Under the pieces are notes generated by a model, which saw nothing but the letters and a program-made list of their open reading frames with translations, did no database searches and had not been told where the DNA came from. Position numbers and translations under genes: made by a program. Below are positions 1 through 64,000 of a DNA stretch of 64,000 nucleotides, piece by piece. Source of the DNA: Acidiferrobacterales bacterium (lineage in GTDB: Bacteria > Pseudomonadota > Gammaproteobacteria > Arenicellales > Poriferihabitantaceae). Within the stretch, counting starts at the first letter, position 1. Every line of letters begins with the position of its first letter. The stretch is taken from assembly GCA_019633985.1 (NCBI GenBank), contig JAHQWE010000035.1:1-64000 (forward strand), written 5' to 3'.

Positions 1-322
1 CCCTGCTCTGAACTCCGTGATCGAAAATGAGTTCACGCCTGGCAACTCTATACAAACAGAATCTGAAATCGTTGACTACATCCGTCAAACCGCTGACACA
101 GTCTATCATCCTACTAGCACATGTATTATGGGTTCAGAGGACCGTCTTTCGGTTGTCGATAATGCGTGTAAGGTCTATGGAATCGAAAACCTGAGGGTGG
201 TAGATGCCTCGGTATTTCCAACCGTCATATCCGGAAATACCAACGCACCCGTGATCATGGTTGCGGAGAAAATAGCAGACGCTATGAAAAGCAAAAATGC
301 CGCGCCGCCGAATGAATTCTAG
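1..322 (+). CDS. GMC-family FAD oxidoreductase, C-terminal fragment (cut by window edge)
   Basis: The frame is open from the first bases of the window, so only the C-terminal ~106 residues are present. They match the substrate-binding/C-terminal domain of GMC oxidoreductases (choline or alcohol dehydrogenase-like flavoproteins). A conserved histidine lies in the segment TVYHPTSTC, an aspartate in the segment LRVVDASVFP, and the catalytic-site asparagine in SGNTNAP. A typical closing helix (VIMVAEKIADAMK) follows. The GTG at position 17 is only an internal codon. These enzymes oxidise alcohols with FAD as cofactor; the substrate cannot be read from this piece. The stop codon overlaps the stop of the convergent DegV gene by four bases. 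Family assignment is secure; specificity is unknown. Confidence 0.88.
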   Translation, partial: PALNSVIENEFTPGNSIQTESEIVDYIRQTADTVYHPTSTCIMGSEDRLSVVDNACKVYGIENLRVVDASVFPTVISGNTNAPVIMVAEKIADAMKSKNAAPPNEF

Positions 323-1242
323 GCGCAGTAAGCAATGGACAGCGCACCAGGTCCTACATTCACCCCGGCGGCAGTACTCATCATGGATAAGCAGATTCGG
401 ATTCCCTCTTTCTCCGCATGGTCCTGCAGATCACGAAAACTATCCAACACCATAATCTCTCGTGTGTTACCCGCATAGCTCACCATTATAGCGTTGATCA
501 TCAATCCATTATCGATTGCCTTCGCCACCATCTTAAATAGCCGAGTGATCGCGTCGTTAAACCCCTTTCCCCAACCAACACGCTCTGTTTCATCTCTGCG
601 CATCATGATAATCGGCTTCATATCAAACGATTTTCCCATGGCATAAGACCAGGTGCCGATACTTTTCTCGCCTCGTAGGCTAGCACGGGATCGAATGTAA
701 TAGAGATCATTAGGAACCGTATACACCTGGACGTTCGCCGACATAACCCGCAGAACTTCATACAGTTCCTTGGTATCAACGTGTTTAATAACGTTAACGA
801 ATCGATGCGCCTCATACGCCAAGAGCGCTTGTCCGGTAAACAATGTTTGTGTATCCATAATTCGTAGAACTTTAAGCTTGTTCTCACGTTTCCGGCTGGC
901 TTTAATACCGTCCATGGTCTCTTTCCCGGCACGCACTGCATATTTATAGATATTGCTTCTTTTGCTGCTGAGACACATCAGGAGCGCCTGTTCGTACTGC
1001 TTTACAATATAGTTTTGTAAAAACTCCGTAATGACGTCAACCGAAGGGGGAAGAGAGTAAACGTCTCGCGCCCGGAAGTGCGAGTAGTTGTTATAAAAAG
1101 TTCTCGTAGTTTCTGGGTCGCGACTGTCAAAATAGTTCTTGTCGCCAAAGACCACACCCAGCGGTATTACATGGATGTCATTGTTCTTACAAAAATCAAC
1201 CGGCAGGTCACATGCCGCATCTACGATAATTGCAGTGGTCAT
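319..1242 (-). CDS. DegV family fatty-acid-binding protein
   Basis: A 307-residue protein of the DegV/EDD fold. It opens with TAIIVDAACDLP, the counterpart of the family's DS-x-ADLP strand-loop. It ends with the family signature NVGPGALSIAYCA. DegV proteins bind a single long-chain fatty acid between two domains; in Firmicutes the FakB members present it to the kinase FakA. No FakA (Dak-like) kinase is in this window, so the partner and role here are unknown. The ATG start lies opposite the acyltransferase gene, and the two share a ~180 bp divergent region. The gene ends tail-to-tail with the GMC oxidoreductase through one CTAG tetranucleotide. Family certain, function inferred only as lipid binding. 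Confidence 0.85.
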   Translation of the reverse strand: MTTAIIVDAACDLPVDFCKNNDIHVIPLGVVFGDKNYFDSRDPETTRTFYNNYSHFRARDVYSLPPSVDVITEFLQNYIVKQYEQALLMCLSSKRSNIYKYAVRAGKETMDGIKASRKRENKLKVLRIMDTQTLFTGQALLAYEAHRFVNVIKHVDTKELYEVLRVMSANVQVYTVPNDLYYIRSRASLRGEKSIGTWSYAMGKSFDMKPIIMMRRDETERVGWGKGFNDAITRLFKMVAKAIDNGLMINAIMVSYAGNTREIMVLDSFRDLQDHAEKEGIRICLSMMSTAAGVNVGPGALSIAYCA

Positions 1243-1424
1243 TTTCTTTTGGACAACTTAGATTCGATTGCCGGTACACTGGCCAACACCCCAATAGGGG
1301 TTTGGAAAGGATTTTAATTTAGAGATAGAAGTTAACATCTTGACCCTGCTCAACTCTTGCTGGCGGTATTCTCGTCTCACAGACGTGTATTATACGGGAA
1401 TATTGATGACACTCACCTTATCCA

Positions 1425-2495
1425 TTGCCATATTCCCCTGCTATTGATACCCGTGCGATAGGCAATTACACCAGGTCTCGAGATAATAACTTCAACCTCC
1501 TGCGGTTCTTAGCTGCGTGTGGGGTAATTCTGAGTCATAGTATTCTCCTTAGCGGACAATTGAACCATGGAGCGGCTTGGGCTCTGGGTTACCTCTCGGT
1601 CAATTGTTTTTTCATTATTAGTGGGTTTCTGGTATCTGCCAGCCTACTTAATCGCAGTAGTATTCGTCGATATACACTGGCAAGGACGCTGCGCATCTAT
1701 CCAGCTTTGTTCTTGTGTGTCTCTCTATCCATTCTTATTGTAGGAATATTGACAGCCCAGCGCGGCTTGCCCGAGTTTCTGCTGTCCACACAAACGGTGG
1801 AGTTCTGGTTTAAAAACAGCCTGCTATTTGTGGGACAAGTGCAAATGACACTGCCCACTGAATTATTTGCCGAAAACCCAGTTAAGAGCCAGGTAAACGC
1901 GCCACTATGGACCTTGCAATATGAAATCTTGATGTACTTCGTCCTCGCGCTGATATTTTTTATCAGCCGACTCGCTATTCCTGCCCGTTCAACGACTTAT
2001 TTTCTGATGGCGGTCACAGGAATCGGTGTAGTTTGCATGTTTTTCTTCCTGCTCAATATTACCCAGGAACAACCCCTCCGTGGCGCAATGGCAAACCTCG
2101 TTCGTTTCGGAGCAATGTTTTTCTACGGCTCAACACTTTACCTGTTACGCGACAAGATCCATCTTAAGCTTGGAACCGTCTTGAGCATCTGCTTTGTGAT
2201 AGTGCTTTCCGTCGCGCGCCGGGAGCTTTTTGTCTGTGCGGTTTATCTATCACTAGGCTATATCCTGATCTACCTGGCATACATTCCCTCAGGCCCGATA
2301 AGACTGTTCAACAAATTGGGTGATTACTCTTATGGGCTCTACATCTACGCCTTTCCAATTCAACAGCTGCTGATGCATTACTATCCCGCAACCGGCGCCG
2401 CTGAACTGTTGGTGATGTCATTTAGCATTACGCTCATCGTGGCAGTCGCATCATGGCACTTCATAGAACGATCGGCACTGGCTTTAAAACGTTAA
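1425..2495 (+). CDS. Acyltransferase 3 family membrane protein (OafA/YrhL-like)
   Basis: A 356-residue integral membrane protein with about ten hydrophobic segments. The N-terminal stretch NFNLLRFLAACGVILSHS is the hallmark of acyltransferase family 3, whose histidine in the first helix takes part in acyl transfer. These enzymes O-acylate sugars of LPS, exopolysaccharide or other envelope glycans from the cytoplasmic side. No separate SGNH domain is attached. The start is a TTG: an in-frame stop lies at 1407-1409 and no ATG or GTG occurs before the conserved N-terminus. No polysaccharide genes flank it, so the target glycan is unknown. It stands alone, transcribed away from the DegV gene and ending about 60 bp before the convergent gshB. 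Confidence 0.85.
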   Translation: MPYSPAIDTRAIGNYTRSRDNNFNLLRFLAACGVILSHSILLSGQLNHGAAWALGYLSVNCFFIISGFLVSASLLNRSSIRRYTLARTLRIYPALFLCVSLSILIVGILTAQRGLPEFLLSTQTVEFWFKNSLLFVGQVQMTLPTELFAENPVKSQVNAPLWTLQYEILMYFVLALIFFISRLAIPARSTTYFLMAVTGIGVVCMFFFLLNITQEQPLRGAMANLVRFGAMFFYGSTLYLLRDKIHLKLGTVLSICFVIVLSVARRELFVCAVYLSLGYILIYLAYIPSGPIRLFNKLGDYSYGLYIYAFPIQQLLMHYYPATGAAELLVMSFSITLIVAVASWHFIERSALALKR

Positions 2496-2555
2496 TGCCT
2501 CATATAAACTGGATGCAAATCAGATCCAATTCCTAGGCGGCTATAGATAACCTGT

Positions 2556-3473
2556 TTACTCTAGAGCTTCGATGATTTGATGGTGAAAGGCGGTATCATG
2601 AAATCGGCTAAGCTCCTGCAAGCCGGTCGGGCTGGTGACATTCACCTCTATTAGCTTGTTGCCGATAATATCTATTCCGACGAAGAATATCCCCTGCTCA
2701 ATTAACCCGGGCTTTAACGCAGCGCATATCTGTAAGTCATGATCATTCAGCTCCACCGGATTAGCGGTACCGCCCTGATCCAGATTGTTTAACTCTTGCC
2801 CATCGGCGTGAAGCCTCAGGATTCCGCCTAGCACCTCACCTTCCAGCATCAGTATACGCTTATCACCTTCGCTTGCCTCTGGCAGATACTCTTGCGCGAT
2901 CACCCAATGCGAGCCTTGGTGTGTGGCCTGATGGAGGAGTTCGTCATCATCACCGAGGTCATAAAACAGGATCCCCTTACCACCAAACCCGTCTATCGGT
3001 TTAACAGTCAGCTTTCCCTGTTCTTCAGCAAATCGTTTAATTTCTTGTACCGAGCTGGATACGATAGTTTGTGGAGTAAAACTAGGGAATTCGAGTGCAG
3101 CGAGTTTTTCATTCCAGTTTCTCACCCCTTCAGGTCGATTGAGTACCCGGGTCGTGGAAGGCAGTCTGTCAAGTAACAGGGTAGTGTAAAAATACCTGCG
3201 ATCAAACGGTGGGTCTGTACGCAACCAGACCACATCAGTCTGTGCAAGAGCGATCACCTCCTCATTGAGCACTTCAAAAGGTGTATCAGGATCATCAAGT
3301 ACATTGACCCACAACACCTTGGAAAACAGCTGATCGTGGTCCAATAGCAACCACTGTTGATCAAGATAGCAAACTCGATGCCCTCTGTCCTGACAACCTT
3401 TCATGAGGAACCAGGTCGTATCCTTCCACGACTTAACCCCTTCTAAAGGGTCCATGATAAATGCGTGTTGCAT
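2556..3473 (-). CDS. gshB: Glutathione synthetase
   Basis: Adds glycine to gamma-glutamylcysteine with ATP in the cytosol, the second step of glutathione synthesis. The 305-residue protein has the N-terminal MDP start region, the RTDPPFD motif, the ATP-grasp glycine loop (DGFGGKGI) around residue 165 and the C-terminal EVNVTSPTG metal/substrate segment. All match proteobacterial GshB, which is about 315 residues in E. coli. gshA is not in the window. It is followed downstream by no gene on its own strand, and prpE lies upstream across a 42 bp gap, so the two may be co-transcribed although unrelated in function. The start is an ATG next to the conserved N-terminal strand. Confidence 0.93.
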   Translation of the reverse strand: MQHAFIMDPLEGVKSWKDTTWFLMKGCQDRGHRVCYLDQQWLLLDHDQLFSKVLWVNVLDDPDTPFEVLNEEVIALAQTDVVWLRTDPPFDRRYFYTTLLLDRLPSTTRVLNRPEGVRNWNEKLAALEFPSFTPQTIVSSSVQEIKRFAEEQGKLTVKPIDGFGGKGILFYDLGDDDELLHQATHQGSHWVIAQEYLPEASEGDKRILMLEGEVLGGILRLHADGQELNNLDQGGTANPVELNDHDLQICAALKPGLIEQGIFFVGIDIIGNKLIEVNVTSPTGLQELSRFHDTAFHHQIIEALE

Positions 3474-3515
3474 AACGTTAACTAGTCTAGGTGTGTTGGA
3501 GACTATCCAAGCTGG

Positions 3516-5417
3516 TTAATCAGCGTACCCCAGTGATTTAAGGGCGAGCGTGATTTCATCCAGAATGGCAGGATCATCGATCGTAGCCGGCATTTTCCAT
3601 TCCTCATTATCCGCGATTTTCTTCATCGTTCCACGCAGGATCTTCCCTGACCGCGTTTTCGGCAGTCGGTTCACCACCGCCGCAAGTTTAAATGCTGCCA
3701 CAGGGCCAATTTTCTCCCGGACCAATGCGATGCACTCTGTAATGATATCGTCATCTGCCCGGTCTACTCCCGAGCTCAATACCAGACAGCCCAGGGGGAG
3801 TTCTCCCTTTAGAGCGTCACGCACTCCGAGCACCGCACATTCTGCAACGTCCGGGTGTGACGCTAGCACCTCTTCGATTGCACCTGTTGAAAGCCGATGA
3901 CCCGCTACGTTGATGACGTCGTCAGTTCTCGACATCACGTAGACATAGCCGTCTTCATCGATGTAACCCGCATCTCCAGACTCATAATACCCAGGAAAAC
4001 GACTAAAGTAAGAAGAAAACATACGATCTCTGGCATTCCATAAAGTAGGAAACGTTCCAGGTGGCAGCGGGAGTTTAACGACTAGAGATCCAATATCTCC
4101 TCGCTTAACTGGTTTGCCATCATCGTCCAACACGTCCATTTCCCAGCCTGGTAGCGGCTTTGTTGGTGATCCCTGTTTAATCGGCAATAATTCAATGCCC
4201 GGGCAGTTGGAGCAAATCGCCCAACCGGTTTCAGTTTGCCACCAGTGATCAATTACTGGTACGCCTAGCTGATCGGTCGCCCATTGCAGCGTATCCGGAT
4301 CGGTTCTCTCTCCTGCAAGAAACAAAGATTGCAAGCAAGAGACATCATATTTTTTTAGATATTCACCCTCTGGGTCTTCCTTTTTGATCGCGCGAAACGC
4401 GGTGGGCGCGGTAAACAGCACTTTGACATTGTGCTGAGAAATCACGCGCCAGAAGGTTCCCGGATCCGGAGTGCCCACCGGTTTACCCTCAAACACGATT
4501 GAGGTATTCCTGGCGAACAGAGGCGCATAAACAATATACGAATGCCCGACAACCCACCCAACATCAGAAGCCGCCCAATAAACGTCGCCTGGGTTGACGT
4601 TGTAAATATTTTTCATGGTCCAGTGCAACGCCACAATACCTCCTGCGGTATCGCGCACCACACCCTTAGGCTGGCCTGTGGTACCTGAGGTATACAAAAT
4701 GTATAGTGGATCTGTGGCATCCATGGAGACGCAGTCTTTAGGCTCACTTTTGGTCACAGCTTCATGCCAGTCAATATCCCGATCACCGTTGATCGTGGCC
4801 GCGCATTGCGGGCGTTGTAAAACCACGCACTTGTCCGGGGTATGTTCCGCGAGCTCCACCGCTTTATCCAGAAGGGGTTTGTATTCAATCACGCGACCGG
4901 GCTCCAATCCGCAAGACGCTGCCACAATGACCTTCGGCTGACAATCATCAATCCGAACCGCCAGCTCGTTCGAGGCAAATCCGCCAAACACCACTGAATG
5001 CACAGCACCGATTCGGGCACAGGCAAGCATCGCGATGACAGCCTCCAAAACCATTGGCATATAAAGAATAACCCGATCACCTTTCTCCACACCTTGCGAT
5101 GCCAAGGCTCCGGAGAAAGCGGCGACCTGTTGCTGTAGTTCTGAAAAAGTTAGTGTTTTCACGGAATCGGTGATGGCACTGTCATGAATCAGCGCGATCT
5201 GGTCGCCATGGCCGCTGTCAACATGACGATCCACCGCGTTGTAGCACACATTGGTTTTACCTCCCACAAACCAGCGGGTAAACGGCGCATCGCTATCGTC
5301 GATGAGTTGATCCCATTTCTTGTCCCAGTGAATAGCTTCCGCAGCCTGCTCCCAAAAAGCCTCGGGCTGCGCAATGGAATGTTGGTAAACACTGTCGAAT
5401 GAATTTTGATCTGGCAT
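3516..5417 (-). CDS. prpE: Propionyl-CoA synthetase
   Basis: Activates propionate to propionyl-CoA through an acyl-adenylate. The 633-residue protein aligns along its length with PrpE (628 residues in E. coli). It shows the N-terminal ACS segment (PFTRWFVGGKTN), the AMP-binding P-loop YTSGTTGQPKG at about residues 241-251, WWQTETGW for nucleotide binding, and the catalytic lysine in TRSGKILRG near residue 590. PrpE-type residues (ILYTSGTTG, DVGWVVGHSYI) favour PrpE over acetyl-CoA synthetase. The methylcitrate genes prpBCD are not nearby. The divergent crotonase and MFS carrier may act with it in short-chain acid use. The upstream region contains a small inverted repeat at 5555-5567. Confidence 0.92.
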   Translation of the reverse strand: MPDQNSFDSVYQHSIAQPEAFWEQAAEAIHWDKKWDQLIDDSDAPFTRWFVGGKTNVCYNAVDRHVDSGHGDQIALIHDSAITDSVKTLTFSELQQQVAAFSGALASQGVEKGDRVILYMPMVLEAVIAMLACARIGAVHSVVFGGFASNELAVRIDDCQPKVIVAASCGLEPGRVIEYKPLLDKAVELAEHTPDKCVVLQRPQCAATINGDRDIDWHEAVTKSEPKDCVSMDATDPLYILYTSGTTGQPKGVVRDTAGGIVALHWTMKNIYNVNPGDVYWAASDVGWVVGHSYIVYAPLFARNTSIVFEGKPVGTPDPGTFWRVISQHNVKVLFTAPTAFRAIKKEDPEGEYLKKYDVSCLQSLFLAGERTDPDTLQWATDQLGVPVIDHWWQTETGWAICSNCPGIELLPIKQGSPTKPLPGWEMDVLDDDGKPVKRGDIGSLVVKLPLPPGTFPTLWNARDRMFSSYFSRFPGYYESGDAGYIDEDGYVYVMSRTDDVINVAGHRLSTGAIEEVLASHPDVAECAVLGVRDALKGELPLGCLVLSSGVDRADDDIITECIALVREKIGPVAAFKLAAVVNRLPKTRSGKILRGTMKKIADNEEWKMPATIDDPAILDEITLALKSLGYAD

Positions 5418-5668
5418 GGCTGAGTGAAGGTGCTTATTGTGATTTTTGGTGGATTCGCTGAATTGTAAGACAAAAGTTGGTGAGAAGAGACACTGCTATC
5501 TGCCCGGGCGCTCAACCCGACACACAAACTCAGATTACGAATGCCACTAATTTACGGTAAAGTACCGCAATCGATCCGCGATGCAAATCCCACGTTTTGC
5601 CGATGGCTTCAATCAGAGGGTTACGCATCACATTCCTAACTCCAGACTGCATTTCTGAATTGAGCAAA

Positions 5669-6445
5669 ATGAAATATTCCCACATTATCAGCGAAAAACG
5701 CGACAACGTTGGCCTCATCACCCTGAATCGACCGAAGGCCATGAATGCGCTCTCCTCTGCGCTGATGATCGAGCTAGGTACCGCAGTGAGAGATATGGAT
5801 CAGGACCCCGAACTTGGAGCGATCGTCATCACAGGCAATGACAAAGCGTTTGCCGCCGGGGCCGACATTGTGGAAATGAAGGACAAGACCTTCATGGAGG
5901 CCTATAAGCAAGATTTCATCACCGACAATTGGGAAGAAGTCAGCCGATGCCGAAAACCGGTTATTGCTGCAGTCAACGGCTATGCACTGGGCGGTGGCTG
6001 CGAGCTGGCAATGATGTGCGACTTTATTCTCGCGGGAGATAGCGCTCAGTTTGGCCAGCCCGAAATTAATCTTGCGATCATCCCTGGCGCCGGCGGAACC
6101 CAGCGATTAACCCGTGCTATTGGCAAAGCAAAAGCGATGGATCTTTGTTTAACCGGCCGAATGATGGATGCGGAAGAAGCGGAAAGAGCCGGATTGGTTG
6201 CACGCATCATTCCAGCAGAAAACCTATTGGAAGAAGCGATCAAAACTGCAGGGAAAATTGCTGCCAAATCTTTGCCGTCGGTATTGATTTGCAAAGAGTC
6301 TGTGAATCGAGCTTTTGAATCCAGCCTGTCGGAAGGTCTGTTGTTCGAAAGACGTCATTTCCACGCACTATTTGCCACGGAGGATCAAAAAGAAGGCATG
6401 TCGGCATTTGCTGAGAAACGTAAACCTTCCTGGAAGCATCAATAG
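5669..6445 (+). CDS. Enoyl-CoA hydratase/isomerase (crotonase)
   Basis: Hydrates 2-enoyl-CoA to 3-hydroxyacyl-CoA in beta-oxidation-type pathways. The 258-residue length is typical of short-chain enoyl-CoA hydratases. Oxyanion-hole residues lie in [11 protein letters not shown] and [13 protein letters not shown]. Both catalytic glutamates are present, in GGGCELA and in [18 protein letters not shown]. The C-terminus ([10 protein letters not shown]) is typical. A reading frame extends upstream to 5597, but the family's N-terminus begins at the ATG at 5669, which I use. The MFS gene starts 26 bp downstream, probably in the same transcript. The divergent prpE suggests a short-chain or branched-chain acyl-CoA pathway, which is inference. 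Confidence 0.9.
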
Positions 6446-6471
6446 GCATCCCTAGGGGTTTAGAAGTCAAC

Positions 6472-7695
6472 ATGAGCGTATCTCACTCCTGGCGGACCCC
6501 CTTCGTCGTTATTCTTGCAGGCTGCGCAATCGCCTTGATCGGATTCGGCGTTCGATCCAGCTTTGGTTTGTTTCTCGAACCAATGACAGTTACCCAGGGC
6601 TGGTCGCGGGAAACTTTCGGATTTGCCATGGCGGTCCAAAATTTGTTCTGGGGGGTGGGATTACCATTCGCCGGGGCGATGGCAGATAAATTCGGTGCGG
6701 TCAAAGTTATTCTTTTCGGCGCGGTCATTTACGCAATCGGTGTTTTTACAATGACCGTTGTAGATAGCCCTGCCGGACTGGTACTCAGTGGTGGGGTGCT
6801 GGCTGGCACAGGTATAGCTTTATCAGCGTTCACCATCGCCATGGCATCCATGGCGAGGGTGGTGGGGCCAGAGAAGCGATCACTTACCCTGGGTCTTGGC
6901 ACTGCCGCAGGATCACTCGGTCAAGTTGTGTTTTCACCCTTAAGCCAGGGCTTTATTAATGCCTATGGCTGGAGCACGGCACTTGTCTGGCTTGCCGCAG
7001 CGCTGCTCATCATGATCCCGCTCGCACTCTGCCTGCCCGGCGACCCAACTATATCAAAAGGGGAAAAGAGCAACCAAACGCTTGCCAATGCGCTAACCGA
7101 AGCGGCTTCTCATCGGGGTTACATCTTGCTCACTGTCGGCTTTTTTGTCTGCGGATTCCATGTTGCGTTTATCACCGTGCATTTCCCTGCCTACATCCGC
7201 GATCTCGGGTTGGATCCAGCCGTGGGAGCGTGGTCCATCGCTTTGATTGGATTGATGAATATCGCGGGCTCCCTGCTTTCAGGGATAGCTGGACAACGCT
7301 ACAGCAAAAAGATGAGTTTGAGCGTTATTTACTTCGCGCGAGCAGTGGTGATCACCGCACTGATTATGCTCCCGAAGAGTGAGCTGGTGATCTACCTGTT
7401 CGCGGCCTCGATGGGGATTCTTTGGCTATCGACGGTCCCGCTAACGACAGGAATTGTGGCACAGGTATTTGGTGTCCGATACATGGCCACATTGTTCGGC
7501 ATTGTTTTTCTCAGCCATCAAATTGGCAGCTTTATCGGCGTCTGGCTCGGTGGCAGAATTTATGATCAAACCGGCAGTTACGACACCATGTGGATTGCCG
7601 GGATTGTGCTCGGTGTCATAGCTGGATTCATTCACTTACCGATCAATGAGAAGCCGCTTACCAGACTGTCACAGAGCGCGGCGGCGGCGAATTAA
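6472..7695 (+). CDS. MFS transporter, monocarboxylate/oxalate-formate-like
   Basis: A 407-residue inner-membrane carrier with twelve predicted membrane helices. The first pair is joined by a loop with a GAMADKFGAVKV motif, the MFS loop 2-3 signature. The segment GVRSSFGLFLEPM and the general pattern resemble the monocarboxylate/oxalate-formate antiporter branch. The gene directly follows the crotonase and lies beyond the divergent prpE, so import of a short-chain carboxylate is a reasonable guess but is not shown by sequence. It ends about 65 bp before a hairpin at 7761-7794 that probably terminates it. Confidence 0.82.
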   Translation: MSVSHSWRTPFVVILAGCAIALIGFGVRSSFGLFLEPMTVTQGWSRETFGFAMAVQNLFWGVGLPFAGAMADKFGAVKVILFGAVIYAIGVFTMTVVDSPAGLVLSGGVLAGTGIALSAFTIAMASMARVVGPEKRSLTLGLGTAAGSLGQVVFSPLSQGFINAYGWSTALVWLAAALLIMIPLALCLPGDPTISKGEKSNQTLANALTEAASHRGYILLTVGFFVCGFHVAFITVHFPAYIRDLGLDPAVGAWSIALIGLMNIAGSLLSGIAGQRYSKKMSLSVIYFARAVVITALIMLPKSELVIYLFAASMGILWLSTVPLTTGIVAQVFGVRYMATLFGIVFLSHQIGSFIGVWLGGRIYDQTGSYDTMWIAGIVLGVIAGFIHLPINEKPLTRLSQSAAAAN

Positions 7696-7760
7696 CCCCG
7701 TCACATTTCTGGGAGCGTAGATGAATCGCTTTTCATGATGGGATCGCTTATATCCTGAGT

Positions 7761-7794
7761 AAATCCCGCGTACATTACTAACAGGGCGGGATTT
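7761..7794. terminator. Candidate bidirectional terminator between MFS gene and clpA
   Basis: A perfect 9-bp inverted repeat (AAATCCCGC / GCGGGATTT) separated by 16 bases lies between the convergent ends of the MFS gene and clpA. The A/T ends of the stem could serve as a short U-tract on either strand. The loop is long and the U-tract weak, so this is a moderate call. Confidence 0.5.
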
Positions 7795-7821
7795 ACCTGC
7801 GCCTAGTCAACCCCAGGCGTA

Positions 7822-10089
7822 TTAAGCAGAATTGGTATCGAACTCTAGCGCCTTCTTTTCGTTTTTATCCTTGCCAACAGAAATCCGCACGGTGCCCCCT
7901 TTCGAAAGCTTGCCAAACAAAAGCTCGTCCGCGAGTTTTTGTTTGATCTCCTTTTGAATCACGCGCGCCATAGGCCTTGCGCCCATTGCCGGGTCGTACC
8001 CTTTTTCTGCGAGCCATTCAATGGCCTCATCATCGACTTCCAATGTGACATTTTTCTCTCCAAGCTGGTGATCCAGCTCGAGAATAAATTTCTTCACGAC
8101 ATGATGGATTGTGTCGGTGTTAAGGCCGTTGAATCGGACAATGTTATCAAGACGATTTCGGAACTCAGGAGTGAACGCCTTTTTGATCGCTTCCATATCG
8201 TCACTGGCGTTGTCCTGCATGACAAACCCCATTGATTCTCGCGCTGCGCGTTCCGCACCAGCATTGGTTGTCATCACAATAATGACATTTCGAAAATCTG
8301 ATTTTCGACCGTTATTATCTGTGAGACTTCCATAGTCCATCACCTGCAGCAGAATATTAAACAGGTCGGGGTGCGCTTTTTCAATTTCGTCAAACAACAG
8401 CACCGCATGCGGATGTTTGTTAATCGCTTCTGTCAACAATCCACCTTGATCAAATCCTACATAGCCAGGAGGTGCGCCGATCAATCTGGACACCGTATGT
8501 CGCTCCATATACTCAGACATGTCAAACCTAAGAAATTCAATGCCTAGGGTATTCGCCAGTTGCTTTGTTACTTCTGTTTTACCGACACCGGTTGGGCCAG
8601 AAAACAGCAGTGACGCAATCGGTTTTTCGGCACTACCTAGACCGGAACGCGCCATTTTTATCGACGAAGCAAGTGTACTAATCGCTTCATCCTGGCCAAA
8701 AACCACCATTTTCAAATCACGTTCGAGATTTTGTAGCGATTTAATATCCGACGCCGAAACATGTTTCGGAGGTATACGCGCAATATCGGAAATCATACTT
8801 TCAATTTCCTTTACACCAATCGTTTTCTTGCGTTTTTCGGCCGGCGTCAGACGGGTTTTCGCGCCTGCTTCGTCTATCACATCGATAGCCGTATCTGGAA
8901 GCTGGCGATCGCCTAAGTAGCGTGCAGAAAGTTCGACCGCACTCCGCAGTGCCGGCTGGGTATATTTCACGCCATGATGCTCTTCAAACCGAGTTTTCAA
9001 TCCACGCAAAATCTCTACTGCTTCTTCGATTGTTGGCTCAACAATATCGATTTTTTGGAATCGCCTTGAAAGAGCGCGATCTTTTTCAAAAATGCCGCGA
9101 TATTCCTGATAGGTAGTCGATCCTATGCATTTCAATTCCCCAGAAGCCAGCATCGGTTTCAGCAAATTCGATGCGTCCAGAGCACCACCCGATACCGCTC
9201 CCGCGCCGATAATGGTATGAATTTCATCTATGAAAAGTACCGCGTTATCTTGCTTGTCGAGCTCCTTCAACACCGCTTTGAGCCGTTGCTCAAAATCACC
9301 TCGGTATTTTGCTCCTGCGAGCAATGCCCCCATATCCAGCGAGTAGATTGTGCTCTCGGCTAAAACTTCGGGAACTTCCCGGTGATATATCCTTCTGGCC
9401 AATCCCTCCGCTAAAGCGGTTTTACCTACGCCGGCTTCTCCAACAAATAAAGGATTGTTTTTTCTTCTACGGCAGAGAATCTGAATCGTTCTTTCCAGTT
9501 CTTTTTGTCTGCCGATTAACGGATCGATCTTTCCTTGCTCCGCAAGCTGGTTCAGATTGATTGTGTATGCTTCGAGGGCGTCACCAGACTGATCGTATTC
9601 ACCTTCCTCATCAAATTCCTGCTCCTCTTCGGGCGCAGGCAAACGATCTCCTTCAGGGATTTTAGTAATTCCATGGGAGATATAGTTGACCACATCGTAT
9701 CGACTAATTTCCTGCTGACTCAAAAAATAAACCGCAAACGACTCTCTTTCGCTAAACACCGCGACCAGAACATTCGAACCTTTCACCACTTTTTTTCCAG
9801 AGCTCTGCACATGCATGATTGCCCGTTGCAGTACACGTTGGAAACCCAGGCCGGGTTGAGGCTCATCCTCTGATTCCTCACCCATCAGCGGCACTTCCGT
9901 CTCCAAATAATGCTGCAGAGACTTTTCAAGAGCTTCCAGGTTTCCCCCGCAAAGGCGGATAGTTTTTCGGGTTTCACTATCGTCGAGAAGCGCATAGAGC
10001 AAATGCTCTACAGTAATAATTTCGTGTCTGTGCGTTCGCGCATAGTTAACCGCGACACCCAGTGTGACTTCTAGTTCTTCAGATAGCAT
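7822..10089 (-). CDS. clpA: ATP-dependent Clp protease ATP-binding subunit ClpA
   Basis: AAA+ unfoldase that feeds substrates, including N-degron proteins delivered by ClpS, into the ClpP peptidase. At 755 residues it matches ClpA (758 in E. coli). The N-terminal Clp-N repeat domain starts EELEVTLGVAVNYARTHR. The first nucleotide-binding domain has Walker A GEAGVGKTA near residue 221 and Walker B LFIDEIHTI. The second has Walker A GPTGVGKTE near residue 498 and LLFDEIEKAHPD. There is no long middle coiled coil, which separates it from ClpB. clpS lies 77 bp upstream in the same direction. clpP is not in the window. Confidence 0.96.
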   Translation of the reverse strand: MLSEELEVTLGVAVNYARTHRHEIITVEHLLYALLDDSETRKTIRLCGGNLEALEKSLQHYLETEVPLMGEESEDEPQPGLGFQRVLQRAIMHVQSSGKKVVKGSNVLVAVFSERESFAVYFLSQQEISRYDVVNYISHGITKIPEGDRLPAPEEEQEFDEEGEYDQSGDALEAYTINLNQLAEQGKIDPLIGRQKELERTIQILCRRRKNNPLFVGEAGVGKTALAEGLARRIYHREVPEVLAESTIYSLDMGALLAGAKYRGDFEQRLKAVLKELDKQDNAVLFIDEIHTIIGAGAVSGGALDASNLLKPMLASGELKCIGSTTYQEYRGIFEKDRALSRRFQKIDIVEPTIEEAVEILRGLKTRFEEHHGVKYTQPALRSAVELSARYLGDRQLPDTAIDVIDEAGAKTRLTPAEKRKKTIGVKEIESMISDIARIPPKHVSASDIKSLQNLERDLKMVVFGQDEAISTLASSIKMARSGLGSAEKPIASLLFSGPTGVGKTEVTKQLANTLGIEFLRFDMSEYMERHTVSRLIGAPPGYVGFDQGGLLTEAINKHPHAVLLFDEIEKAHPDLFNILLQVMDYGSLTDNNGRKSDFRNVIIVMTTNAGAERAARESMGFVMQDNASDDMEAIKKAFTPEFRNRLDNIVRFNGLNTDTIHHVVKKFILELDHQLGEKNVTLEVDDEAIEWLAEKGYDPAMGARPMARVIQKEIKQKLADELLFGKLSKGGTVRISVGKDKNEKKALEFDTNSA

Positions 10090-10166
10090 TCTCTCAATCC
10101 CGAATTTCTGTTTTTATCAGGCAGTAATCAAACTATTACTACCCAACATCGCAAACCATAGTTTGC

Positions 10167-10493
10167 TCATGCGACATCCATACTACACTGGAGCGGGTGC
10201 TGATTCTCCGTTGCGCAGTCCATCACCAGGCGCACTTTCGTTTCGGCAATCTCGCGGGGAAACACGCCGCAAACCCCCACACCTTTGGTGTGCACATGGA
10301 TCATTATTTCCTCAGCATTAGGTCGCGTCATACTGAAGAAGTTCATCAACAACGACACCACAAACTCCATAGGTGTGTAATCATCGTTGTGAAGTAACAC
10401 TTTATACATCGGCGGCTTTTTGAGTTTGGGTTTGCTTTGCTCAACAATTAACCCGGTGCCACCATCATCAGGTAAGTTTTTTTTGTCAGCCAT
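10167..10493 (-). CDS. clpS: ClpS adaptor for N-degron substrates
   Basis: A 108-residue adaptor that binds N-terminal destabilising residues and the ClpA N-domain. The core motif [16 protein letters not shown] contains the substrate-pocket residues. It is followed by the conserved histidine helix ([14 protein letters not shown]) and [10 protein letters not shown] basic, flexible N-terminus precedes the fold, as in other ClpS. It sits 77 bp upstream of clpA and 36 bp downstream of an A-type Fe-S carrier gene, so the three may share a transcript. Confidence 0.95.
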
Positions 10494-10529
10494 TAAATCA
10501 CCTTCCTGCGTTCCAATACAGATCGGAAC

Positions 10530-10901
10530 CTAGACTGCCGCGCCGCCGCATCCACCACATGCACCGCTACCGCCTACTGCCTGGAACACGTTGTTAAACA
10601 CAAAAGAGGCGTTCATACCATCGTCAACGTAATCCACCTCTGCTCCTTCAAGAAATCCAAGAGCGATCGGATCAACCACCAATTTGAAGCCACTTTCGTC
10701 TGACATCACGCTGTCAATTTCTTCTGCCTTTTCAGCAAATGTCATTCCGTAATTCATACCCGAGCACCCTCCTCCAGACACATAGATTCGCACTGCCTCT
10801 ACCTCACCTTCTGTGTCTTTCACCAAGGTTGCAATTTTCGATTTGGCGCTCTCTGTTACTGCCAAATCATTGTCTTTGATAACCTGATTAAATCCGGTCA
10901 T
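10530..10901 (-). CDS. A-type iron-sulfur cluster carrier (IscA/ErpA/HesB family), variant cysteine tail
   Basis: A 123-residue HesB/IscA-fold protein that would carry a [2Fe-2S] or [4Fe-4S] cluster to apo-proteins. The first ligand cysteine is C46 in SGGGCSGMNYGM. The C-terminal pair is C115 and C118 in GACGGCGGAAV. The common family ending is C-x-C (CGCG), so this protein has one extra residue between the two cysteines and a glycine-rich tail. It resembles ErpA in length, but I give no symbol because the tail differs. clpS and clpA follow on the same strand. It starts at an ATG, and the ~310 bp upstream separate it from the divergent yggX. Confidence 0.82.
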   Translation of the reverse strand: MTGFNQVIKDNDLAVTESAKSKIATLVKDTEGEVEAVRIYVSGGGCSGMNYGMTFAEKAEEIDSVMSDESGFKLVVDPIALGFLEGAEVDYVDDGMNASFVFNNVFQAVGGSGACGGCGGAAV

Positions 10902-11214
10902 AGTTTATTCCTCTTTAATGCGGCCCGATCTTGACGGACCAAATTGGTAACTGTTCAAACAGCGAATGAATAATCGGTTGAAATTCGAACGCTATTTCGT
11001 TTGAAATTTCATGAAAAATAGCCATATTGAATCGGATGGCAACAATTCCACAATTTGAGTCAATCGCTTGGCCACTGGATATTATAATCCGGCACGCCCA
11101 GCGTAAACGAGGTCAGGGATACGAAGCACCTGAAACCCGCAGGAGTGTTTCCTTGACTGAGTGTTCATTTGTGGCCATTCTAACGATATTCAACCGGTCG
11201 AAAAAGGTTATTTT
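10902..11214. other. Intergenic region between divergent Fe-S carrier gene and yggX
   Basis: About 313 bp without a credible gene. It must hold promoters for both neighbours. A TATAAT hexamer occurs at 11083-11088 on the plus strand, but no good -35 lies at standard distance (TTGAGT is 22 bp away). A TTGACT at 11153-11158 also lacks a convincing -10. A ribosome-binding-like AAAAAGG precedes yggX. No binding site for a known iron or redox regulator is clear by eye. Confidence 0.5.
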
Positions 11215-11487
11215 ATGAGTAGAACCGTGCAATGTGCAGTACTTGGCGTAGAAGCCGAGGGTCTGGAGAAACCACCCTATCCTGGTGAGCTGGGACAGAA
11301 GATTTACGACCACATTTCTGCGGAGGGCTGGAATCAGTGGTTACAACGGTTGGTCATGATCATCAATGAGGAACAATTAAATTCCGCCGATTCAGGATGT
11401 CAGGAAAGGATTGAAAAACATATGCGCGGATTCTTGTTTAAAGAAGGCGATATGGGTGCAACTCCTTCAGGATTTCACCAACCCTAG
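11215..11487 (+). CDS. yggX: Fe(II)-trafficking / oxidative damage protection protein YggX
   Basis: A 90-residue cytosolic protein linked to iron handling and to protection of Fe-S enzymes from superoxide. It starts MSRTVQCAVLG and has the family motifs YPGELGQKIYDHIS, WNQWLQRLVMIINE and the MRGFLF helix. E. coli YggX has 91 residues. In this protein the reactive cysteine is C7. The frame is open further upstream, but the ATG at 11215 follows an AAGG ribosome-binding site and matches the family start. In many gammaproteobacteria it follows mutY; here it stands alone, divergent from an A-type Fe-S carrier with a related theme. Confidence 0.93.
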   Translation: MSRTVQCAVLGVEAEGLEKPPYPGELGQKIYDHISAEGWNQWLQRLVMIINEEQLNSADSGCQERIEKHMRGFLFKEGDMGATPSGFHQP

Positions 11488-11516
11488 TTTCCGAATAAAA
11501 GCAGAGTAAAACGATG

Positions 11517-11541
11517 CAGAGCTCAGATTCTGCGAGCTCTG
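11517..11541. terminator. Hairpin between convergent yggX and tatD
   Basis: A perfect 8-bp stem (CAGAGCTC / GAGCTCTG) with a 9-base loop lies 30 bp after yggX and 40 bp before the end of tatD. There is no strong U-tract, so intrinsic termination is uncertain. Its position between convergent genes supports a role in 3' end formation. Confidence 0.45.
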
Positions 11542-11580
11542 AAGGAGGCGAGAACTATGAGCCTCGCTTTACACACTCTT

Positions 11581-12372
11581 TTAAGCAGCCTTCGCAGTAG
11601 AGAAGAGCTGAAAGAAGTTAGTCGTCGTGGTTTCTGCCAAGGATTCCAGGGAAACGCCCCTTAAATCCGCAACAAACTCCGCTGTATGACGCACATAGGA
11701 GGGCTCGTTGGTTTTTCCTCGAAACGGCACTGGAGCGAGGTACGGGGAATCTGTCTCAACCAGAATCCGATCTGACGGCACCTTCCTGGCCACTTCTCTC
11801 AATGACTCTGCGGACTTGAAGGTGACAATTCCAGAAAAAGAGATATAAAAACCAATATCCAATGCTTTCTCGGCTGTTTGCCAATCTTCGGCAAAGCAGT
11901 GCATTACTCCACCAGCATCGCCAGCTTCGTGAGATTTCAGCATTGCCATCGTGTCGTCAGCGGCGTTGCGGGTGTGGATAATCAACGGTTTTCCACACTG
12001 CCTGGCGGCATCGATGTGGCGTACGAAACGTTCTCGCTGCCAGTCGAGTTCACTCGATGCAGCGTCACCCTTGACCCGAAAGTAGTCTAGCCCTGTTTCA
12101 CCGATGGCAACAATATTTTCATCGTCCGCCAGCGAAAGCAGCTGTTCAACCGAAGGGTCAGCACAGTCGGTATAGCAGGGATGAACTCCAACAGATGCAA
12201 AAATATTCTCGTTTGATCGTGCAATACCGATTACCTCTGGGAAGTCCTCCAGATTCACGGCAACGCATAACATATGGGAAATTTGATTTTCCTTTGCACG
12301 CTCAAGCAACCCGGGGAAATCTTGCTGCAGCTCCTCGAAGTTGATATGGCAGTGTGAATCAATTATTTGCAT
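11581..12372 (-). CDS. tatD: TatD family metal-dependent hydrolase/deoxyribonuclease
   Basis: A 263-residue TIM-barrel metallohydrolase of the TatD/YcfH family (3'-5' nuclease activity in characterised members). Metal and active-site motifs are in order: DSHCHIN near the N-terminus, GETGLDYF, KPLIIHTRNA, VMHCFAED, and ETDSPYLAP near the C-terminus. The position after tmk, holB and pilZ on the same strand matches Pseudomonas, and ycfH has the same position in E. coli. It is separated from pilZ by 104 bp that contain a small hairpin at 12436-12453. The ATG start immediately precedes the metal-binding HxH. Confidence 0.9.
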   Translation of the reverse strand: MQIIDSHCHINFEELQQDFPGLLERAKENQISHMLCVAVNLEDFPEVIGIARSNENIFASVGVHPCYTDCADPSVEQLLSLADDENIVAIGETGLDYFRVKGDAASSELDWQRERFVRHIDAARQCGKPLIIHTRNAADDTMAMLKSHEAGDAGGVMHCFAEDWQTAEKALDIGFYISFSGIVTFKSAESLREVARKVPSDRILVETDSPYLAPVPFRGKTNEPSYVRHTAEFVADLRGVSLESLAETTTTNFFQLFSTAKAA

Positions 12373-12476
12373 AGAGTGAAAACAGCCAACTACGGCTATT
12401 CAATAAATTCACGGACTCTGGAGGGTGGTCTCTCCATTTCGCGTCGGCGAAATTCAATATTCCATAGTGTGCACAG

Positions 12477-12893
12477 TTACATGGTGTGCGTAGCGCTGGA
12501 TGACGTCACACGCGCGCCTAGCAATCCTTCGATTCTGCTGCGCAGCGAGTTTCCTTCTCGACCTTTGAATTCGATTCCAACCCCTTGCTGTTTGCTGTCC
12601 ACAGCGCCTTTCGGTGTTTTCCAGACTACGATTCCAGGAACCGGAATCGGTTTAGTCGATTCCGGTAACGTGACGAGAAGAAATATTTCCTCGTTCATAT
12701 CTCTCGTGGTGGATGTAGGTAAAAACAACCCGCCACCCTTAAGAAAGGGCATATACGCTTTCTGCAAGGACTTCTTGTCAGGATAGCTCAGCGACACCAC
12801 GGAGGGTCTACCCGCATTCGACTTAGCCTTCGCGTCCAGGTTATTGGACACAGCAAGCTGCACTTGAGGTTTCTTGTCTTCTTCGTCTGCCAT
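12477..12893 (-). CDS. pilZ: PilZ domain protein of the type IV pilus PilZ type
   Basis: A 138-residue protein whose core (YMPFLKGGGLFLPT, then PVPGIVVWKTPKG) and final THTM match the original PilZ of Pseudomonas. That protein is needed for type IV pilus assembly. Like that protein it lacks the RxxxR plus D/NxSxxG c-di-GMP-binding pair, so it probably works by protein contacts rather than by binding the nucleotide. The N-terminus has about 20 more charged residues than Pseudomonas PilZ. The holB-pilZ-tatD order supports the assignment. No pilin or pilus motor genes are in the window. Confidence 0.88.
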   Translation of the reverse strand: MADEEDKKPQVQLAVSNNLDAKAKSNAGRPSVVSLSYPDKKSLQKAYMPFLKGGGLFLPTSTTRDMNEEIFLLVTLPESTKPIPVPGIVVWKTPKGAVDSKQQGVGIEFKGREGNSLRSRIEGLLGARVTSSSATHTM

Positions 12894-12913
12894 ATTTATA
12901 TTCCTGACCGCGA

Positions 12914-13963
12914 CTATACCGCTCTCCGCAGGCTGATGAGAATTTCTTCCAATGCCAGCTGGCCGTTCAATTGTTCGCGAGCCAATCTCCGATAAGTGGA
13001 AATTTTATCATAGACAGCATAAACCCTCATGATATTCATCGAACTCGGTACATACTCAATTCCCTGCCATCCTGGCACCTGCCCCACGCAATACCACCTG
13101 ATCAAATCTGCACAGAATTGCTGAAACCAGTTGAGAATCTCCGAGGAATCCTGTTTGCTCATCTGGGAAGCCAGCTCAACCGCATCAGTTCGCCCGTCTA
13201 GAACACCAAGAACCCCTCTTATATTCTGATTTTTTTGTTCCAGAGTTCCAGACTCGAGCTGCGCGAGTAGATCTAGCGGACCCGATCGCTCTAAAAGTAG
13301 GTTTTCTGGAAATACTGTACCCTGTTGCTGAATCCAGCTCAGGGATTCCTCTATTGCAGGCTCGGAAAGTCTCTCGAGAATACAGCGGCTCCGAATCGTC
13401 GCCGGTAAGGCAGACGGATTCGCGGTAACAAGCAAAAAATAGGCGTTCTCTGGGGGCTCTTCCAACACCTTCAAAAGTGCATTGGATGCGTTTACGTTCA
13501 TACGGTCTGCTGGCAATATCAAAGCCAACCTTCTTCCCGATATATGCGAAGCCTGATAAAAGCGATCTATAAGCTGCCTGATTTGATCTACTGGAATGAC
13601 TTGAGAAGGATTGGCTTTTTTATCCCTCGCTGCCGCATCTTGATATCTGTTCGCATACTCTCCTAACAAGGCGACCCGGCCTTCTAAGGCTTCACGCTCG
13701 CTCGCTATGACATGGACGTCGGGATGAGTGCCTGCCTCAAATAGCCGGCAATCCTGACACTCACCACAGGGTTGATCGAGCGATTCATTGGCAGTGCGAG
13801 AGCAGATGATCGACTGTGCTAGAAGACATGCAAATTCCCGCTTTCCAATGCCATCCAGACCGGTCAGTAACATCGCGTGGTGTTTCTGTAGGTGATTGGA
13901 ACCCAGCCTCGACCAATCATCCTGTTGCCAGGGAAACAATGAAACGCTCGCCTGCTCTGTCAT
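12914..13963 (-). CDS. holB: DNA polymerase III subunit delta'
   Basis: Clamp-loader subunit of the replicative polymerase. The 349-residue protein has an AAA+-like N-terminal domain with a weak P-loop (LTGLDGIGKREFA). A four-cysteine zinc module is built from C-x(n)-CGECQDC. The box LLKVLEEPPENAYFLL and the sensor ATIRSRC are the usual DnaX/HolB motifs. As in other delta' proteins the ATPase site looks degenerate. Its ATG overlaps the tmk stop in an ATGA junction, so translation is probably coupled. pilZ follows after 20 bp. Confidence 0.92.
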   Translation of the reverse strand: MTEQASVSLFPWQQDDWSRLGSNHLQKHHAMLLTGLDGIGKREFACLLAQSIICSRTANESLDQPCGECQDCRLFEAGTHPDVHVIASEREALEGRVALLGEYANRYQDAAARDKKANPSQVIPVDQIRQLIDRFYQASHISGRRLALILPADRMNVNASNALLKVLEEPPENAYFLLVTANPSALPATIRSRCILERLSEPAIEESLSWIQQQGTVFPENLLLERSGPLDLLAQLESGTLEQKNQNIRGVLGVLDGRTDAVELASQMSKQDSSEILNWFQQFCADLIRWYCVGQVPGWQGIEYVPSSMNIMRVYAVYDKISTYRRLAREQLNGQLALEEILISLRRAV

Positions 13964-14622
13964 TGTGAAATTGACCAGAGATGATCTGTAAACTCTTTCA
14001 GAATTACATCGATTTGCTGTTGCACACTTTGTATCGACTCTGAGGCATCCACTGTTTTAATGCGGCCAGGGTGTTGGGCGGCGCGGTCCAGGTAGCACTT
14101 TCTTACCGCAGCTTTAAATTCAATAGACTGCCTTTCAAAACGATCCGGCTTATTGCCACGATCACTGCTGCGTTCTCTACCGAGATCAACATCGATGTCG
14201 AGCAGTATCGTGAGGTCGGGTTGCAAGCCCGCTTGCACCCAATTTTCCAGCTCCGCAATACGGCTGGCATCAATACCACGTCCACCGCCCTGATAAGCAT
14301 AACTCGCATCGGTAAATCGATCTGATAACACCCATCTTCCTTTCTCCAGCGAAGGGAGAATTCGCTCTTGGATGTGTTGCTGACGAGCCGCAAATACGGT
14401 GAGCAGCTCTGCTTCGTCACTGATTTCAAGTTGAGCCTTGTCTAGTAACAGGGCTCGCAATGCCTCACCGAAAACGGTCCCTCCTGGTTCTCGGGTGACA
14501 GCCAAATCGATATTTTTGCTGACAAGCCATTTCTCGATAAACGAGAGCTGAGTCGTTTTCCCGGCACCGTCTGCCCCCTCTAGGGTAATAAACCTGCCTC
14601 TAGATCGCGGTTCGTTTACCAT
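13960..14622 (-). CDS. tmk: Thymidylate kinase
   Basis: Phosphorylates dTMP to dTDP for DNA synthesis. The 220-residue enzyme has the P-loop EGADGAGKTT at residues 15-24, the DR(Y/F/T)-type motif in LSDRFTDASYAYQGGGRG, and the TREPGGT substrate loop. It overlaps holB by four bases and begins 8 bp after the end of mltG, so the three form a tight transcriptional unit. Confidence 0.95.
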   Translation of the reverse strand: MVNEPRSRGRFITLEGADGAGKTTQLSFIEKWLVSKNIDLAVTREPGGTVFGEALRALLLDKAQLEISDEAELLTVFAARQQHIQERILPSLEKGRWVLSDRFTDASYAYQGGGRGIDASRIAELENWVQAGLQPDLTILLDIDVDLGRERSSDRGNKPDRFERQSIEFKAAVRKCYLDRAAQHPGRIKTVDASESIQSVQQQIDVILKEFTDHLWSISQ

Positions 14623-14630
14623 AGATCCAA

Positions 14631-15647
14631 CTATTGGGACTTTTGACGGCGCAGATATTCCTTCACCGCCTTGTTATGCTCAGCAAGCGTTCGGGAAAAT
14701 TTATGACGACCGCCACCGCTGGCAACAAAGTAATATGCGTCCGTCTTTGCAGGCTGTACCGCTGCGAGTAACGAATCTTCACCAGGTAGACTGATCGGTG
14801 TTGGAGTCAGTCCGCTTCGAGTGTAGGTATTGTACGGTGTGTCAGTTTTCAGATGCTTACGGGTAATATCTCCCTTATAAGCATCTCCTACACCGTATAT
14901 GACCGTCGGATCAGTTTGTAACCGCATTCCCTTGCGCAATCGATTCATGAAAACGCCAGCAATCGTGGGCTGTTCATCACGCACCTGCGTTTCCTTTTCA
15001 ATGATCGAAGCAAGAATCAACACTTCATATGGGGTCTTTAAAAGAAGTTCGTCATTTCTCAATGGCCAGAGTTCATCCAGTTTCTCTTGCATCAAGTTAA
15101 AAGATTTACGAAATACGACCAAGTCGGGTTCGTCAGCCCGGTAGTGATAGGTATCTGGGAAAAACTGCCCTTCCGGATGTAACTCAGGATGGCCAAGGGC
15201 TTCCATAATTTGCTGGTCAGGCCAGTCCTTCGTAACGTGTCGTATTTTATTTGCGGCGTATATTGCCTCGCGCATCTGTCGGAAAGTCCATCCCTCGACA
15301 ACCGTGATCCGCATATCGACCTGACCCTTTCCACTGACAATATGCTCAAGGAAGCTTCGAAGCGTCAAATCCTTGGGGAAATCATATTCTCCAGCTTGGA
15401 TCGCTTTACCCGGGAATTCCTGACGCGCGAGTAATCGCATGGACCACGGTTCGTTTAATTTGCCTTCCTCCACAAACCGAGCAGCTAGCCCATTAATGGT
15501 AGCCCCACGCTCGATCACAAAAATGTCTTCATCCAGGTTCAAATCGCTGACGATCGCTTTACTGTAATACCAGTATGCCCCGGCAACCAACATCGCCGAA
15601 ATGATGGCCAGCGGCACAATCAAACGAATAAAAATATTTTTGATCAC
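14631..15647 (-). CDS. mltG: Endolytic peptidoglycan transglycosylase MltG
   Basis: Cleaves nascent glycan strands in the periplasm and so limits strand length. The YceG fold is recognisable by SIIEKETQ (catalytic glutamate), FMNRLRKGMRLQTDPTVIYG and PYNTYTRSGLTP. The reading frame extends upstream to a TTG at 15746 inside fabF. I prefer the GTG at 15647, which gives 338 residues starting just before the single membrane helix (IRLIVPLAIISAMLV), as in E. coli MltG. With this start the gap to fabF is 58 bp. pabC, which often sits between fabF and mltG, is absent. The start choice is the uncertain part. Confidence 0.9.
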   Translation of the reverse strand: MIKNIFIRLIVPLAIISAMLVAGAYWYYSKAIVSDLNLDEDIFVIERGATINGLAARFVEEGKLNEPWSMRLLARQEFPGKAIQAGEYDFPKDLTLRSFLEHIVSGKGQVDMRITVVEGWTFRQMREAIYAANKIRHVTKDWPDQQIMEALGHPELHPEGQFFPDTYHYRADEPDLVVFRKSFNLMQEKLDELWPLRNDELLLKTPYEVLILASIIEKETQVRDEQPTIAGVFMNRLRKGMRLQTDPTVIYGVGDAYKGDITRKHLKTDTPYNTYTRSGLTPTPISLPGEDSLLAAVQPAKTDAYYFVASGGGRHKFSRTLAEHNKAVKEYLRRQKSQ

Positions 15648-15705
15648 TATATGAAATACGTCATAAAGAACATCAGCGATGTCGAGAGAGTAAAGAAATT
15701 CCTCT

Positions 15706-16959
15706 TCAAACCTTGCTGAATATAAGCGTACCGTTGGTGCCGCCAAATCCGAACGAATTCGATAAAGCTGCGTCTATTTTTGCATCGCGGGCGGTTCCAG
15801 GCACATAGTCGAGATCACATTCAGGATCTTGATCAACAAGATTAATGGTAGGCGGAATTTGCTGGTGGTAGACAGACATGGATGTCATCACCGCTTCTAC
15901 TCCTCCAGCTGCACCAAGCAGATGTCCAATCATAGATTTGTTAGAGCTCACAGCCAGCTTATTCGCGTGGTCACCAAACGTCAGTTTCACAGCCATGGTC
16001 TCAGCGACGTCTCCCAGAGGGGTGGAAGTGCCATGAGCATTAACGTAATGAATATCTTCAGGGGTGAGACCCGCATTTTTAATCGCAGCGTTCATGCACC
16101 GAGAGGCACCTTCTCCTCCTGGAGACGGACTTGTCATATGGTAAGCATCGCCACTCATTCCAAACCCGGAGAGTTCGGCATAAATGCGCGCACCACGTTT
16201 TCGGGCATGCTCATACTCCTCCAAAACCAAGACGCCCGCTCCTTCACCCATTACAAAACCGTCGCGCCCGGTATCCCATGGTCGACTTGCCGTTGAAGGA
16301 TCATCATTTCTTCGACTTAATGCCCGTGCAGAGGCAAAACCAGCCAGTGCGGTTGGCGAGATCGGTGCCTCTGAACCGCCCGCAACCATGACATCAGCAT
16401 CACCGTATTCGATCAGTCGACCGGCCTCTCCTATCGCGTGGGTACCAGTACTGCAAGCGGTTACCATCGACAGGTTAGGGCCCTTTAAATTATGCATTAT
16501 CGACACATGCCCCGAAATCATATTCGTGATTGTCATGGGAATGTAAAACGGCGATACCTTCCTGATTCCACGGGCCTGGTGCAACAAGGTTGTCGACTCA
16601 ATCGTGTTTATTCCACCAATACCCGAACCTATATACACCCCAATTCTTTCGGCGTTTTCTTCGGTGACCTCTAGTCCGCTATCGCGAAAAGCTTCGACCC
16701 CAGCACAAATTCCCAGCTGCATAAAGCGATCCATTTTGCGTGCATCTTTGACCGACATATATTCCCCTGCGTCGAATTCAGGTACTTCCCCCGCAAAGTC
16801 ACACGGATATCCAGTCGCATCGAACTGCTTAATGGTGTCGATACCCGAAGTCCCATTTACCATGGCTTTCCAGCTGCTATCCGCGCCAATTCCGACGGGA
16901 GTAAACGCGCCCAGCCCGGTCACGACCACGCGTCTGAGTTCTAGAGTTCGCTTAGACAT
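15706..16959 (-). CDS. fabF: Beta-ketoacyl-ACP synthase II
   Basis: Elongates acyl-ACP by condensation with malonyl-ACP. The 417-residue KAS II has the nucleophile cysteine near residue 169 (TACSTGTHAIG) and the two catalytic histidines in NAHGTSTPLGD and SMIGHLLGAAGG. Lysine is present in the SNKSMIG motif. The glycine-rich tail SFGFGGTNGTLIF is intact. A strong terminator lies between acpP and fabF, so fabF is probably expressed in part from its own promoter in the ~300 bp upstream. mltG follows. Confidence 0.96.
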   Translation of the reverse strand: MSKRTLELRRVVVTGLGAFTPVGIGADSSWKAMVNGTSGIDTIKQFDATGYPCDFAGEVPEFDAGEYMSVKDARKMDRFMQLGICAGVEAFRDSGLEVTEENAERIGVYIGSGIGGINTIESTTLLHQARGIRKVSPFYIPMTITNMISGHVSIMHNLKGPNLSMVTACSTGTHAIGEAGRLIEYGDADVMVAGGSEAPISPTALAGFASARALSRRNDDPSTASRPWDTGRDGFVMGEGAGVLVLEEYEHARKRGARIYAELSGFGMSGDAYHMTSPSPGGEGASRCMNAAIKNAGLTPEDIHYVNAHGTSTPLGDVAETMAVKLTFGDHANKLAVSSNKSMIGHLLGAAGGVEAVMTSMSVYHQQIPPTINLVDQDPECDLDYVPGTARDAKIDAALSNSFGFGGTNGTLIFSKV

Positions 16960-17258
16960 ACAATATTGTTAATAATGAATTGGTTAATCTCGATGATTTC
17001 TTCAATCGCATGGCAGCACGGACAATCACCTCGAAATGATTCACAGCGTGTGCTCAGGAGTATTTTAGACGCCATGGCGCGGCCATATAGGCGAAATGGA
17101 CCGAAATAAAACACTCTAGACCAATCTGCGATCTCAAGGACAGCGAAGTGCTACTATGATCGCTCGCAACGCTGACACCGATTAATTTTCGCCTAAACTA
17201 CCGATTTGAAGCGGATGCGGAGGGCCCCTAGCTTAACCTAAAGCCCCAATTACGACAA
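16960..17258. other. Upstream region of fabF
   Basis: About 300 bp with no gene. Together with the terminator at 17259-17289 it separates acpP from fabF. It contains a perfect 10-bp palindrome CGCCATGGCG at 17070-17079. A fabF promoter is expected here, but I could not pick convincing hexamers by eye. Confidence 0.45.
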
Positions 17259-17289
17259 AAAAAACGCCGTCAAAAAGACGGCGTTTTTT
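17259..17289. terminator. Strong intrinsic terminator downstream of acpP
   Basis: A 13-bp stem (AAAAAACGCCGTC paired with GACGGCGTTTTTT) with a five-base loop, A/T-rich on both sides, so it can form a U-tract on either strand. It lies 140 bp beyond the acpP stop in the acpP direction. It would end most acpP transcripts before fabF. Confidence 0.9.
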
Positions 17290-17428
17290 GATTTTTGCTG
17301 ATCTCAGCGACTCAACAACGAGGCTCACATTCTTTGGTTTACATCAACCCTCAGGCTGATTCCTCACATTGTAATCTGGAAAACCAAAGCAGTCAGAGCG
17401 CTACTGATCATGCCGAGCTAGCATTTTG

Positions 17429-17662
17429 TTAAACGTTGGCTTCGATATACTGAATAGCGTCTTTAACCTTCGCAATTCCTTCTGCCTTGTCATCTGGAAT
17501 TTCGGTATCAAACTCTTCTTCAAGCGCCATTACCAGCTCCACTGTATCCAGAGAGTCAGCACCCAAATCGTCTACAAACGACGCATCCATGGTGACTTGG
17601 TCATCGCTGACGCCAAGTTGTTCAACAACTACTTTTCTTACTCGTTCTTCAATTGTGCTCAT
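17429..17662 (-). CDS. acpP: Acyl carrier protein
   Basis: A 77-residue acidic four-helix protein that carries acyl chains on 4'-phosphopantetheine. The attachment serine is in [18 protein letters not shown], the canonical DSL motif. Length and sequence are typical of the essential housekeeping ACP. It lies between fabG and fabF as usual, but it is set apart by a 315 bp upstream gap and a strong downstream terminator. It is therefore probably transcribed mainly as a single-gene message. An ATG start is certain. Confidence 0.97.
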
Positions 17663-17977
17663 TCGGATATTATTCTCCAGATAAGGAATGTATTAATAAT
17701 CGGATCTTGGTATATCGACAGAAGAGATTCTTGTCGCAACTGATAAATGAAGTTTTCGATCCCCGACCCTGCCCACCTTTATGGGGTCTCGTCCGGAAGA
17801 ATCAATTTTGTCGCAGGATTGATTATTTTGGACGAACGGATATTAAACAAACAAACTCGCCAAGTCCATTGTAATTAGCCAGTTTTCACCTAAATTTTAT
17901 GCTACAAGTTTATCGACAAAAACGCCTTAAATTATTGTTTTATATAACCTATTCCAATCAAACTTAAGAAATTAAGT
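17663..17977 (-). other. fabG-acpP intergenic region, probable acpP promoter region
   Basis: About 315 bp, A/T-rich in the half nearer fabG. No protein-coding frame with family resemblance is present. The length and A/T content suit an independent acpP promoter and a 5' untranslated leader. On the minus strand a TTGTCG is followed by TAAAAT, but the spacing (14 bp) is short, so I do not name hexamers. Confidence 0.45.
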
Positions 17978-18730
17978 TTACGACATGTACATTCCGCCAT
18001 TCACGTGAATGGTGGTGCCAGTAATATAATCTGCCATCGACGAGGCTAAAAATACCACCGCCTTTGCGATGTCTTGTGGCTGTCCCAGGCGGGTGAGTGG
18101 AATTTTTGTCAACAACTGTTGTTTTTGATCGTCGGTCAATGCGTCCGTCATATCCGTTTGAATAAATCCCGGTGCGACGACATTGACGGTAATGTTTCTT
18201 GAAGCCACTTCCTGTGCCAGCGCTTTGGAAAATCCCATTAATCCGGCTTTCGAAGCGGAATAGTTTGACTGCCCCGGATTACCAGTCGCCCCTACGACAG
18301 ACGCAATATTGATGATTCGCCCCTCGCGCGCCTTGGTCATTGGTCTGAGACAGGCTTTCGACATTCGGTAAGCAGATTTGAGGTTGGTATCCATCACATC
18401 ATCCCAGTCCTCTTCCTTCATTCTCATTAACAGGTTGTCACGGGTAATACCGGCGTTATTGACTAATACCAAAGGGGCACCAAACTCTTCCGACACTGAC
18501 TTCATCAGTTCATCGACCGACTCTGACACTGTGACATTCAGCGTTTTACCCGTTCCGCTTAATCCGGCCTCACCGAGATAGTTTGAGATTGCCGCTGCGC
18601 CGCCGTCAGAGGTCGCTGTACCAATCACCGTGGCGCCGGCCTCGCCAAGCGCGATGGCTACCGCTTTGCCGATGCCGCGTGACGCGCCTGTTACCAGGCA
18701 AATTTTGGAATCGAGAAGTTTGCTCATCAT
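17978..18730 (-). CDS. fabG: 3-oxoacyl-ACP reductase
   Basis: NADPH-dependent reduction of 3-oxoacyl-ACP in fatty acid elongation. The 250-residue short-chain dehydrogenase has the cofactor loop TGASRGIGKAVA, the NNAGIT motif, the catalytic serine in INIASVVG and the YSASK tyrosine-lysine pair near residue 154. Two ATG codons in tandem (18730 and 18727) can start it; the first is given. The gene directly follows fabH with only a 116 bp gap, where fabD is normally found. Confidence 0.95.
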   Translation of the reverse strand: MMSKLLDSKICLVTGASRGIGKAVAIALGEAGATVIGTATSDGGAAAISNYLGEAGLSGTGKTLNVTVSESVDELMKSVSEEFGAPLVLVNNAGITRDNLLMRMKEEDWDDVMDTNLKSAYRMSKACLRPMTKAREGRIINIASVVGATGNPGQSNYSASKAGLMGFSKALAQEVASRNITVNVVAPGFIQTDMTDALTDDQKQQLLTKIPLTRLGQPQDIAKAVVFLASSMADYITGTTIHVNGGMYMS

Positions 18731-18846
18731 ATTGTTTCTCTGTTTTCGTCAAATTAAATTTCAACGAGAGCGATCATTAATCGCATCCCGAAAATCAACA
18801 CAGTCTCACCTCACTAAGAATACGCTTGCTGCGTCATATTTGAGGG

Positions 18847-19815
18847 TCAGACTCTCACCAGCGCGGATCCCCAGGTAAAACCACCTCCAAAACCTTCAAG
18901 TAATATTAGCTGGCCACTTTTGATCGTGCCATTTCTGATGGATTCATCTAGCGCTAGTGGAACCGAAGCCGCAGAGGTGTTTCCATGGTGTCCCACCGTA
19001 GCGATGACCTTGTCAGGATCAAACCCAACACGACGGCCAACAGCATTGATGATTCGGACATTCGCCTGATGTGGAATGAGCCAGTCCAGATCGTCCTTGT
19101 GCATGTCATTTGCTTTCAGAGTTTCTTCTACCAGATCGCTCATCGCCTTGACCGCCCATTTGAACACCTCCCCGCCTTCCATGGTCGTAAAAGCCGTACC
19201 AGCCTTGACTGCTTCATAATTTCGAGAGACCCCAGACGGTACACAAAGCAGGTCTTTGTGTCGGCCGTCGCTGTGCAGGTGGGTAGAGTAAACGCCGGGG
19301 GCATCATTCGCTTGAAGCACAACAGCGCCACCACCATCGCCAAACAGGATACAGGTACGACGATCACTCCAGTCAATGATCCGGGAAAATGTCTCTGCCC
19401 CGACTACAAGAGCGCATCTCGCCGTACCAGTTCGTATGAATTTATCAGCGACATCAAGAGCAAACATAAATCCCGCACAAACCGCCTGCACGTCAAATGC
19501 CGGCGGCCCAGAAATACCTAACCGCTCTTGTAACAGGCATGCGGTGCTCGGAAAGACTTGATCAGCGGTCGTCGTCGCAACAATGATCAGATCAATATCG
19601 CTTGCAGTGACCCCAGCATCTTCGATCGCAAGACGAGACGCTTTCTCTGCCAGATCACAGGTAAACTCATCTTCGGCAGCGATATGGCGTTCGGCAATAC
19701 CTGTGCGTGCCATGATCCAGTCGTGGTTAGTATCAACCATCGCTTCGAGATCATGATTTGTGAGTGTCTTCTCTGGCAGGTAGCTGCCCGTGCCGCTGAT
19801 TTTGGAATAGATCAT
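18847..19815 (-). CDS. fabH: Beta-ketoacyl-ACP synthase III
   Basis: Starts fatty acid synthesis by condensing acetyl-CoA with malonyl-ACP. The 322-residue enzyme has the catalytic triad: cysteine near residue 113 in [11 protein letters not shown], histidine in [11 protein letters not shown], and asparagine in [12 protein letters not shown]. The C-terminal [15 protein letters not shown] is standard. The gap to plsX is 24 bp, consistent with one operon. Confidence 0.95.
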
Positions 19816-19839
19816 AGTACGCGAGGATAACGGACTGAC

Positions 19840-20838
19840 CTATTCCTGCATAGCGATGAAGGAATTCTCAATTCTTGCGACTAGATCCTCTCTCACTTCC
19901 TCCAACGCAACGCCGATTGCATTTTCAAACCCATAGGCGTCGCTGCCGCCATGAGATTTCACAACAGAACCTCGCAAACCAAGCAAGCTGGCGCCGTTGT
20001 AGCGTCGGTGATCGAGTCGTTTCTTGATCGAGTTCAATACGGGTTTGGAGATGAGCGCGGCTCCTTTACTGTATGCAGTACGGGTAAATTCGTCTCTGAC
20101 AACACCGAGGATCATTTGAGCGACACCTTCACTGGCCTTTAATGCAATATTGCCGATAAAGCCATCGCAGACTATAAGATCCGTGTCTCCAAGATAGATA
20201 TCATTGGGTTCGACGAAGCCCTGATAGTTGAGGTCGCTAGATCGGAACAATTCAGCAGCAGCCTTGATGGTGTCGTTCCCTTTGAGCTCCTCTACGCCAA
20301 TGTTCAACAACCCGATGCTGGGACTACTCTTTCCTTCCAGGGTTTGAACCAAAATGTCTCCCATCATGCCAAACTGAAACAGAATATCTGAGCGACTATC
20401 GATATTCGCGCCGAGATCCAGCATATAGGTGAAACCGCTTAATTTTGGTAACGCCGAACAAATAGCAGGACGCTCGATACCAGGAATTGTTTTCAGAACA
20501 AATCGAGCGGTTGCCATCAGCGCGCCGGTATTGCCGGAGCTAATACAGGCATTGGCCTCACCGTCGTTGACGAGATTGATCGCCACCCGCATCGAAGAGT
20601 CTTTCTTCTTACGCAACGCAAATGAGGGGGAGTCATTCATGTCCACCACCTCCGAAGCATGGCGGACAGAAATATTAGCCGTGGCAGATTGCGATTCCAG
20701 GGTGGGCGCAATTTGAGATTCGTCGCCGACCAGGATCAGCTCGACGTCGGGGTTTTGAGAGGCAATAGCAATCGAGGCGGGAACTGTGGCATCAATACCA
20801 AGATCACCGCCCATCGCGTCAATGGACAGACGAATCAT
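19840..20838 (-). CDS. plsX: Phosphate acyltransferase PlsX
   Basis: Converts acyl-ACP to acyl-phosphate for phospholipid synthesis at the membrane surface. The 332-residue protein begins with the signature SIDAMGGDLG. It also has ISSGNTGALMA, YMLDLGAN, GLLNIGVEELKG and DGFIGNIALK, all typical. It lies between rpmF and fabH, the usual order. The 78 bp between rpmF and plsX hold no obvious terminator, so rpmF, plsX and fabH are likely co-transcribed from the promoter at 21194-21222. Confidence 0.95.
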   Translation of the reverse strand: MIRLSIDAMGGDLGIDATVPASIAIASQNPDVELILVGDESQIAPTLESQSATANISVRHASEVVDMNDSPSFALRKKKDSSMRVAINLVNDGEANACISSGNTGALMATARFVLKTIPGIERPAICSALPKLSGFTYMLDLGANIDSRSDILFQFGMMGDILVQTLEGKSSPSIGLLNIGVEELKGNDTIKAAAELFRSSDLNYQGFVEPNDIYLGDTDLIVCDGFIGNIALKASEGVAQMILGVVRDEFTRTAYSKGAALISKPVLNSIKKRLDHRRYNGASLLGLRGSVVKSHGGSDAYGFENAIGVALEEVREDLVARIENSFIAMQE

Positions 20839-20916
20839 TGTCGCTGGAAGGGAGCGCTACTCGCCAGCAAACGGGGAGGAAATCGTCCCACTGAACAGAT
20901 TTCGTTGGCCGGGTGT

Positions 20917-21099
20917 TTAATCTGCTTCCCGGGTTTCAACTACCTTTTTGCCGCGGTAGTAGCCATCAGGCGTAACGTGATGGCGCCGATGCAGTTCCCC
21001 TGTCACTTCGTCAATTGACAATGTTGGAGAAGATAAACCGTCATGTGATCGGCGCATTCCTCTTCGTGAGGGGGTTTTTTTAGATTTTTGAACAGCCAT
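20917..21099 (-). CDS. rpmF: 50S ribosomal protein L32
   Basis: A 60-residue basic ribosomal protein. It opens [20 protein letters not shown] and has the [14 protein letters not shown] block of the zinc-free L32 form; no cysteines are present. In most gammaproteobacteria yceD (DUF177) lies just upstream. Here the upstream DNA is a promoter region and then the divergent DAHP synthase, so yceD is not adjacent. Confidence 0.96.
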
Positions 21100-21193
21100 A
21101 GTGACCTCTGGTTAATCTCTTGCATCTGGGCAAGACACTGAATTGGGATATTTCGGGCAATCGGAAGTTGTCTCAGCCCTAAAAAGGCGGCGG

Positions 21194-21222
21194 ATTATAG
21201 TGGTTACGTGACGTCGGGTCAA
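21194..21222 (-). promoter_or_regulatory. Near-consensus sigma-70 promoter for rpmF-plsX-fabH
   Basis: On the minus strand, TTGACC (21217-21222) and TATAAT (21194-21199) are separated by exactly 17 bp. Transcription would start near 21187, about 90 bp before rpmF. The spacer includes GACGTCAC, a short palindrome. This is the best housekeeping promoter visible in the window. Confidence 0.85.
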
Positions 21223-21395
21223 AGCTACTAGCCCGTAATTTTAGATAATCCACGTCTCTGCCCCGCTCCGGCGCACGGGATTTTTTGCTCAATTGCGCTT
21301 TAATCCAACTTTTGGTCGCCCATTGTTCTCTGGTTGCTTAACACCACGGCAGATTCGCCGTAAAATCCGCCGCGTATTTCTCCCCCCACACGCTA

Positions 21396-22457
21396 GTGAC
21401 AAACGTAAAAACTGACGATCTCCGGATTGCTGACGTCTCTCCCGTTATCAATCCCCATATGCTGTTCGAGCAAATTCCCTCTACAGAGGCTGCCGCCAAA
21501 ACCACTCTCGATACCCGAGATCAAATCCAGGAAATTTTATCCGGTGAAGATGATCGGTTGCTTGTCATTGTTGGCCCGTGCTCGATTCATGACACAAATG
21601 CTGCAATGGACTATGCCAACAAGCTGATGACAGTGAAAAAGTCCCTCGAAAAGGATTTACTGATCGTCATGCGAGTTTACTTTGAAAAACCGAGAACCAC
21701 GGTAGGCTGGAAGGGGCTAATCAATGACCCAGATCTGGATGACAGCTACGACATCAATAAGGGCCTTCACATGGCGCGGCGGTTGCTATTGGATCTGAAT
21801 GAAATGGGTATGCCAGCCGGCACTGAATACCTGGATCTCATTACCCCTCAATACATTGCCGACCTGATTTCCTGGGGTGCAATTGGTGCCAGAACAACCG
21901 AAAGCCAGCTGCATCGGGAACTGACTTCCGGTCTTTCCTGCCCGGTTGGATTGAAAAATGGTACTAATGGCAATCTGGATATCGCAGTGGACGGGATTAG
22001 AGCCGCGGCAAGACCACACCGGTTTTTAACCCTCACTAAGTATGGCCAGTCCTCGATTTACACCACTACCGGCAACCCCTACTGCCATATTATTTTGCGG
22101 GGCGGTAAAGAAGTGAATTACGACGCGGACAGTGTAGAACTTGCCTGCGACAAACTGAGTCGTGCCGGCCTGAGCCCTCAAGTAATGATTGACTTTAGCC
22201 ATGCCAACAGTAAAAAAATCCCTGAAAATCAGGTTTCAGTTGCCGAGAACGTTGGCGGACAAATCTCAGGTGGCGATCAACGCATTATGGGGGTCATGAT
22301 TGAAAGTCATCTGGTTGCAGGCCGTCAGGATGTGGTGGATGGTGTAGCCGCGACTTATGGCCAGAGCATCACGGATGCCTGTCTGGCGTTCGATGATACG
22401 GTGCAAGTTCTGGAGCAACTTGCCAATTCTGTTTCAGCCAGACGGTCTGAAAAATAA
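21396..22457 (+). CDS. aroG: 3-deoxy-7-phosphoheptulonate synthase (class I, AroG-like)
   Basis: First step of the shikimate pathway: phosphoenolpyruvate plus erythrose 4-phosphate. The 353-residue enzyme aligns throughout with E. coli AroG. It shows LLVIVGPCSIHD, RVYFEKPRTTVGWKGLINDP, GARTTESQ, the metal ligands in VMIDFSHANS, and GVMIESHL. The GTG at 21396 is used because the family N-terminus (DDLRI) starts just after it; no good ribosome-binding site precedes it. Which aromatic amino acid inhibits it cannot be decided reliably, so the symbol is by overall similarity. sat begins about 45 bp later. Confidence 0.92.
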   Translation: MTNVKTDDLRIADVSPVINPHMLFEQIPSTEAAAKTTLDTRDQIQEILSGEDDRLLVIVGPCSIHDTNAAMDYANKLMTVKKSLEKDLLIVMRVYFEKPRTTVGWKGLINDPDLDDSYDINKGLHMARRLLLDLNEMGMPAGTEYLDLITPQYIADLISWGAIGARTTESQLHRELTSGLSCPVGLKNGTNGNLDIAVDGIRAAARPHRFLTLTKYGQSSIYTTTGNPYCHIILRGGKEVNYDADSVELACDKLSRAGLSPQVMIDFSHANSKKIPENQVSVAENVGGQISGGDQRIMGVMIESHLVAGRQDVVDGVAATYGQSITDACLAFDDTVQVLEQLANSVSARRSEK

Positions 22458-22503
22458 ATACCCAGAAAAATGAATGCGCCAATGGCGCCACAGAGGATTG
22501 AAG

Positions 22504-23688
22504 ATGATAAAACCCCACGGCTCTGAAACACTCACCCCGCTGTATGTGAGCGATGAAACACAGCGTCAGGCTCTCGTTGAAGAAGCGAAAACACTGCCCT
22601 CTCAGTTACTCAGCTCAGCAGGTGCAGCCAATGCGGTGATGTTGGGTGCGGGCTATTTTAATCCGCTGATCGGCTATATGAATCGTGCTGATGTCCTGGA
22701 GGTATCAGAAAAGATGCATACCGTAAGCGGTCTTTTTTGGCCCACCCCTGTAATGTGCCTGGTTGAAAATAACACTGCATCTTCAGGGGATCGTATTGCT
22801 TTACTGGATCCAAATGTGGATGGCAGTCCCGCGATCGCAATTATGGAGATCGAGGCGGTGGAACAAATGAGCGAAACAGACATGCAGCAGGTTGCTGAAC
22901 AGGTCTATCGCACCACTGATCTGGCACATCCTGGTGTCGCTGAGCTGATGGAGCAAGGTCGGACGCTGCTATCTGGTCCCATACAGGTTTTGAACTTCAG
23001 TTATTTCGAAGTAGATTTTGCCGATACCTTCCAGACGGCCAGTGAAATTCGGGAAGAGATCAAAAGCGCCGGCTGGAACAAGGTCGTTGCGTTTCAAACT
23101 AGAAACCCGATGCATCTGGCTCACGAAGAACTTTGCCGAATCGCGATGGAACGAGTGGAAGCAGATGGATGCGTGATTCACATGCTGCTTGGAAAACTCA
23201 AACCCGGAGATATCCCTGCTGACGTGCGCGACGCTGCTATTCGCAAAATGGCCGAGCTCTACTTTCCTCCGAATACAGTAAAGATCAGTGGATACGGGTT
23301 TGATATGTTGTATGCCGGGCCAAGAGAAGCCGTCTTACACGCGGTCTTCCGTCAAAACATGGGGGCCACTCACTTTATCATCGGCCGAGATCATGCCGGG
23401 GTGGGCGATTATTATGGCGATTTTGACGCACAAACAATTTTTGACGATGACGTTCCCGCAGGTGCACTGGAGATAGAAATATTTCGCGCCGATCACACCG
23501 CTTGGTCCAAGAAACTCAATAAGGTTGTAATGATGCGGGAGGCACCGGATCATTCCAAAGAAGATTTCGTTTTATTGTCCGGCACCAAAGTCAGAGAGAT
23601 GCTGGGTAAGGGAATCGCGCCTCCTGCTGAGTTCTCTCGACCAGAAGTCGCACAAATTTTGATGGACTATTATCAATCACTTTCCTAA
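22504..23688 (+). CDS. sat: Sulfate adenylyltransferase (single-chain ATP sulfurylase)
   Basis: Makes adenosine 5'-phosphosulfate from sulfate and ATP. The 394-residue protein belongs to the homo-oligomeric Sat family, not the CysDN type. Motifs are FQTRNPMHLAHEEL near residue 198 (QxRNP and the HxxH nucleotide site), GRDHAGVGDYYG near 294, and LSGTKVREML. A frame extends to 22474, but the ATG at 22504 follows a GAGG ribosome-binding site at good spacing. A GCGCC-AAT-GGCGC hairpin at 22476-22488 lies just upstream. trxB starts 21 bp downstream, so sulfate activation and thioredoxin supply may be linked. Confidence 0.93.
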   Translation: MIKPHGSETLTPLYVSDETQRQALVEEAKTLPSQLLSSAGAANAVMLGAGYFNPLIGYMNRADVLEVSEKMHTVSGLFWPTPVMCLVENNTASSGDRIALLDPNVDGSPAIAIMEIEAVEQMSETDMQQVAEQVYRTTDLAHPGVAELMEQGRTLLSGPIQVLNFSYFEVDFADTFQTASEIREEIKSAGWNKVVAFQTRNPMHLAHEELCRIAMERVEADGCVIHMLLGKLKPGDIPADVRDAAIRKMAELYFPPNTVKISGYGFDMLYAGPREAVLHAVFRQNMGATHFIIGRDHAGVGDYYGDFDAQTIFDDDVPAGALEIEIFRADHTAWSKKLNKVVMMREAPDHSKEDFVLLSGTKVREMLGKGIAPPAEFSRPEVAQILMDYYQSLS

Positions 23689-24672
<984 letters not shown>

Positions 24673-24736
24673 TCTGCCTTCGTTACCCAAACGTATTTCA
24701 GGACAGTGTCTTAACCAATAGCGTTTCTTCAACAAC

Positions 24737-25306
24737 ATGGCGGCAGAGCACGATAACGACGATGATGGTGATCTGTTTAGAAAGGAAATGGAGAAACAGG
24801 GTGTAAAAACCCGGCGGCGGAGCAACCGGGCTAACTTTAGCCAACCGCCTAGATCTATAGAACGAGATCAGCGTTCTCGGCATCACTCTCCGGCGCATTC
24901 GACGCACTCCGAAAACTCCAGTGGTTCTCCAGATAAAGCAGCAGCCGTTGTCGATCAAACATTCCCAGGTGAACCCGTTCTATTTGTAAGAGCGGGCAAT
25001 CGTAAAACCACCATTCGGGCGCTTCGGCGGGGGCAAATCCCCCTTGATGAGACGATTGATTTGCACGGAATGCGAGAAACAGAAGCGAAGCGTGCGCTGA
25101 CGTTATTTCTCCAGGAGTCGAAACAATTTCGATGGCGTTGCGTTCAGATTATTCACGGTAAAGGCTCCAACTCGGATCAACCCGGAGGTGTGCTCAGGCC
25201 CATGACATTGCACTGGTTGAAGCAACAACCGGAAGTGCGGGCATTTTGTTCGGCAGATGCCCGTAGTGGCGGGACTGGCGCTACGAATGTATTGCTCTGT
25301 GACTAA
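24737..25306 (+). CDS. Smr domain protein (SmrA-like putative nuclease)
   Basis: A 189-residue protein with a hydrophilic, charged N-terminal half (~100 residues) and a C-terminal Smr (MutS-related) domain. The domain motifs are visible: DLHGMRETEA, the glycine loop IIHGKGSNSDQPGG, and SADARSGGTGATNVLL at the end. Single-domain Smr proteins of this SmrA/YdaL type show endonuclease activity in E. coli, so a nucleic acid role is likely. It follows trxB by 64 bp and converges with alkB, ending 23 bp before its stop. Confidence 0.85.
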   Translation: MAAEHDNDDDGDLFRKEMEKQGVKTRRRSNRANFSQPPRSIERDQRSRHHSPAHSTHSENSSGSPDKAAAVVDQTFPGEPVLFVRAGNRKTTIRALRRGQIPLDETIDLHGMRETEAKRALTLFLQESKQFRWRCVQIIHGKGSNSDQPGGVLRPMTLHWLKQQPEVRAFCSADARSGGTGATNVLLCD

Positions 25307-25329
25307 GCCAAACAATGATCTGCGTCTCG

Positions 25330-25926
25330 CTACAATGGGAAAACCTGTCGGAAAGTCAGATTAATTCTCGGTTCTGTTGGCTTTTTGGTGCGGGAAATAC
25401 TGTGCTGCCAATTTCGCTGGGTATTGCCGGCCATCACCAGAAGTGATCCATGTCGAAGGTTCAAACCGGTTGAACCGCCTCGAGGCTGAGCGTCTCTCCT
25501 TCTGAACAAAAATCGCCTTGTCGCACCCAGACTCAACGAAGCGATAACGGGAGTGTCTCCCAGCTCTTTCTCATTGTCGGAGTGCCAACCCATGGCATCC
25601 TCTCCGCTTCGATACAGGTTAAGCAACACACTATTAAATTTTGCCCCAAGAAATAGTTGGATCTGATTTTTTACTTCCAGTAACTCGGGAGTCCAGGGAG
25701 AAGGATAGTTGGTCAAACCCGAATAGCGGTAAATCGCGTCATCATCGCCATACCATGCGGCCAATCGCGGGGACTTTACCTTTCGACCATACAGCGTGAT
25801 TTCTGGTTGGGTCCAGTCTACATAGTCGCTTAATTGGGTGTAAAGGTAGTCAGCTTGTGATGAATGTAAAAAAGGCTCATAAAGCCGAATATCCGATTGA
25901 TCAAGCGGAATAGCCGTTTCCAGCAT
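25330..25926 (-). CDS. alkB: AlkB-like 2OG/Fe(II) DNA repair dioxygenase
   Basis: Oxidative demethylase of alkylated bases, by family. The 198-residue protein has the HxD iron motif in MGWHSDNEKEL, the second histidine in WQHSI, and the arginines of the 2-oxoglutarate and substrate clamp in EPRINLTFRQV. The nucleotide-recognition lid is short. It resembles the human ALKBH2/3-like group of bacterial AlkB proteins more than E. coli AlkB, so preferred lesions are uncertain. It lies 18 bp after the D-lactate dehydrogenase-type gene on the same strand. Confidence 0.87.
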   Translation of the reverse strand: MLETAIPLDQSDIRLYEPFLHSSQADYLYTQLSDYVDWTQPEITLYGRKVKSPRLAAWYGDDDAIYRYSGLTNYPSPWTPELLEVKNQIQLFLGAKFNSVLLNLYRSGEDAMGWHSDNEKELGDTPVIASLSLGATRRFLFRRRDAQPRGGSTGLNLRHGSLLVMAGNTQRNWQHSISRTKKPTEPRINLTFRQVFPL

Positions 25927-25944
25927 GAGAGCGGAAGCGCTCGA

Positions 25945-27338
25945 TTACAAGATACCGAAAATCTTTCCAGGGTTGAATAAATTATCCGGATCCAGCGTCT
26001 TTTTGATCATCTTCATGGGCGTGACTGCAGCACCATGCTCTATTTCCAGAAACTCAATCTTTCCATACCCAATGCCATGCTCTCCGGTACAAGTACCATC
26101 CATTTCCAGCGCGCGAATGACCATACGCCGATGTAATGCCTCAGCCGCTGCTACTTCAGATTCATTCTCGTGATCAACAAGCAACAACAGATGAAAGTTT
26201 CCATCGCCAACATGACCAACAAGTGGAGCTAACAATCCGGATTCTTCGATATCTTTTCGGGTTTCACCGATACAGTCAGCAAGCCGCGATATCGGCACAC
26301 AAACGTCCGTAGACCAGATTTCACCCTTCGGATGCAATAATTTTCCGGCATAGGCTACGTCATGACGCGCGCGCCACATTTTATTTCTTTCTTCAGTATT
26401 GCTAGTCCAGGAAAAATTGCTCCCCCCATTTTCGGATGTGATTTCCTCGGTTAACTCCGACTGCTCTTGAACACCCGCTTCGCTACCATGGAATTCTAAA
26501 AACAGTGTTGGAGATTCCGCATAATCTGTTTTTGAATACAGATTGATGGATTTCATCGTCAGACTATCGAGCAACTCAACCCGCGCAATGGGAATACCAT
26601 ATTGAATGATCTGAATCACGGAATTCACTGCGTCTTCAATCGATTCGAAAGTACAAACCGCTGCAGAAATTGCCTCCGGTATCGGATACACCTTCAAAGT
26701 GATTTCAGTGATCATTGCCAGCGTGCCCTCAGAGCCAACCAGCAATCGGGTTAAATCATAACCTGCAGCCGACTTCACCGCGCGATTGGCGGTGCGAATA
26801 ATCGAACCATCAGCGAGTACTGCTTCAACGCTCAATACGTTCTCTCGCATGGTTCCGTATCGAACCGCATTGGTGCCAGAAGCACGTGTGGAAGCCATAC
26901 CCCCAATTGATGCATTGGCACCAGGATCAATGGGAAAAAACATTCCGGTATCGCGCAGATATTCGTTTAACTGTCTTCGAGTGACGCCGGGTTGCACAAC
27001 GACATCGAAGTCTTCATTGTGAATCGCCACAATATTGTTCATTTCCGATGTATCAATCGTTACACCACCTTTTAACGCAGCAATGTTCCCTTCAAGAGAA
27101 GTTCCTGCCCCATGGGGAATAATCGGAGTTTTGTGCTCGGCGCAAATACGAACGATTTGCTGCACTTCTTCACTGGTGTGGACTTTGATCACTGCGTGTG
27201 GCCATTTGGAAGGATGAAATGATTCATCCTTTCCAAATTGCTCTCGAATTGCATTCGAAGTCAGCACTCGCTCACCGAACAGCGACTGCAACGCGGCAAT
27301 AGCGGCGGGATAGGCATAATCCTCTGGTGCTTTCTGGT

Positions 27339-27357
<19 letters not shown>
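25945..27357 (-). CDS. FAD-binding oxidoreductase, D-lactate dehydrogenase (cytochrome)/GlcD type
   Basis: A 470-residue flavoprotein of the PCMH/vanillyl-alcohol oxidase group. The FAD-binding domain has IIPHGAGTSLEGN and IDPGANASIGGMASTRASG. The C-terminal FAD-oxidase domain has GHVGDGNFHLLL and GTCTGEHGIGYGK, motifs of LDHD and glycolate oxidase GlcD. GlcE and GlcF partners are absent, which favours a stand-alone 2-hydroxyacid (D-lactate-like) dehydrogenase that passes electrons to the respiratory chain. Its start overlaps the glutaredoxin-like gene by 19 bases, so the two are probably translated together. Confidence 0.88.
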
Positions 27358-29689
<2,332 letters not shown>

Positions 29690-29717
29690 TTAAAAACAGA
29701 AGCCTTCCCAATAAGAC

Positions 29718-31886
29718 TTAACCGAATAATCTGGTGGCTTCCTCACTGCCAGGAGTAATTCCGTAGGACTCCATTTCTGCGGCTACCTTTTCAATAGAAC
29801 GTCGAATAGCCTCGACATCATCAGTAGAGAGATCTTCATAACCTGGCGCAATTACCTCGCCCTTAATTCTAGAAGCAAAAGCTTTCGCCGCGTCTACCAT
29901 TTCCGCAAATACCGCACCGGGAGATCGGTTAATCGCGGGTCGTGTGAAAAAAGTCACACCACGGGTACGTACCGCTCGCATGTTCTCGAGATCGAATTCT
30001 CCAGTGTCACTCATGTTAGCCAAACTATACAGACAGACTTTTTGCTTCCCTACTGGCTTGTACCGGGCAAAAAATTGGTTGTCATCAGCAGTCAAACCAA
30101 TTTGTTTTGCACATCTCTCAATGACTGCTCCCTCAAACATTTCCCCTTCCAACGGCCGAATATTCACAACGAAAATCGAGTCAAACTGCTGTCTAAAACG
30201 ACCAATTGCCTCAGCCTGCTTATGCGCATTTTCGATAGGTGCCATGAAAGAGAAGCCCCTTCCTGTGCTTTCGGAAAGCTTCATGATCAGCGAGGAAAAA
30301 CGCGTCATGTCATCTTCAGTAACCAGGCCATCCTGATCAACTAGCTGAATTGTGACAACCAGATCACCAAAACGCGCTTCCTCCGATTCCTGTTCCAGAT
30401 CCCGCCATACTTTTTCAGGCAGGCGAAGACCATAAATACTATGCGTTCTCGCTATACCTGCTGCCCCCTCTCGATAAATCGCGAGCACAGAATCTCGACT
30501 AACATCACGCTCTCCGCTCAATTTAACGTAATAGTCGATTTGGCTGAGCTTGTCGAAACCTTCTGCGGGCAGAATTACCGAATCAGGCTGTACTGATTCT
30601 TGCGACGCACCCTGGAGTGGTTTCTCGCTGTCACTGCCAGCATCCCGCTGAGATTGTCCTGCAACATCGTCGTTAGAAGTATCTGATGGAGCTGCAATAT
30701 CTTCAGCTTCTCTAGCCAGCCCCTGCTGATGCTCTTCTTCGTCGATCACAAACTCTTGTCCCAAGGCGATCTGATCGTTGCGTCCCTGAACTTCCTCTGT
30801 CATCTCTTCGGCAATGTTGGAATGCACGGCAAAATCAGTTTCAATGACGATGTCCTTCTGCTTTTTGGAAACTGCATCCGCCCCCAATAATGAACGTTCT
30901 CGCTCAGCCTTTACCGACTCCAGCTGGTTTTGAATATTCTCTTTCAGTTTATTGATCGGAGCGATAGAGCCAAGAAATGCCTTTAATGAAGGACGTGATT
31001 CAGCGTACTCTGTTTCTGCCTCGTCAAATTCATCCTCCACAGAGGGGGAGCTTTCCTCTACTCCCTCCGCTTCCCATCGATCCTCATCGATAAATGAAGT
31101 CTGGGTAATCGTTTCCGGAATCACCACTTCGGCCTCTTCTAATAGCGGGGGCTCCGGCATGATCGGCGCTTCCTCAACCGTGATATCAGTGTCGAGGGGT
31201 TCGTCTTCTACTTTTGCCTCAGAGACACTTGTTGTTGGATGATCCTGATGGGATTGGTCTTCCAGCTCGTAATCACTCTGAGAGATATCCACCATATCCG
31301 TGAGGACATCCAAATCGTTTGAAAAACGTTCACCGAGATCAGCGTCGTCACCGGATGCCGCCGCGGTTGCGAACGTGTTCTCCGTCTCGTGGCCACTCAC
31401 CATATTCTCCAGCGTCGGAATATCCTCTTCATCCGGCGTGTTGGGGGAATCATCAACAGGTTGTTCGTCCTCGATCTCCTGTTCGGAACCCGGGCTGCTA
31501 TGCTCTAATAAAGTGGACACCCCGGAAAATTCATTGGCAGACTGAGGCGTTTCATATTGAATGGCGTCCTCAGTTTGATACGCAGTTGATCCATCCTGAT
31601 CTGCATCGACAAAGTCACGCAACTCGGGCGGTTCCAACGTATCGAGAGAGGCGAAGCGGCCAGTGGGATCTTCGGCCCCTGCATCTGGACCAAAACCCGG
31701 CTCGCTTCGCTCAAAAGCCGGAGCAACCGGCATCGATCCCGCATTCTCCCTACCACCACGTCGACCGGATTTGGTATTTCGATTTGATTGATCTTCTCGC
31801 CGTTTCTTTTCCTGCCATCGAGAAAAAAAGTATATCGCGGCAATGACAATAGCACCCAGAATCAGAAGAGTTATTTGTAAATCCAC
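29718..31886 (-). CDS. zipA: Cell division protein ZipA, extra long with two tandem C-terminal-like domains
   Basis: Anchors FtsZ to the inner membrane at the division site. Support: one N-terminal membrane helix (residues ~4-20), a long Asp/Glu-rich linker (to about 440), the FtsZ-binding-domain motif CLYSLANMSDTGEFD, and the position between smc and ligA. At 722 residues it is over twice the length of E. coli ZipA (328). The C-terminal 280 residues look like two copies of the ZipA_C fold: ~443-560 (DYYVKLSGERD ... GDLVVTIQLVDQDG ... FSFMAPIENA) and ~567-690 (SIFVVNIRPLEGE ... GVTFFTRP). Only the second has SLANM. The start is a GTG. The gene identity is secure; the duplication is my reading. 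Confidence 0.88.
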   Translation of the reverse strand: MDLQITLLILGAIVIAAIYFFSRWQEKKRREDQSNRNTKSGRRGGRENAGSMPVAPAFERSEPGFGPDAGAEDPTGRFASLDTLEPPELRDFVDADQDGSTAYQTEDAIQYETPQSANEFSGVSTLLEHSSPGSEQEIEDEQPVDDSPNTPDEEDIPTLENMVSGHETENTFATAAASGDDADLGERFSNDLDVLTDMVDISQSDYELEDQSHQDHPTTSVSEAKVEDEPLDTDITVEEAPIMPEPPLLEEAEVVIPETITQTSFIDEDRWEAEGVEESSPSVEDEFDEAETEYAESRPSLKAFLGSIAPINKLKENIQNQLESVKAERERSLLGADAVSKKQKDIVIETDFAVHSNIAEEMTEEVQGRNDQIALGQEFVIDEEEHQQGLAREAEDIAAPSDTSNDDVAGQSQRDAGSDSEKPLQGASQESVQPDSVILPAEGFDKLSQIDYYVKLSGERDVSRDSVLAIYREGAAGIARTHSIYGLRLPEKVWRDLEQESEEARFGDLVVTIQLVDQDGLVTEDDMTRFSSLIMKLSESTGRGFSFMAPIENAHKQAEAIGRFRQQFDSIFVVNIRPLEGEMFEGAVIERCAKQIGLTADDNQFFARYKPVGKQKVCLYSLANMSDTGEFDLENMRAVRTRGVTFFTRPAINRSPGAVFAEMVDAAKAFASRIKGEVIAPGYEDLSTDDVEAIRRSIEKVAAEMESYGITPGSEEATRLFG

Positions 31887-32049
31887 AGTGTTACGCGAGA
31901 CTCCAGGTCAAATTGTTATTTAACATCGACTAATCGATTCCGTTATTCGGTGAAGACAACACCTGCGGTGTCGCTTCACATCACCATCCGAAATGGCCAA
32001 ATAGCACGCTTCAGGAAAGTGCAACACACTATGCAGCAAGACTATATAG

Positions 32050-35000
32050 CTAGTGTGAAGCCATTTCTACTGCCTGATCAATGTCGACCGATACCATTCT
32101 TGACACACCGGGTTCTGCCATCGTCACTCCGACCAGCATATCGGACGCCTCCATCGTAATTTTGTTGTGGGTGATCACCACAATCTGACTGATATCAGAC
32201 AGTGTTTTCAGGGTTTTACAGTAGCGATCCACATTCGCATCATCCAACGGCGCGTCGACCTCATCGAGCATACAAAATGGTGCTGGGTTCAATCGAAACA
32301 GAGAAAACAATAGAGCAACCGCCGTCAGCGCTTTTTCTCCACCGGACAGTAGATGAATCGTACTGTTCCGTTTTCCGGGCGGTCGGGCCATGACACTGAC
32401 GCCGGCGGTGAGTAAATCATCACTGGTCAACTGGAGCTCGGCAGTACCGCCGCCGAATAGCTGAGGAAAGAAATCATTAAAGCCTGCATTCAATTTATCG
32501 AACGTTTCTTTGAAGCGACTCCGCGTCTCCCGATCAATTTTTCGAATCACGCTTTCCAGGGTTTCCAGTGCCTCTACCAAATCACTGTGCTGACTATCCA
32601 GATATTCTTTGCGGGTAGATTCTTCTTCAAATTCTTCGATCGCCACCAGGTTGACCGGCCCAATTCGTTCCACTTTGCGCTGGATAGTCTCCAGGCTCTC
32701 CTGCCAATCACTCAACAAGGGATTTTCGGGTAGTTCCGCCATCAGAGCTTCGCGATCCAGATTCATTTCGGCAACATGTTCTTCCTGGGTCTGCTTTCGT
32801 ACCACCACTTCCTGCTTTTGTAATTTGTGTTCTTCCAATGATTCTCGCGCTGCATTTACCTGCTGAAGGTGCTGGTTGCGACTTTGGTTGAGGCCGATAA
32901 TCTTATTTTCCACCTCATTCATTTCGTCCTTAGCTAAGGTGAATTTCTTCTCAGACTCAACCCGCTTTTCTAACAGCTCATCCAGCTGGGCTTTTAATGA
33001 GGTAACTGGATCCCCCTGATCAGAGAGCGCCGAATTAATTTCAGCCAGCCTCTGACTGGTCGAATCAAACTGCTGTTGCACACGATTTAGATGCTCCTTC
33101 ACCGATTCGCTAGCGGACTCCATGCGCTGCTTTTGCAGCTGCTTGGTATGATGCTGCTCCCTGAGTTGGTTCACATTGCCTCGCAATGTGGTAATTTCCC
33201 GCTCCAACCCCTGCTTCTCAGTTTCTAGTGAAGCTCTCCGCTGAGTTAACGTCTCGCCCTGCTCTCCCGCTGCTTTCAGCAGACTTCGGGCTTCGCTGAT
33301 TTGATCATGATCATTCTTCACCTGAGACGCCAGCTCCTGGATATCAACGGTCACCTGCTGAGAACGCTGTTCCACTTCGAGCGTCCTCGCTTCCTCACGA
33401 CCTAGCTGATTGTGAAGAGAGGTTTTCTCGGCACGGAGCTTGTTCAGTTCTTCCCTTTGCTCGCGCAGTGCTGATTCCACTCTCCCGCGCTCTGCATCAA
33501 GTTGTTCGATCTCCTCGGCATGACGATGTAATTCGATTTCAATCGCAGAGAGACGCGTATCAAGCTGCTTGATTTCCTCTTCACGAACCAAGACACCAGT
33601 TTCCATCTGGCCTTTGCTGGCAAAACTGATCCAGTTCGATCCGACGAGTGTGCCATCTTTGGTCACTATATAGTCTCGCGAGAATAGCTCAGGCTGCATT
33701 TGAATCGCTTGTTGTAAATTGTCAGCGATATAAACATCTGACAATAGCGAAGACAGATCAATATCTCCCGCTGAAACTCGGTCGATGAGCTTGTCGTGAC
33801 GAGAGTGTGCAGGCAGCACCTTCGCTTTTTGTCTGGTCACCAGAGAAAGCGTAGCGTCGGGTGCATCCCCATCCACGGAAACTGCATCCTGATCAACACA
33901 AACCGCTTTGATAAATCCGTTAAGAACACGATCTGCCGCTCGTTCCCAGCCTGGTTCGACTTTAATTTTCCCTGCTAATCTCGAGGTATCGGCTAGATTG
34001 TTACGCTCCAGCCATTGTTTCGCTTCATCGTCGTTTCCACCCAGAGCTGCAATCTGAATTTCTCGCAAGGACTGTAGTCTGGATGCGACTTCCTGCTGAC
34101 GTGCTTTGAGGTCAGAAGATTGCCCTCTTTTCTCGGTGATAGAGTCTCTTAGACCCTGTATTTGCTGTTCTGTTTGGCTGAACGCTTGTTCTTTCTGCTC
34201 CAGGTTTCGATCGTGAGCGGTGACTCTGGCCCGCAAATCATCTATCCCTGTACTGGACAGGTGTTGTTGAAATCCGAGTAATTCTGTCTGTAGTTTCTGT
34301 TCTCGCTGCGTGGCTTGTGCAAGGTGCTGCTCAAACTGATTGATACGAGCACGCTGGACCTCTTGCTGCCGGACTGGTTCTTCAGCTTCCCGGTTGAACT
34401 CCTCCCAGGCAGCTTGCCACTGCTGCAGACGTTGTTCGGCAGCGCTTCTCACGGATTCTGCTTCTGAAAGTTTTTCCGTTAAGACTTCCAACTCGGGAAG
34501 TAATGCCGAGATATCCTGCTCGTATTGAGTCAGACGATTGCGATCAGACTCCAACTCACGCTCACGCTCAGATCGGTGTTGCTGTAATCTTTCAATTTCC
34601 TCACCCTGACGCTGCTTGGTTTCGACTAAATGCTCGATCCTTTGTTCTATATTTTTGATTTCAGCGCCAATCCCGTAAAAATCCTGTTGGACCTGACTAT
34701 TTAATTCCTGGCGTTCGGTCTGCTGTTCACGTGCTCGTTCAAGCGCTGCTTCGGTTTCCCGCTGAGCCGCCAGTGCCATCTCCAGCGCATTTTCCCGTTC
34801 CGCGGAAACGCGATCCTGCTCCTGCAACTGACTCTCAAAAGCATTCAATCGTAGTAACTGAAGCTGACCATCAACTTGACGCTCTTCGTCCTTCAGGACC
34901 TTGTAGCGACGTGCTGCAGAGGATTGTCTTTGCAACCTTCTCAGCTGTTTTTCGAGCTCATTGCGAATGTCGGCGACTCGGTCGAGGTTTTCCCTGGTAT

Positions 35001-35556
35001 GTTTGATACGTATCTCGGTTTCACGGCGGCGGTCCTTGTAGCGCGACGTGCCCGCGGCTTCTTCAACAAATACCCTGAGATCATCCGGTCTGGCTTCGAC
35101 AATTCGGCTGACCATCCCCTGCTCGATGATTGAATAAGAGCGCGGACCCAGCCCCGTACCCCGAAACAAATCCAAAACATCTTTACGACGAGATTTGATG
35201 TTATTGATAAAGTAGAGCGATTGGCCATCGCGACTCAGCGTTCTTTTAATGGAGATTTCAGCGAACTGTGCATAATTACCTCCTGCTTTACCGTCATTAT
35301 TGTCGAAGATCAGCTCCACTGAAGCCTTACCAACGGGTTTGCGCGCCGACGAACCATTGAAGATGACATCTAGCATATTGTCACCTCGAAGCATCTTTGC
35401 CGATGCTTCTCCCATCACCCATCTGACGGCATCAATTACGTTGGACTTACCACAACCGTTTGGCCCGACGACACCAACGAGGTTTCCTGGCAGGCGAATA
35501 TCCGTTGGATCGACAAATGATTTAAAACCGGAAACCTTTAATTTTTTGAGCCGCAT
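32050..35556 (-). CDS. smc: Chromosome segregation protein SMC
   Basis: ATPase that compacts and helps segregate the chromosome, normally with ScpA and ScpB. The 1168-residue protein has Walker A GPNGCGKSN at residues ~32-40, two long coiled coils rich in Gln, Glu and Arg, a hinge near residues 510-650, the ABC signature LLSGGEKALTA near 1070, and Walker B FCMLDEVDAPLDD near 1097. scpA and scpB are not in the window. The 163 bp gap to zipA has no clear terminator. Presence of SMC rather than MukB argues against an enteric or vibrio host. Confidence 0.97.
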   Translation of the reverse strand: MRLKKLKVSGFKSFVDPTDIRLPGNLVGVVGPNGCGKSNVIDAVRWVMGEASAKMLRGDNMLDVIFNGSSARKPVGKASVELIFDNNDGKAGGNYAQFAEISIKRTLSRDGQSLYFINNIKSRRKDVLDLFRGTGLGPRSYSIIEQGMVSRIVEARPDDLRVFVEEAAGTSRYKDRRRETEIRIKHTRENLDRVADIRNELEKQLRRLQRQSSAARRYKVLKDEERQVDGQLQLLRLNAFESQLQEQDRVSAERENALEMALAAQRETEAALERAREQQTERQELNSQVQQDFYGIGAEIKNIEQRIEHLVETKQRQGEEIERLQQHRSERERELESDRNRLTQYEQDISALLPELEVLTEKLSEAESVRSAAEQRLQQWQAAWEEFNREAEEPVRQQEVQRARINQFEQHLAQATQREQKLQTELLGFQQHLSSTGIDDLRARVTAHDRNLEQKEQAFSQTEQQIQGLRDSITEKRGQSSDLKARQQEVASRLQSLREIQIAALGGNDDEAKQWLERNNLADTSRLAGKIKVEPGWERAADRVLNGFIKAVCVDQDAVSVDGDAPDATLSLVTRQKAKVLPAHSRHDKLIDRVSAGDIDLSSLLSDVYIADNLQQAIQMQPELFSRDYIVTKDGTLVGSNWISFASKGQMETGVLVREEEIKQLDTRLSAIEIELHRHAEEIEQLDAERGRVESALREQREELNKLRAEKTSLHNQLGREEARTLEVEQRSQQVTVDIQELASQVKNDHDQISEARSLLKAAGEQGETLTQRRASLETEKQGLEREITTLRGNVNQLREQHHTKQLQKQRMESASESVKEHLNRVQQQFDSTSQRLAEINSALSDQGDPVTSLKAQLDELLEKRVESEKKFTLAKDEMNEVENKIIGLNQSRNQHLQQVNAARESLEEHKLQKQEVVVRKQTQEEHVAEMNLDREALMAELPENPLLSDWQESLETIQRKVERIGPVNLVAIEEFEEESTRKEYLDSQHSDLVEALETLESVIRKIDRETRSRFKETFDKLNAGFNDFFPQLFGGGTAELQLTSDDLLTAGVSVMARPPGKRNSTIHLLSGGEKALTAVALLFSLFRLNPAPFCMLDEVDAPLDDANVDRYCKTLKTLSDISQIVVITHNKITMEASDMLVGVTMAEPGVSRMVSVDIDQAVEMASH

Positions 35557-35646
35557 TCAGATTCTATATTCCAATCAATGGGTTAACACTACTTTCTACA
35601 CTAACTTATTGAAAATTAAGCGAAGATTCACCGAATTTCGCGGCGC

Positions 35647-35652
35647 ATTATA
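35647..35652 (-). promoter_or_regulatory. Candidate -10 element for smc
   Basis: A perfect TATAAT on the minus strand lies about 90 bp before smc in the smc-cti divergent region. The bases 17 bp upstream (CATCAA) are a poor -35 and there is no TG extension, so this is only a weak candidate. Confidence 0.3.
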
Positions 35653-35843
35653 CTATTTCAAACCCGCGATTGATGGCTTAACTGTTCAAAAAAATGAAAT
35701 AAATTCTGTCGTCGTCTGGTCACACTTTCAGTGCGTTCTTTCAGTACCAATGGCGCTTTACTTTCTCCGGTTCACACGGTGTAAGAGATTGTTTTGTAAA
35801 CTCAGCGCATCTTCTGTTTTCTCCATCGCTTTCAGGCTCATCC

Positions 35844-38222
35844 ATGTTTGAACCCAGGCTCTCTGTTCGCCTTGCCCCGCTAATGGTCACTGTTTTACTG
35901 GCCGGGTGTGTCACCTTTGGTATCTCACAACTCGAAAACCAGTATGGCCCCGAAATTCCGCGGGACCGGCAGATCACCAGCGTAGAAAAGGGGCAGGTCG
36001 ATTACTGGAAAGAGGTCAAACCGGTGTTGGACAACCGTTGTGTGGTTTGTCACGGCTGCTATGACGCTCCATGTCAATTAAAGCTCACATCGCCGGAGGG
36101 AGTTTTCAGGGGCGCAAGTAAACAACGCATTTATCATCAAACCCGGATCAAAGCAGCACCAATGAGCCGCCTGCATGAGGATGCAAATCAAACTGCAGAA
36201 TGGAGGAAGCGCGGATTTTATCCAGTGGTGAATGAACGAACTCCGTCACTGGAAGCAAACCAAGAAGCTAGCTTGATGTATCAATTACTGGAGCTCAAGG
36301 AACGCCACCCACTGCCGGCAGAACCGCTGATTGATGAATCGGAATTCACCTTATCACTTGGGCGCGAGGAAAGTTGTCCGGCTGGAGAGGAGTTTGAGAC
36401 ATACCAAACGAAGCACCGATTTTGGGGAATGCCATATGCGCTCCCCGGTCTGCCAGAAAACGAACAGCACATTATCAAAAAGTGGCTGGAACAAGGTGCT
36501 GGTTATACGTCGAGAAAACCGCTTGAGGGGCGATTCCAAAAGCAGATTGAGGAGTGGGAACAGCTTCTTAATGGAAATTCTCTAAAGGCGCAGTTGTCCA
36601 GCCGCTATATCTATGAACATCTATTTCTCGGACATCTTTACTTTAGCGATATTTCCGACACGCAATTTTTCAAACTGGTTCGCTCCAGCACACCGCCTGG
36701 TAAGCCTATCGACATCATCGCGACACGAAGACCGTATTCGGATCCTGGGGTAGAAAGGGTGTACTACCGCATTACTCCTGAGCTGGAAACGATTGTGGCG
36801 AAATCACATTTACCTTATGCACTTAACAGCGAAAGAAAGGCGCAATGGGAATCGCTTTTCTATCGTGCCAACTTTGAGGTCGCGCGCCTTCCGGGGTACG
36901 ACACCACCCAGTCGGCAAACCCATTCGCCACTTTCAAGCAATTACCGATGCGCTCTCGCTATAAGTTTATGTTAGATGAAGCGCAGTTCACAATTGGAAA
37001 TTACATCCGCGGATCGGTCTGTCGAGGACAGGTTGCGTTGAATGTAATTCGGGACCATTTCTGGGTGTTCTTCGTCGATCCAGACATCAAACAAAATGAC
37101 GCGATTTCAGAAGCTGTCGACATCGATCTGGATGCATTCGAATTACCCGCGGCGTCCGGCAATATTTATCTGCCAATCACCACTTGGTTGAAATATGCTA
37201 TCAAGCAACGTGAAGCGATTCGTGGACGGAATCGATTTATGCGTGAACAGTTCGGCAGCGACAACCCTGTCACTTTGGATTTGGTCTGGGATGGGGAGGG
37301 AACCAACCCCAATGCGGCGCTCACGATTTACCGACATCTCAACAATGCGTCTGTTGAGAAAGGTTTGCTTGGAGATGCACCTCAAACTGCCTGGTTAATT
37401 AGCTACCCACTCCTGGAGCGGATACACTATTTACTCGTTGCCGGATACGATGTGTATGGTAACTATGGTCATCAGCTGATTACCCGACTCTATATGGATT
37501 TTTTAAGAATTGATGGAGAAATGACGTTTCTTGGTTTGCTGCCCGGTGAAAACCGAATCGCAGAATGGAGAAACTGGTATCGGGATAACAATAAGCAAAT
37601 GATCCATATGATGACCATGATGACCGAGGAAACTCTGGATAACCAAATGGAGCCGTCAATGATATATCGGACGTCAAACCCCAAGAAAGAGCTATTCGAG
37701 ATGCTGGAAAGGCGGCTGGATAGCGCGCTTCCGAAAAGCCGATTGCTGTCCGATATTCAAGATCGGTCACTTGCCGGGCTACTCGATCGATTGTCCAATT
37801 TTTCAGGTTCAAGAACCCGCCACCTTCCTGAGGTCAGTTATATCCGATTTAGAGGTCAAGCTGAGCAGCCGCCGGTAGATATCACGCTGCTTAGAAATAA
37901 TGCGCATCTGAGTATTACCTCTCTCTTCCGAGAATCGAAAACTCTAGCGCCAGAGGAAAATACCGTATCTGTATTGTCAGGGATGGTTGGGGCATATCCC
38001 AATGCGCTGTTTGAAGTCAGATTTGACGACAGAGAGGAATTTATATCAGACGTTTTGCGACTCTCTTCAGACGAAGAGTATCGAGACCTCAAAACAAAGT
38101 TTGGAATACGGCGAACCGACCCAAATTTCTGGCGTTACAGTGATGCACTGCATTTCACACTGCGCCAGAACAATCCGGTTGAATTCGGGATGCTCGATTA
38201 TAGTCGGCTTGAAAATCGATAG
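35844..38222 (+). CDS. cti: Fatty acid cis/trans isomerase
   Basis: Periplasmic haem enzyme that turns cis- into trans-unsaturated membrane fatty acids, a fast response to solvents and heat in Pseudomonas and Vibrio. The 792-residue protein has a signal region ending in a lipobox-like LLAGC (C22) and one c-type haem motif C66-VVCH70, followed by more cysteines (GCYDAPC). Length and the haem site near the N-terminus match the Cti family. Pseudomonas Cti is periplasmic with a cleaved signal; this one may instead be a lipoprotein. The RND efflux operon begins 162 bp downstream on the same strand. Confidence 0.92.
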   Translation: MFEPRLSVRLAPLMVTVLLAGCVTFGISQLENQYGPEIPRDRQITSVEKGQVDYWKEVKPVLDNRCVVCHGCYDAPCQLKLTSPEGVFRGASKQRIYHQTRIKAAPMSRLHEDANQTAEWRKRGFYPVVNERTPSLEANQEASLMYQLLELKERHPLPAEPLIDESEFTLSLGREESCPAGEEFETYQTKHRFWGMPYALPGLPENEQHIIKKWLEQGAGYTSRKPLEGRFQKQIEEWEQLLNGNSLKAQLSSRYIYEHLFLGHLYFSDISDTQFFKLVRSSTPPGKPIDIIATRRPYSDPGVERVYYRITPELETIVAKSHLPYALNSERKAQWESLFYRANFEVARLPGYDTTQSANPFATFKQLPMRSRYKFMLDEAQFTIGNYIRGSVCRGQVALNVIRDHFWVFFVDPDIKQNDAISEAVDIDLDAFELPAASGNIYLPITTWLKYAIKQREAIRGRNRFMREQFGSDNPVTLDLVWDGEGTNPNAALTIYRHLNNASVEKGLLGDAPQTAWLISYPLLERIHYLLVAGYDVYGNYGHQLITRLYMDFLRIDGEMTFLGLLPGENRIAEWRNWYRDNNKQMIHMMTMMTEETLDNQMEPSMIYRTSNPKKELFEMLERRLDSALPKSRLLSDIQDRSLAGLLDRLSNFSGSRTRHLPEVSYIRFRGQAEQPPVDITLLRNNAHLSITSLFRESKTLAPEENTVSVLSGMVGAYPNALFEVRFDDREEFISDVLRLSSDEEYRDLKTKFGIRRTDPNFWRYSDALHFTLRQNNPVEFGMLDYSRLENR

Positions 38223-38323
38223 AGACAAACCGCTGTATGCGCTTGCAAATGGATATGAAGAGCAGTATCTCGCTTGTCATCATTTGTTTACACAAACTTT
38301 ACCTTACGACTACAACTTTAACG

Positions 38324-38352
38324 TCTCTGAGAAAGAACTGGTTTGCTACACT
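38324..38352 (+). promoter_or_regulatory. Candidate extended -10 promoter for the TolC-RND operon
   Basis: TGCTACACT places a TACACT -10 (38347-38352) behind a TG extension, 30 bp before the TolC-fusion start. The -35 position (TCTCTG) is poor, which extended -10 promoters tolerate. A small inverted repeat TTTGT-TTAC-ACAAA lies upstream at 38283-38296. Confidence 0.35.
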
Positions 38353-38383
38353 TATAGGTAAAAACTGATACAAGCAGGTAAGG

Positions 38384-40789
38384 ATGCAACCACCGTTTAC
38401 AAATGTAACCCCCGGGCCGCTCCACTGCATTCGACATCGCGGAATGTTACTCGGCGTGATTCTTTTCATTGGACTAATAGGATCACCGGCCGTTGTCTAT
38501 GCCGAAAAAGTGGTTTCAATTGGAATTTTGAGCGATGGTCCAATGCCAGAATTCGACCGCCTGGAATCACTCTTTACGGAAGAAATAAAATCACTGACGG
38601 AAGGGGAGTTTGATATTCGATTTAATCCTGATAAACGCTTCGATGGTGGATGGTCACTCGATGACATCGATGCAGCGCTCGTCAGACTCCAAAATGACAG
38701 TGAGGTTGATATGGTACTGGCATTGGGTTTCGTCTCCAGCCTGGTTGCCTCTCGCTCCAAATCGCTCCGCAAACCCACTTTTGCACCCATGGTTTTGGAT
38801 GCCAATCTATTGGATCTTCCCAGAGAAGGCGATACCAGCGGCGAGCGCTATCTCAACTACCTGACTGAAGAAATACTGTTCGCCGAGGACATTGGCACAT
38901 TTCGCGAAATTGTCAATTTCGAAACCCTTGGCGTTATTGTGGACCAAGCGATCTTCGAATCTGTACCTGACCTTGCCGCACGTGGCGGAGATTGGGCCCA
39001 GTCGTTGGGTGTGGCGCTGGTTTATATCCCAGTTGCCGACCCTAAAACCGATATTGTCGGAGAAATCCCGAGTGAAGTAGAAGCGGTGATTGTCACCGCA
39101 CTTCCCCGGCTCAATGTAAATCAACGGCGTCAATTGATTGAGAATTTAAACAACGCAAAATTACCGAGTTACAGTGTCATTGGCACCACCCCAGTGAGAC
39201 AGGGCATGCTGGCGGCAACTGCGCCAGATTCAGATTGGTTACGGCTTGCAAGAAAGAATGCGCTCAATATTCAATCCGTATTATTAGGAGAAAACGCTGG
39301 TGACCAGCAAGTTTCGTTCAGACCCAAAAGACAGTTGACCATAAACATGCAAACCGCCAGAAAGCTTGGCATTTCTCCCAGGTTTGATATTTTAAGTACG
39401 GCGGTATTGTTGAACGAAGAACCTGAAAATCAGGATTTGACCTGGACGTTATCCGGTGTCGCAAAAACCGCGTTACTAGAAAATCTAGAGGTTCAGGCAG
39501 GCAGTGCTGGGCTGAAATCAAACGCCGAAGATGTACAACAAGCCAGATCATTACTCAAACCTCAATTTAATACCTCTCTCACTACTGTGCAGCTTGATAG
39601 CGACAACGGAGGCGTAGTCGCCGGTCAAAGCGCTGAGAGAACGACAACGGCTAACGTGGAATTCAGTCAGATCATCTACTCTGAGCCCGCACTGGCCGCG
39701 ATTAAAATACAGCATTATCAGCAAAGGGCACGCGCTGCCGCACAAAGAGAATTAGAGTTGGACATCGTCCAATCCGCGACGGTAAGCTTTCTGACTATCC
39801 TCAAAGCACAGGCACAGCTCAATATTCAAAGAAGAAGCTTAAACCTGGCACGCACTAATTTAGATCTGGCGCAAGACCGCGTACGACTAGGTAGTTCTAA
39901 CTCTTCAGACATTTTTCGGTGGGAAAGCGAAGTTGCCCTCACCCGCCAACAGTTACTTGACGCAAGAAGTTCCCTTGAACAATCGAAAGATGCACTAAAT
40001 AAAATTCTTGGCCGACCGCTAAATGAACGATTTAGTACAGCGCCAGCCTCATTGTCTGATCCATCGCTTCTTGTCAGCCGGCAAGATTTAGTCGAAGTGA
40101 TTGACAATCAAGATTCCTTTAATCGCATGGGGAAAATCTTTCTTGAAAACGCGCTGGAGAACTCCCCGGAAATCGTACAGCTTAGAGCGCTGATAGCCGG
40201 TCAGGAGCGAGAGTTGAAATCGGCACAAAGACAATTTACCCGCCCGGAAGTCAGCTTGAGTGGCCAAATTGGTAATACGTTGAACGAAAGCGATGCCATT
40301 ATGAATTCTCAAGAGGGAGACACCGACTGGCAAATAGCAATCAACGTCACATTGCCTCTTTACCAGGGCGGTAAAAGATTCTCGCAGATTCGACAGGATC
40401 AATATTCGATTGATCAGTCATTGCTGCAACTCGCTTCACTGACTGACGGTGTCGAGCAATCGGTTCGCGCCAACCTTCATGCGGTTCAGGCTAGCTTTCC
40501 CTCTATTGAGTTAGCGCAGATCGCCGCCGATGCCGCGCGTAAAAACCTTGAATTAATTCAGGACAATTACAACCGCGGTAACGAATCCATCATCACGTTG
40601 CTGGATGCCAGAGACGCATCCCTGGATGCCGATCTCGGCGCAACCAATGCGACCTATGATTTTTTGATCGATTTGATGAACCTGCAGAGATCAACAGGTG
40701 AATTTGATTTTTTCCTCGAGCCTCAAGCGCTCAACGAATACGCCGAGAGAATTAAGCAAGCGGTGTCCAGCCCGGAATATGCGCAATAA
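38384..40789 (+). CDS. TolC-like outer membrane channel fused to an N-terminal substrate-binding-protein-like domain
   Basis: An 801-residue exported protein with two parts. After a signal peptide (hydrophobic core near MLLGVILFIGLIGS, ending VVYA) comes a ~300-residue domain (about 43-335). It resembles periplasmic binding proteins of the ABC_sub_bind/TrpX type: an opening strand VVSIGILSDG, VDMVLALGFVSSLVA, GVIVDQAIFES and EAVIVTALPRL. From about 352 onward is an outer membrane efflux protein: LTWTLSGVAKTALLENLEVQ, NFNTSLTT-like strands, coiled-coil helices and the repeat block near INVTLPLYQGGKRFSQ. Ordinary TolC proteins have about 450-500 residues and no such domain. The RND adaptor and pump genes follow at 6 and 9 bp. 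An internal ATG at 38444 is an alternative start. Confidence 0.85.
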   Translation: MQPPFTNVTPGPLHCIRHRGMLLGVILFIGLIGSPAVVYAEKVVSIGILSDGPMPEFDRLESLFTEEIKSLTEGEFDIRFNPDKRFDGGWSLDDIDAALVRLQNDSEVDMVLALGFVSSLVASRSKSLRKPTFAPMVLDANLLDLPREGDTSGERYLNYLTEEILFAEDIGTFREIVNFETLGVIVDQAIFESVPDLAARGGDWAQSLGVALVYIPVADPKTDIVGEIPSEVEAVIVTALPRLNVNQRRQLIENLNNAKLPSYSVIGTTPVRQGMLAATAPDSDWLRLARKNALNIQSVLLGENAGDQQVSFRPKRQLTINMQTARKLGISPRFDILSTAVLLNEEPENQDLTWTLSGVAKTALLENLEVQAGSAGLKSNAEDVQQARSLLKPQFNTSLTTVQLDSDNGGVVAGQSAERTTTANVEFSQIIYSEPALAAIKIQHYQQRARAAAQRELELDIVQSATVSFLTILKAQAQLNIQRRSLNLARTNLDLAQDRVRLGSSNSSDIFRWESEVALTRQQLLDARSSLEQSKDALNKILGRPLNERFSTAPASLSDPSLLVSRQDLVEVIDNQDSFNRMGKIFLENALENSPEIVQLRALIAGQERELKSAQRQFTRPEVSLSGQIGNTLNESDAIMNSQEGDTDWQIAINVTLPLYQGGKRFSQIRQDQYSIDQSLLQLASLTDGVEQSVRANLHAVQASFPSIELAQIAADAARKNLELIQDNYNRGNESIITLLDARDASLDADLGATNATYDFLIDLMNLQRSTGEFDFFLEPQALNEYAERIKQAVSSPEYAQ

Positions 40790-40795
40790 CCCACT

Positions 40796-41875
40796 ATGAT
40801 TTACTCCACCAAATACCTACCTTTGTTTTTTATTTCCGTTTTCCTGGTTGGCTGTGAAGAACCCAAGATAATAGAAGAAGCTCCGATGCGCTCTGTTCGC
40901 TACGTCGAAATCGTTTCTGCCGACGCTTCAAGAATTCGGACTTTTACCGGAGTGTCGCAATCAACTCAAGAAACCAGCCTGAGTTTTAAGGTGGGCGGTA
41001 CGATTACAGAGTTATCAGTATCTGTGGGTGAGAAACTGAGTAAGGGGCAAAAAGTAGCGCGCTTGGATAGCTCAACCTATAGTCTGCAACTGCAGCAATC
41101 TCAGGCTGACCTGGCACGAGCTCAGGCCGAGCAACGTAACGCCGCTTCCGCTTACGAACGCGTCAAAGGCCTGTATGAAAATCGAAGCGCTTCCAAAAAC
41201 GAACTAGATACCGCTCGTGCTGGCGCTGAGTCGGCGCGAGCCCAGGTCGCAGCCAGTTCCAGATCGGTGGAACTGGCTAGATTGAACATGGCGTACACCA
41301 CGCTCTCGGCAAAAGAAGACTGCACCGTAGTTTCGACCGCGGTCAATGAAGGAGAAAATATTTCAGCAGGTCAGCAAGTCGCCGTAGTGAGTTGTGGCGA
41401 AGGGTTAGAAGTCAATGTTTCCGTCCCGGAAAGTCTTATTGGATCGATTCAGGAAGGCCTTTCTGTCTCCACACGATTTGCCGCGACCAATGGTCAAGCC
41501 TACGCGGGCACCGTTACTGAGGTAGGCATCGCTGCCACCGGCACCACATTTCCTGTCACCATCAATCTGGAAGACCCTCAGAACTTGAGATCAGGAATGG
41601 CCGCCCAGGTAGACTTTCAATTTGACACGGTTGCTTCATTGCCCGTCGTACCATCAGCTGCGGTCTCAGAGGACCAGGGAGGTCGATTTATCTATTTATT
41701 GGAACCCAATGACGACGACCAAACCGGGACGGTGAAGCGCCAAAATATCAAAATAGGTGAGTTAAACAGTCGTGGCCTGGAAGTCTCGGAAGGTGTCTCA
41801 GCAGGAGATCTGGTGATCACAGCCGGCGTTTCGAAAATTCGCGACGGTCTGATTGTTAAAGTTACCCCTCAATAA
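40796..41875 (+). CDS. RND efflux periplasmic adaptor (membrane fusion lipoprotein)
   Basis: A 359-residue adaptor that would link the inner-membrane RND pump to the TolC-like channel. It has a lipoprotein signal with lipobox LVGC (C20). The lipoyl/barrel-sandwich halves are ETSLSFKVGGTITELSVSVGEKL and NEGENISAGQQVAVV, on either side of a short alpha-hairpin (~residues 100-165). Then come beta-barrel and membrane-proximal domains ending in GDLVITAGVSKIRDG. It starts 6 bp after the channel gene and ends 9 bp before the pump gene, so the three are one operon. Confidence 0.93.
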   Translation: MIYSTKYLPLFFISVFLVGCEEPKIIEEAPMRSVRYVEIVSADASRIRTFTGVSQSTQETSLSFKVGGTITELSVSVGEKLSKGQKVARLDSSTYSLQLQQSQADLARAQAEQRNAASAYERVKGLYENRSASKNELDTARAGAESARAQVAASSRSVELARLNMAYTTLSAKEDCTVVSTAVNEGENISAGQQVAVVSCGEGLEVNVSVPESLIGSIQEGLSVSTRFAATNGQAYAGTVTEVGIAATGTTFPVTINLEDPQNLRSGMAAQVDFQFDTVASLPVVPSAAVSEDQGGRFIYLLEPNDDDQTGTVKRQNIKIGELNSRGLEVSEGVSAGDLVITAGVSKIRDGLIVKVTPQ

Positions 41876-41884
41876 TATCGATTG

Positions 41885-44800
41885 ATGAATATCACTCGAA
41901 CAGCGGTCAATAATCGCGTCACTGTTTATGCATTGGTGGTTTTAATTTCGCTAGCGGGCATTCTTTCGTACTTCGGGCTGCCGAAACAGCAAGATCCGGG
42001 ATTCACCATTCGGGCCGCAGTGGTTACTACCCAGTTTCCTGGGGCAAGTCCTCAGAGAGTGGAACAGCTGGTCACAGATAAAATTGAGCAGGCCATTCGG
42101 GAAATGCCCGAGCTTGATAATGTCACGAGTGAATCCAAACCTGGTTTTTCTTTCGTCACTGCGAACTTCAAAGAAAGCTATACCGAGATGCAACCTATTT
42201 TCGACAAGCTCAGAAGAAAGGTTGATGCAGTGAAGGGATTACCTTCGGGAATCAACGGACCGAATATTAACGATGAGTACGGTGATGTTTTTGGCAGTGT
42301 TCTAGCCCTTACCGCGGAAGGGTTTAGTTTCGCCGAATCTAAAGAGATCGCAGAAGAAATACGAGATCAGTTACTCGATCTCGAAAACGTGGCGAAAGTG
42401 AGCCTGCAGGGAATCCAGGAAGAAGAAATATACGTCGAATATGATCTTGCCCAGCTCCGCCAGCTTGGCATTTCGCCGCAACAGCTCACGCAAACCCTCG
42501 CGGGTGTCAACATCATTCGTGGTGGCGGGGAAATCGTCACTGGTACTGAAAGAATCACGCTGGAGCCCTCTGGAAACTTCGAAACCCTGAACGACCTGAA
42601 GAGGACAGTTATTCAAATCCCTGGAAGCAATCGCATCACCTATCTGGAAGATATTGCCAATGTCTATCGGGACTACGTGGATCCAGTTTCCAGCGTCGCG
42701 CATTACAATGGAGAAAGTGCTGTGGTTTTGGGCATCTCATTGCGCGAAGGTGGCAATATTCTTGATCTGGGTCATGAATTGGCGGTGGCTTTGCCAAAAA
42801 TAGTCGCGGCTTACCCCCATGGCTTCGATCTCAATCCTGTCTATCTTGAAGCTACGGTGGTTGACAATGGCGTCAATAACTTCCTCTCCAATTTGTTGCA
42901 AGCCATCGTCATTGTCATTGTGGTTGTTCTGATTTTTCTTGGACTACGTGTTGGCATGATTGTTGGTACGCTGGTTCCCTGCACGATTTTTGCCTCGCTG
43001 ATGGTCATGAGTTTTCTCGGAATCACCATCAATCAAATCTCACTGGCTGCGCTTATTATCTCTCTCGGTCTACTGGTAGATAATGCAATTGTGATCGCAG
43101 AATCCATTCTGGTCAGGCGACAACAGGGCGAACAGGCCGCGGATGCGGCAATCGCCGCCGGCAGAGAGATGGCAATTCCATTGCTGACCTCTTCACTAAC
43201 GACATCCGCTGCGTTTTTACCCATTTTCCTCGCCGAATCCGCTGTGGGGGAATACACTGCCGATATTTTTAAAGTTGTGTCTATTGCGCTACTTTCCTCC
43301 TGGATGCTGGCGCTCGCATTTATTCCTGTGATTTCAATTGGTCTGATTAAAATCAGAAAAAACCAGAAAGCTGAAAATCACGATTCGATAATGTATCGCG
43401 TATACACCTCAATACTGCGAACTTCAGTCAAAAACCGCACCTTATTCCTGATATTAACTGGCGCCATTTTCTACAGCGCAATTTGGGCACTACAGTTTGT
43501 ACCCAGTGTCTTTATTCCACCGAAAACGGATCCAATCATTCAGGGAACGATGTCCCTTCCGAAAGGGGTGTCCATTGAGACCACCCGCGACGTTGTCAGC
43601 GACATAGAATCCTTTATCGCTGATCAGCTTTTGATCACAGAAAATGACGCACCTAACGAACAGAAAACAGTGGTGAACTGGGCTTCCTGGATTGGAGAAA
43701 GTGCGCCTCGATACACACTAGGGCTGGATCCCGGCTCAGCAGAACCTGGTTCTGTTGCCATGCTCCTCAACACCAAAAACTATTTGGATATCCCGGAGAC
43801 TGTCCGCCGAATACAAGACTACGCCCGTACCGCGCGCCCGGATCTCGATGTGCAATTGAGAAAGATTGAGAATGGCGTACCGATCGCCTATCCGGTTGTC
43901 GTTAGAGTAAGCGGGGATTCGCTGGAAACTCTCTATCAAATCATCGAGCCAATCACCAGCAAGCTCCAGCAAACCCCAGGAGTACTCTCGGTGAATAACG
44001 ACTTGGGAGTGAGAACCAAAAAGCTCCTCATTAATGTGGATCAGGAGCGCGCACGCCTTGCCGGTGTGACCAATGAGGATATAGCGATTTCGCTCCAGGC
44101 TGGTCTATCCGGCATTGAGCTGACACAGTTTCGTGAAGGCGATACGCTGATACCAGTGACACTCCGCTCGGTAGCCTCTGATCGACAAGATATCGGCAAA
44201 CTCGAAGGGCTCACGATCTATTCTCAAAGCAGCAGTCAAAGTGTGCCGCTACGACAGGTTGCTGAACTTGAAATCGCGTGGCAACCCGCCATCATAAAAC
44301 GCCGGGATCGATCCAGAACTATCGCTGTTCAGGCGCAACTGTTGCCTGGCTATACGGCAACAGAAATCAATAACGAATTTATACCTTGGCTAAACGGTAT
44401 CGTGGCGGAATGGCCAGAGGGCTATGAATTTGAGCTCGGAGGTGAATCTGAAACTTCCGGGGACGCGAATGCGGCAATCGCGGAAAAGTTGCCCATCGCG
44501 GGGATGCTCATTCTGTTGTTATTGATCATGCAGTTCAACAGCATTCGAAAGCCCGCGATGATTTTGCTCACCATTCCCCTTGGTTTAGTAGGCGTGGCAT
44601 ACGGTCTACTCATTGCCAAAAGCGTATTCGGCTTTTTCACCATCCTTGGAATTATTTCACTTTCTGGAATTGTCATTAACAATGCCATCGTATTACTGGA
44701 TCGCATCGATATTGAAATTGAACAGAACGGTTTGACACCACAGGACGCAGTCTTCTCCGCCTGTAAACAGCGTCTACGCCCTATTCTATTGACGACCGCT

Positions 44801-44968
44801 ACAACAATCGGCGGCATGCTCCCGCTTTGGATTAGTCATGACCCTATGTTTGAAACCATGGCGGTTACGATCATGTTTGGTCTCTTGTTTGCAACGCTCC
44901 TGACGCTCTTATTTATTCCCGTGCTCTACTCCATTTTCTTTCGGGTTAATTTCTCGCAAACCGGTTAA
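41885..44968 (+). CDS. RND efflux pump, inner-membrane permease
   Basis: A 1027-residue RND transporter with twelve membrane helices in two repeats and two large periplasmic loops. It resembles the AcrB/MexF-type superfamily in general plan (MNITRTAVNNRVTVY start, QFPGASPQRVEQLVTDKIE). In helix 4 the proton-relay site reads GLLVDNAIVIAES: one aspartate is kept and the second is asparagine. In helix 10 the usual lysine region reads SGIVINNAIVLLDR. This variant is common in RND subfamilies less studied than AcrB. Substrates cannot be read from sequence; the cti neighbour suggests solvents or lipophiles. The ATG at 41885 is preferred over a preceding TTG. Confidence 0.93.
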   Translation: MNITRTAVNNRVTVYALVVLISLAGILSYFGLPKQQDPGFTIRAAVVTTQFPGASPQRVEQLVTDKIEQAIREMPELDNVTSESKPGFSFVTANFKESYTEMQPIFDKLRRKVDAVKGLPSGINGPNINDEYGDVFGSVLALTAEGFSFAESKEIAEEIRDQLLDLENVAKVSLQGIQEEEIYVEYDLAQLRQLGISPQQLTQTLAGVNIIRGGGEIVTGTERITLEPSGNFETLNDLKRTVIQIPGSNRITYLEDIANVYRDYVDPVSSVAHYNGESAVVLGISLREGGNILDLGHELAVALPKIVAAYPHGFDLNPVYLEATVVDNGVNNFLSNLLQAIVIVIVVVLIFLGLRVGMIVGTLVPCTIFASLMVMSFLGITINQISLAALIISLGLLVDNAIVIAESILVRRQQGEQAADAAIAAGREMAIPLLTSSLTTSAAFLPIFLAESAVGEYTADIFKVVSIALLSSWMLALAFIPVISIGLIKIRKNQKAENHDSIMYRVYTSILRTSVKNRTLFLILTGAIFYSAIWALQFVPSVFIPPKTDPIIQGTMSLPKGVSIETTRDVVSDIESFIADQLLITENDAPNEQKTVVNWASWIGESAPRYTLGLDPGSAEPGSVAMLLNTKNYLDIPETVRRIQDYARTARPDLDVQLRKIENGVPIAYPVVVRVSGDSLETLYQIIEPITSKLQQTPGVLSVNNDLGVRTKKLLINVDQERARLAGVTNEDIAISLQAGLSGIELTQFREGDTLIPVTLRSVASDRQDIGKLEGLTIYSQSSSQSVPLRQVAELEIAWQPAIIKRRDRSRTIAVQAQLLPGYTATEINNEFIPWLNGIVAEWPEGYEFELGGESETSGDANAAIAEKLPIAGMLILLLLIMQFNSIRKPAMILLTIPLGLVGVAYGLLIAKSVFGFFTILGIISLSGIVINNAIVLLDRIDIEIEQNGLTPQDAVFSACKQRLRPILLTTATTIGGMLPLWISHDPMFETMAVTIMFGLLFATLLTLLFIPVLYSIFFRVNFSQTG

Positions 44969-44994
44969 TTCCGGGATTTTCATCAGCAAACCAA

Positions 44995-45027
44995 AAAGCC
45001 GCAGTAGCGCTAAGCTACTGCGGCTTT
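44995..45027 (+). terminator. Terminator of the RND efflux operon
   Basis: A perfect 14-bp stem (AAAGCCGCAGTAGC / GCTACTGCGGCTTT) with a five-base loop starts 26 bp after the pump stop codon. A short T-run ends the stem. A second, looser hairpin (TCTCCGCA / TGCGGAGA, 45034-45069) follows, between this operon and the convergent DUF4399 gene. Confidence 0.85.
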
Positions 45028-45123
45028 GAATGATCTCCGCACTACCTCACTTGAATTTTAATGCGGAGAATCCACTAAAGCGGACCAGCGGCCTCATAGA
45101 ATGGCCACGCCCGCATCGTGCTT

Positions 45124-45555
45124 TCACTGAACCGTGATTTTTATCACGTCCGATGCAACGATATTGTCATGTGGCACATGCTTCCAATCACCAAGAAGCA
45201 GCTGCAAAGTATGTTCGCCCGGAGCCAGCTCAATCGTCGCCTCAGTCTGGCCTTTACCAAAGTGGCGATGATTGTCGTCTGCCGGAATACCCTGAGCCGT
45301 ATCTGGCAGAGGAGCGTCAATAATAAGATGATGATGCCCGGTGTTTTCCAGATTTGCGCCAGCTGGGGCTACCCCCATACCTTTTAACCCGAAAACCACG
45401 GTAACTGGGCTGCTGACTACGGCACCATCTGCAGGTGAGACAATATATGCTTTCGCACCCTCTGGTGCCTTGCTATCATTTTGCGCTACTGCCGCTGTGT
45501 TGATAAAAGAAAAAGAAATACCCATGACAAGGGCGCGAAGAAATTTTGTGTACAT
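45124..45555 (-). CDS. Secreted DUF4399 protein
   Basis: A 143-residue protein with a signal peptide (MYTKFLRALVMGISFSF, ending AAVAQ) and a beta-rich DUF4399 domain. The domain opens AYIVSPADGAVVSSPVTVVFG, includes the histidine-rich TGHHHLIID and NHRHFGKGQTEATIEL, and ends LLLGDWKHVPHD. Function is unknown; the histidine clusters hint at metal binding. The frame extends upstream, but the ATG at 45555 has an AGGA ribosome-binding site and begins the signal peptide. It is divergent from an ECF sigma factor gene across 92 bp, so the two may be co-regulated. Confidence 0.8.
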   Translation of the reverse strand: MYTKFLRALVMGISFSFINTAAVAQNDSKAPEGAKAYIVSPADGAVVSSPVTVVFGLKGMGVAPAGANLENTGHHHLIIDAPLPDTAQGIPADDNHRHFGKGQTEATIELAPGEHTLQLLLGDWKHVPHDNIVASDVIKITVQ

Positions 45556-45647
45556 TAATGCAATCCTGATTTTGTTTGAGTACTCTATCAACACCTGAGA
45601 AATGGTTTTATTCCCAAAATAACAAAAATAAATAAAATTTAGAGACA

Positions 45648-46169
45648 GTGACCAACACAAACAGTGAAAACGCATTTAGAAGCGACTTGACTGACTTACT
45701 CCCGCGTCTCATGCGATATGCTCGCGTTCTAACCCCAACAGTGCCAGATGCTGACGACTTGCTTCAGATGACCTGCGAGCGTGCCCTGACACGCTGGCAA
45801 CAGTTTGAACCCGGCACGCGGTTTGATGCTTGGGCATTTCGCATTATGAGCTCGGTATGGAAAAACGAACTTCGCTCTCGCGCAATTCGAATGGGTCAGG
45901 GGTTTGAAGACGCCGATAGCCTTGAAGGCCGAATTGGCAATCATCCCCGGGGGAATATTTATCTCCGACAGGTGTTAGAAAGAATAATGCGGCTACCCGA
46001 AAACCAGAGAGAAACCATTTTGCTCACCTATGTAGAAGGATACAGCTACGAACAAACTGCCCAAATACTGGATATCGCTATAGGGACAGTGATGAGTAGG
46101 TTATCCAGAGCCAGACTCGCGCTTGCCAACGATCTGGAAAAAGAGAATGCGATTGAATCAGCGACGTAA
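45648..46169 (+). CDS. ECF-type RNA polymerase sigma factor
   Basis: A 173-residue sigma-70-family factor with only regions 2 and 4. Region 2 spans DLLPRLMRYARVLTPTVPDADDLLQ to WAFRIMSSVWKNELR. Region 4 is LPENQRETILLTYVEGYSYEQTAQIL with the helix-turn-helix IGTVMSRLSRARLAL. The start is GTG with a weak ribosome-binding site. The membrane-anchored anti-sigma gene follows 47 bp downstream. The regulon is unknown; by analogy these pairs answer envelope or oxidative stress and often control neighbouring genes. Confidence 0.9.
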   Translation: MTNTNSENAFRSDLTDLLPRLMRYARVLTPTVPDADDLLQMTCERALTRWQQFEPGTRFDAWAFRIMSSVWKNELRSRAIRMGQGFEDADSLEGRIGNHPRGNIYLRQVLERIMRLPENQRETILLTYVEGYSYEQTAQILDIAIGTVMSRLSRARLALANDLEKENAIESAT

Positions 46170-46216
46170 TAACGTGGATCCCCTATCCCAGATTACCTTC
46201 AGACATATCGATACGA

Positions 46217-46987
46217 ATGAATATTACCCTCACAGAAGATGAACAGGCACGCGTCCTGGCATTTAAGGACAAAGCACTTTCTTCTTCAGAGATGGCGTCG
46301 ACCAGCGAATGGATTGCTCAAACTCCTGGTGCCCAGGAGTTTCTCGAAAGATTAGATCAGACCGACTTACCTTTTGCAGAAGCGATGTCTCCGATGCTGA
46401 ATATCCCTATACCTGAAGCAACAATTTCAACAGTGGGTAGCCAAAGTATCCCGAGGACCCTGCCCTGGGGGCGGGCGGTGGCAGCACTGTTATTGCTTGG
46501 TGCTGGAATAACCATCGGCTCTATAGCCAATAACACTTTTGAGCAAGGTGAAGATCGCAGCGCAAGCTGGGTTGCTCAGGTCGCGAATTATCAGCAACTA
46601 TACGTTCGACCAACCGTGGAAGTTGCCGGCCCAGTCGACTTTCCCGCCTTAGAGACGATGATGGAGACCGAGTTAGAGCAATCCATCAATATTCCGAATT
46701 TTGACGATCTTGGTGTTGCTTTCAGACGCGGTCAACTACTTCAGGTTGATGGAAATCCATTGATTCAACTCGCATATTTACCGAACGAAAGTGGTTTACC
46801 GATTGCATTCTGTATTATGAAGGACGCCACCGCCACAGCAGCTGCTCCCAGTGCGGGACGCAGTCATGGCCTCAACTACGAAAGTTGGAGCCAAAATGGG
46901 CTGCGATTTGTTCTGTTAGGTAGCGGTTCAGAATCCCAGATTGAGGCGCTGGCAAAACGTGCGCGGGCGCAAATAAATCCGGTTTGA
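46217..46987 (+). CDS. Membrane-anchored anti-sigma factor
   Basis: A 256-residue protein with a cytoplasmic N-terminal domain (~80 residues), one membrane helix (VAALLLLGAGITIGS, about 86-103) and a periplasmic C-terminal domain. Its place directly after the ECF sigma gene and this topology identify it as the probable anti-sigma factor. No zinc HxxxCxxC motif is seen, so it is not a ZAS-type redox sensor. The C-terminal domain includes LIQLAYLPNESGLPIAFCIM, like DUF3379/anti-sigma-type domains. A strong terminator follows. Confidence 0.82.
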   Translation: MNITLTEDEQARVLAFKDKALSSSEMASTSEWIAQTPGAQEFLERLDQTDLPFAEAMSPMLNIPIPEATISTVGSQSIPRTLPWGRAVAALLLLGAGITIGSIANNTFEQGEDRSASWVAQVANYQQLYVRPTVEVAGPVDFPALETMMETELEQSINIPNFDDLGVAFRRGQLLQVDGNPLIQLAYLPNESGLPIAFCIMKDATATAAAPSAGRSHGLNYESWSQNGLRFVLLGSGSESQIEALAKRARAQINPV

Positions 46988-47005
46988 GCATTGCTCGAAC
47001 CGGAT

Positions 47006-47043
47006 CCAATAAAAAGCCCAGAGTTTTCTGGGCTTTTTATTGG
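47006..47043. terminator. Strong bidirectional terminator
   Basis: A perfect 17-bp stem (CCAATAAAAAGCCCAGA with its complement) and a four-base loop, with A-runs and T-runs on both arms. It lies between the anti-sigma gene and the convergent DUF4124 gene and can terminate both. Confidence 0.93.
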
Positions 47044-47119
47044 ACAACACAAACCGTCGCAAAGACGATTGACTGTATCGCCCCATTGAAGCGATCTTCT
47101 TATTTCAGCTTATTTCAGC

Positions 47120-47800
47120 CTATTGAGTATAGACCCGACCATAGGCTTCTCTGAACTCGGACAGAATAGAAATATACTTCTCCGATAATTCTTCACGCGC
47201 CGTCAAATTGTGCCGAATGACACGGTTATAGGATTTAACAGCCTCCTCGCGTTCCTTGAGGAGCTTGAGAGTTTTCTTGGTTTTCTTCAGCTTATTCAGC
47301 TTTTCGATGTCTTTCAGCGTGCCACTCTTGATCTGACGGGTAACCTCTATATTTTTATCAATGGCGGCGAGCTTGCGATCACGCGTAGAGATGATTGTCT
47401 GTTCAGTACCGTAGATGCGAATCACCTCCAGATCCTGATTACGTTGCTTCTTCTTATCTTCCTTCGCTTTCAGTACTGCCGCCTGCACTTCTTCCTGCTT
47501 CGCGATTTCCTCTGCGCTCGGAGGGGGTTTATCCACTCCCGTTTTAGTGCCAGTCGCATCAATCTCATCGACATTCGCGTTCGCGCACGAGAGCGCTGCG
47601 AAGTTGCCATAGTGCCAGTTTCCATCCGCATCCTGACACTTTTTGATCTCGGCAGCATGAGCCGACTCCAGAGTGAACACTTCCTTTGGAACAGCCCAAT
47701 AAACAGAAAAAGTGAGCGCGATGACCATACCTAGTCGCACCATTCGAGGACACTTTTCTGCCATGGAATTCAAAATTAAGTTGTTTGATTTCAATAACAT
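47120..47800 (-). CDS. Secreted DUF4124-type protein with coiled coil
   Basis: A 226-residue protein. A signal peptide (VIALTFSVYWAVPKEV, ending AHA) is followed by a short DUF4124-like motif (KCQDADGNWHYGN), with two cysteines (C in KKCQ and LSCAN) that could pair in the periplasm. The rest is a Lys/Glu-rich helix of about 130 residues, probably coiled coil. The reading frame runs upstream into lgt; the ATG at 47800 or the one at 47764 is more likely, and I give the former. It lies 83 bp after lgt on the same strand. The function is unknown. Confidence 0.72.
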   Translation of the reverse strand: MLLKSNNLILNSMAEKCPRMVRLGMVIALTFSVYWAVPKEVFTLESAHAAEIKKCQDADGNWHYGNFAALSCANANVDEIDATGTKTGVDKPPPSAEEIAKQEEVQAAVLKAKEDKKKQRNQDLEVIRIYGTEQTIISTRDRKLAAIDKNIEVTRQIKSGTLKDIEKLNKLKKTKKTLKLLKEREEAVKSYNRVIRHNLTAREELSEKYISILSEFREAYGRVYTQ

Positions 47801-47883
47801 ACCCCTAATACCTGTATCCAGTTTCTCATAATTATAAACGCCCGGGCTTGCCATACGCTGAACAATGGGCCTGTTAAGCCATT

Positions 47884-48684
47884 CTAGCTTGTCTGCCTCG
47901 AAATATCTGCAGGTTTGCCGCCACGTAAGACTAACCATAAACCAATCAAAATCATGGGCAAACTTAACAACTGCCCCATGCTGACCCATTCGAACAGAAT
48001 TGAACCGATATGAGCGTCTGGTTCCCGTACGAACTCCACAATAAATCGGAACACACCATAACCAATCAGGAACAAGCCTGCTACCCTCCCGGGTTTACGG
48101 GGTTGAGACGAATATACCCATAAAATAATAAAGAGCATCACTCCCTCCAACCCAGCTTCGTACAATTGCGAAGGATGCCGAGGGCCATCCGGCATCGAGT
48201 GAAAGTACACCCCCCAAGGTAGTTCAGTGGCCCGTCCCCACAATTCCTGATTGATAAAATTGCCGACTCGACCGAATAGAAGTGCCGGAGGAATAAGCGG
48301 TGCAATGAAGTCGGCAACCACAAAAATATGACGCTGTGTCTTTGCTGCGTAATACCAAAAAGCAATCACCACACCGATCAGGCCACCATGGAATGACATA
48401 CCACCATCCCAGATAAAAAACGCCTCAAGCGGGTGTTCAAGGTAGTAAGGAAGGTTATAAAACAAGACATACCCCAAACGCCCCCCTGCTACGGTACCGA
48501 TTGCGATGTAGAACAGGAAATCAATAATCTCATTAGGATCCCACCCCGAACCTGGCTTACGGGCTCGATACTGGCCAAGCATTAATCCAGCCAGAAAGCC
48601 CGCCAAATACATCAGCCCGTACCAATGCACCGATATCGGACCAATTGAAATCGCAACAGGGTCAAAATTTGGATGTACAATCAC
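47884..48684 (-). CDS. lgt: Prolipoprotein diacylglyceryl transferase
   Basis: Transfers diacylglycerol from phosphatidylglycerol to the lipobox cysteine, the first step of lipoprotein maturation, in the inner membrane. The 266-residue protein has seven membrane segments, the essential histidine region DGGMSFHGGLIG and the Lgt signature GRVGNFINQELWGR. The start is GTG. thyA, often next in the operon, is absent; a DUF4124 gene follows instead. At least two lipobox proteins in this window (the RND adaptor and probably Cti) are possible clients. Confidence 0.95.
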   Translation of the reverse strand: MIVHPNFDPVAISIGPISVHWYGLMYLAGFLAGLMLGQYRARKPGSGWDPNEIIDFLFYIAIGTVAGGRLGYVLFYNLPYYLEHPLEAFFIWDGGMSFHGGLIGVVIAFWYYAAKTQRHIFVVADFIAPLIPPALLFGRVGNFINQELWGRATELPWGVYFHSMPDGPRHPSQLYEAGLEGVMLFIILWVYSSQPRKPGRVAGLFLIGYGVFRFIVEFVREPDAHIGSILFEWVSMGQLLSLPMILIGLWLVLRGGKPADISRQTS

Positions 48685-49122
48685 AGTTAATTCGGAGAAA
48701 AGTTGAAAGGTCTGAGAGGCGCAGGAATACTGCCTTCTTCACGCGCTCAAATTGCAGGCATGCAGACGAAGAATACTGCAACTGATCGCGATAAGATTTT
48801 ATCAGACCCGTAAGAGTATCAAAGGTTTATTATGACTTGCGGATCAATAGAAACGTCGATCTCGATGTCGCTGGGATCATCCTCAGGTAAGTTGGTTTAC
48901 AGTTGGGCGAGAGTGAGCCAGCAACTGCTGCACAGGTCGATCCGGTCATTTATCAGTATTCAGGCTCCTGCCCTGGCTCAGGCTAAGTGCTTAATGGTCA
49001 ATAGATCGAGTGCGGCGGGCGTAGCGAATCAGCCCGACAAGATCAAAATATGTGATGCCCATCCACTTCGTAACGTGTGTTTGAAATAAAACTATAAAAC
49101 CCAGTTTGCAATAATTTAAAGA
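48685..49122. other. 438 bp divergent region between lgt and the YyaL-type gene
   Basis: No gene recognised. An 85-codon ATG frame at 48832-49089 on the plus strand encodes a Ser/Ala-rich peptide without resemblance to any family I know and without a clear ribosome-binding site. The region must hold promoters for both flanking genes. It is longer than most intergenic stretches here and its content is otherwise unexplained. Confidence 0.5.
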
Positions 49123-51165
49123 ATGCCAAATCGATTAGCAACGGAATCCAGCCCCTACTTGCTCCAACATGCTGACCACCCGGTGGATTGGTATCCATGG
49201 GGTCCTGAAGCACTTACACTCTCTCGACAGACCGGCAAGCCGCTGCTTGTCTCTATCGGTTACGCCGCTTGTCACTGGTGCCATGTGATGTCTCACGAAT
49301 GCTTTGAAAACATTGCCATCGCAGACACCATGAATCGCAACTTCGTGTGTGTAAAAGTTGATCGAGAGGAAAGACCTGATCTGGATCGCATCTATCAAAT
49401 CTCCCATCAAATGTTGAATGATCGGCCAGGAGGGTGGCCTTTGACACTGGCTCTCACACCAGATGGCAACGCCCCTTTTTTCGCGGGTACCTACTTTCCT
49501 CCCACCCCGCGCCATGGCTTGCCGGGTTTTGGGGAGATTCTCGAAAGCGTCACGACCCACTATGAAAAAAACCAAAACGACATGGACTCACACGTCGAGT
49601 CATTTCGTAAAGCGTTAGATCAGCTTAACCCTTCCGCCGGCGGCGACACACCAGACCCAATTACTTCTCTAGACAAAAGTATGGAGGCATTGAAAGAGCG
49701 TTTTGACGCCGTCAATGGTGGTTTTGGCGATGCACCTAAATTTCCTCACCCCACTCAGCTGGAACTTCTGCTGAGACATGCTGCAGCAAATAGAGAACAA
49801 AGCAAAATCAGCATGGCGATGGTCAACAAAACACTTAGAAAAATGAGTCTAGGGGGATTGTATGACCAGATTGGCGGAGGATTCTTTCGTTATTCAACAG
49901 ATAAACAATGGACGATACCGCACTTTGAAAAAATGCTGTACGACAATTCCCAGCTGCTCGGTTTATATACTGATGGTTACTGTCTAACGCAAAATCCGAT
50001 ATATCGAGAAACTGCGATACGCACCGCAGAGTGGGCGATGACCACGATGCAGATGCCTAACGGCGGATATGCTTCCACTCTGGATGCAGACTCTGAGGGT
50101 GTAGAAGGCAAGTTTTACGTTTGGAGTGAAACTGATCTTCGCGCCATATTGAGTGAACCCGAGTACGAAAAAGTAGAACAGCACTTCGGATTGTTTGGTG
50201 AACCCAATTTTGATGGCAAGTGGCACTTCAACGTTAATCAGGAAGGAGACCATATTCCTGTTGACGAGAGCAAAACACCTACTGACGAAGTATTGGAAAC
50301 CGCTCTCGACAAACTCGACCAGCGTAGGGGAGACAGAATCCACCCCAATCTGGACGACAAAATTTTAACCGCCTGGAATGGTTTGATGATCAAAGGCATG
50401 GCACGAGCCGGGCGCCGCCTGTCCCTCTCCGACGCCATCCAATCCGCGGAAAAAGCGCTTGACTACATTCGTACAGTGCACTGGCAGGATGGGCGTCTGT
50501 TTGTGACAAGTCGAGAACAACAGCCACAGCTCAACGGCTACCTGGACGATTACGCATTTCTGGCTGAGGGCGTTCTCGAATTGCTACAGGCTAAGTGGCG
50601 TAGTGCTGATGCCACTTTTTTAGTGAGTCTTTGCGACGCTATGCTTGACTGGTTTGAGGATCAGGATCTAGGCGCTTTCTTCTTCACCTCCCATGACCAT
50701 GAAACACTGCTTCACCGCCCTAAGCCAGGTGCAGACGATGCAATCCCCTCATCAAATGGTGTCGCTGCCAATGTATTGTTTCGAACAGGAATATTGCTAT
50801 CAGAGCCGCGATATATCGAAGCATCATTAAGAACGATGCAACTCTATGGGGGTGGCATTGCAAAGAGTCCATCTGTTTTTGCAAGCCTAACCTCAGCGTT
50901 ACAGGATACTGCCGTGAATGCCAGAGCAGTCGTGATTCGCGGCCGGGAAGAAGATGCCAGTGAATGGTTAAATCAGTTGAATAGCATTTACTTACCGCAT
51001 CACTCGATCTATTTTGTATCAAACAACGCTGCCGGACTACCAGAAGGCTTAGAGCAGAAAAAAGCAATACCAGGAAAAGTAGTGGCTTATTTGTGCGAGG
51101 CGTTCAGTTGCTCTGCTGCAATCGAAGATTTCAACACACTGAAACAACAGCTAACCCAGAAATAG
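49123..51165 (+). CDS. Thioredoxin-domain protein of the YyaL/SSP411 family (DUF255)
   Basis: A 680-residue protein. The N-terminal thioredoxin-like DUF255 domain starts [21 protein letters not shown] and carries the redox motif C50-HWC53 ([14 protein letters not shown]). It is followed by an (alpha/alpha)6-barrel-like domain with [28 protein letters not shown] and [12 protein letters not shown], all family hallmarks. The family (YyaL in Bacillus, SPATA20 in animals) is widespread, with no settled function. It is convergent with the Memo-AMMECR1 gene, 41 bp apart, another widespread and poorly understood system. Confidence 0.9.
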
Positions 51166-51206
51166 CAAACAAAAGGGGCAAAAACTTTACTCACAGTTAA
51201 TCGTAA

Positions 51207-52604
51207 TCAACAGCGCCAAGTTTCAGTTTTGTAGCGAAACACTTTGACATCCTGTTTCCAGTAGTCCTCGGCGTATCCCGCTTTGCGTTTAAGCTGACGA
51301 AAAAAAACTGTGGGATCCGGGATTTTGCTCCATACCGCGGGCAAAAAGGTTCCTCGTTGATTACCCGATATAAATATCACGCCATCAACAAATGGGTGAA
51401 GTTGACTGACTATCTCTTCTTCGCTGTTCCCAGTTACTTCACTCCACGGGCTCAAAACAGAAATTTCAATTTGAATTTGTTGGAATTCATCCGCGGTTAA
51501 CGGTTTGAAGCGCGCATCCTGAAACGCAGACTTGAACGCATTATGACTTACGTTCACACAAAGAGGCTGTTGGCTATTCAGTGACCCAAGACACCCACGT
51601 AGCTTACCTTCAGTCGTTTGCAACGTTACAAACGAGGCACCCGGGGAATCCAGAATAGCATCTGAATACTCGCGCCGTTGAACATCCATCGGTTGCCCTG
51701 ACTTCAGTCCCGCCGCGATGGAAGCGCGGGCAATCTGACCAAGCTCTTTCCGCTGCGCATGGTTAACACGGTTCACCGGTTCGAGGAATGCGAAACTACC
51801 GTATCCCACCACCTGGTCTTTTCGTTGCGCGGTGTCTCCAGAATTTCTCACATCCAGCTGCACCGCTTTCAGTTTTTTCTTTTGTGACAGTGATAGCAGC
51901 CCCCGGAGTCCAACCTGGCCACATGCATGTTCGTAGGTAATCGGATTGGGATTCAGGTTCAAAATTGCACGACTCGTGATTGCATCGATTTCCGTTGCGT
52001 CGTCATAAGCTTTGAAGTGACTAAGATCAGTGCTAATTAAAATCAGAGTTTCCTCTCCGCCCCATAAAAATGACAGACATTCTGCCACTTGATCAAGATC
52101 CGTGGATCCAACCACCGCTGGAACTAGACTGAACGTGCCGATGGCTTTTTGCAAAAACGGCAGCTGTGTTTCGAGCGAGTGCTCGTACTGGTGTGCTTTA
52201 TTGTTAATTCCAGCGAACCTAAATCTGCTCACACATTGTCTAACCGTGTGCACGTCCACAGGAATTCGACCCAAAGGCGTCTCAAAAAAATCTGCACCAC
52301 TAAACCCTAACCCCTGCATTCGCACCTTATGCGAGGGACCCAGTAAAACGACACGGCTAATCCGCTGCGCATTTGGTAACACGCAGGCATATGCGGATGC
52401 CGCAATAGATCCTGAAAATCGATAACCCGCATGGGGTACAACCAGTGCTTTTGGCATTTGATCTACGCTACCTGGCGTCCTGGCCATTGCTTCTCTCAAA
52501 AACTGGTCGACTGATTGCGACAGTTCATCGGCCACAGCCGAGAAAAACTGGCCTGCGACAGCGGCAGGACGCAGGGTCTTGGAAATTTTTACCGATTGCT
52601 CCAT
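51207..52604 (-). CDS. AmmeMemoRadiSam proteins B and A fused (Memo-AMMECR1)
   Basis: A 465-residue two-domain protein. Residues ~10-275 are a Memo domain (LigB-dioxygenase-like fold): VVPHAGYRFSG, LLGPSHKV, EHSLETQLPFL and STDLSHF provide the conserved metal-type histidines. Residues ~285-460 are an AMMECR1 domain with the family signature KLRGCLGSL. In many genomes these are separate genes (AmmeMemoRadiSam system proteins B and A). The radical SAM member is encoded at 54948-56045. The gene follows chrA by 31 bp on the same strand, so chrB, chrA and this gene may be one operon. The biochemical role is not settled. Confidence 0.9.
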   Translation of the reverse strand: MEQSVKISKTLRPAAVAGQFFSAVADELSQSVDQFLREAMARTPGSVDQMPKALVVPHAGYRFSGSIAASAYACVLPNAQRISRVVLLGPSHKVRMQGLGFSGADFFETPLGRIPVDVHTVRQCVSRFRFAGINNKAHQYEHSLETQLPFLQKAIGTFSLVPAVVGSTDLDQVAECLSFLWGGEETLILISTDLSHFKAYDDATEIDAITSRAILNLNPNPITYEHACGQVGLRGLLSLSQKKKLKAVQLDVRNSGDTAQRKDQVVGYGSFAFLEPVNRVNHAQRKELGQIARASIAAGLKSGQPMDVQRREYSDAILDSPGASFVTLQTTEGKLRGCLGSLNSQQPLCVNVSHNAFKSAFQDARFKPLTADEFQQIQIEISVLSPWSEVTGNSEEEIVSQLHPFVDGVIFISGNQRGTFLPAVWSKIPDPTVFFRQLKRKAGYAEDYWKQDVKVFRYKTETWRC

Positions 52605-52635
52605 ACAAGGTTACAAACACGCACCAGATATCCCA

Positions 52636-53955
52636 TCATACCAGGAAGCTCTGCCCTAGAATCGCACCCGCTGCTGACACAAGTAGAACGGAGATTATGG
52701 ACCAGTGTCGCAACAAGAGTAGCACCGCACTAATCGCAGCCAGAGCAAACACCAGCGGTTCAAAAGTGGTAATTGCCGGTTTCCATAAGGTTACCGCTCC
52801 CCACTTCTCCAAATTGACTTCTCGAAAAAGAACATGCAGAGCAAACCAGATCGATAAATTTAATATCACCCCTACTACTGCTGCTGTAATGGCGCGTAGC
52901 GCGTCACGTAGTCTCGGCTGATTCCCAATCCAGTTAATGTACGGCGCGCCGGCGAATATCCAGAGAAAACAGGGCACAAAAGTAACCCATAAACTCATGA
53001 CCGCCGCGGCCACACCCAATCCAAGGCCCGCTTCGCGGAAACCCGCAATAAACCCCACAAATTCATTGACCAAAATTAGGGGACCTGGCGTAGTTTCAGC
53101 CAATCCGAGACCATCCATCATTTCTCCCGCAGTTAACCAACCAAACTGATCCACTACTGCTTGCCCCATATACGCGAGCACTGCATAGGCTCCACCAAAA
53201 GTGACCACCGCAAGCTTTGAGAAGAAAATACCGACTTCCGCCAAAAACGGCTGCGGTAACAAGGTGTTTACCAATACCAGTGGGATCGCCCAGATCACCA
53301 GCCACACCAACACCGTACGCCATAATTTTGCCCACGATTGGTCTACAGAATCGATATCTGTTTGCGACTGCGTTTCGCGCTGGCCAAAGAAAAACCCAAA
53401 TAATCCGGCTCCCAGAACAATCAAGGGAAATGGCAGGGATAAAAAGAAAATACCGATAAATGAAAAAGCAGCCAGCAACCAGTAAATCGGTTTTCCTAAA
53501 GCACGTTTAGAAATCTTGAGTAAGGCCTCCAGAACAATAACCAGAACTGCAGCCTTAATTCCAAGAAAGATCGTGGTGACCAACGGAATATCGCCGAGCA
53601 GCATATAAGTAGCGGCTAAAATCAACACGACGATAGCACCGGGCAACACAAACAATAGTCCGGCGATCAATCCGCCGATCGTTCCGTGTAGACGCCAGCC
53701 TCCATAGGTTGCGAGCTGCATGGCTTCTGGACCGGGCAACAACATGCAAAAACTTAACGCGTTGAGATACGTTTGCTCATCCAGCCAGCGCTTTTCCTCT
53801 ACCAGAAAGCGATGCATTAATGCCATCTGTGCGGCTGGCCCACCAAAGGACAGTAGACCTATCTTCAACCAGACTCTGGTTGCTTCTCCCAGGGTCGGTG
53901 TAGAAACAGGATTTGAATACCCCGCGGAATCTGTCGAGTTTGATCGAGACGTCAT
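52636..53955 (-). CDS. chrA: Chromate efflux transporter ChrA
   Basis: A 439-residue membrane protein of the CHR superfamily, long (two-domain) type. Each half has the CHR pattern: FGGPAAQMALMHRFLVEEKRWL with LLPGPEAMQLATYGGW in the first, and TFGGAYAVLAYMGQ with TTPGPLILVNEFVGF in the second. ChrA exports chromate and lowers its uptake. chrB is 6 bp upstream, the usual pairing. The Memo-AMMECR1 gene follows at 31 bp. Confidence 0.93.
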   Translation of the reverse strand: MTSRSNSTDSAGYSNPVSTPTLGEATRVWLKIGLLSFGGPAAQMALMHRFLVEEKRWLDEQTYLNALSFCMLLPGPEAMQLATYGGWRLHGTIGGLIAGLLFVLPGAIVVLILAATYMLLGDIPLVTTIFLGIKAAVLVIVLEALLKISKRALGKPIYWLLAAFSFIGIFFLSLPFPLIVLGAGLFGFFFGQRETQSQTDIDSVDQSWAKLWRTVLVWLVIWAIPLVLVNTLLPQPFLAEVGIFFSKLAVVTFGGAYAVLAYMGQAVVDQFGWLTAGEMMDGLGLAETTPGPLILVNEFVGFIAGFREAGLGLGVAAAVMSLWVTFVPCFLWIFAGAPYINWIGNQPRLRDALRAITAAVVGVILNLSIWFALHVLFREVNLEKWGAVTLWKPAITTFEPLVFALAAISAVLLLLRHWSIISVLLVSAAGAILGQSFLV

Positions 53956-53961
53956 CTACAG

Positions 53962-54774
53962 TCACCCTTTACCATGTGGCCAGACATGCGATTCATCTGT
54001 CGCATCACGACACCATCTGTACAGCGCGTCGTATATCCCGATACTTGCCTCCAGCTGCGTCAGGTCGTCGCGGTACATCCGCGACAAACCCAGTGATATA
54101 GAGAGTAAACCAGCGGATTGCGGGGTGAGTTGTAGTTTCCCCGTATCGGCACCTCGGACAATTTCCGCAAGCTGATTGAGGGGTGGTGTAAACAGCTGAA
54201 ACTCTTCCAGCATCGTGTCAAATGTGCATCCTTCTCCCCGATGGCTCCAGAACTGATCTTCCATATCAAAGGGCGTCGCATCAAATTTTTCTGCCACGGC
54301 CACGACCTCAGATGGAGCAACAAAAAGGAATCGCGCCTGCGGATCGACAAACCTGCGAATGAGCCAGGGACAAGCGATACGATCAATCTTCGGTCTCTGA
54401 CGTGTCACCCATACCGTTTGGCCTCGAGAGTTTTTGTCCGGGATCGCATCAATCGGAACCAAAGGGAGGCCCGCATCACGCCAATCAAAGTGACCTCCCG
54501 CCAAACACTCTGTTTGAATGCCGTGGTACCGTAAGACTGCTGCCGCGCCCTGACTGATTTTCTTACCCTTCTGACAGTAGACCACCACTTTTTGATCAAC
54601 AAGCTCTGGAGCAAGTGTGTCCATATCGTTAAACGCATGTCGCCGTGCAGTGGGAATCAGCTGTGGATCGGCGTGAATATCCTCGGCAATACGCACATCG
54701 ATAATAGTCGGACTATTGGGGGTACCAATTAGTCGGCTCAATTGAGAGGAAGTGATTTCAGTTGGTGATGGCAT
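53962..54774 (-). CDS. chrB: Chromate resistance protein ChrB with N-terminal rhodanese domain
   Basis: A 270-residue protein. A rhodanese domain (residues ~10-105; IDVRIAEDIHADP, then VVYCQKGKKIS with the candidate active cysteine near residue 67) is followed by a ChrB C-terminal domain (WVTRQRPKIDRIACPWLIRRFVD, then FDMEDQFWSHRGEGCTFD). ChrB proteins sense or regulate chromate resistance in several proteobacteria. Divergent from the radical SAM gene across 173 bp, it heads the chrB-chrA-AmmeMemo unit. Regulation by chromate is inferred from the family. Confidence 0.9.
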   Translation of the reverse strand: MPSPTEITSSQLSRLIGTPNSPTIIDVRIAEDIHADPQLIPTARRHAFNDMDTLAPELVDQKVVVYCQKGKKISQGAAAVLRYHGIQTECLAGGHFDWRDAGLPLVPIDAIPDKNSRGQTVWVTRQRPKIDRIACPWLIRRFVDPQARFLFVAPSEVVAVAEKFDATPFDMEDQFWSHRGEGCTFDTMLEEFQLFTPPLNQLAEIVRGADTGKLQLTPQSAGLLSISLGLSRMYRDDLTQLEASIGIYDALYRWCRDATDESHVWPHGKG

Positions 54775-54947
54775 AGCGCATCCTCCTTTTTCTAAAAGAT
54801 TGAGAAAGTTAATGTTGGATGCGAAACTTGAGCTTACGCCTCACGGGGTGCTCGCGACCCCATGGGTCAATATTGCCCCATTGCTTGATTCACTGTCAAT
54901 CTGGCATCGGAACACATCGACTAGTATCTCTGAAAGGTTGCGCTAAT

Positions 54948-56045
54948 ATGACACAAGAAGAAGTCAACAATCTTGATGTGTCTGCGCGATATTGGCATGA
55001 ACTAGAGGACGGTCGTATTCAATGTGATCTTTGTCCTCGATTTTGTCGCTTACGCGAAGATCAGCGCGGCCTTTGTTTTGTCCGGCAAAGAAAAAATAAC
55101 CAGATGGTGTTAACGACCTGGGGGCGCTCCAGTGGTTTTTGTATTGACCCTATCGAAAAGAAGCCGCTGAATCACTTTTTCCCGGGCTCCTCGGTGTTGT
55201 CTTTTGGTACCGCGGGGTGCAACCTTGCCTGCAAGTTCTGTCAAAACTGGGATATCAGTAAATCTCGAGAAATGGATCGACTCGGTGCGCAGGCTTATCC
55301 CGAAACCATCGCCAGCCTCGCTAAACAAAACGGATGTCGTAGTGTGGCATTCACGTACAATGATCCAGTTATTTTTCTCGAGTACGCAGTTGATATCGCT
55401 AAAGCTTGTAGGGTGGCAGATATCAAAACAGTCGCCGTCACCGCCGGATACATTACGCAGCAAGCGCGTCGGGAATTTTTCTCACATATGGATGCCGTAA
55501 ACGTAGATTTAAAAGCGTTTTCAGAATCTTTTTATAGGGAGATTTGTGGTGGAAAGCTGAAAGAGGTGCTGGAAACATTGCAATATATACGCCAAAACAC
55601 GGATTGTTGGCTGGAAATAACGACCCTATTGATACCTGGAAAGAATGACAGCGAAAAAGAACTAACAGCAATGTCACAATGGTTGGCAGGACATCTTGGT
55701 ACAAACATTCCTTTGCACTTCACTGCATTTCACCCCGACTGGAAGATGCAGAACATTGAGCGAACCCCGGCCGCAACCTTGCTGCGAGCCCGTGAGATTG
55801 CACAATCAGAAGGACATCAATACGTTTACGTGGGAAACGTCCATCATCCTGAAGGCGCGAGTACCTATTGCCCAAACTGCCACGCTCAAGTGATTCAACG
55901 TGACTGGCATCGGATACTGCGATGGAAGCTGGATTACGATGGACAATGTCTAAACTGCGGCAGTCTGATATCTGGACACATCGTCGGGCCACCAGGCATC
56001 TCCAGTCCGCCAAGACGGCTGCATCTGCCGCAAGTCGCCATATAG
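54948..56045 (+). CDS. amrS: AmmeMemoRadiSam system radical SAM enzyme
   Basis: A 365-residue radical SAM protein. The [4Fe-4S] cysteines are C91-x3-C95-x2-C98 (GCNLACKFCQNW). An extra N-terminal cysteine set (CDLCPRFCRLREDQRGLC) and a C-terminal zinc-type pair (YCPNCHAQ and CLNCGSL) are present. The family is most like pyruvate-formate-lyase-activating-enzyme relatives and is genetically linked to AMMECR1 and Memo. The frame extends to 54819, but the ATG at 54948 follows an AAAGG ribosome-binding site. It is divergent from chrB. hspQ follows 79 bp later from its own promoter. Confidence 0.9.
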   Translation: MTQEEVNNLDVSARYWHELEDGRIQCDLCPRFCRLREDQRGLCFVRQRKNNQMVLTTWGRSSGFCIDPIEKKPLNHFFPGSSVLSFGTAGCNLACKFCQNWDISKSREMDRLGAQAYPETIASLAKQNGCRSVAFTYNDPVIFLEYAVDIAKACRVADIKTVAVTAGYITQQARREFFSHMDAVNVDLKAFSESFYREICGGKLKEVLETLQYIRQNTDCWLEITTLLIPGKNDSEKELTAMSQWLAGHLGTNIPLHFTAFHPDWKMQNIERTPAATLLRAREIAQSEGHQYVYVGNVHHPEGASTYCPNCHAQVIQRDWHRILRWKLDYDGQCLNCGSLISGHIVGPPGISSPPRRLHLPQVAI

Positions 56046-56060
56046 AGACAGCCAATGGAT

Positions 56061-56090
56061 TTCGAGGGAAGCTATTCAGAATGTTATACT
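56061..56090 (+). promoter_or_regulatory. Candidate promoter of hspQ
   Basis: An extended -10 (TG-T-TATACT, -10 at 56085-56090) with a partial -35 TTCGAG at 56061-56066, 18 bp apart. It lies after the radical SAM gene stop and 35 bp before hspQ. No clear heat-shock sigma-32 motif is seen. Confidence 0.5.
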
Positions 56091-56124
56091 CGGGATTCAT
56101 GAAGCATAAAAGGATCTGACAAAG

Positions 56125-56451
56125 ATGATTCGTTCGGCTAAATTTCAGATCGGTCAGGTGGTCAGACACCGAATTTACGATTTTCGCGGCGTGGTTTTCG
56201 ATGTCGATCCCGTGTTCGACAATACGGATGAATGGTACGAGTCTATTCCTATTGAAATGCGACCAGTGAAAGATCAACCTTTCTATCACCTGTTTGCCGA
56301 GAATGACCAAACAGAATATATCGCGTATGTCTCCGAGCAGAATCTGTTGGAAGATGAACGGGGAGGCCCGTTACGACATCCGCAAATACGAGAAGTTTTT
56401 GAACTGGACAACCAGGGTCAATATAAAGCGATCAGTTTCAGCGGACATTAG
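56125..56451 (+). CDS. hspQ: Heat shock protein HspQ
   Basis: A 108-residue protein of the HspQ/YccV family, which binds hemimethylated oriC DNA (older reports) and enhances Lon substrate specificity. Motifs: AKFQIGQVVRHRIYDFRGVVFDVDP, then DQPFYHLFAE and YIAYVSEQNLL. Length is standard. It has an ATG start and its own candidate promoter. oxyR follows after about 130 bp on the same strand. Confidence 0.92.
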   Translation: MIRSAKFQIGQVVRHRIYDFRGVVFDVDPVFDNTDEWYESIPIEMRPVKDQPFYHLFAENDQTEYIAYVSEQNLLEDERGGPLRHPQIREVFELDNQGQYKAISFSGH

Positions 56452-56579
56452 CAAACGTCACAAATGTTCCGTTTGGGAGTGAAGAACTTCATCTTTTATC
56501 AAGCTTCATTGACTATTGTGATGACAACCACCCGCTACTGGGTGCTCATGTTGCATCGTTTACCTCGATACTGGCGCTT

Positions 56580-57491
56580 ATGGTAACGCTGAAAGATTTA
56601 CAGTATCTGGTGGCAATCGACACACACCGACACTTCAGCAACGCAGCCGAAGCCTGCTTTGTCAGTCAACCTACGTTGAGCGGCCAGTTCAAAAAGCTGG
56701 AAGAGTATTTGGGAATTACGCTGGTAGAGAGAAACAGACATCAGATTATGATGACTCCTGCCGGGGAACAGCTCGCCGCCCGAGCCAGAGAGATACTTGC
56801 ACAAGCCGATGAGTTTGAACGCCATGCTTCAGCACTACTTGATCCACTGGCCGGGGATATGCATTTAGGTCTAGTACCTACCGTTGCGCCCTATCTGTTG
56901 TCAAAGATTATGACGAATCTATCCGCAGCATTACCGAATATCCGCTTTTACCTGCACGAACAGCAGACTCAGGTTCTGTTAAAAAAACTCGATCAAGGAC
57001 AGCTAGACGTTTTGTTACTTCCATGGCGTGACGAAATGTCTGTTTTTGATCGATTTGATCTGTTCGAGGAAGAGCTCTGGTTGGCAACGCCTCCCGATCA
57101 TCCTTTGCAACAGCAAGATGAGATACAGCTTTCTGATCTACAAGGCCAACATGTACTCACCTTGGAAGACGGCCACTGTTTGCGCGACGATACGATGCAC
57201 TATTGTTTTGCAGCGGGCGCGGACGAAGATCAGCGCTTTCGGGCGACCAGTCTCGAAACACTCCGATATATGGTCGCCAACGGAGTTGGCATTACCCTGA
57301 TGCCGGAACTAGCGATACTGCCGAGTGAATCGGACGGCGTTGCTTACAAACGATTCAGCGGTACCAGACCAAACCGACAAATTTCCGCGATCCTACGGCA
57401 AGGGTATCCACGCATTGCATGCGTTCGAGAAATCGTTCGGGTCGTTCGCTCTGCAATGGAAGATTCAGGCAAAACAGCACGATCTTCCTAA
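56580..57491 (+). CDS. oxyR: Hydrogen peroxide-inducible regulator OxyR
   Basis: A 303-residue LysR-type regulator of peroxide defence. The helix-turn-helix is HFSNAAEACFVSQPTLSGQ. The redox cysteines are C200 and C209 in LEDGHCLRDDTMHYC, equal in spacing to C199/C208 of E. coli OxyR. The following DEDQRFRATSLETLRYMVANG is diagnostic. The start ATG is at 56580; a CACCC/GGGTG inverted repeat lies just upstream at 56529-56544. The stop codon lies inside a shared hairpin terminator (57490-57514). Confidence 0.95.
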   Translation: MVTLKDLQYLVAIDTHRHFSNAAEACFVSQPTLSGQFKKLEEYLGITLVERNRHQIMMTPAGEQLAARAREILAQADEFERHASALLDPLAGDMHLGLVPTVAPYLLSKIMTNLSAALPNIRFYLHEQQTQVLLKKLDQGQLDVLLLPWRDEMSVFDRFDLFEEELWLATPPDHPLQQQDEIQLSDLQGQHVLTLEDGHCLRDDTMHYCFAAGADEDQRFRATSLETLRYMVANGVGITLMPELAILPSESDGVAYKRFSGTRPNRQISAILRQGYPRIACVREIVRVVRSAMEDSGKTARSS

Positions 57492-57514
57492 ATAGTCTTT
57501 CGACTAGACTATTT
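57490..57514. terminator. Shared hairpin terminator of oxyR and the EamA gene
   Basis: A perfect 9-bp stem (AAATAGTCT / AGACTATTT) with a seven-base loop, followed by a T-run on the plus strand. The oxyR stop TAA begins one base before the left arm, and the EamA stop TAG lies within the right arm. Termination is best for oxyR and weaker for the opposite direction. Confidence 0.75.
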
Positions 57515-58402
57515 TTTAAATCTTTCAGAAAGCCAGATACCCCCAAGCACCAAACAGAGCGCCAGCGCATGATAACTTTGAAAGGCTTCGCCTAGAAATG
57601 CGACTGCAAATATTGACGCAAAAACAGGAACCAAATTCACAAAAACTCCCGCCCTACCTGGCCCCAGGATCTCAACGCCCTGAATAAAGCAAAGCTGCGC
57701 GATGAACGAGGGGAACAGTGTAATCAACCCGATGATCCCCCACCCTCTCGGCGTAGGCCACTGCAAACCACCCGCGACAAACTCGACCACAACAAAAGGA
57801 ACAGAAGTCACCAACGCAGACATCGCCATCAAAAGAAATATCGCCATAGCAGATGCATTTGGTTTTTCCCTCAACCCGACTGCGTAGGCGCCGTAACAAA
57901 AACAGGCCAACAACATCAGCAAATCGCCGCGATTGATTTCTGAATGAAATAAGATAGTTGGATCTCCCGCACTGGCAACGATGAATACCCCCAACAAGGT
58001 AATAATGACACCGACAAACTGTAACCCGCTGATCGTAATTCGGTAGATGAAGAACATCCCTATTAGCACGAACACAGGAATGCCGCCTTGAATAATACCG
58101 ATATTGAGCGCTGTGGTACTGTGAGCCGCTGCGTAAAACAGCGCATTGAAGATTGTGAAGCCAATTGCCCCCATCAGACAAAGGTACCCGACTCTAGGCT
58201 TAAGAATCGGCCAATCGCGATACAACTTATGTCTGGCAATCATAAACAGCAGCAGTACCGCCCCCGCCCAACGCAACATCACCACCACCATCGGTGAAAT
58301 TTCACCCACCGCCAGACGGCCAAAAACAGCATTCCCACCCCAACACAGGGTAGTGATAACCAGCAGTAGATACGCTCGCGAAATTGACCCAGCAGTAAAC
58401 AT
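57509..58402 (-). CDS. EamA/DMT family transporter
   Basis: A 297-residue inner-membrane protein with ten predicted helices in two EamA repeats. The first repeat starts YLLLVITTLCWGGNAVFGR and the second has GDLLMLLACFCYGAYAV. Such carriers export amino acids or metabolites; the substrate is unknown. I use the ATG at 58402, 8 bp after azlD, rather than the GTG at 58432 that would overlap azlD. It ends at the oxyR terminator. Transcription probably comes from azlC. Confidence 0.87.
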   Translation of the reverse strand: MFTAGSISRAYLLLVITTLCWGGNAVFGRLAVGEISPMVVVMLRWAGAVLLLFMIARHKLYRDWPILKPRVGYLCLMGAIGFTIFNALFYAAAHSTTALNIGIIQGGIPVFVLIGMFFIYRITISGLQFVGVIITLLGVFIVASAGDPTILFHSEINRGDLLMLLACFCYGAYAVGLREKPNASAMAIFLLMAMSALVTSVPFVVVEFVAGGLQWPTPRGWGIIGLITLFPSFIAQLCFIQGVEILGPGRAGVFVNLVPVFASIFAVAFLGEAFQSYHALALCLVLGGIWLSERFKK

Positions 58403-58410
58403 GGTAATAA

Positions 58411-58737
58411 TCAGGTGAGCGAATGCAACCACTCTGTTAAAGAGTTCTCCGAAAGAAGAATTATCAGACCACCAAAAGTAGCGGCAACGATGTTATCCCA
58501 CTTCCACATCACAATCACGACAAAAACCAATGCACTCAGATCGATCAAAGAGCCGCGGTACACCGCGGGAACGATCAATGCCATCAGCGCACAGCCTGGC
58601 AACGCCTCTAGCACCGGGCGTAACCGACCTATATGTCTTAGCCGCTGTCCCAACAGATAGCCCGCGATTCGCGTCAAATACACTACCAGTGCGATCGAAA
58701 GAAGGACCAGCCCCAACTCGCCTGATTGTTCACTCAT
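58411..58737 (-). CDS. azlD: AzlD family membrane protein
   Basis: A 108-residue, four-helix membrane protein (LGLVLLSIALVVYLTRIAGYL start, then CALMALIVPAVYRG) that pairs with AzlC to export branched-chain amino acids in characterised systems. It overlaps azlC by 8 bases, indicating coupled translation. An EamA transporter follows, so three exporters are in one unit. Confidence 0.85.
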   Translation of the reverse strand: MSEQSGELGLVLLSIALVVYLTRIAGYLLGQRLRHIGRLRPVLEALPGCALMALIVPAVYRGSLIDLSALVFVVIVMWKWDNIVAATFGGLIILLSENSLTEWLHSLT

Positions 58738-59428
58738 TCGAACCCCCTAGCTGCATCAGTATCGGAATGATGCCAACCATTACGGCAACTGGAAGAATGA
58801 GATAGGCTTCCAATCCGACCATTGCCATCAACAATGCAGAAATTCCGGAAACCACCCACGCTAATTTGTGACCACGCCCTCCTTTGACAAACAACATCAT
58901 CATGCATGTCATAACCAACGGCCCCGCGAATGCCAACGCGCCAATATCAGCCCCGGTAAATACATTGGAAAACGCAAATCCCAACCAAACCGATGCCACC
59001 CAGCTCACCCATAACGCCGCGCCATAACCAAACAAATATCCCAGGTTATTGATTGATCTGGATGCTCTCAAAACCATCACGACACCTGGATCCGAGAGCA
59101 ATCCGAGGCAAACCAATCGTGTAAGTAAAGAGTGGCCGTCGATATGGTTCGTGATAGAGAGGCCAAGAAGAATGTTACGACTGCTAACCAGAAAAACAGA
59201 AAGCAGAATCGCAGAAACGGGCAACGGGTGCGACCATAATTCCATCGCCGCAAATTGTGCCGACGCGCTAAAAGTAGCTCCGCTCATGACCAGGCCAAGG
59301 AAGAGGCTCAGCCCGGACGCGGTGGCTGCTACGCCAAATAAAATACCGAACAAAAACGTGGAAACACAAAACGGAGTGGACTCCTTCGCTCCTAGAACAG
59401 CGCTTCTCCAAAATCCGGTTATTGGCAT
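58730..59428 (-). CDS. azlC: AzlC family permease
   Basis: A 232-residue membrane protein of the AzlC/YgaZ family. It opens with GFWRSAVLGAKESTPFCVSTFLFGILFGVAA, has SGATFSASAQFAAMELW, and the SSRNILLGLS block, all typical. YgaZH (AzlCD) exports valine and related amino acids in E. coli. azlD overlaps its end by 8 bases. A long-range GTGAGACCG / CGGTCTCAC inverted repeat lies directly upstream (59429-59437 and 59536-59544). Confidence 0.88.
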   Translation of the reverse strand: MPITGFWRSAVLGAKESTPFCVSTFLFGILFGVAATASGLSLFLGLVMSGATFSASAQFAAMELWSHPLPVSAILLSVFLVSSRNILLGLSITNHIDGHSLLTRLVCLGLLSDPGVVMVLRASRSINNLGYLFGYGAALWVSWVASVWLGFAFSNVFTGADIGALAFAGPLVMTCMMMLFVKGGRGHKLAWVVSGISALLMAMVGLEAYLILPVAVMVGIIPILMQLGGSNE

Positions 59429-59742
59429 CGTGAGACCGGATTGTTAACAGCATGCCTAAAGGTGGCGAGAAACAACATAGAGGCAGCGTGAGGAAGAATT
59501 CGCCTATTCTGCCTTTGACGACGATCAATCGCAATCGGTCTCACAATAGGGACAGAGAGTTTGCCAACAGCAAGGAGAAGGCAACAATGAGAACGGTACC
59601 CAATTCGGTGACAACCAAACAAAATGAATTAGGCGTTAACAGTTGCGACTGAAGCGACAACAAGCAACGTCAAGGGGCCAGCGAATACTGTCTAAGGAAT
59701 ACTACTCACCTGTGCGCATAGGAAGCCGCTCTGAAAAATCCC
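59429..59742. other. Intergenic region between the acyl-CoA ligase gene and azlC
   Basis: About 314 bp without a credible gene. It precedes azlC and follows the acyl-CoA ligase stop, both read leftward, so it should hold the azlC promoter and a terminator of the fad pair. A 9-bp inverted repeat GTGAGACCG / CGGTCTCAC (59429-59437, 59536-59544) spans 116 bp. A 66-codon plus-strand frame at 59452-59652 looks random. Confidence 0.45.
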
Positions 59743-61608
59743 TTAGTGCCCCTCGTACATCCGCTCGATCTCGGCTGCAAACAACTGGCGTATGACAGGC
59801 CGTTTTACTTTCATCGTGGGCGTTAAAATACCTTCGTCCACGGTCCATGGATCCAGAGTCAGGCTTACTTTATAGATATTGGCATAACCTGGAAAATCCT
59901 CTACCAGATTGGCCACGCGTTTCGTCACCCAACTACACACATTCTCAGCGCCAAAGTCTTCTTTTGTCGAGTTTTGAAAACCTTCGGCTACGGCAATTCG
60001 ATCCCAAGAGGGTTGATCAATGACAATAATAGCGGATAGGTAACTTCGGCCCTCGCCAACCACCATTGCCTGTTCAAACAGAGGGTCATCACAGATCGCC
60101 GCTTCCATATCGGATGGTGGTACCTTTTCTCCTGTGGCAAGTACGATAATTTCCTTGATACGTCCGGTAATAGAAATAAAACCGGCATCTGAAATGCTCG
60201 CAACATCACCTGTCATTAACCAGCCATCGTCGGTGATCGTCTCACTGGATGCTTCTGGGTTTTGCCAATACCCTTGCATCACACCCGACCCCTTGGCTTG
60301 AAGCTCGCCATTCTCAGCCACCCTTATTTGAGTACCCGTTAGTGGTAATCCGATACTGTCGGGTTTATTCTTTTCGAGTGTATTCACAGTAAGCACCGGA
60401 CTGGACTCCGTGAGACCGTAACCCTGTAAAATATCGATACCGAGCCCCACAAACACTCTGGAGATACGTCCTGCCAGCGGAGCCCCTCCGCTGATCACAA
60501 ATCTGAGATTTCCACCAAATCTACCGCGTACTTTGCTTCCAACCAGTTTATCTAGCACAGGAACGAGAAGCTGACTGACTTTCCAAGTATCTCTCCCCTG
60601 AGCGTGTTCGAACTTTTGCCAACCCCACTCTACCGCGCGCTCGAACAACCAGCGCTTCATCGATGAGCCCTCATCCAGTTGAGTTTTAATCGCACTGTAT
60701 GCCCGCTCGAAAATCCTAGGCACCGTGATCAGGATGGTCGGTTTGACCATAGCCATATCATCCAGTAACTCTGGAATAGACCGATTGAATGCCACGCTCG
60801 ATCCAGCCATCACATTTAAATAGCAGCCAATAGTTCGTTCAAACATATGAGATAACGGAAGAAACGACAGCATCCGATCAGTGGGGTAGACTGCGACGCT
60901 GTGCAAACCAGCAAATGCATTGGACAAAATATTTTGATGCGATAACTTTACACCCTTTGGCTTACCCGTCGTACCTGAGGTAAATACAATCGTTGCCAGC
61001 GCATCAGGGCCGGGGTCGTAAACCGTTTTTTGAGCAACCGGCTCTTCTGATCCACCCGCCAGCCAACCTGACAACGAAATAATTCGACTGTCAGAAATAG
61101 AATCTGGAAGCTTCCCATTTAAAACAACGATCCGCTGTAAACATTCCAGAGGTGTTTCGGCACCTTGCTCAATAGTGGTCCAGTCTTCCAGTGATTCCAC
61201 CAACAACAAGCGAGAGGAAGTTTGTTCAATAATATAGGCAATGTTATCGGCGCGATCTTCCGCATACACAGGCACGACCACGTGACCCGAAGACATCGCT
61301 CCCTGATCGAACAAAATCCACTCGATGCTGTTTTTTAAGCGGATCGCGACGCGATCACCGCGTTCAAGAGACTCTGATTCGAATGCAGCGCGCCATTGAG
61401 CCATCGCTCCACCCACATCAGACCAACTCCATGTTTTCCAAGAGTCTCCCACATATTCGAGATACGCATCCGCTTGCGGTGTACGCTTTATGCGTTCGAT
61501 AAATAATTCCGAAATGGAGTGAAAAACACTTGGATCGATAACATCCAGACTGCCGCTATCCGCCTGTAACGCATTGGCTGGGTATACCGAAGCACTCTGC
61601 TGCGTCAT
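59743..61608 (-). CDS. Long-chain acyl-CoA synthetase (AMP-forming)
   Basis: A 621-residue adenylate-forming ligase that activates fatty acids to acyl-CoA. It has the P-loop IVFTSGTTGKPKGVKLSH, the A5-type motif GYGLTESSPVL, the LMTGDVASISDAGFISITGR hinge segment, and IVLATGEKVPPSDME. Its length and the FAA1/FadD15-like second half separate it from E. coli FadD. It follows fadE by 2 bp on the same strand, so activation and the first oxidation step are probably co-expressed. Confidence 0.9.
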   Translation of the reverse strand: MTQQSASVYPANALQADSGSLDVIDPSVFHSISELFIERIKRTPQADAYLEYVGDSWKTWSWSDVGGAMAQWRAAFESESLERGDRVAIRLKNSIEWILFDQGAMSSGHVVVPVYAEDRADNIAYIIEQTSSRLLLVESLEDWTTIEQGAETPLECLQRIVVLNGKLPDSISDSRIISLSGWLAGGSEEPVAQKTVYDPGPDALATIVFTSGTTGKPKGVKLSHQNILSNAFAGLHSVAVYPTDRMLSFLPLSHMFERTIGCYLNVMAGSSVAFNRSIPELLDDMAMVKPTILITVPRIFERAYSAIKTQLDEGSSMKRWLFERAVEWGWQKFEHAQGRDTWKVSQLLVPVLDKLVGSKVRGRFGGNLRFVISGGAPLAGRISRVFVGLGIDILQGYGLTESSPVLTVNTLEKNKPDSIGLPLTGTQIRVAENGELQAKGSGVMQGYWQNPEASSETITDDGWLMTGDVASISDAGFISITGRIKEIIVLATGEKVPPSDMEAAICDDPLFEQAMVVGEGRSYLSAIIVIDQPSWDRIAVAEGFQNSTKEDFGAENVCSWVTKRVANLVEDFPGYANIYKVSLTLDPWTVDEGILTPTMKVKRPVIRQLFAAEIERMYEGH

Positions 61609-61610
61609 AA

Positions 61611-63983
61611 TTACACCGCCCCGACCGCGATCGGTTGCTTATCAACTCCATGTTCTTGGTTTCGGATTTCCTGAGGAAAGTCATCGACGTTGATCACCGC
61701 ATGCACCACTTCTCTGGTTCGGCGCAACAAATCAACCTCTTCAGTGCTGATCACCTGTTCATCATGCAACTCTGCCAGCCAGTCTTCAAAACCGATATCC
61801 GCTTCTTGCTGATACCCCGCTTTCTTGATCCGCTTGCGCAATTCGTATGATTCAATGGATAGCGCCAGAGCGTGCTCAAGTTGAGCCGTAATCTCGCTAG
61901 GGTTATCTGAGATAAATGTATCTTCAGTTAACCGGTCTCTGACTGGCCCAGGTTGTTGCAGCAGCTCTGCAACCGCCTGATCCAGCTTGTCGTTGGGTAA
62001 GTGAATATAGCGACCGGTGGGAAAGATCGTCGCCCGCAAAACTGGGCCGACAAAAGGCATGGGGAAATTCCGCAGAATTCCATCAATCGCCTCTTGCACC
62101 TGATACAGCGAATACTGGCATGCCCAGTCCAGCAGCGGCTGTTCATTGATGTCCTCACCATTGTCCTTGAACCTCTTGAGCGCTGAGGAAGCAAGATATA
62201 AATTGCTCAATGCATCAGCAAATCTGCCGGACAGCATCTCTTTGCGTTTCAATGCACCACCTAAAATCATCAGGGTAATATCAGATAGCCAGGCAAAAGA
62301 CGCACTGAGATGATCGATTTGGCGACTATATCGAAGAATTGCACCCTGCCCGGTTCCTTTCGCGAGATATCCTCTACTCGCACCATAGCCTACTGATCTC
62401 AGGCAGTTACCGATCACATACTTAATATGGTCAGCCATCGTCCTGTCAAAGTCCTCCTTGCCTTGTTCTTCATCAGCGTTGTTTACTGCATGTACTTCCT
62501 TGAGCAAAAAAGGATGGCAGCGCATTGCACCTTGGCCGAAAATTATCAAGCTACGAGTGAGAATATTAGCGCCTTCCACGGTAATGCCAATCGGAATTTG
62601 TTGGTAAGCGCGGGCAAGATAATTTCCAGGACCCATACAAATTGCTTTACCACCATGCAGATCCATCGCATGGTTCACAACAATGCGTGAAAGATCCGTA
62701 CATTGTTGTTTTACGATCGCCGACAATATTGCAGGTTTTTCGCCAATTTCCAACGCACTCGTCACAACTATTCGACCTGCATCCAGCAGGTAGGTAAGCC
62801 CACCGATACCTGCCAGCGCTTCCTCGATGCCTTCGAACTTTCCAATTTCGATTCCAAACTGTTCGCGCACACGGGAATAAGCGCCACTGGTTCGAACCGC
62901 GAGCTTAGCCGCCCCTGCTCCGGCAGCGGGTAGAGAGATACCTCGGCCTGCAGCCAGTGATTCCATCAACATTTTCCAGCCTTTGCCGATTTGTTCCTGG
63001 CCTCCGATGACCCACTCCATGGGCACAAAAACATCTTCTCCCCAGTTTGGACCGTTCTGAAATGCCGCATTCAGAGGTAAATGCCGCGTACCAATAGAAA
63101 CACCTTCGGTATCGGTGGGGATGAGTACACAGGTAATTCCCAAATCGTATTCATCGCTAAGCAGTTTATCCGGATCATAAGCTTTGAAAGCGAGACCTAA
63201 TAGCGTGGAGACCGGACCCAGCGTGATATATCGCTTTTCCCAGTTAATTCGAAACCCGAGGGTTTCAACCCCGTCAACAATTTGCTTACAAACCACGCCA
63301 CTATCAGGCATGCTTCCCGCATCAGATCCTGCCCACGGATTAGTAAGACCAAAACAGGGGACTTCTGTGCCAACCGCTAGACGCGGCAGGTAATAGTTCT
63401 TTTGCTCTTCGGTACCATAGTGATACAGTAATTCGGCTGGTCCAAGTGAGTTCGGCACCATCACAGTTACTGCTGTCGTACCACTTCGTGTTGACAGTTT
63501 TTGCACGATACACGACTGCGCATAAGCGCTGAAACCTAAACCCCCATAGTCTTTCGACGCGTTCAACGCAAAGAAACGTTGATCCTTGATGTATTGCCAG
63601 ACTTCCGGAGGCAAATCATTGCGGTGATGGCTAATATCCCAATCGTCCGACATATCGCACAACTCTTCTACCGGCCCTTCAATGAACGCACGTTCCTCGG
63701 CGTTGAGTTCAGGTTTCGGCAAAGACATTAGTTTATTCCAGTCTGGCTTACCAGCAAAGAGTTCCGCATCCCACCAAACCGTGCCGGCATCAATCGCTTC
63801 TTGCTCAGTTTGTGATATTGGTGGCATAGTACTTTTAACCATGCGGTAAAGCGGGCCGGTGATAAACCTGTTTCTCAAACCGGGGGCGTAGTACAACGTT
63901 ACCAACAAAGGAATTGTGATCAATAACAATATGATCGATAACAACGCATTGGTCGCACCAGATACAAGTCCCAATGCCATCAC
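61611..63983 (-). CDS. fadE: Acyl-CoA dehydrogenase FadE (N-terminus close to the window edge)
   Basis: First dehydrogenation step of beta-oxidation, at the inner membrane. The 790 residues seen align with E. coli FadE (814). They include an N-terminal membrane segment, PPISQTEQEAIDAGTVWW, the FAD-linked core (FGLTNPWAGSDAG), the catalytic-glutamate region ITVEGANILTRSL, and a C-terminal DUF1974-type extension ending in INVDDFPQEI. A GTG-ATG pair at 63980-63983 can start it, but the frame stays open to the window end. About 20 N-terminal residues found in E. coli may be missing, so the true start may lie outside. The acyl-CoA ligase follows by 2 bp. Confidence 0.9.
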   Translation of the reverse strand: MMALGLVSGATNALLSIILLLITIPLLVTLYYAPGLRNRFITGPLYRMVKSTMPPISQTEQEAIDAGTVWWDAELFAGKPDWNKLMSLPKPELNAEERAFIEGPVEELCDMSDDWDISHHRNDLPPEVWQYIKDQRFFALNASKDYGGLGFSAYAQSCIVQKLSTRSGTTAVTVMVPNSLGPAELLYHYGTEEQKNYYLPRLAVGTEVPCFGLTNPWAGSDAGSMPDSGVVCKQIVDGVETLGFRINWEKRYITLGPVSTLLGLAFKAYDPDKLLSDEYDLGITCVLIPTDTEGVSIGTRHLPLNAAFQNGPNWGEDVFVPMEWVIGGQEQIGKGWKMLMESLAAGRGISLPAAGAGAAKLAVRTSGAYSRVREQFGIEIGKFEGIEEALAGIGGLTYLLDAGRIVVTSALEIGEKPAILSAIVKQQCTDLSRIVVNHAMDLHGGKAICMGPGNYLARAYQQIPIGITVEGANILTRSLIIFGQGAMRCHPFLLKEVHAVNNADEEQGKEDFDRTMADHIKYVIGNCLRSVGYGASRGYLAKGTGQGAILRYSRQIDHLSASFAWLSDITLMILGGALKRKEMLSGRFADALSNLYLASSALKRFKDNGEDINEQPLLDWACQYSLYQVQEAIDGILRNFPMPFVGPVLRATIFPTGRYIHLPNDKLDQAVAELLQQPGPVRDRLTEDTFISDNPSEITAQLEHALALSIESYELRKRIKKAGYQQEADIGFEDWLAELHDEQVISTEEVDLLRRTREVVHAVINVDDFPQEIRNQEHGVDKQPIAVGAV

Positions 63984-64000
63984 AACACTGGTGACAATTA

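Follow-up and report, generated by a model that had tools for sequence, protein, structure and literature searches.

What would a domain built like an uptake-system binding protein do in the exit duct of an efflux pump? Accounts of tripartite pumps usually treat the duct as passive, and the question is raised by an open reading frame at positions 38384-40789 (+) of the 64,000-nucleotide stretch of an Acidiferrobacterales contig analysed here (the window). The frame starts with ATG, is free of internal stops and encodes a protein of 801 aa in two parts: a class I binding-protein domain of the ABC_sub_bind/TrpX type at the N-terminus and, after it, an intact outer membrane factor (OMF) of the TolC family. 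At about 800 aa the fused protein carries some 300 N-terminal residues more than TolC/OprM-type OMFs, a family of 472 ± 30 aa whose members are rarely fused to other domains (PMC4827864). An earlier note on this DNA had proposed a binding-protein-like N-terminus joined to a complete OMF in a pump operon, and this is borne out by sequence profiles, structure prediction and wide conservation. Residues 1-40 (38384-38503, +) form a predicted signal peptide, a hydrophobic stretch ending VVYA/E without a lipobox; an alternative start at the ATG of residue 21 (38444) is possible, and the starts of homologues vary in their upstream distance.

The binding-protein domain (residues 41-347, 38504-39424, +) is weakly visible in the single sequence, where residues 225-339 give a sub-threshold match to PF04392 (E 0.0087; 15.8 bits, where the cut-off is 25.9) and the N-terminal part a weak match to TrpX (3e-4). 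The curated PF04392 score is reached by some homologues (e.g. 35.2 bits in G009), and 21 of the 56 proteins in our family alignment (the window protein and 55 others) match this family individually at E 0.1 or better. A profile of the N-domain constructed from these 56 proteins reaches the PDB sequences of the aromatic-amino-acid binding proteins 3LKV (7.7e-11), 6HNI (1e-4) and 3LFT (1.9e-4). The AlphaFold2 model of residues 40-347, for which 54 of the 56 alignment rows served as input (two rows from annotated plasmid records were left out), has a pLDDT of 93.5, and its top Foldseek matches are 3LFT (7e-16) and 3LKV (2e-15). VIA-align superimposes about 290 of the 308 modelled residues with Z-scores of 25.6 (3LKV), 25.0 (3LFT) and 24.3 (6HNI), while hhalign relates the fused domain to standalone ABC_sub_bind proteins of related genomes with a probability of 99.3 (E 2e-20). 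Profile, model and structure alignment together assign to the domain a two-lobe class I fold homologous to 3LKV and 3LFT, so that the first assignment of residues ~40-340 to the ABC_sub_bind/TrpX type was right, and the N-domain of the duct descends from a binding protein of this group.

The remainder of the protein (residues 356-775, 39449-40708, +) had been taken for a complete outer membrane efflux protein, and this too holds. Residues 355-774 match PF02321 in two stretches corresponding to the two repeats (3.8e-38; 131.6 bits, well above the curated cut-off of 22), with a further match to TIGR01844 (3.3e-34) below the cut-off of that model. The full-length model (pLDDT 90.1) contains two OMF repeats, each made of two barrel strands and long helices, as in the TolC/OprM family (PF02321; PDB 1EK9, 1WP1), whose genes likewise lie beside those for adaptor and pump. 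In a Foldseek search with the whole model, one half matches TolC, OprM, CusC and VceC and the other 3LFT and 3LKV; none of the listed matches is a solved chain spanning both halves. The junction between the two parts, from P332 to L356 (39377-39451, +), is near-constant in length, with a gap of 23 residues in 51 of the 56 proteins and of 22-24 in the others. Pairwise identities of the N-domain (mean 37%) and of the OMF (mean 41%) correlate at 0.946. Junction length and correlated identities are more in keeping with a single fixed unit than with a binding protein on a free tether; the binding domain looks docked on the duct.

Six base pairs downstream of the fused gene lies a periplasmic adaptor (membrane fusion protein) gene (40796-41875, +; TIGR01730 RND_mfp, 215 bits, cut-off 94.9), followed by an RND permease gene (PF00873 ACR_tran, 1.2e-162) that extends to 44968 (+) from either a TTG at 41882 or an ATG at 41885. 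The adaptor and pump genes had been placed at distances of 6 and 9 bp, which is what we see, the second gap shrinking to 6 bp with the TTG start. OMF, adaptor and RND genes are thus adjacent and co-directed over 38384-44968 (+), forming a tripartite RND efflux operon. Just past the RND gene, a consensus scan called a terminator-like inverted repeat of 14 pairs on the minus strand (44995-45027), a type of site about as common in shuffled sequence. Upstream of the fusion, at a distance of 161 bp and on the same strand, is a gene for a fatty acid cis/trans isomerase (cti, 35844-38222, +; PF06934, 4.7e-249). A link between the two was rejected, as cti was not seen beside other fusions in the neighbourhoods examined.

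The earlier note had also asked whether the fusion always sits beside an RND pump, which it does not. We compared gene neighbourhoods at 66 non-redundant loci, the window among them; a few are partial copies at contig ends. RND genes lie next to the fused gene in 37 and genes of an RbbA-type ABC exporter in 23, which rules out an RND-only linkage. Three further loci have an adaptor alone, two are without a neighbour on the contig stretch examined, and one is without an adjacent adaptor. In this last locus (L056), a Gemmatimonadota fusion at 8911-11397 (+) has no adjacent co-directed adaptor or pump gene; close by, the opposite strand carries an RND gene. The identity of the RbbA component was checked in Sulfuricurvum, where it exceeds the NF033858 equivalog cut-off of 1050 with 1514.8 bits. 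Exporters of this YhiI-RbbA-YhhJ type partner a homologous fused duct in 23 loci, whereas the window operon carries an RND pump. Gene order is mostly fusion-adaptor-RND in the RND-linked loci (adaptor-RND-fusion in Desulfosarcina) and mostly adaptor-RbbA-permease-fusion in the ABC-linked ones (fusion-adaptor-RbbA-permease in Sulfuricurvum and Nitrospira). A tree of the fused proteins, computed with a quick method that leaves long branches such as L023 unsure, requires two changes of the pump label, both of them forced by well-supported branches. According to this tree, pump type was exchanged at least twice during the evolution of the fused duct. Duct and pump can therefore be inherited separately, and the duct has carried its large, conserved extra domain through these exchanges.

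Tyr, Phe and Trp are bound by the proteins CD0873, VC_1101 and SP1069 (PMC6816091). We compared the residues of the N-domain with the ligand contacts of Streptococcus suis TrpX, which include T108, T129, D152 and N233 (PMC9382623). None of these positions is kept in the fused-family alignments, although the placement of N233 and D152 shifts by a few columns between aligners; none of the 56 fused proteins has Thr at the T108 position, against 16 of 20 standalone relatives. Since the published ligand residues have been replaced, TrpX-type binding of an aromatic amino acid is rejected at the residue level, and such a ligand is unlikely for the fused domain. Conserved residues that are particular to the fused family include D51, R242, E67, K130, Y159 and the helix R287-N295. 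The domain thus shares its two-lobe class I fold (Z 24-26) and sequence homology with ABC_sub_bind/TrpX proteins (PF04392; 3LKV, 3LFT, 6HNI) and differs from them in its fusion to an OMF, in the loss of the aromatic-ligand residues and in this signature. It differs also in its gene setting, with an adaptor and an exporter as neighbours and no importer permease or ATPase genes beside it.

The reading that we prefer, and for which we consider the case evenly balanced, is that the N-domain acts as a fixed collar that stabilises the duct or positions it for adaptor docking, serving RND and ABC pumps alike. The equatorial domain of TolC and OprM is a belt at mid-height of the duct, to which the first short helix belongs (PMC8277102), and in E. 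coli the protein YbjP bridges TolC protomers at the equator as a 3:3 collar (PMC13095208). By analogy with TolC/OprM topology, the junction of the fused protein would lead into the short first OMF helix within the mid-periplasmic equatorial domain. Because the junction is short and this helix lies in the belt, three N-domains would encircle the duct trimer at the height of YbjP. These three binding-protein-derived domains at the equator would no longer bind an aromatic amino acid in the manner of TrpX and may instead help duct assembly or adaptor docking. Like YbjP on TolC, the N-domain would be an extra component at the equatorial domain in a 3:3 ratio, its position being deduced from topology rather than taken from a trimer model; whereas YbjP is a separate lipoprotein, the collar would here be part of the duct protein and derived from a binding protein. 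The fused duct would be a natural single-chain counterpart to YbjP on TolC, with YbjP as the precedent for a 3:3 collar at the TolC equator. A collar is further consistent with the loss of the TrpX ligand positions and with fusion-specific conservation outside the cleft loops, at E67, K130 and the helix R287-N295. Such a collar, which the earlier note had named as its alternative, also fits the near-constant junction with its correlated identities, and the pump exchanges, somewhat better than a ligand sensor does. In a plasmid version from Cetobacterium (L023, 4009-6189, +), 726 aa long and situated in an RND operon, the second lobe is incomplete and the end of the binding domain that joins the OMF is kept, in agreement with a structural role, albeit in a single long-branch sequence. 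What speaks against a collar is that the full two-lobe fold with its hinge has been retained and that conservation extends to D51 and R242, whose loops are deduced to face the cleft, as would be expected if a different ligand were bound.

The same two features carry the next reading, a ligand-responsive exit duct, which we hold to be possible but the less probable course. Here the cleft would still work with a changed ligand, and lobe motion transmitted through the junction to the equatorial domain would favour duct opening or adaptor docking. The model of the complete fold resembles the closed form with bound ligand, 6HNI (Z 24.3), more than the open form, 6HNJ (Z 20.3). D51 is found in 54 of the 56 proteins, at a position where Arg prevails in standalone relatives, and R242 is found in 44. 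Conservation of the cleft, with the facing loops deduced from secondary structure and not from coordinates, points the other way for the family as a whole: cleft-facing loops score 0.384 against 0.452 for the opposite loops, in a test of low power that cannot separate a lost from a changed ligand. In standalone binding proteins, the control that reveals this lack of power, the values are 0.455 and 0.476. Among ABC-linked members the cleft loops are slightly more conserved (0.644 against 0.625, a difference that is not significant). The proposal of the earlier note that a ligand-binding sensor could gate export is not borne out by these results, with the known ligand residues replaced and the cleft no better conserved than the rest by this low-power measure. 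The fuller version, in which three built-in equatorial domains sense a periplasmic molecule and set duct opening or docking with both RND and ABC pumps, we regard as rather unlikely. If true, a ligand-controlled duct would add to tripartite efflux a control point of which the literature searched gives no description, and the fused protein makes the ligand response of an exit duct a testable question.

A third reading, substrate capture, has the N-domain bind the exported compound in the periplasm and hand it over to the pump complex, much as the metallochaperone CusF is thought to hand substrate to the Cus pump. That the fold is that of an uptake-system binding protein and that the gene stays beside exporters would suit this role. 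On the deduced geometry, however, the domain would sit at the duct wall, away from the pump entry sites, and a single lineage works with pumps of two unrelated classes, which makes capture improbable.

The possibility that two genes were joined by a frameshift or a chimeric assembly, which could be suspected from the fragmented window assembly (150 contigs, 88% complete) and from broken copies elsewhere, is ruled out for all practical purposes by the same junction over both domains in 55 homologues, named strains among them, and by the one-frame design of the 17 full-length homologues found in relatives. The 55 homologues come from about ten phyla and align end to end with the window protein, both parts in one frame. 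The 17 were found in 194 relatives, and 59 loci were retrieved from a public genome collection. Of 369 genomes sampled evenly across the class, 24 match the N-domain profile at 1e-15, 20 of these in open frames of at least 770 aa; the four other sampled genomes of the window's genus gave no match. Fusions occur in Gammaproteobacteria, Acidobacteriota, Gemmatimonadota, Desulfobacterota, Nitrospinota, Nitrospira, Krumholzibacteria and Opitutaceae (Verrucomicrobiota); a plasmid collection extends the range to Sulfuricurvum kujiense (Campylobacterota) and, at greater distance, to Cetobacterium (Fusobacteriota). As most records are metagenome assemblies, single phylum names may be wrong; the named strains are Sulfuricurvum kujiense DSM 16994, Desulfosarcina alkanivorans PL12 and Porticoccus sp. 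W117. Locus L078, where the OMF begins after a masked stretch with no binding domain found upstream, was excluded from all claims on fusions.

Three broken copies read as decayed or misassembled rather than as separate-gene relatives. One (L072) has a frame change and is missing the junction. In a genome of the window genome's own family (L019, G005), a relic of the binding half is broken across frames with no OMF half downstream, its nearest stretch being 74% identical to the window protein, which suggests loss of the system in that family. In the third (L150, 5577-6821, -; G321), a 414-aa frame encodes a binding domain of the fused type and borders directly on the tail of an RND gene, which looks like the result of a deletion or misassembly that removed OMF, adaptor and most of the pump. 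An intact pair of separate, adjacent binding-domain and OMF genes was not met among the loci examined. The nearest solo relatives found for the fused domain include standalone ABC_sub_bind proteins about 400 aa long, extended by roughly 100 residues at the N-terminus (L147, L148 and L149 in G371, G390 and G284, respectively), two of them in tandem in G371; no OMF was detected in their neighbourhoods.

We found no paper on the binding-domain-OMF architecture in the open-access literature, subscription papers and preprints being outside the scope of the search. The Sulfuricurvum protein is annotated as 'ABC transporter substrate binding protein', a name that hides its OMF half.

Elsewhere in the window, a chrB-a RNA (54772-54866, -; RF03078, 62.1 bits) lies directly upstream of a ChrB_C gene (53962-54774), which together with a chromate transporter gene (52636-53955) is the expected setting of this RNA. 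A further frame at 51207-52604 (-) combines a Memo-like domain with an AMMECR1 domain.
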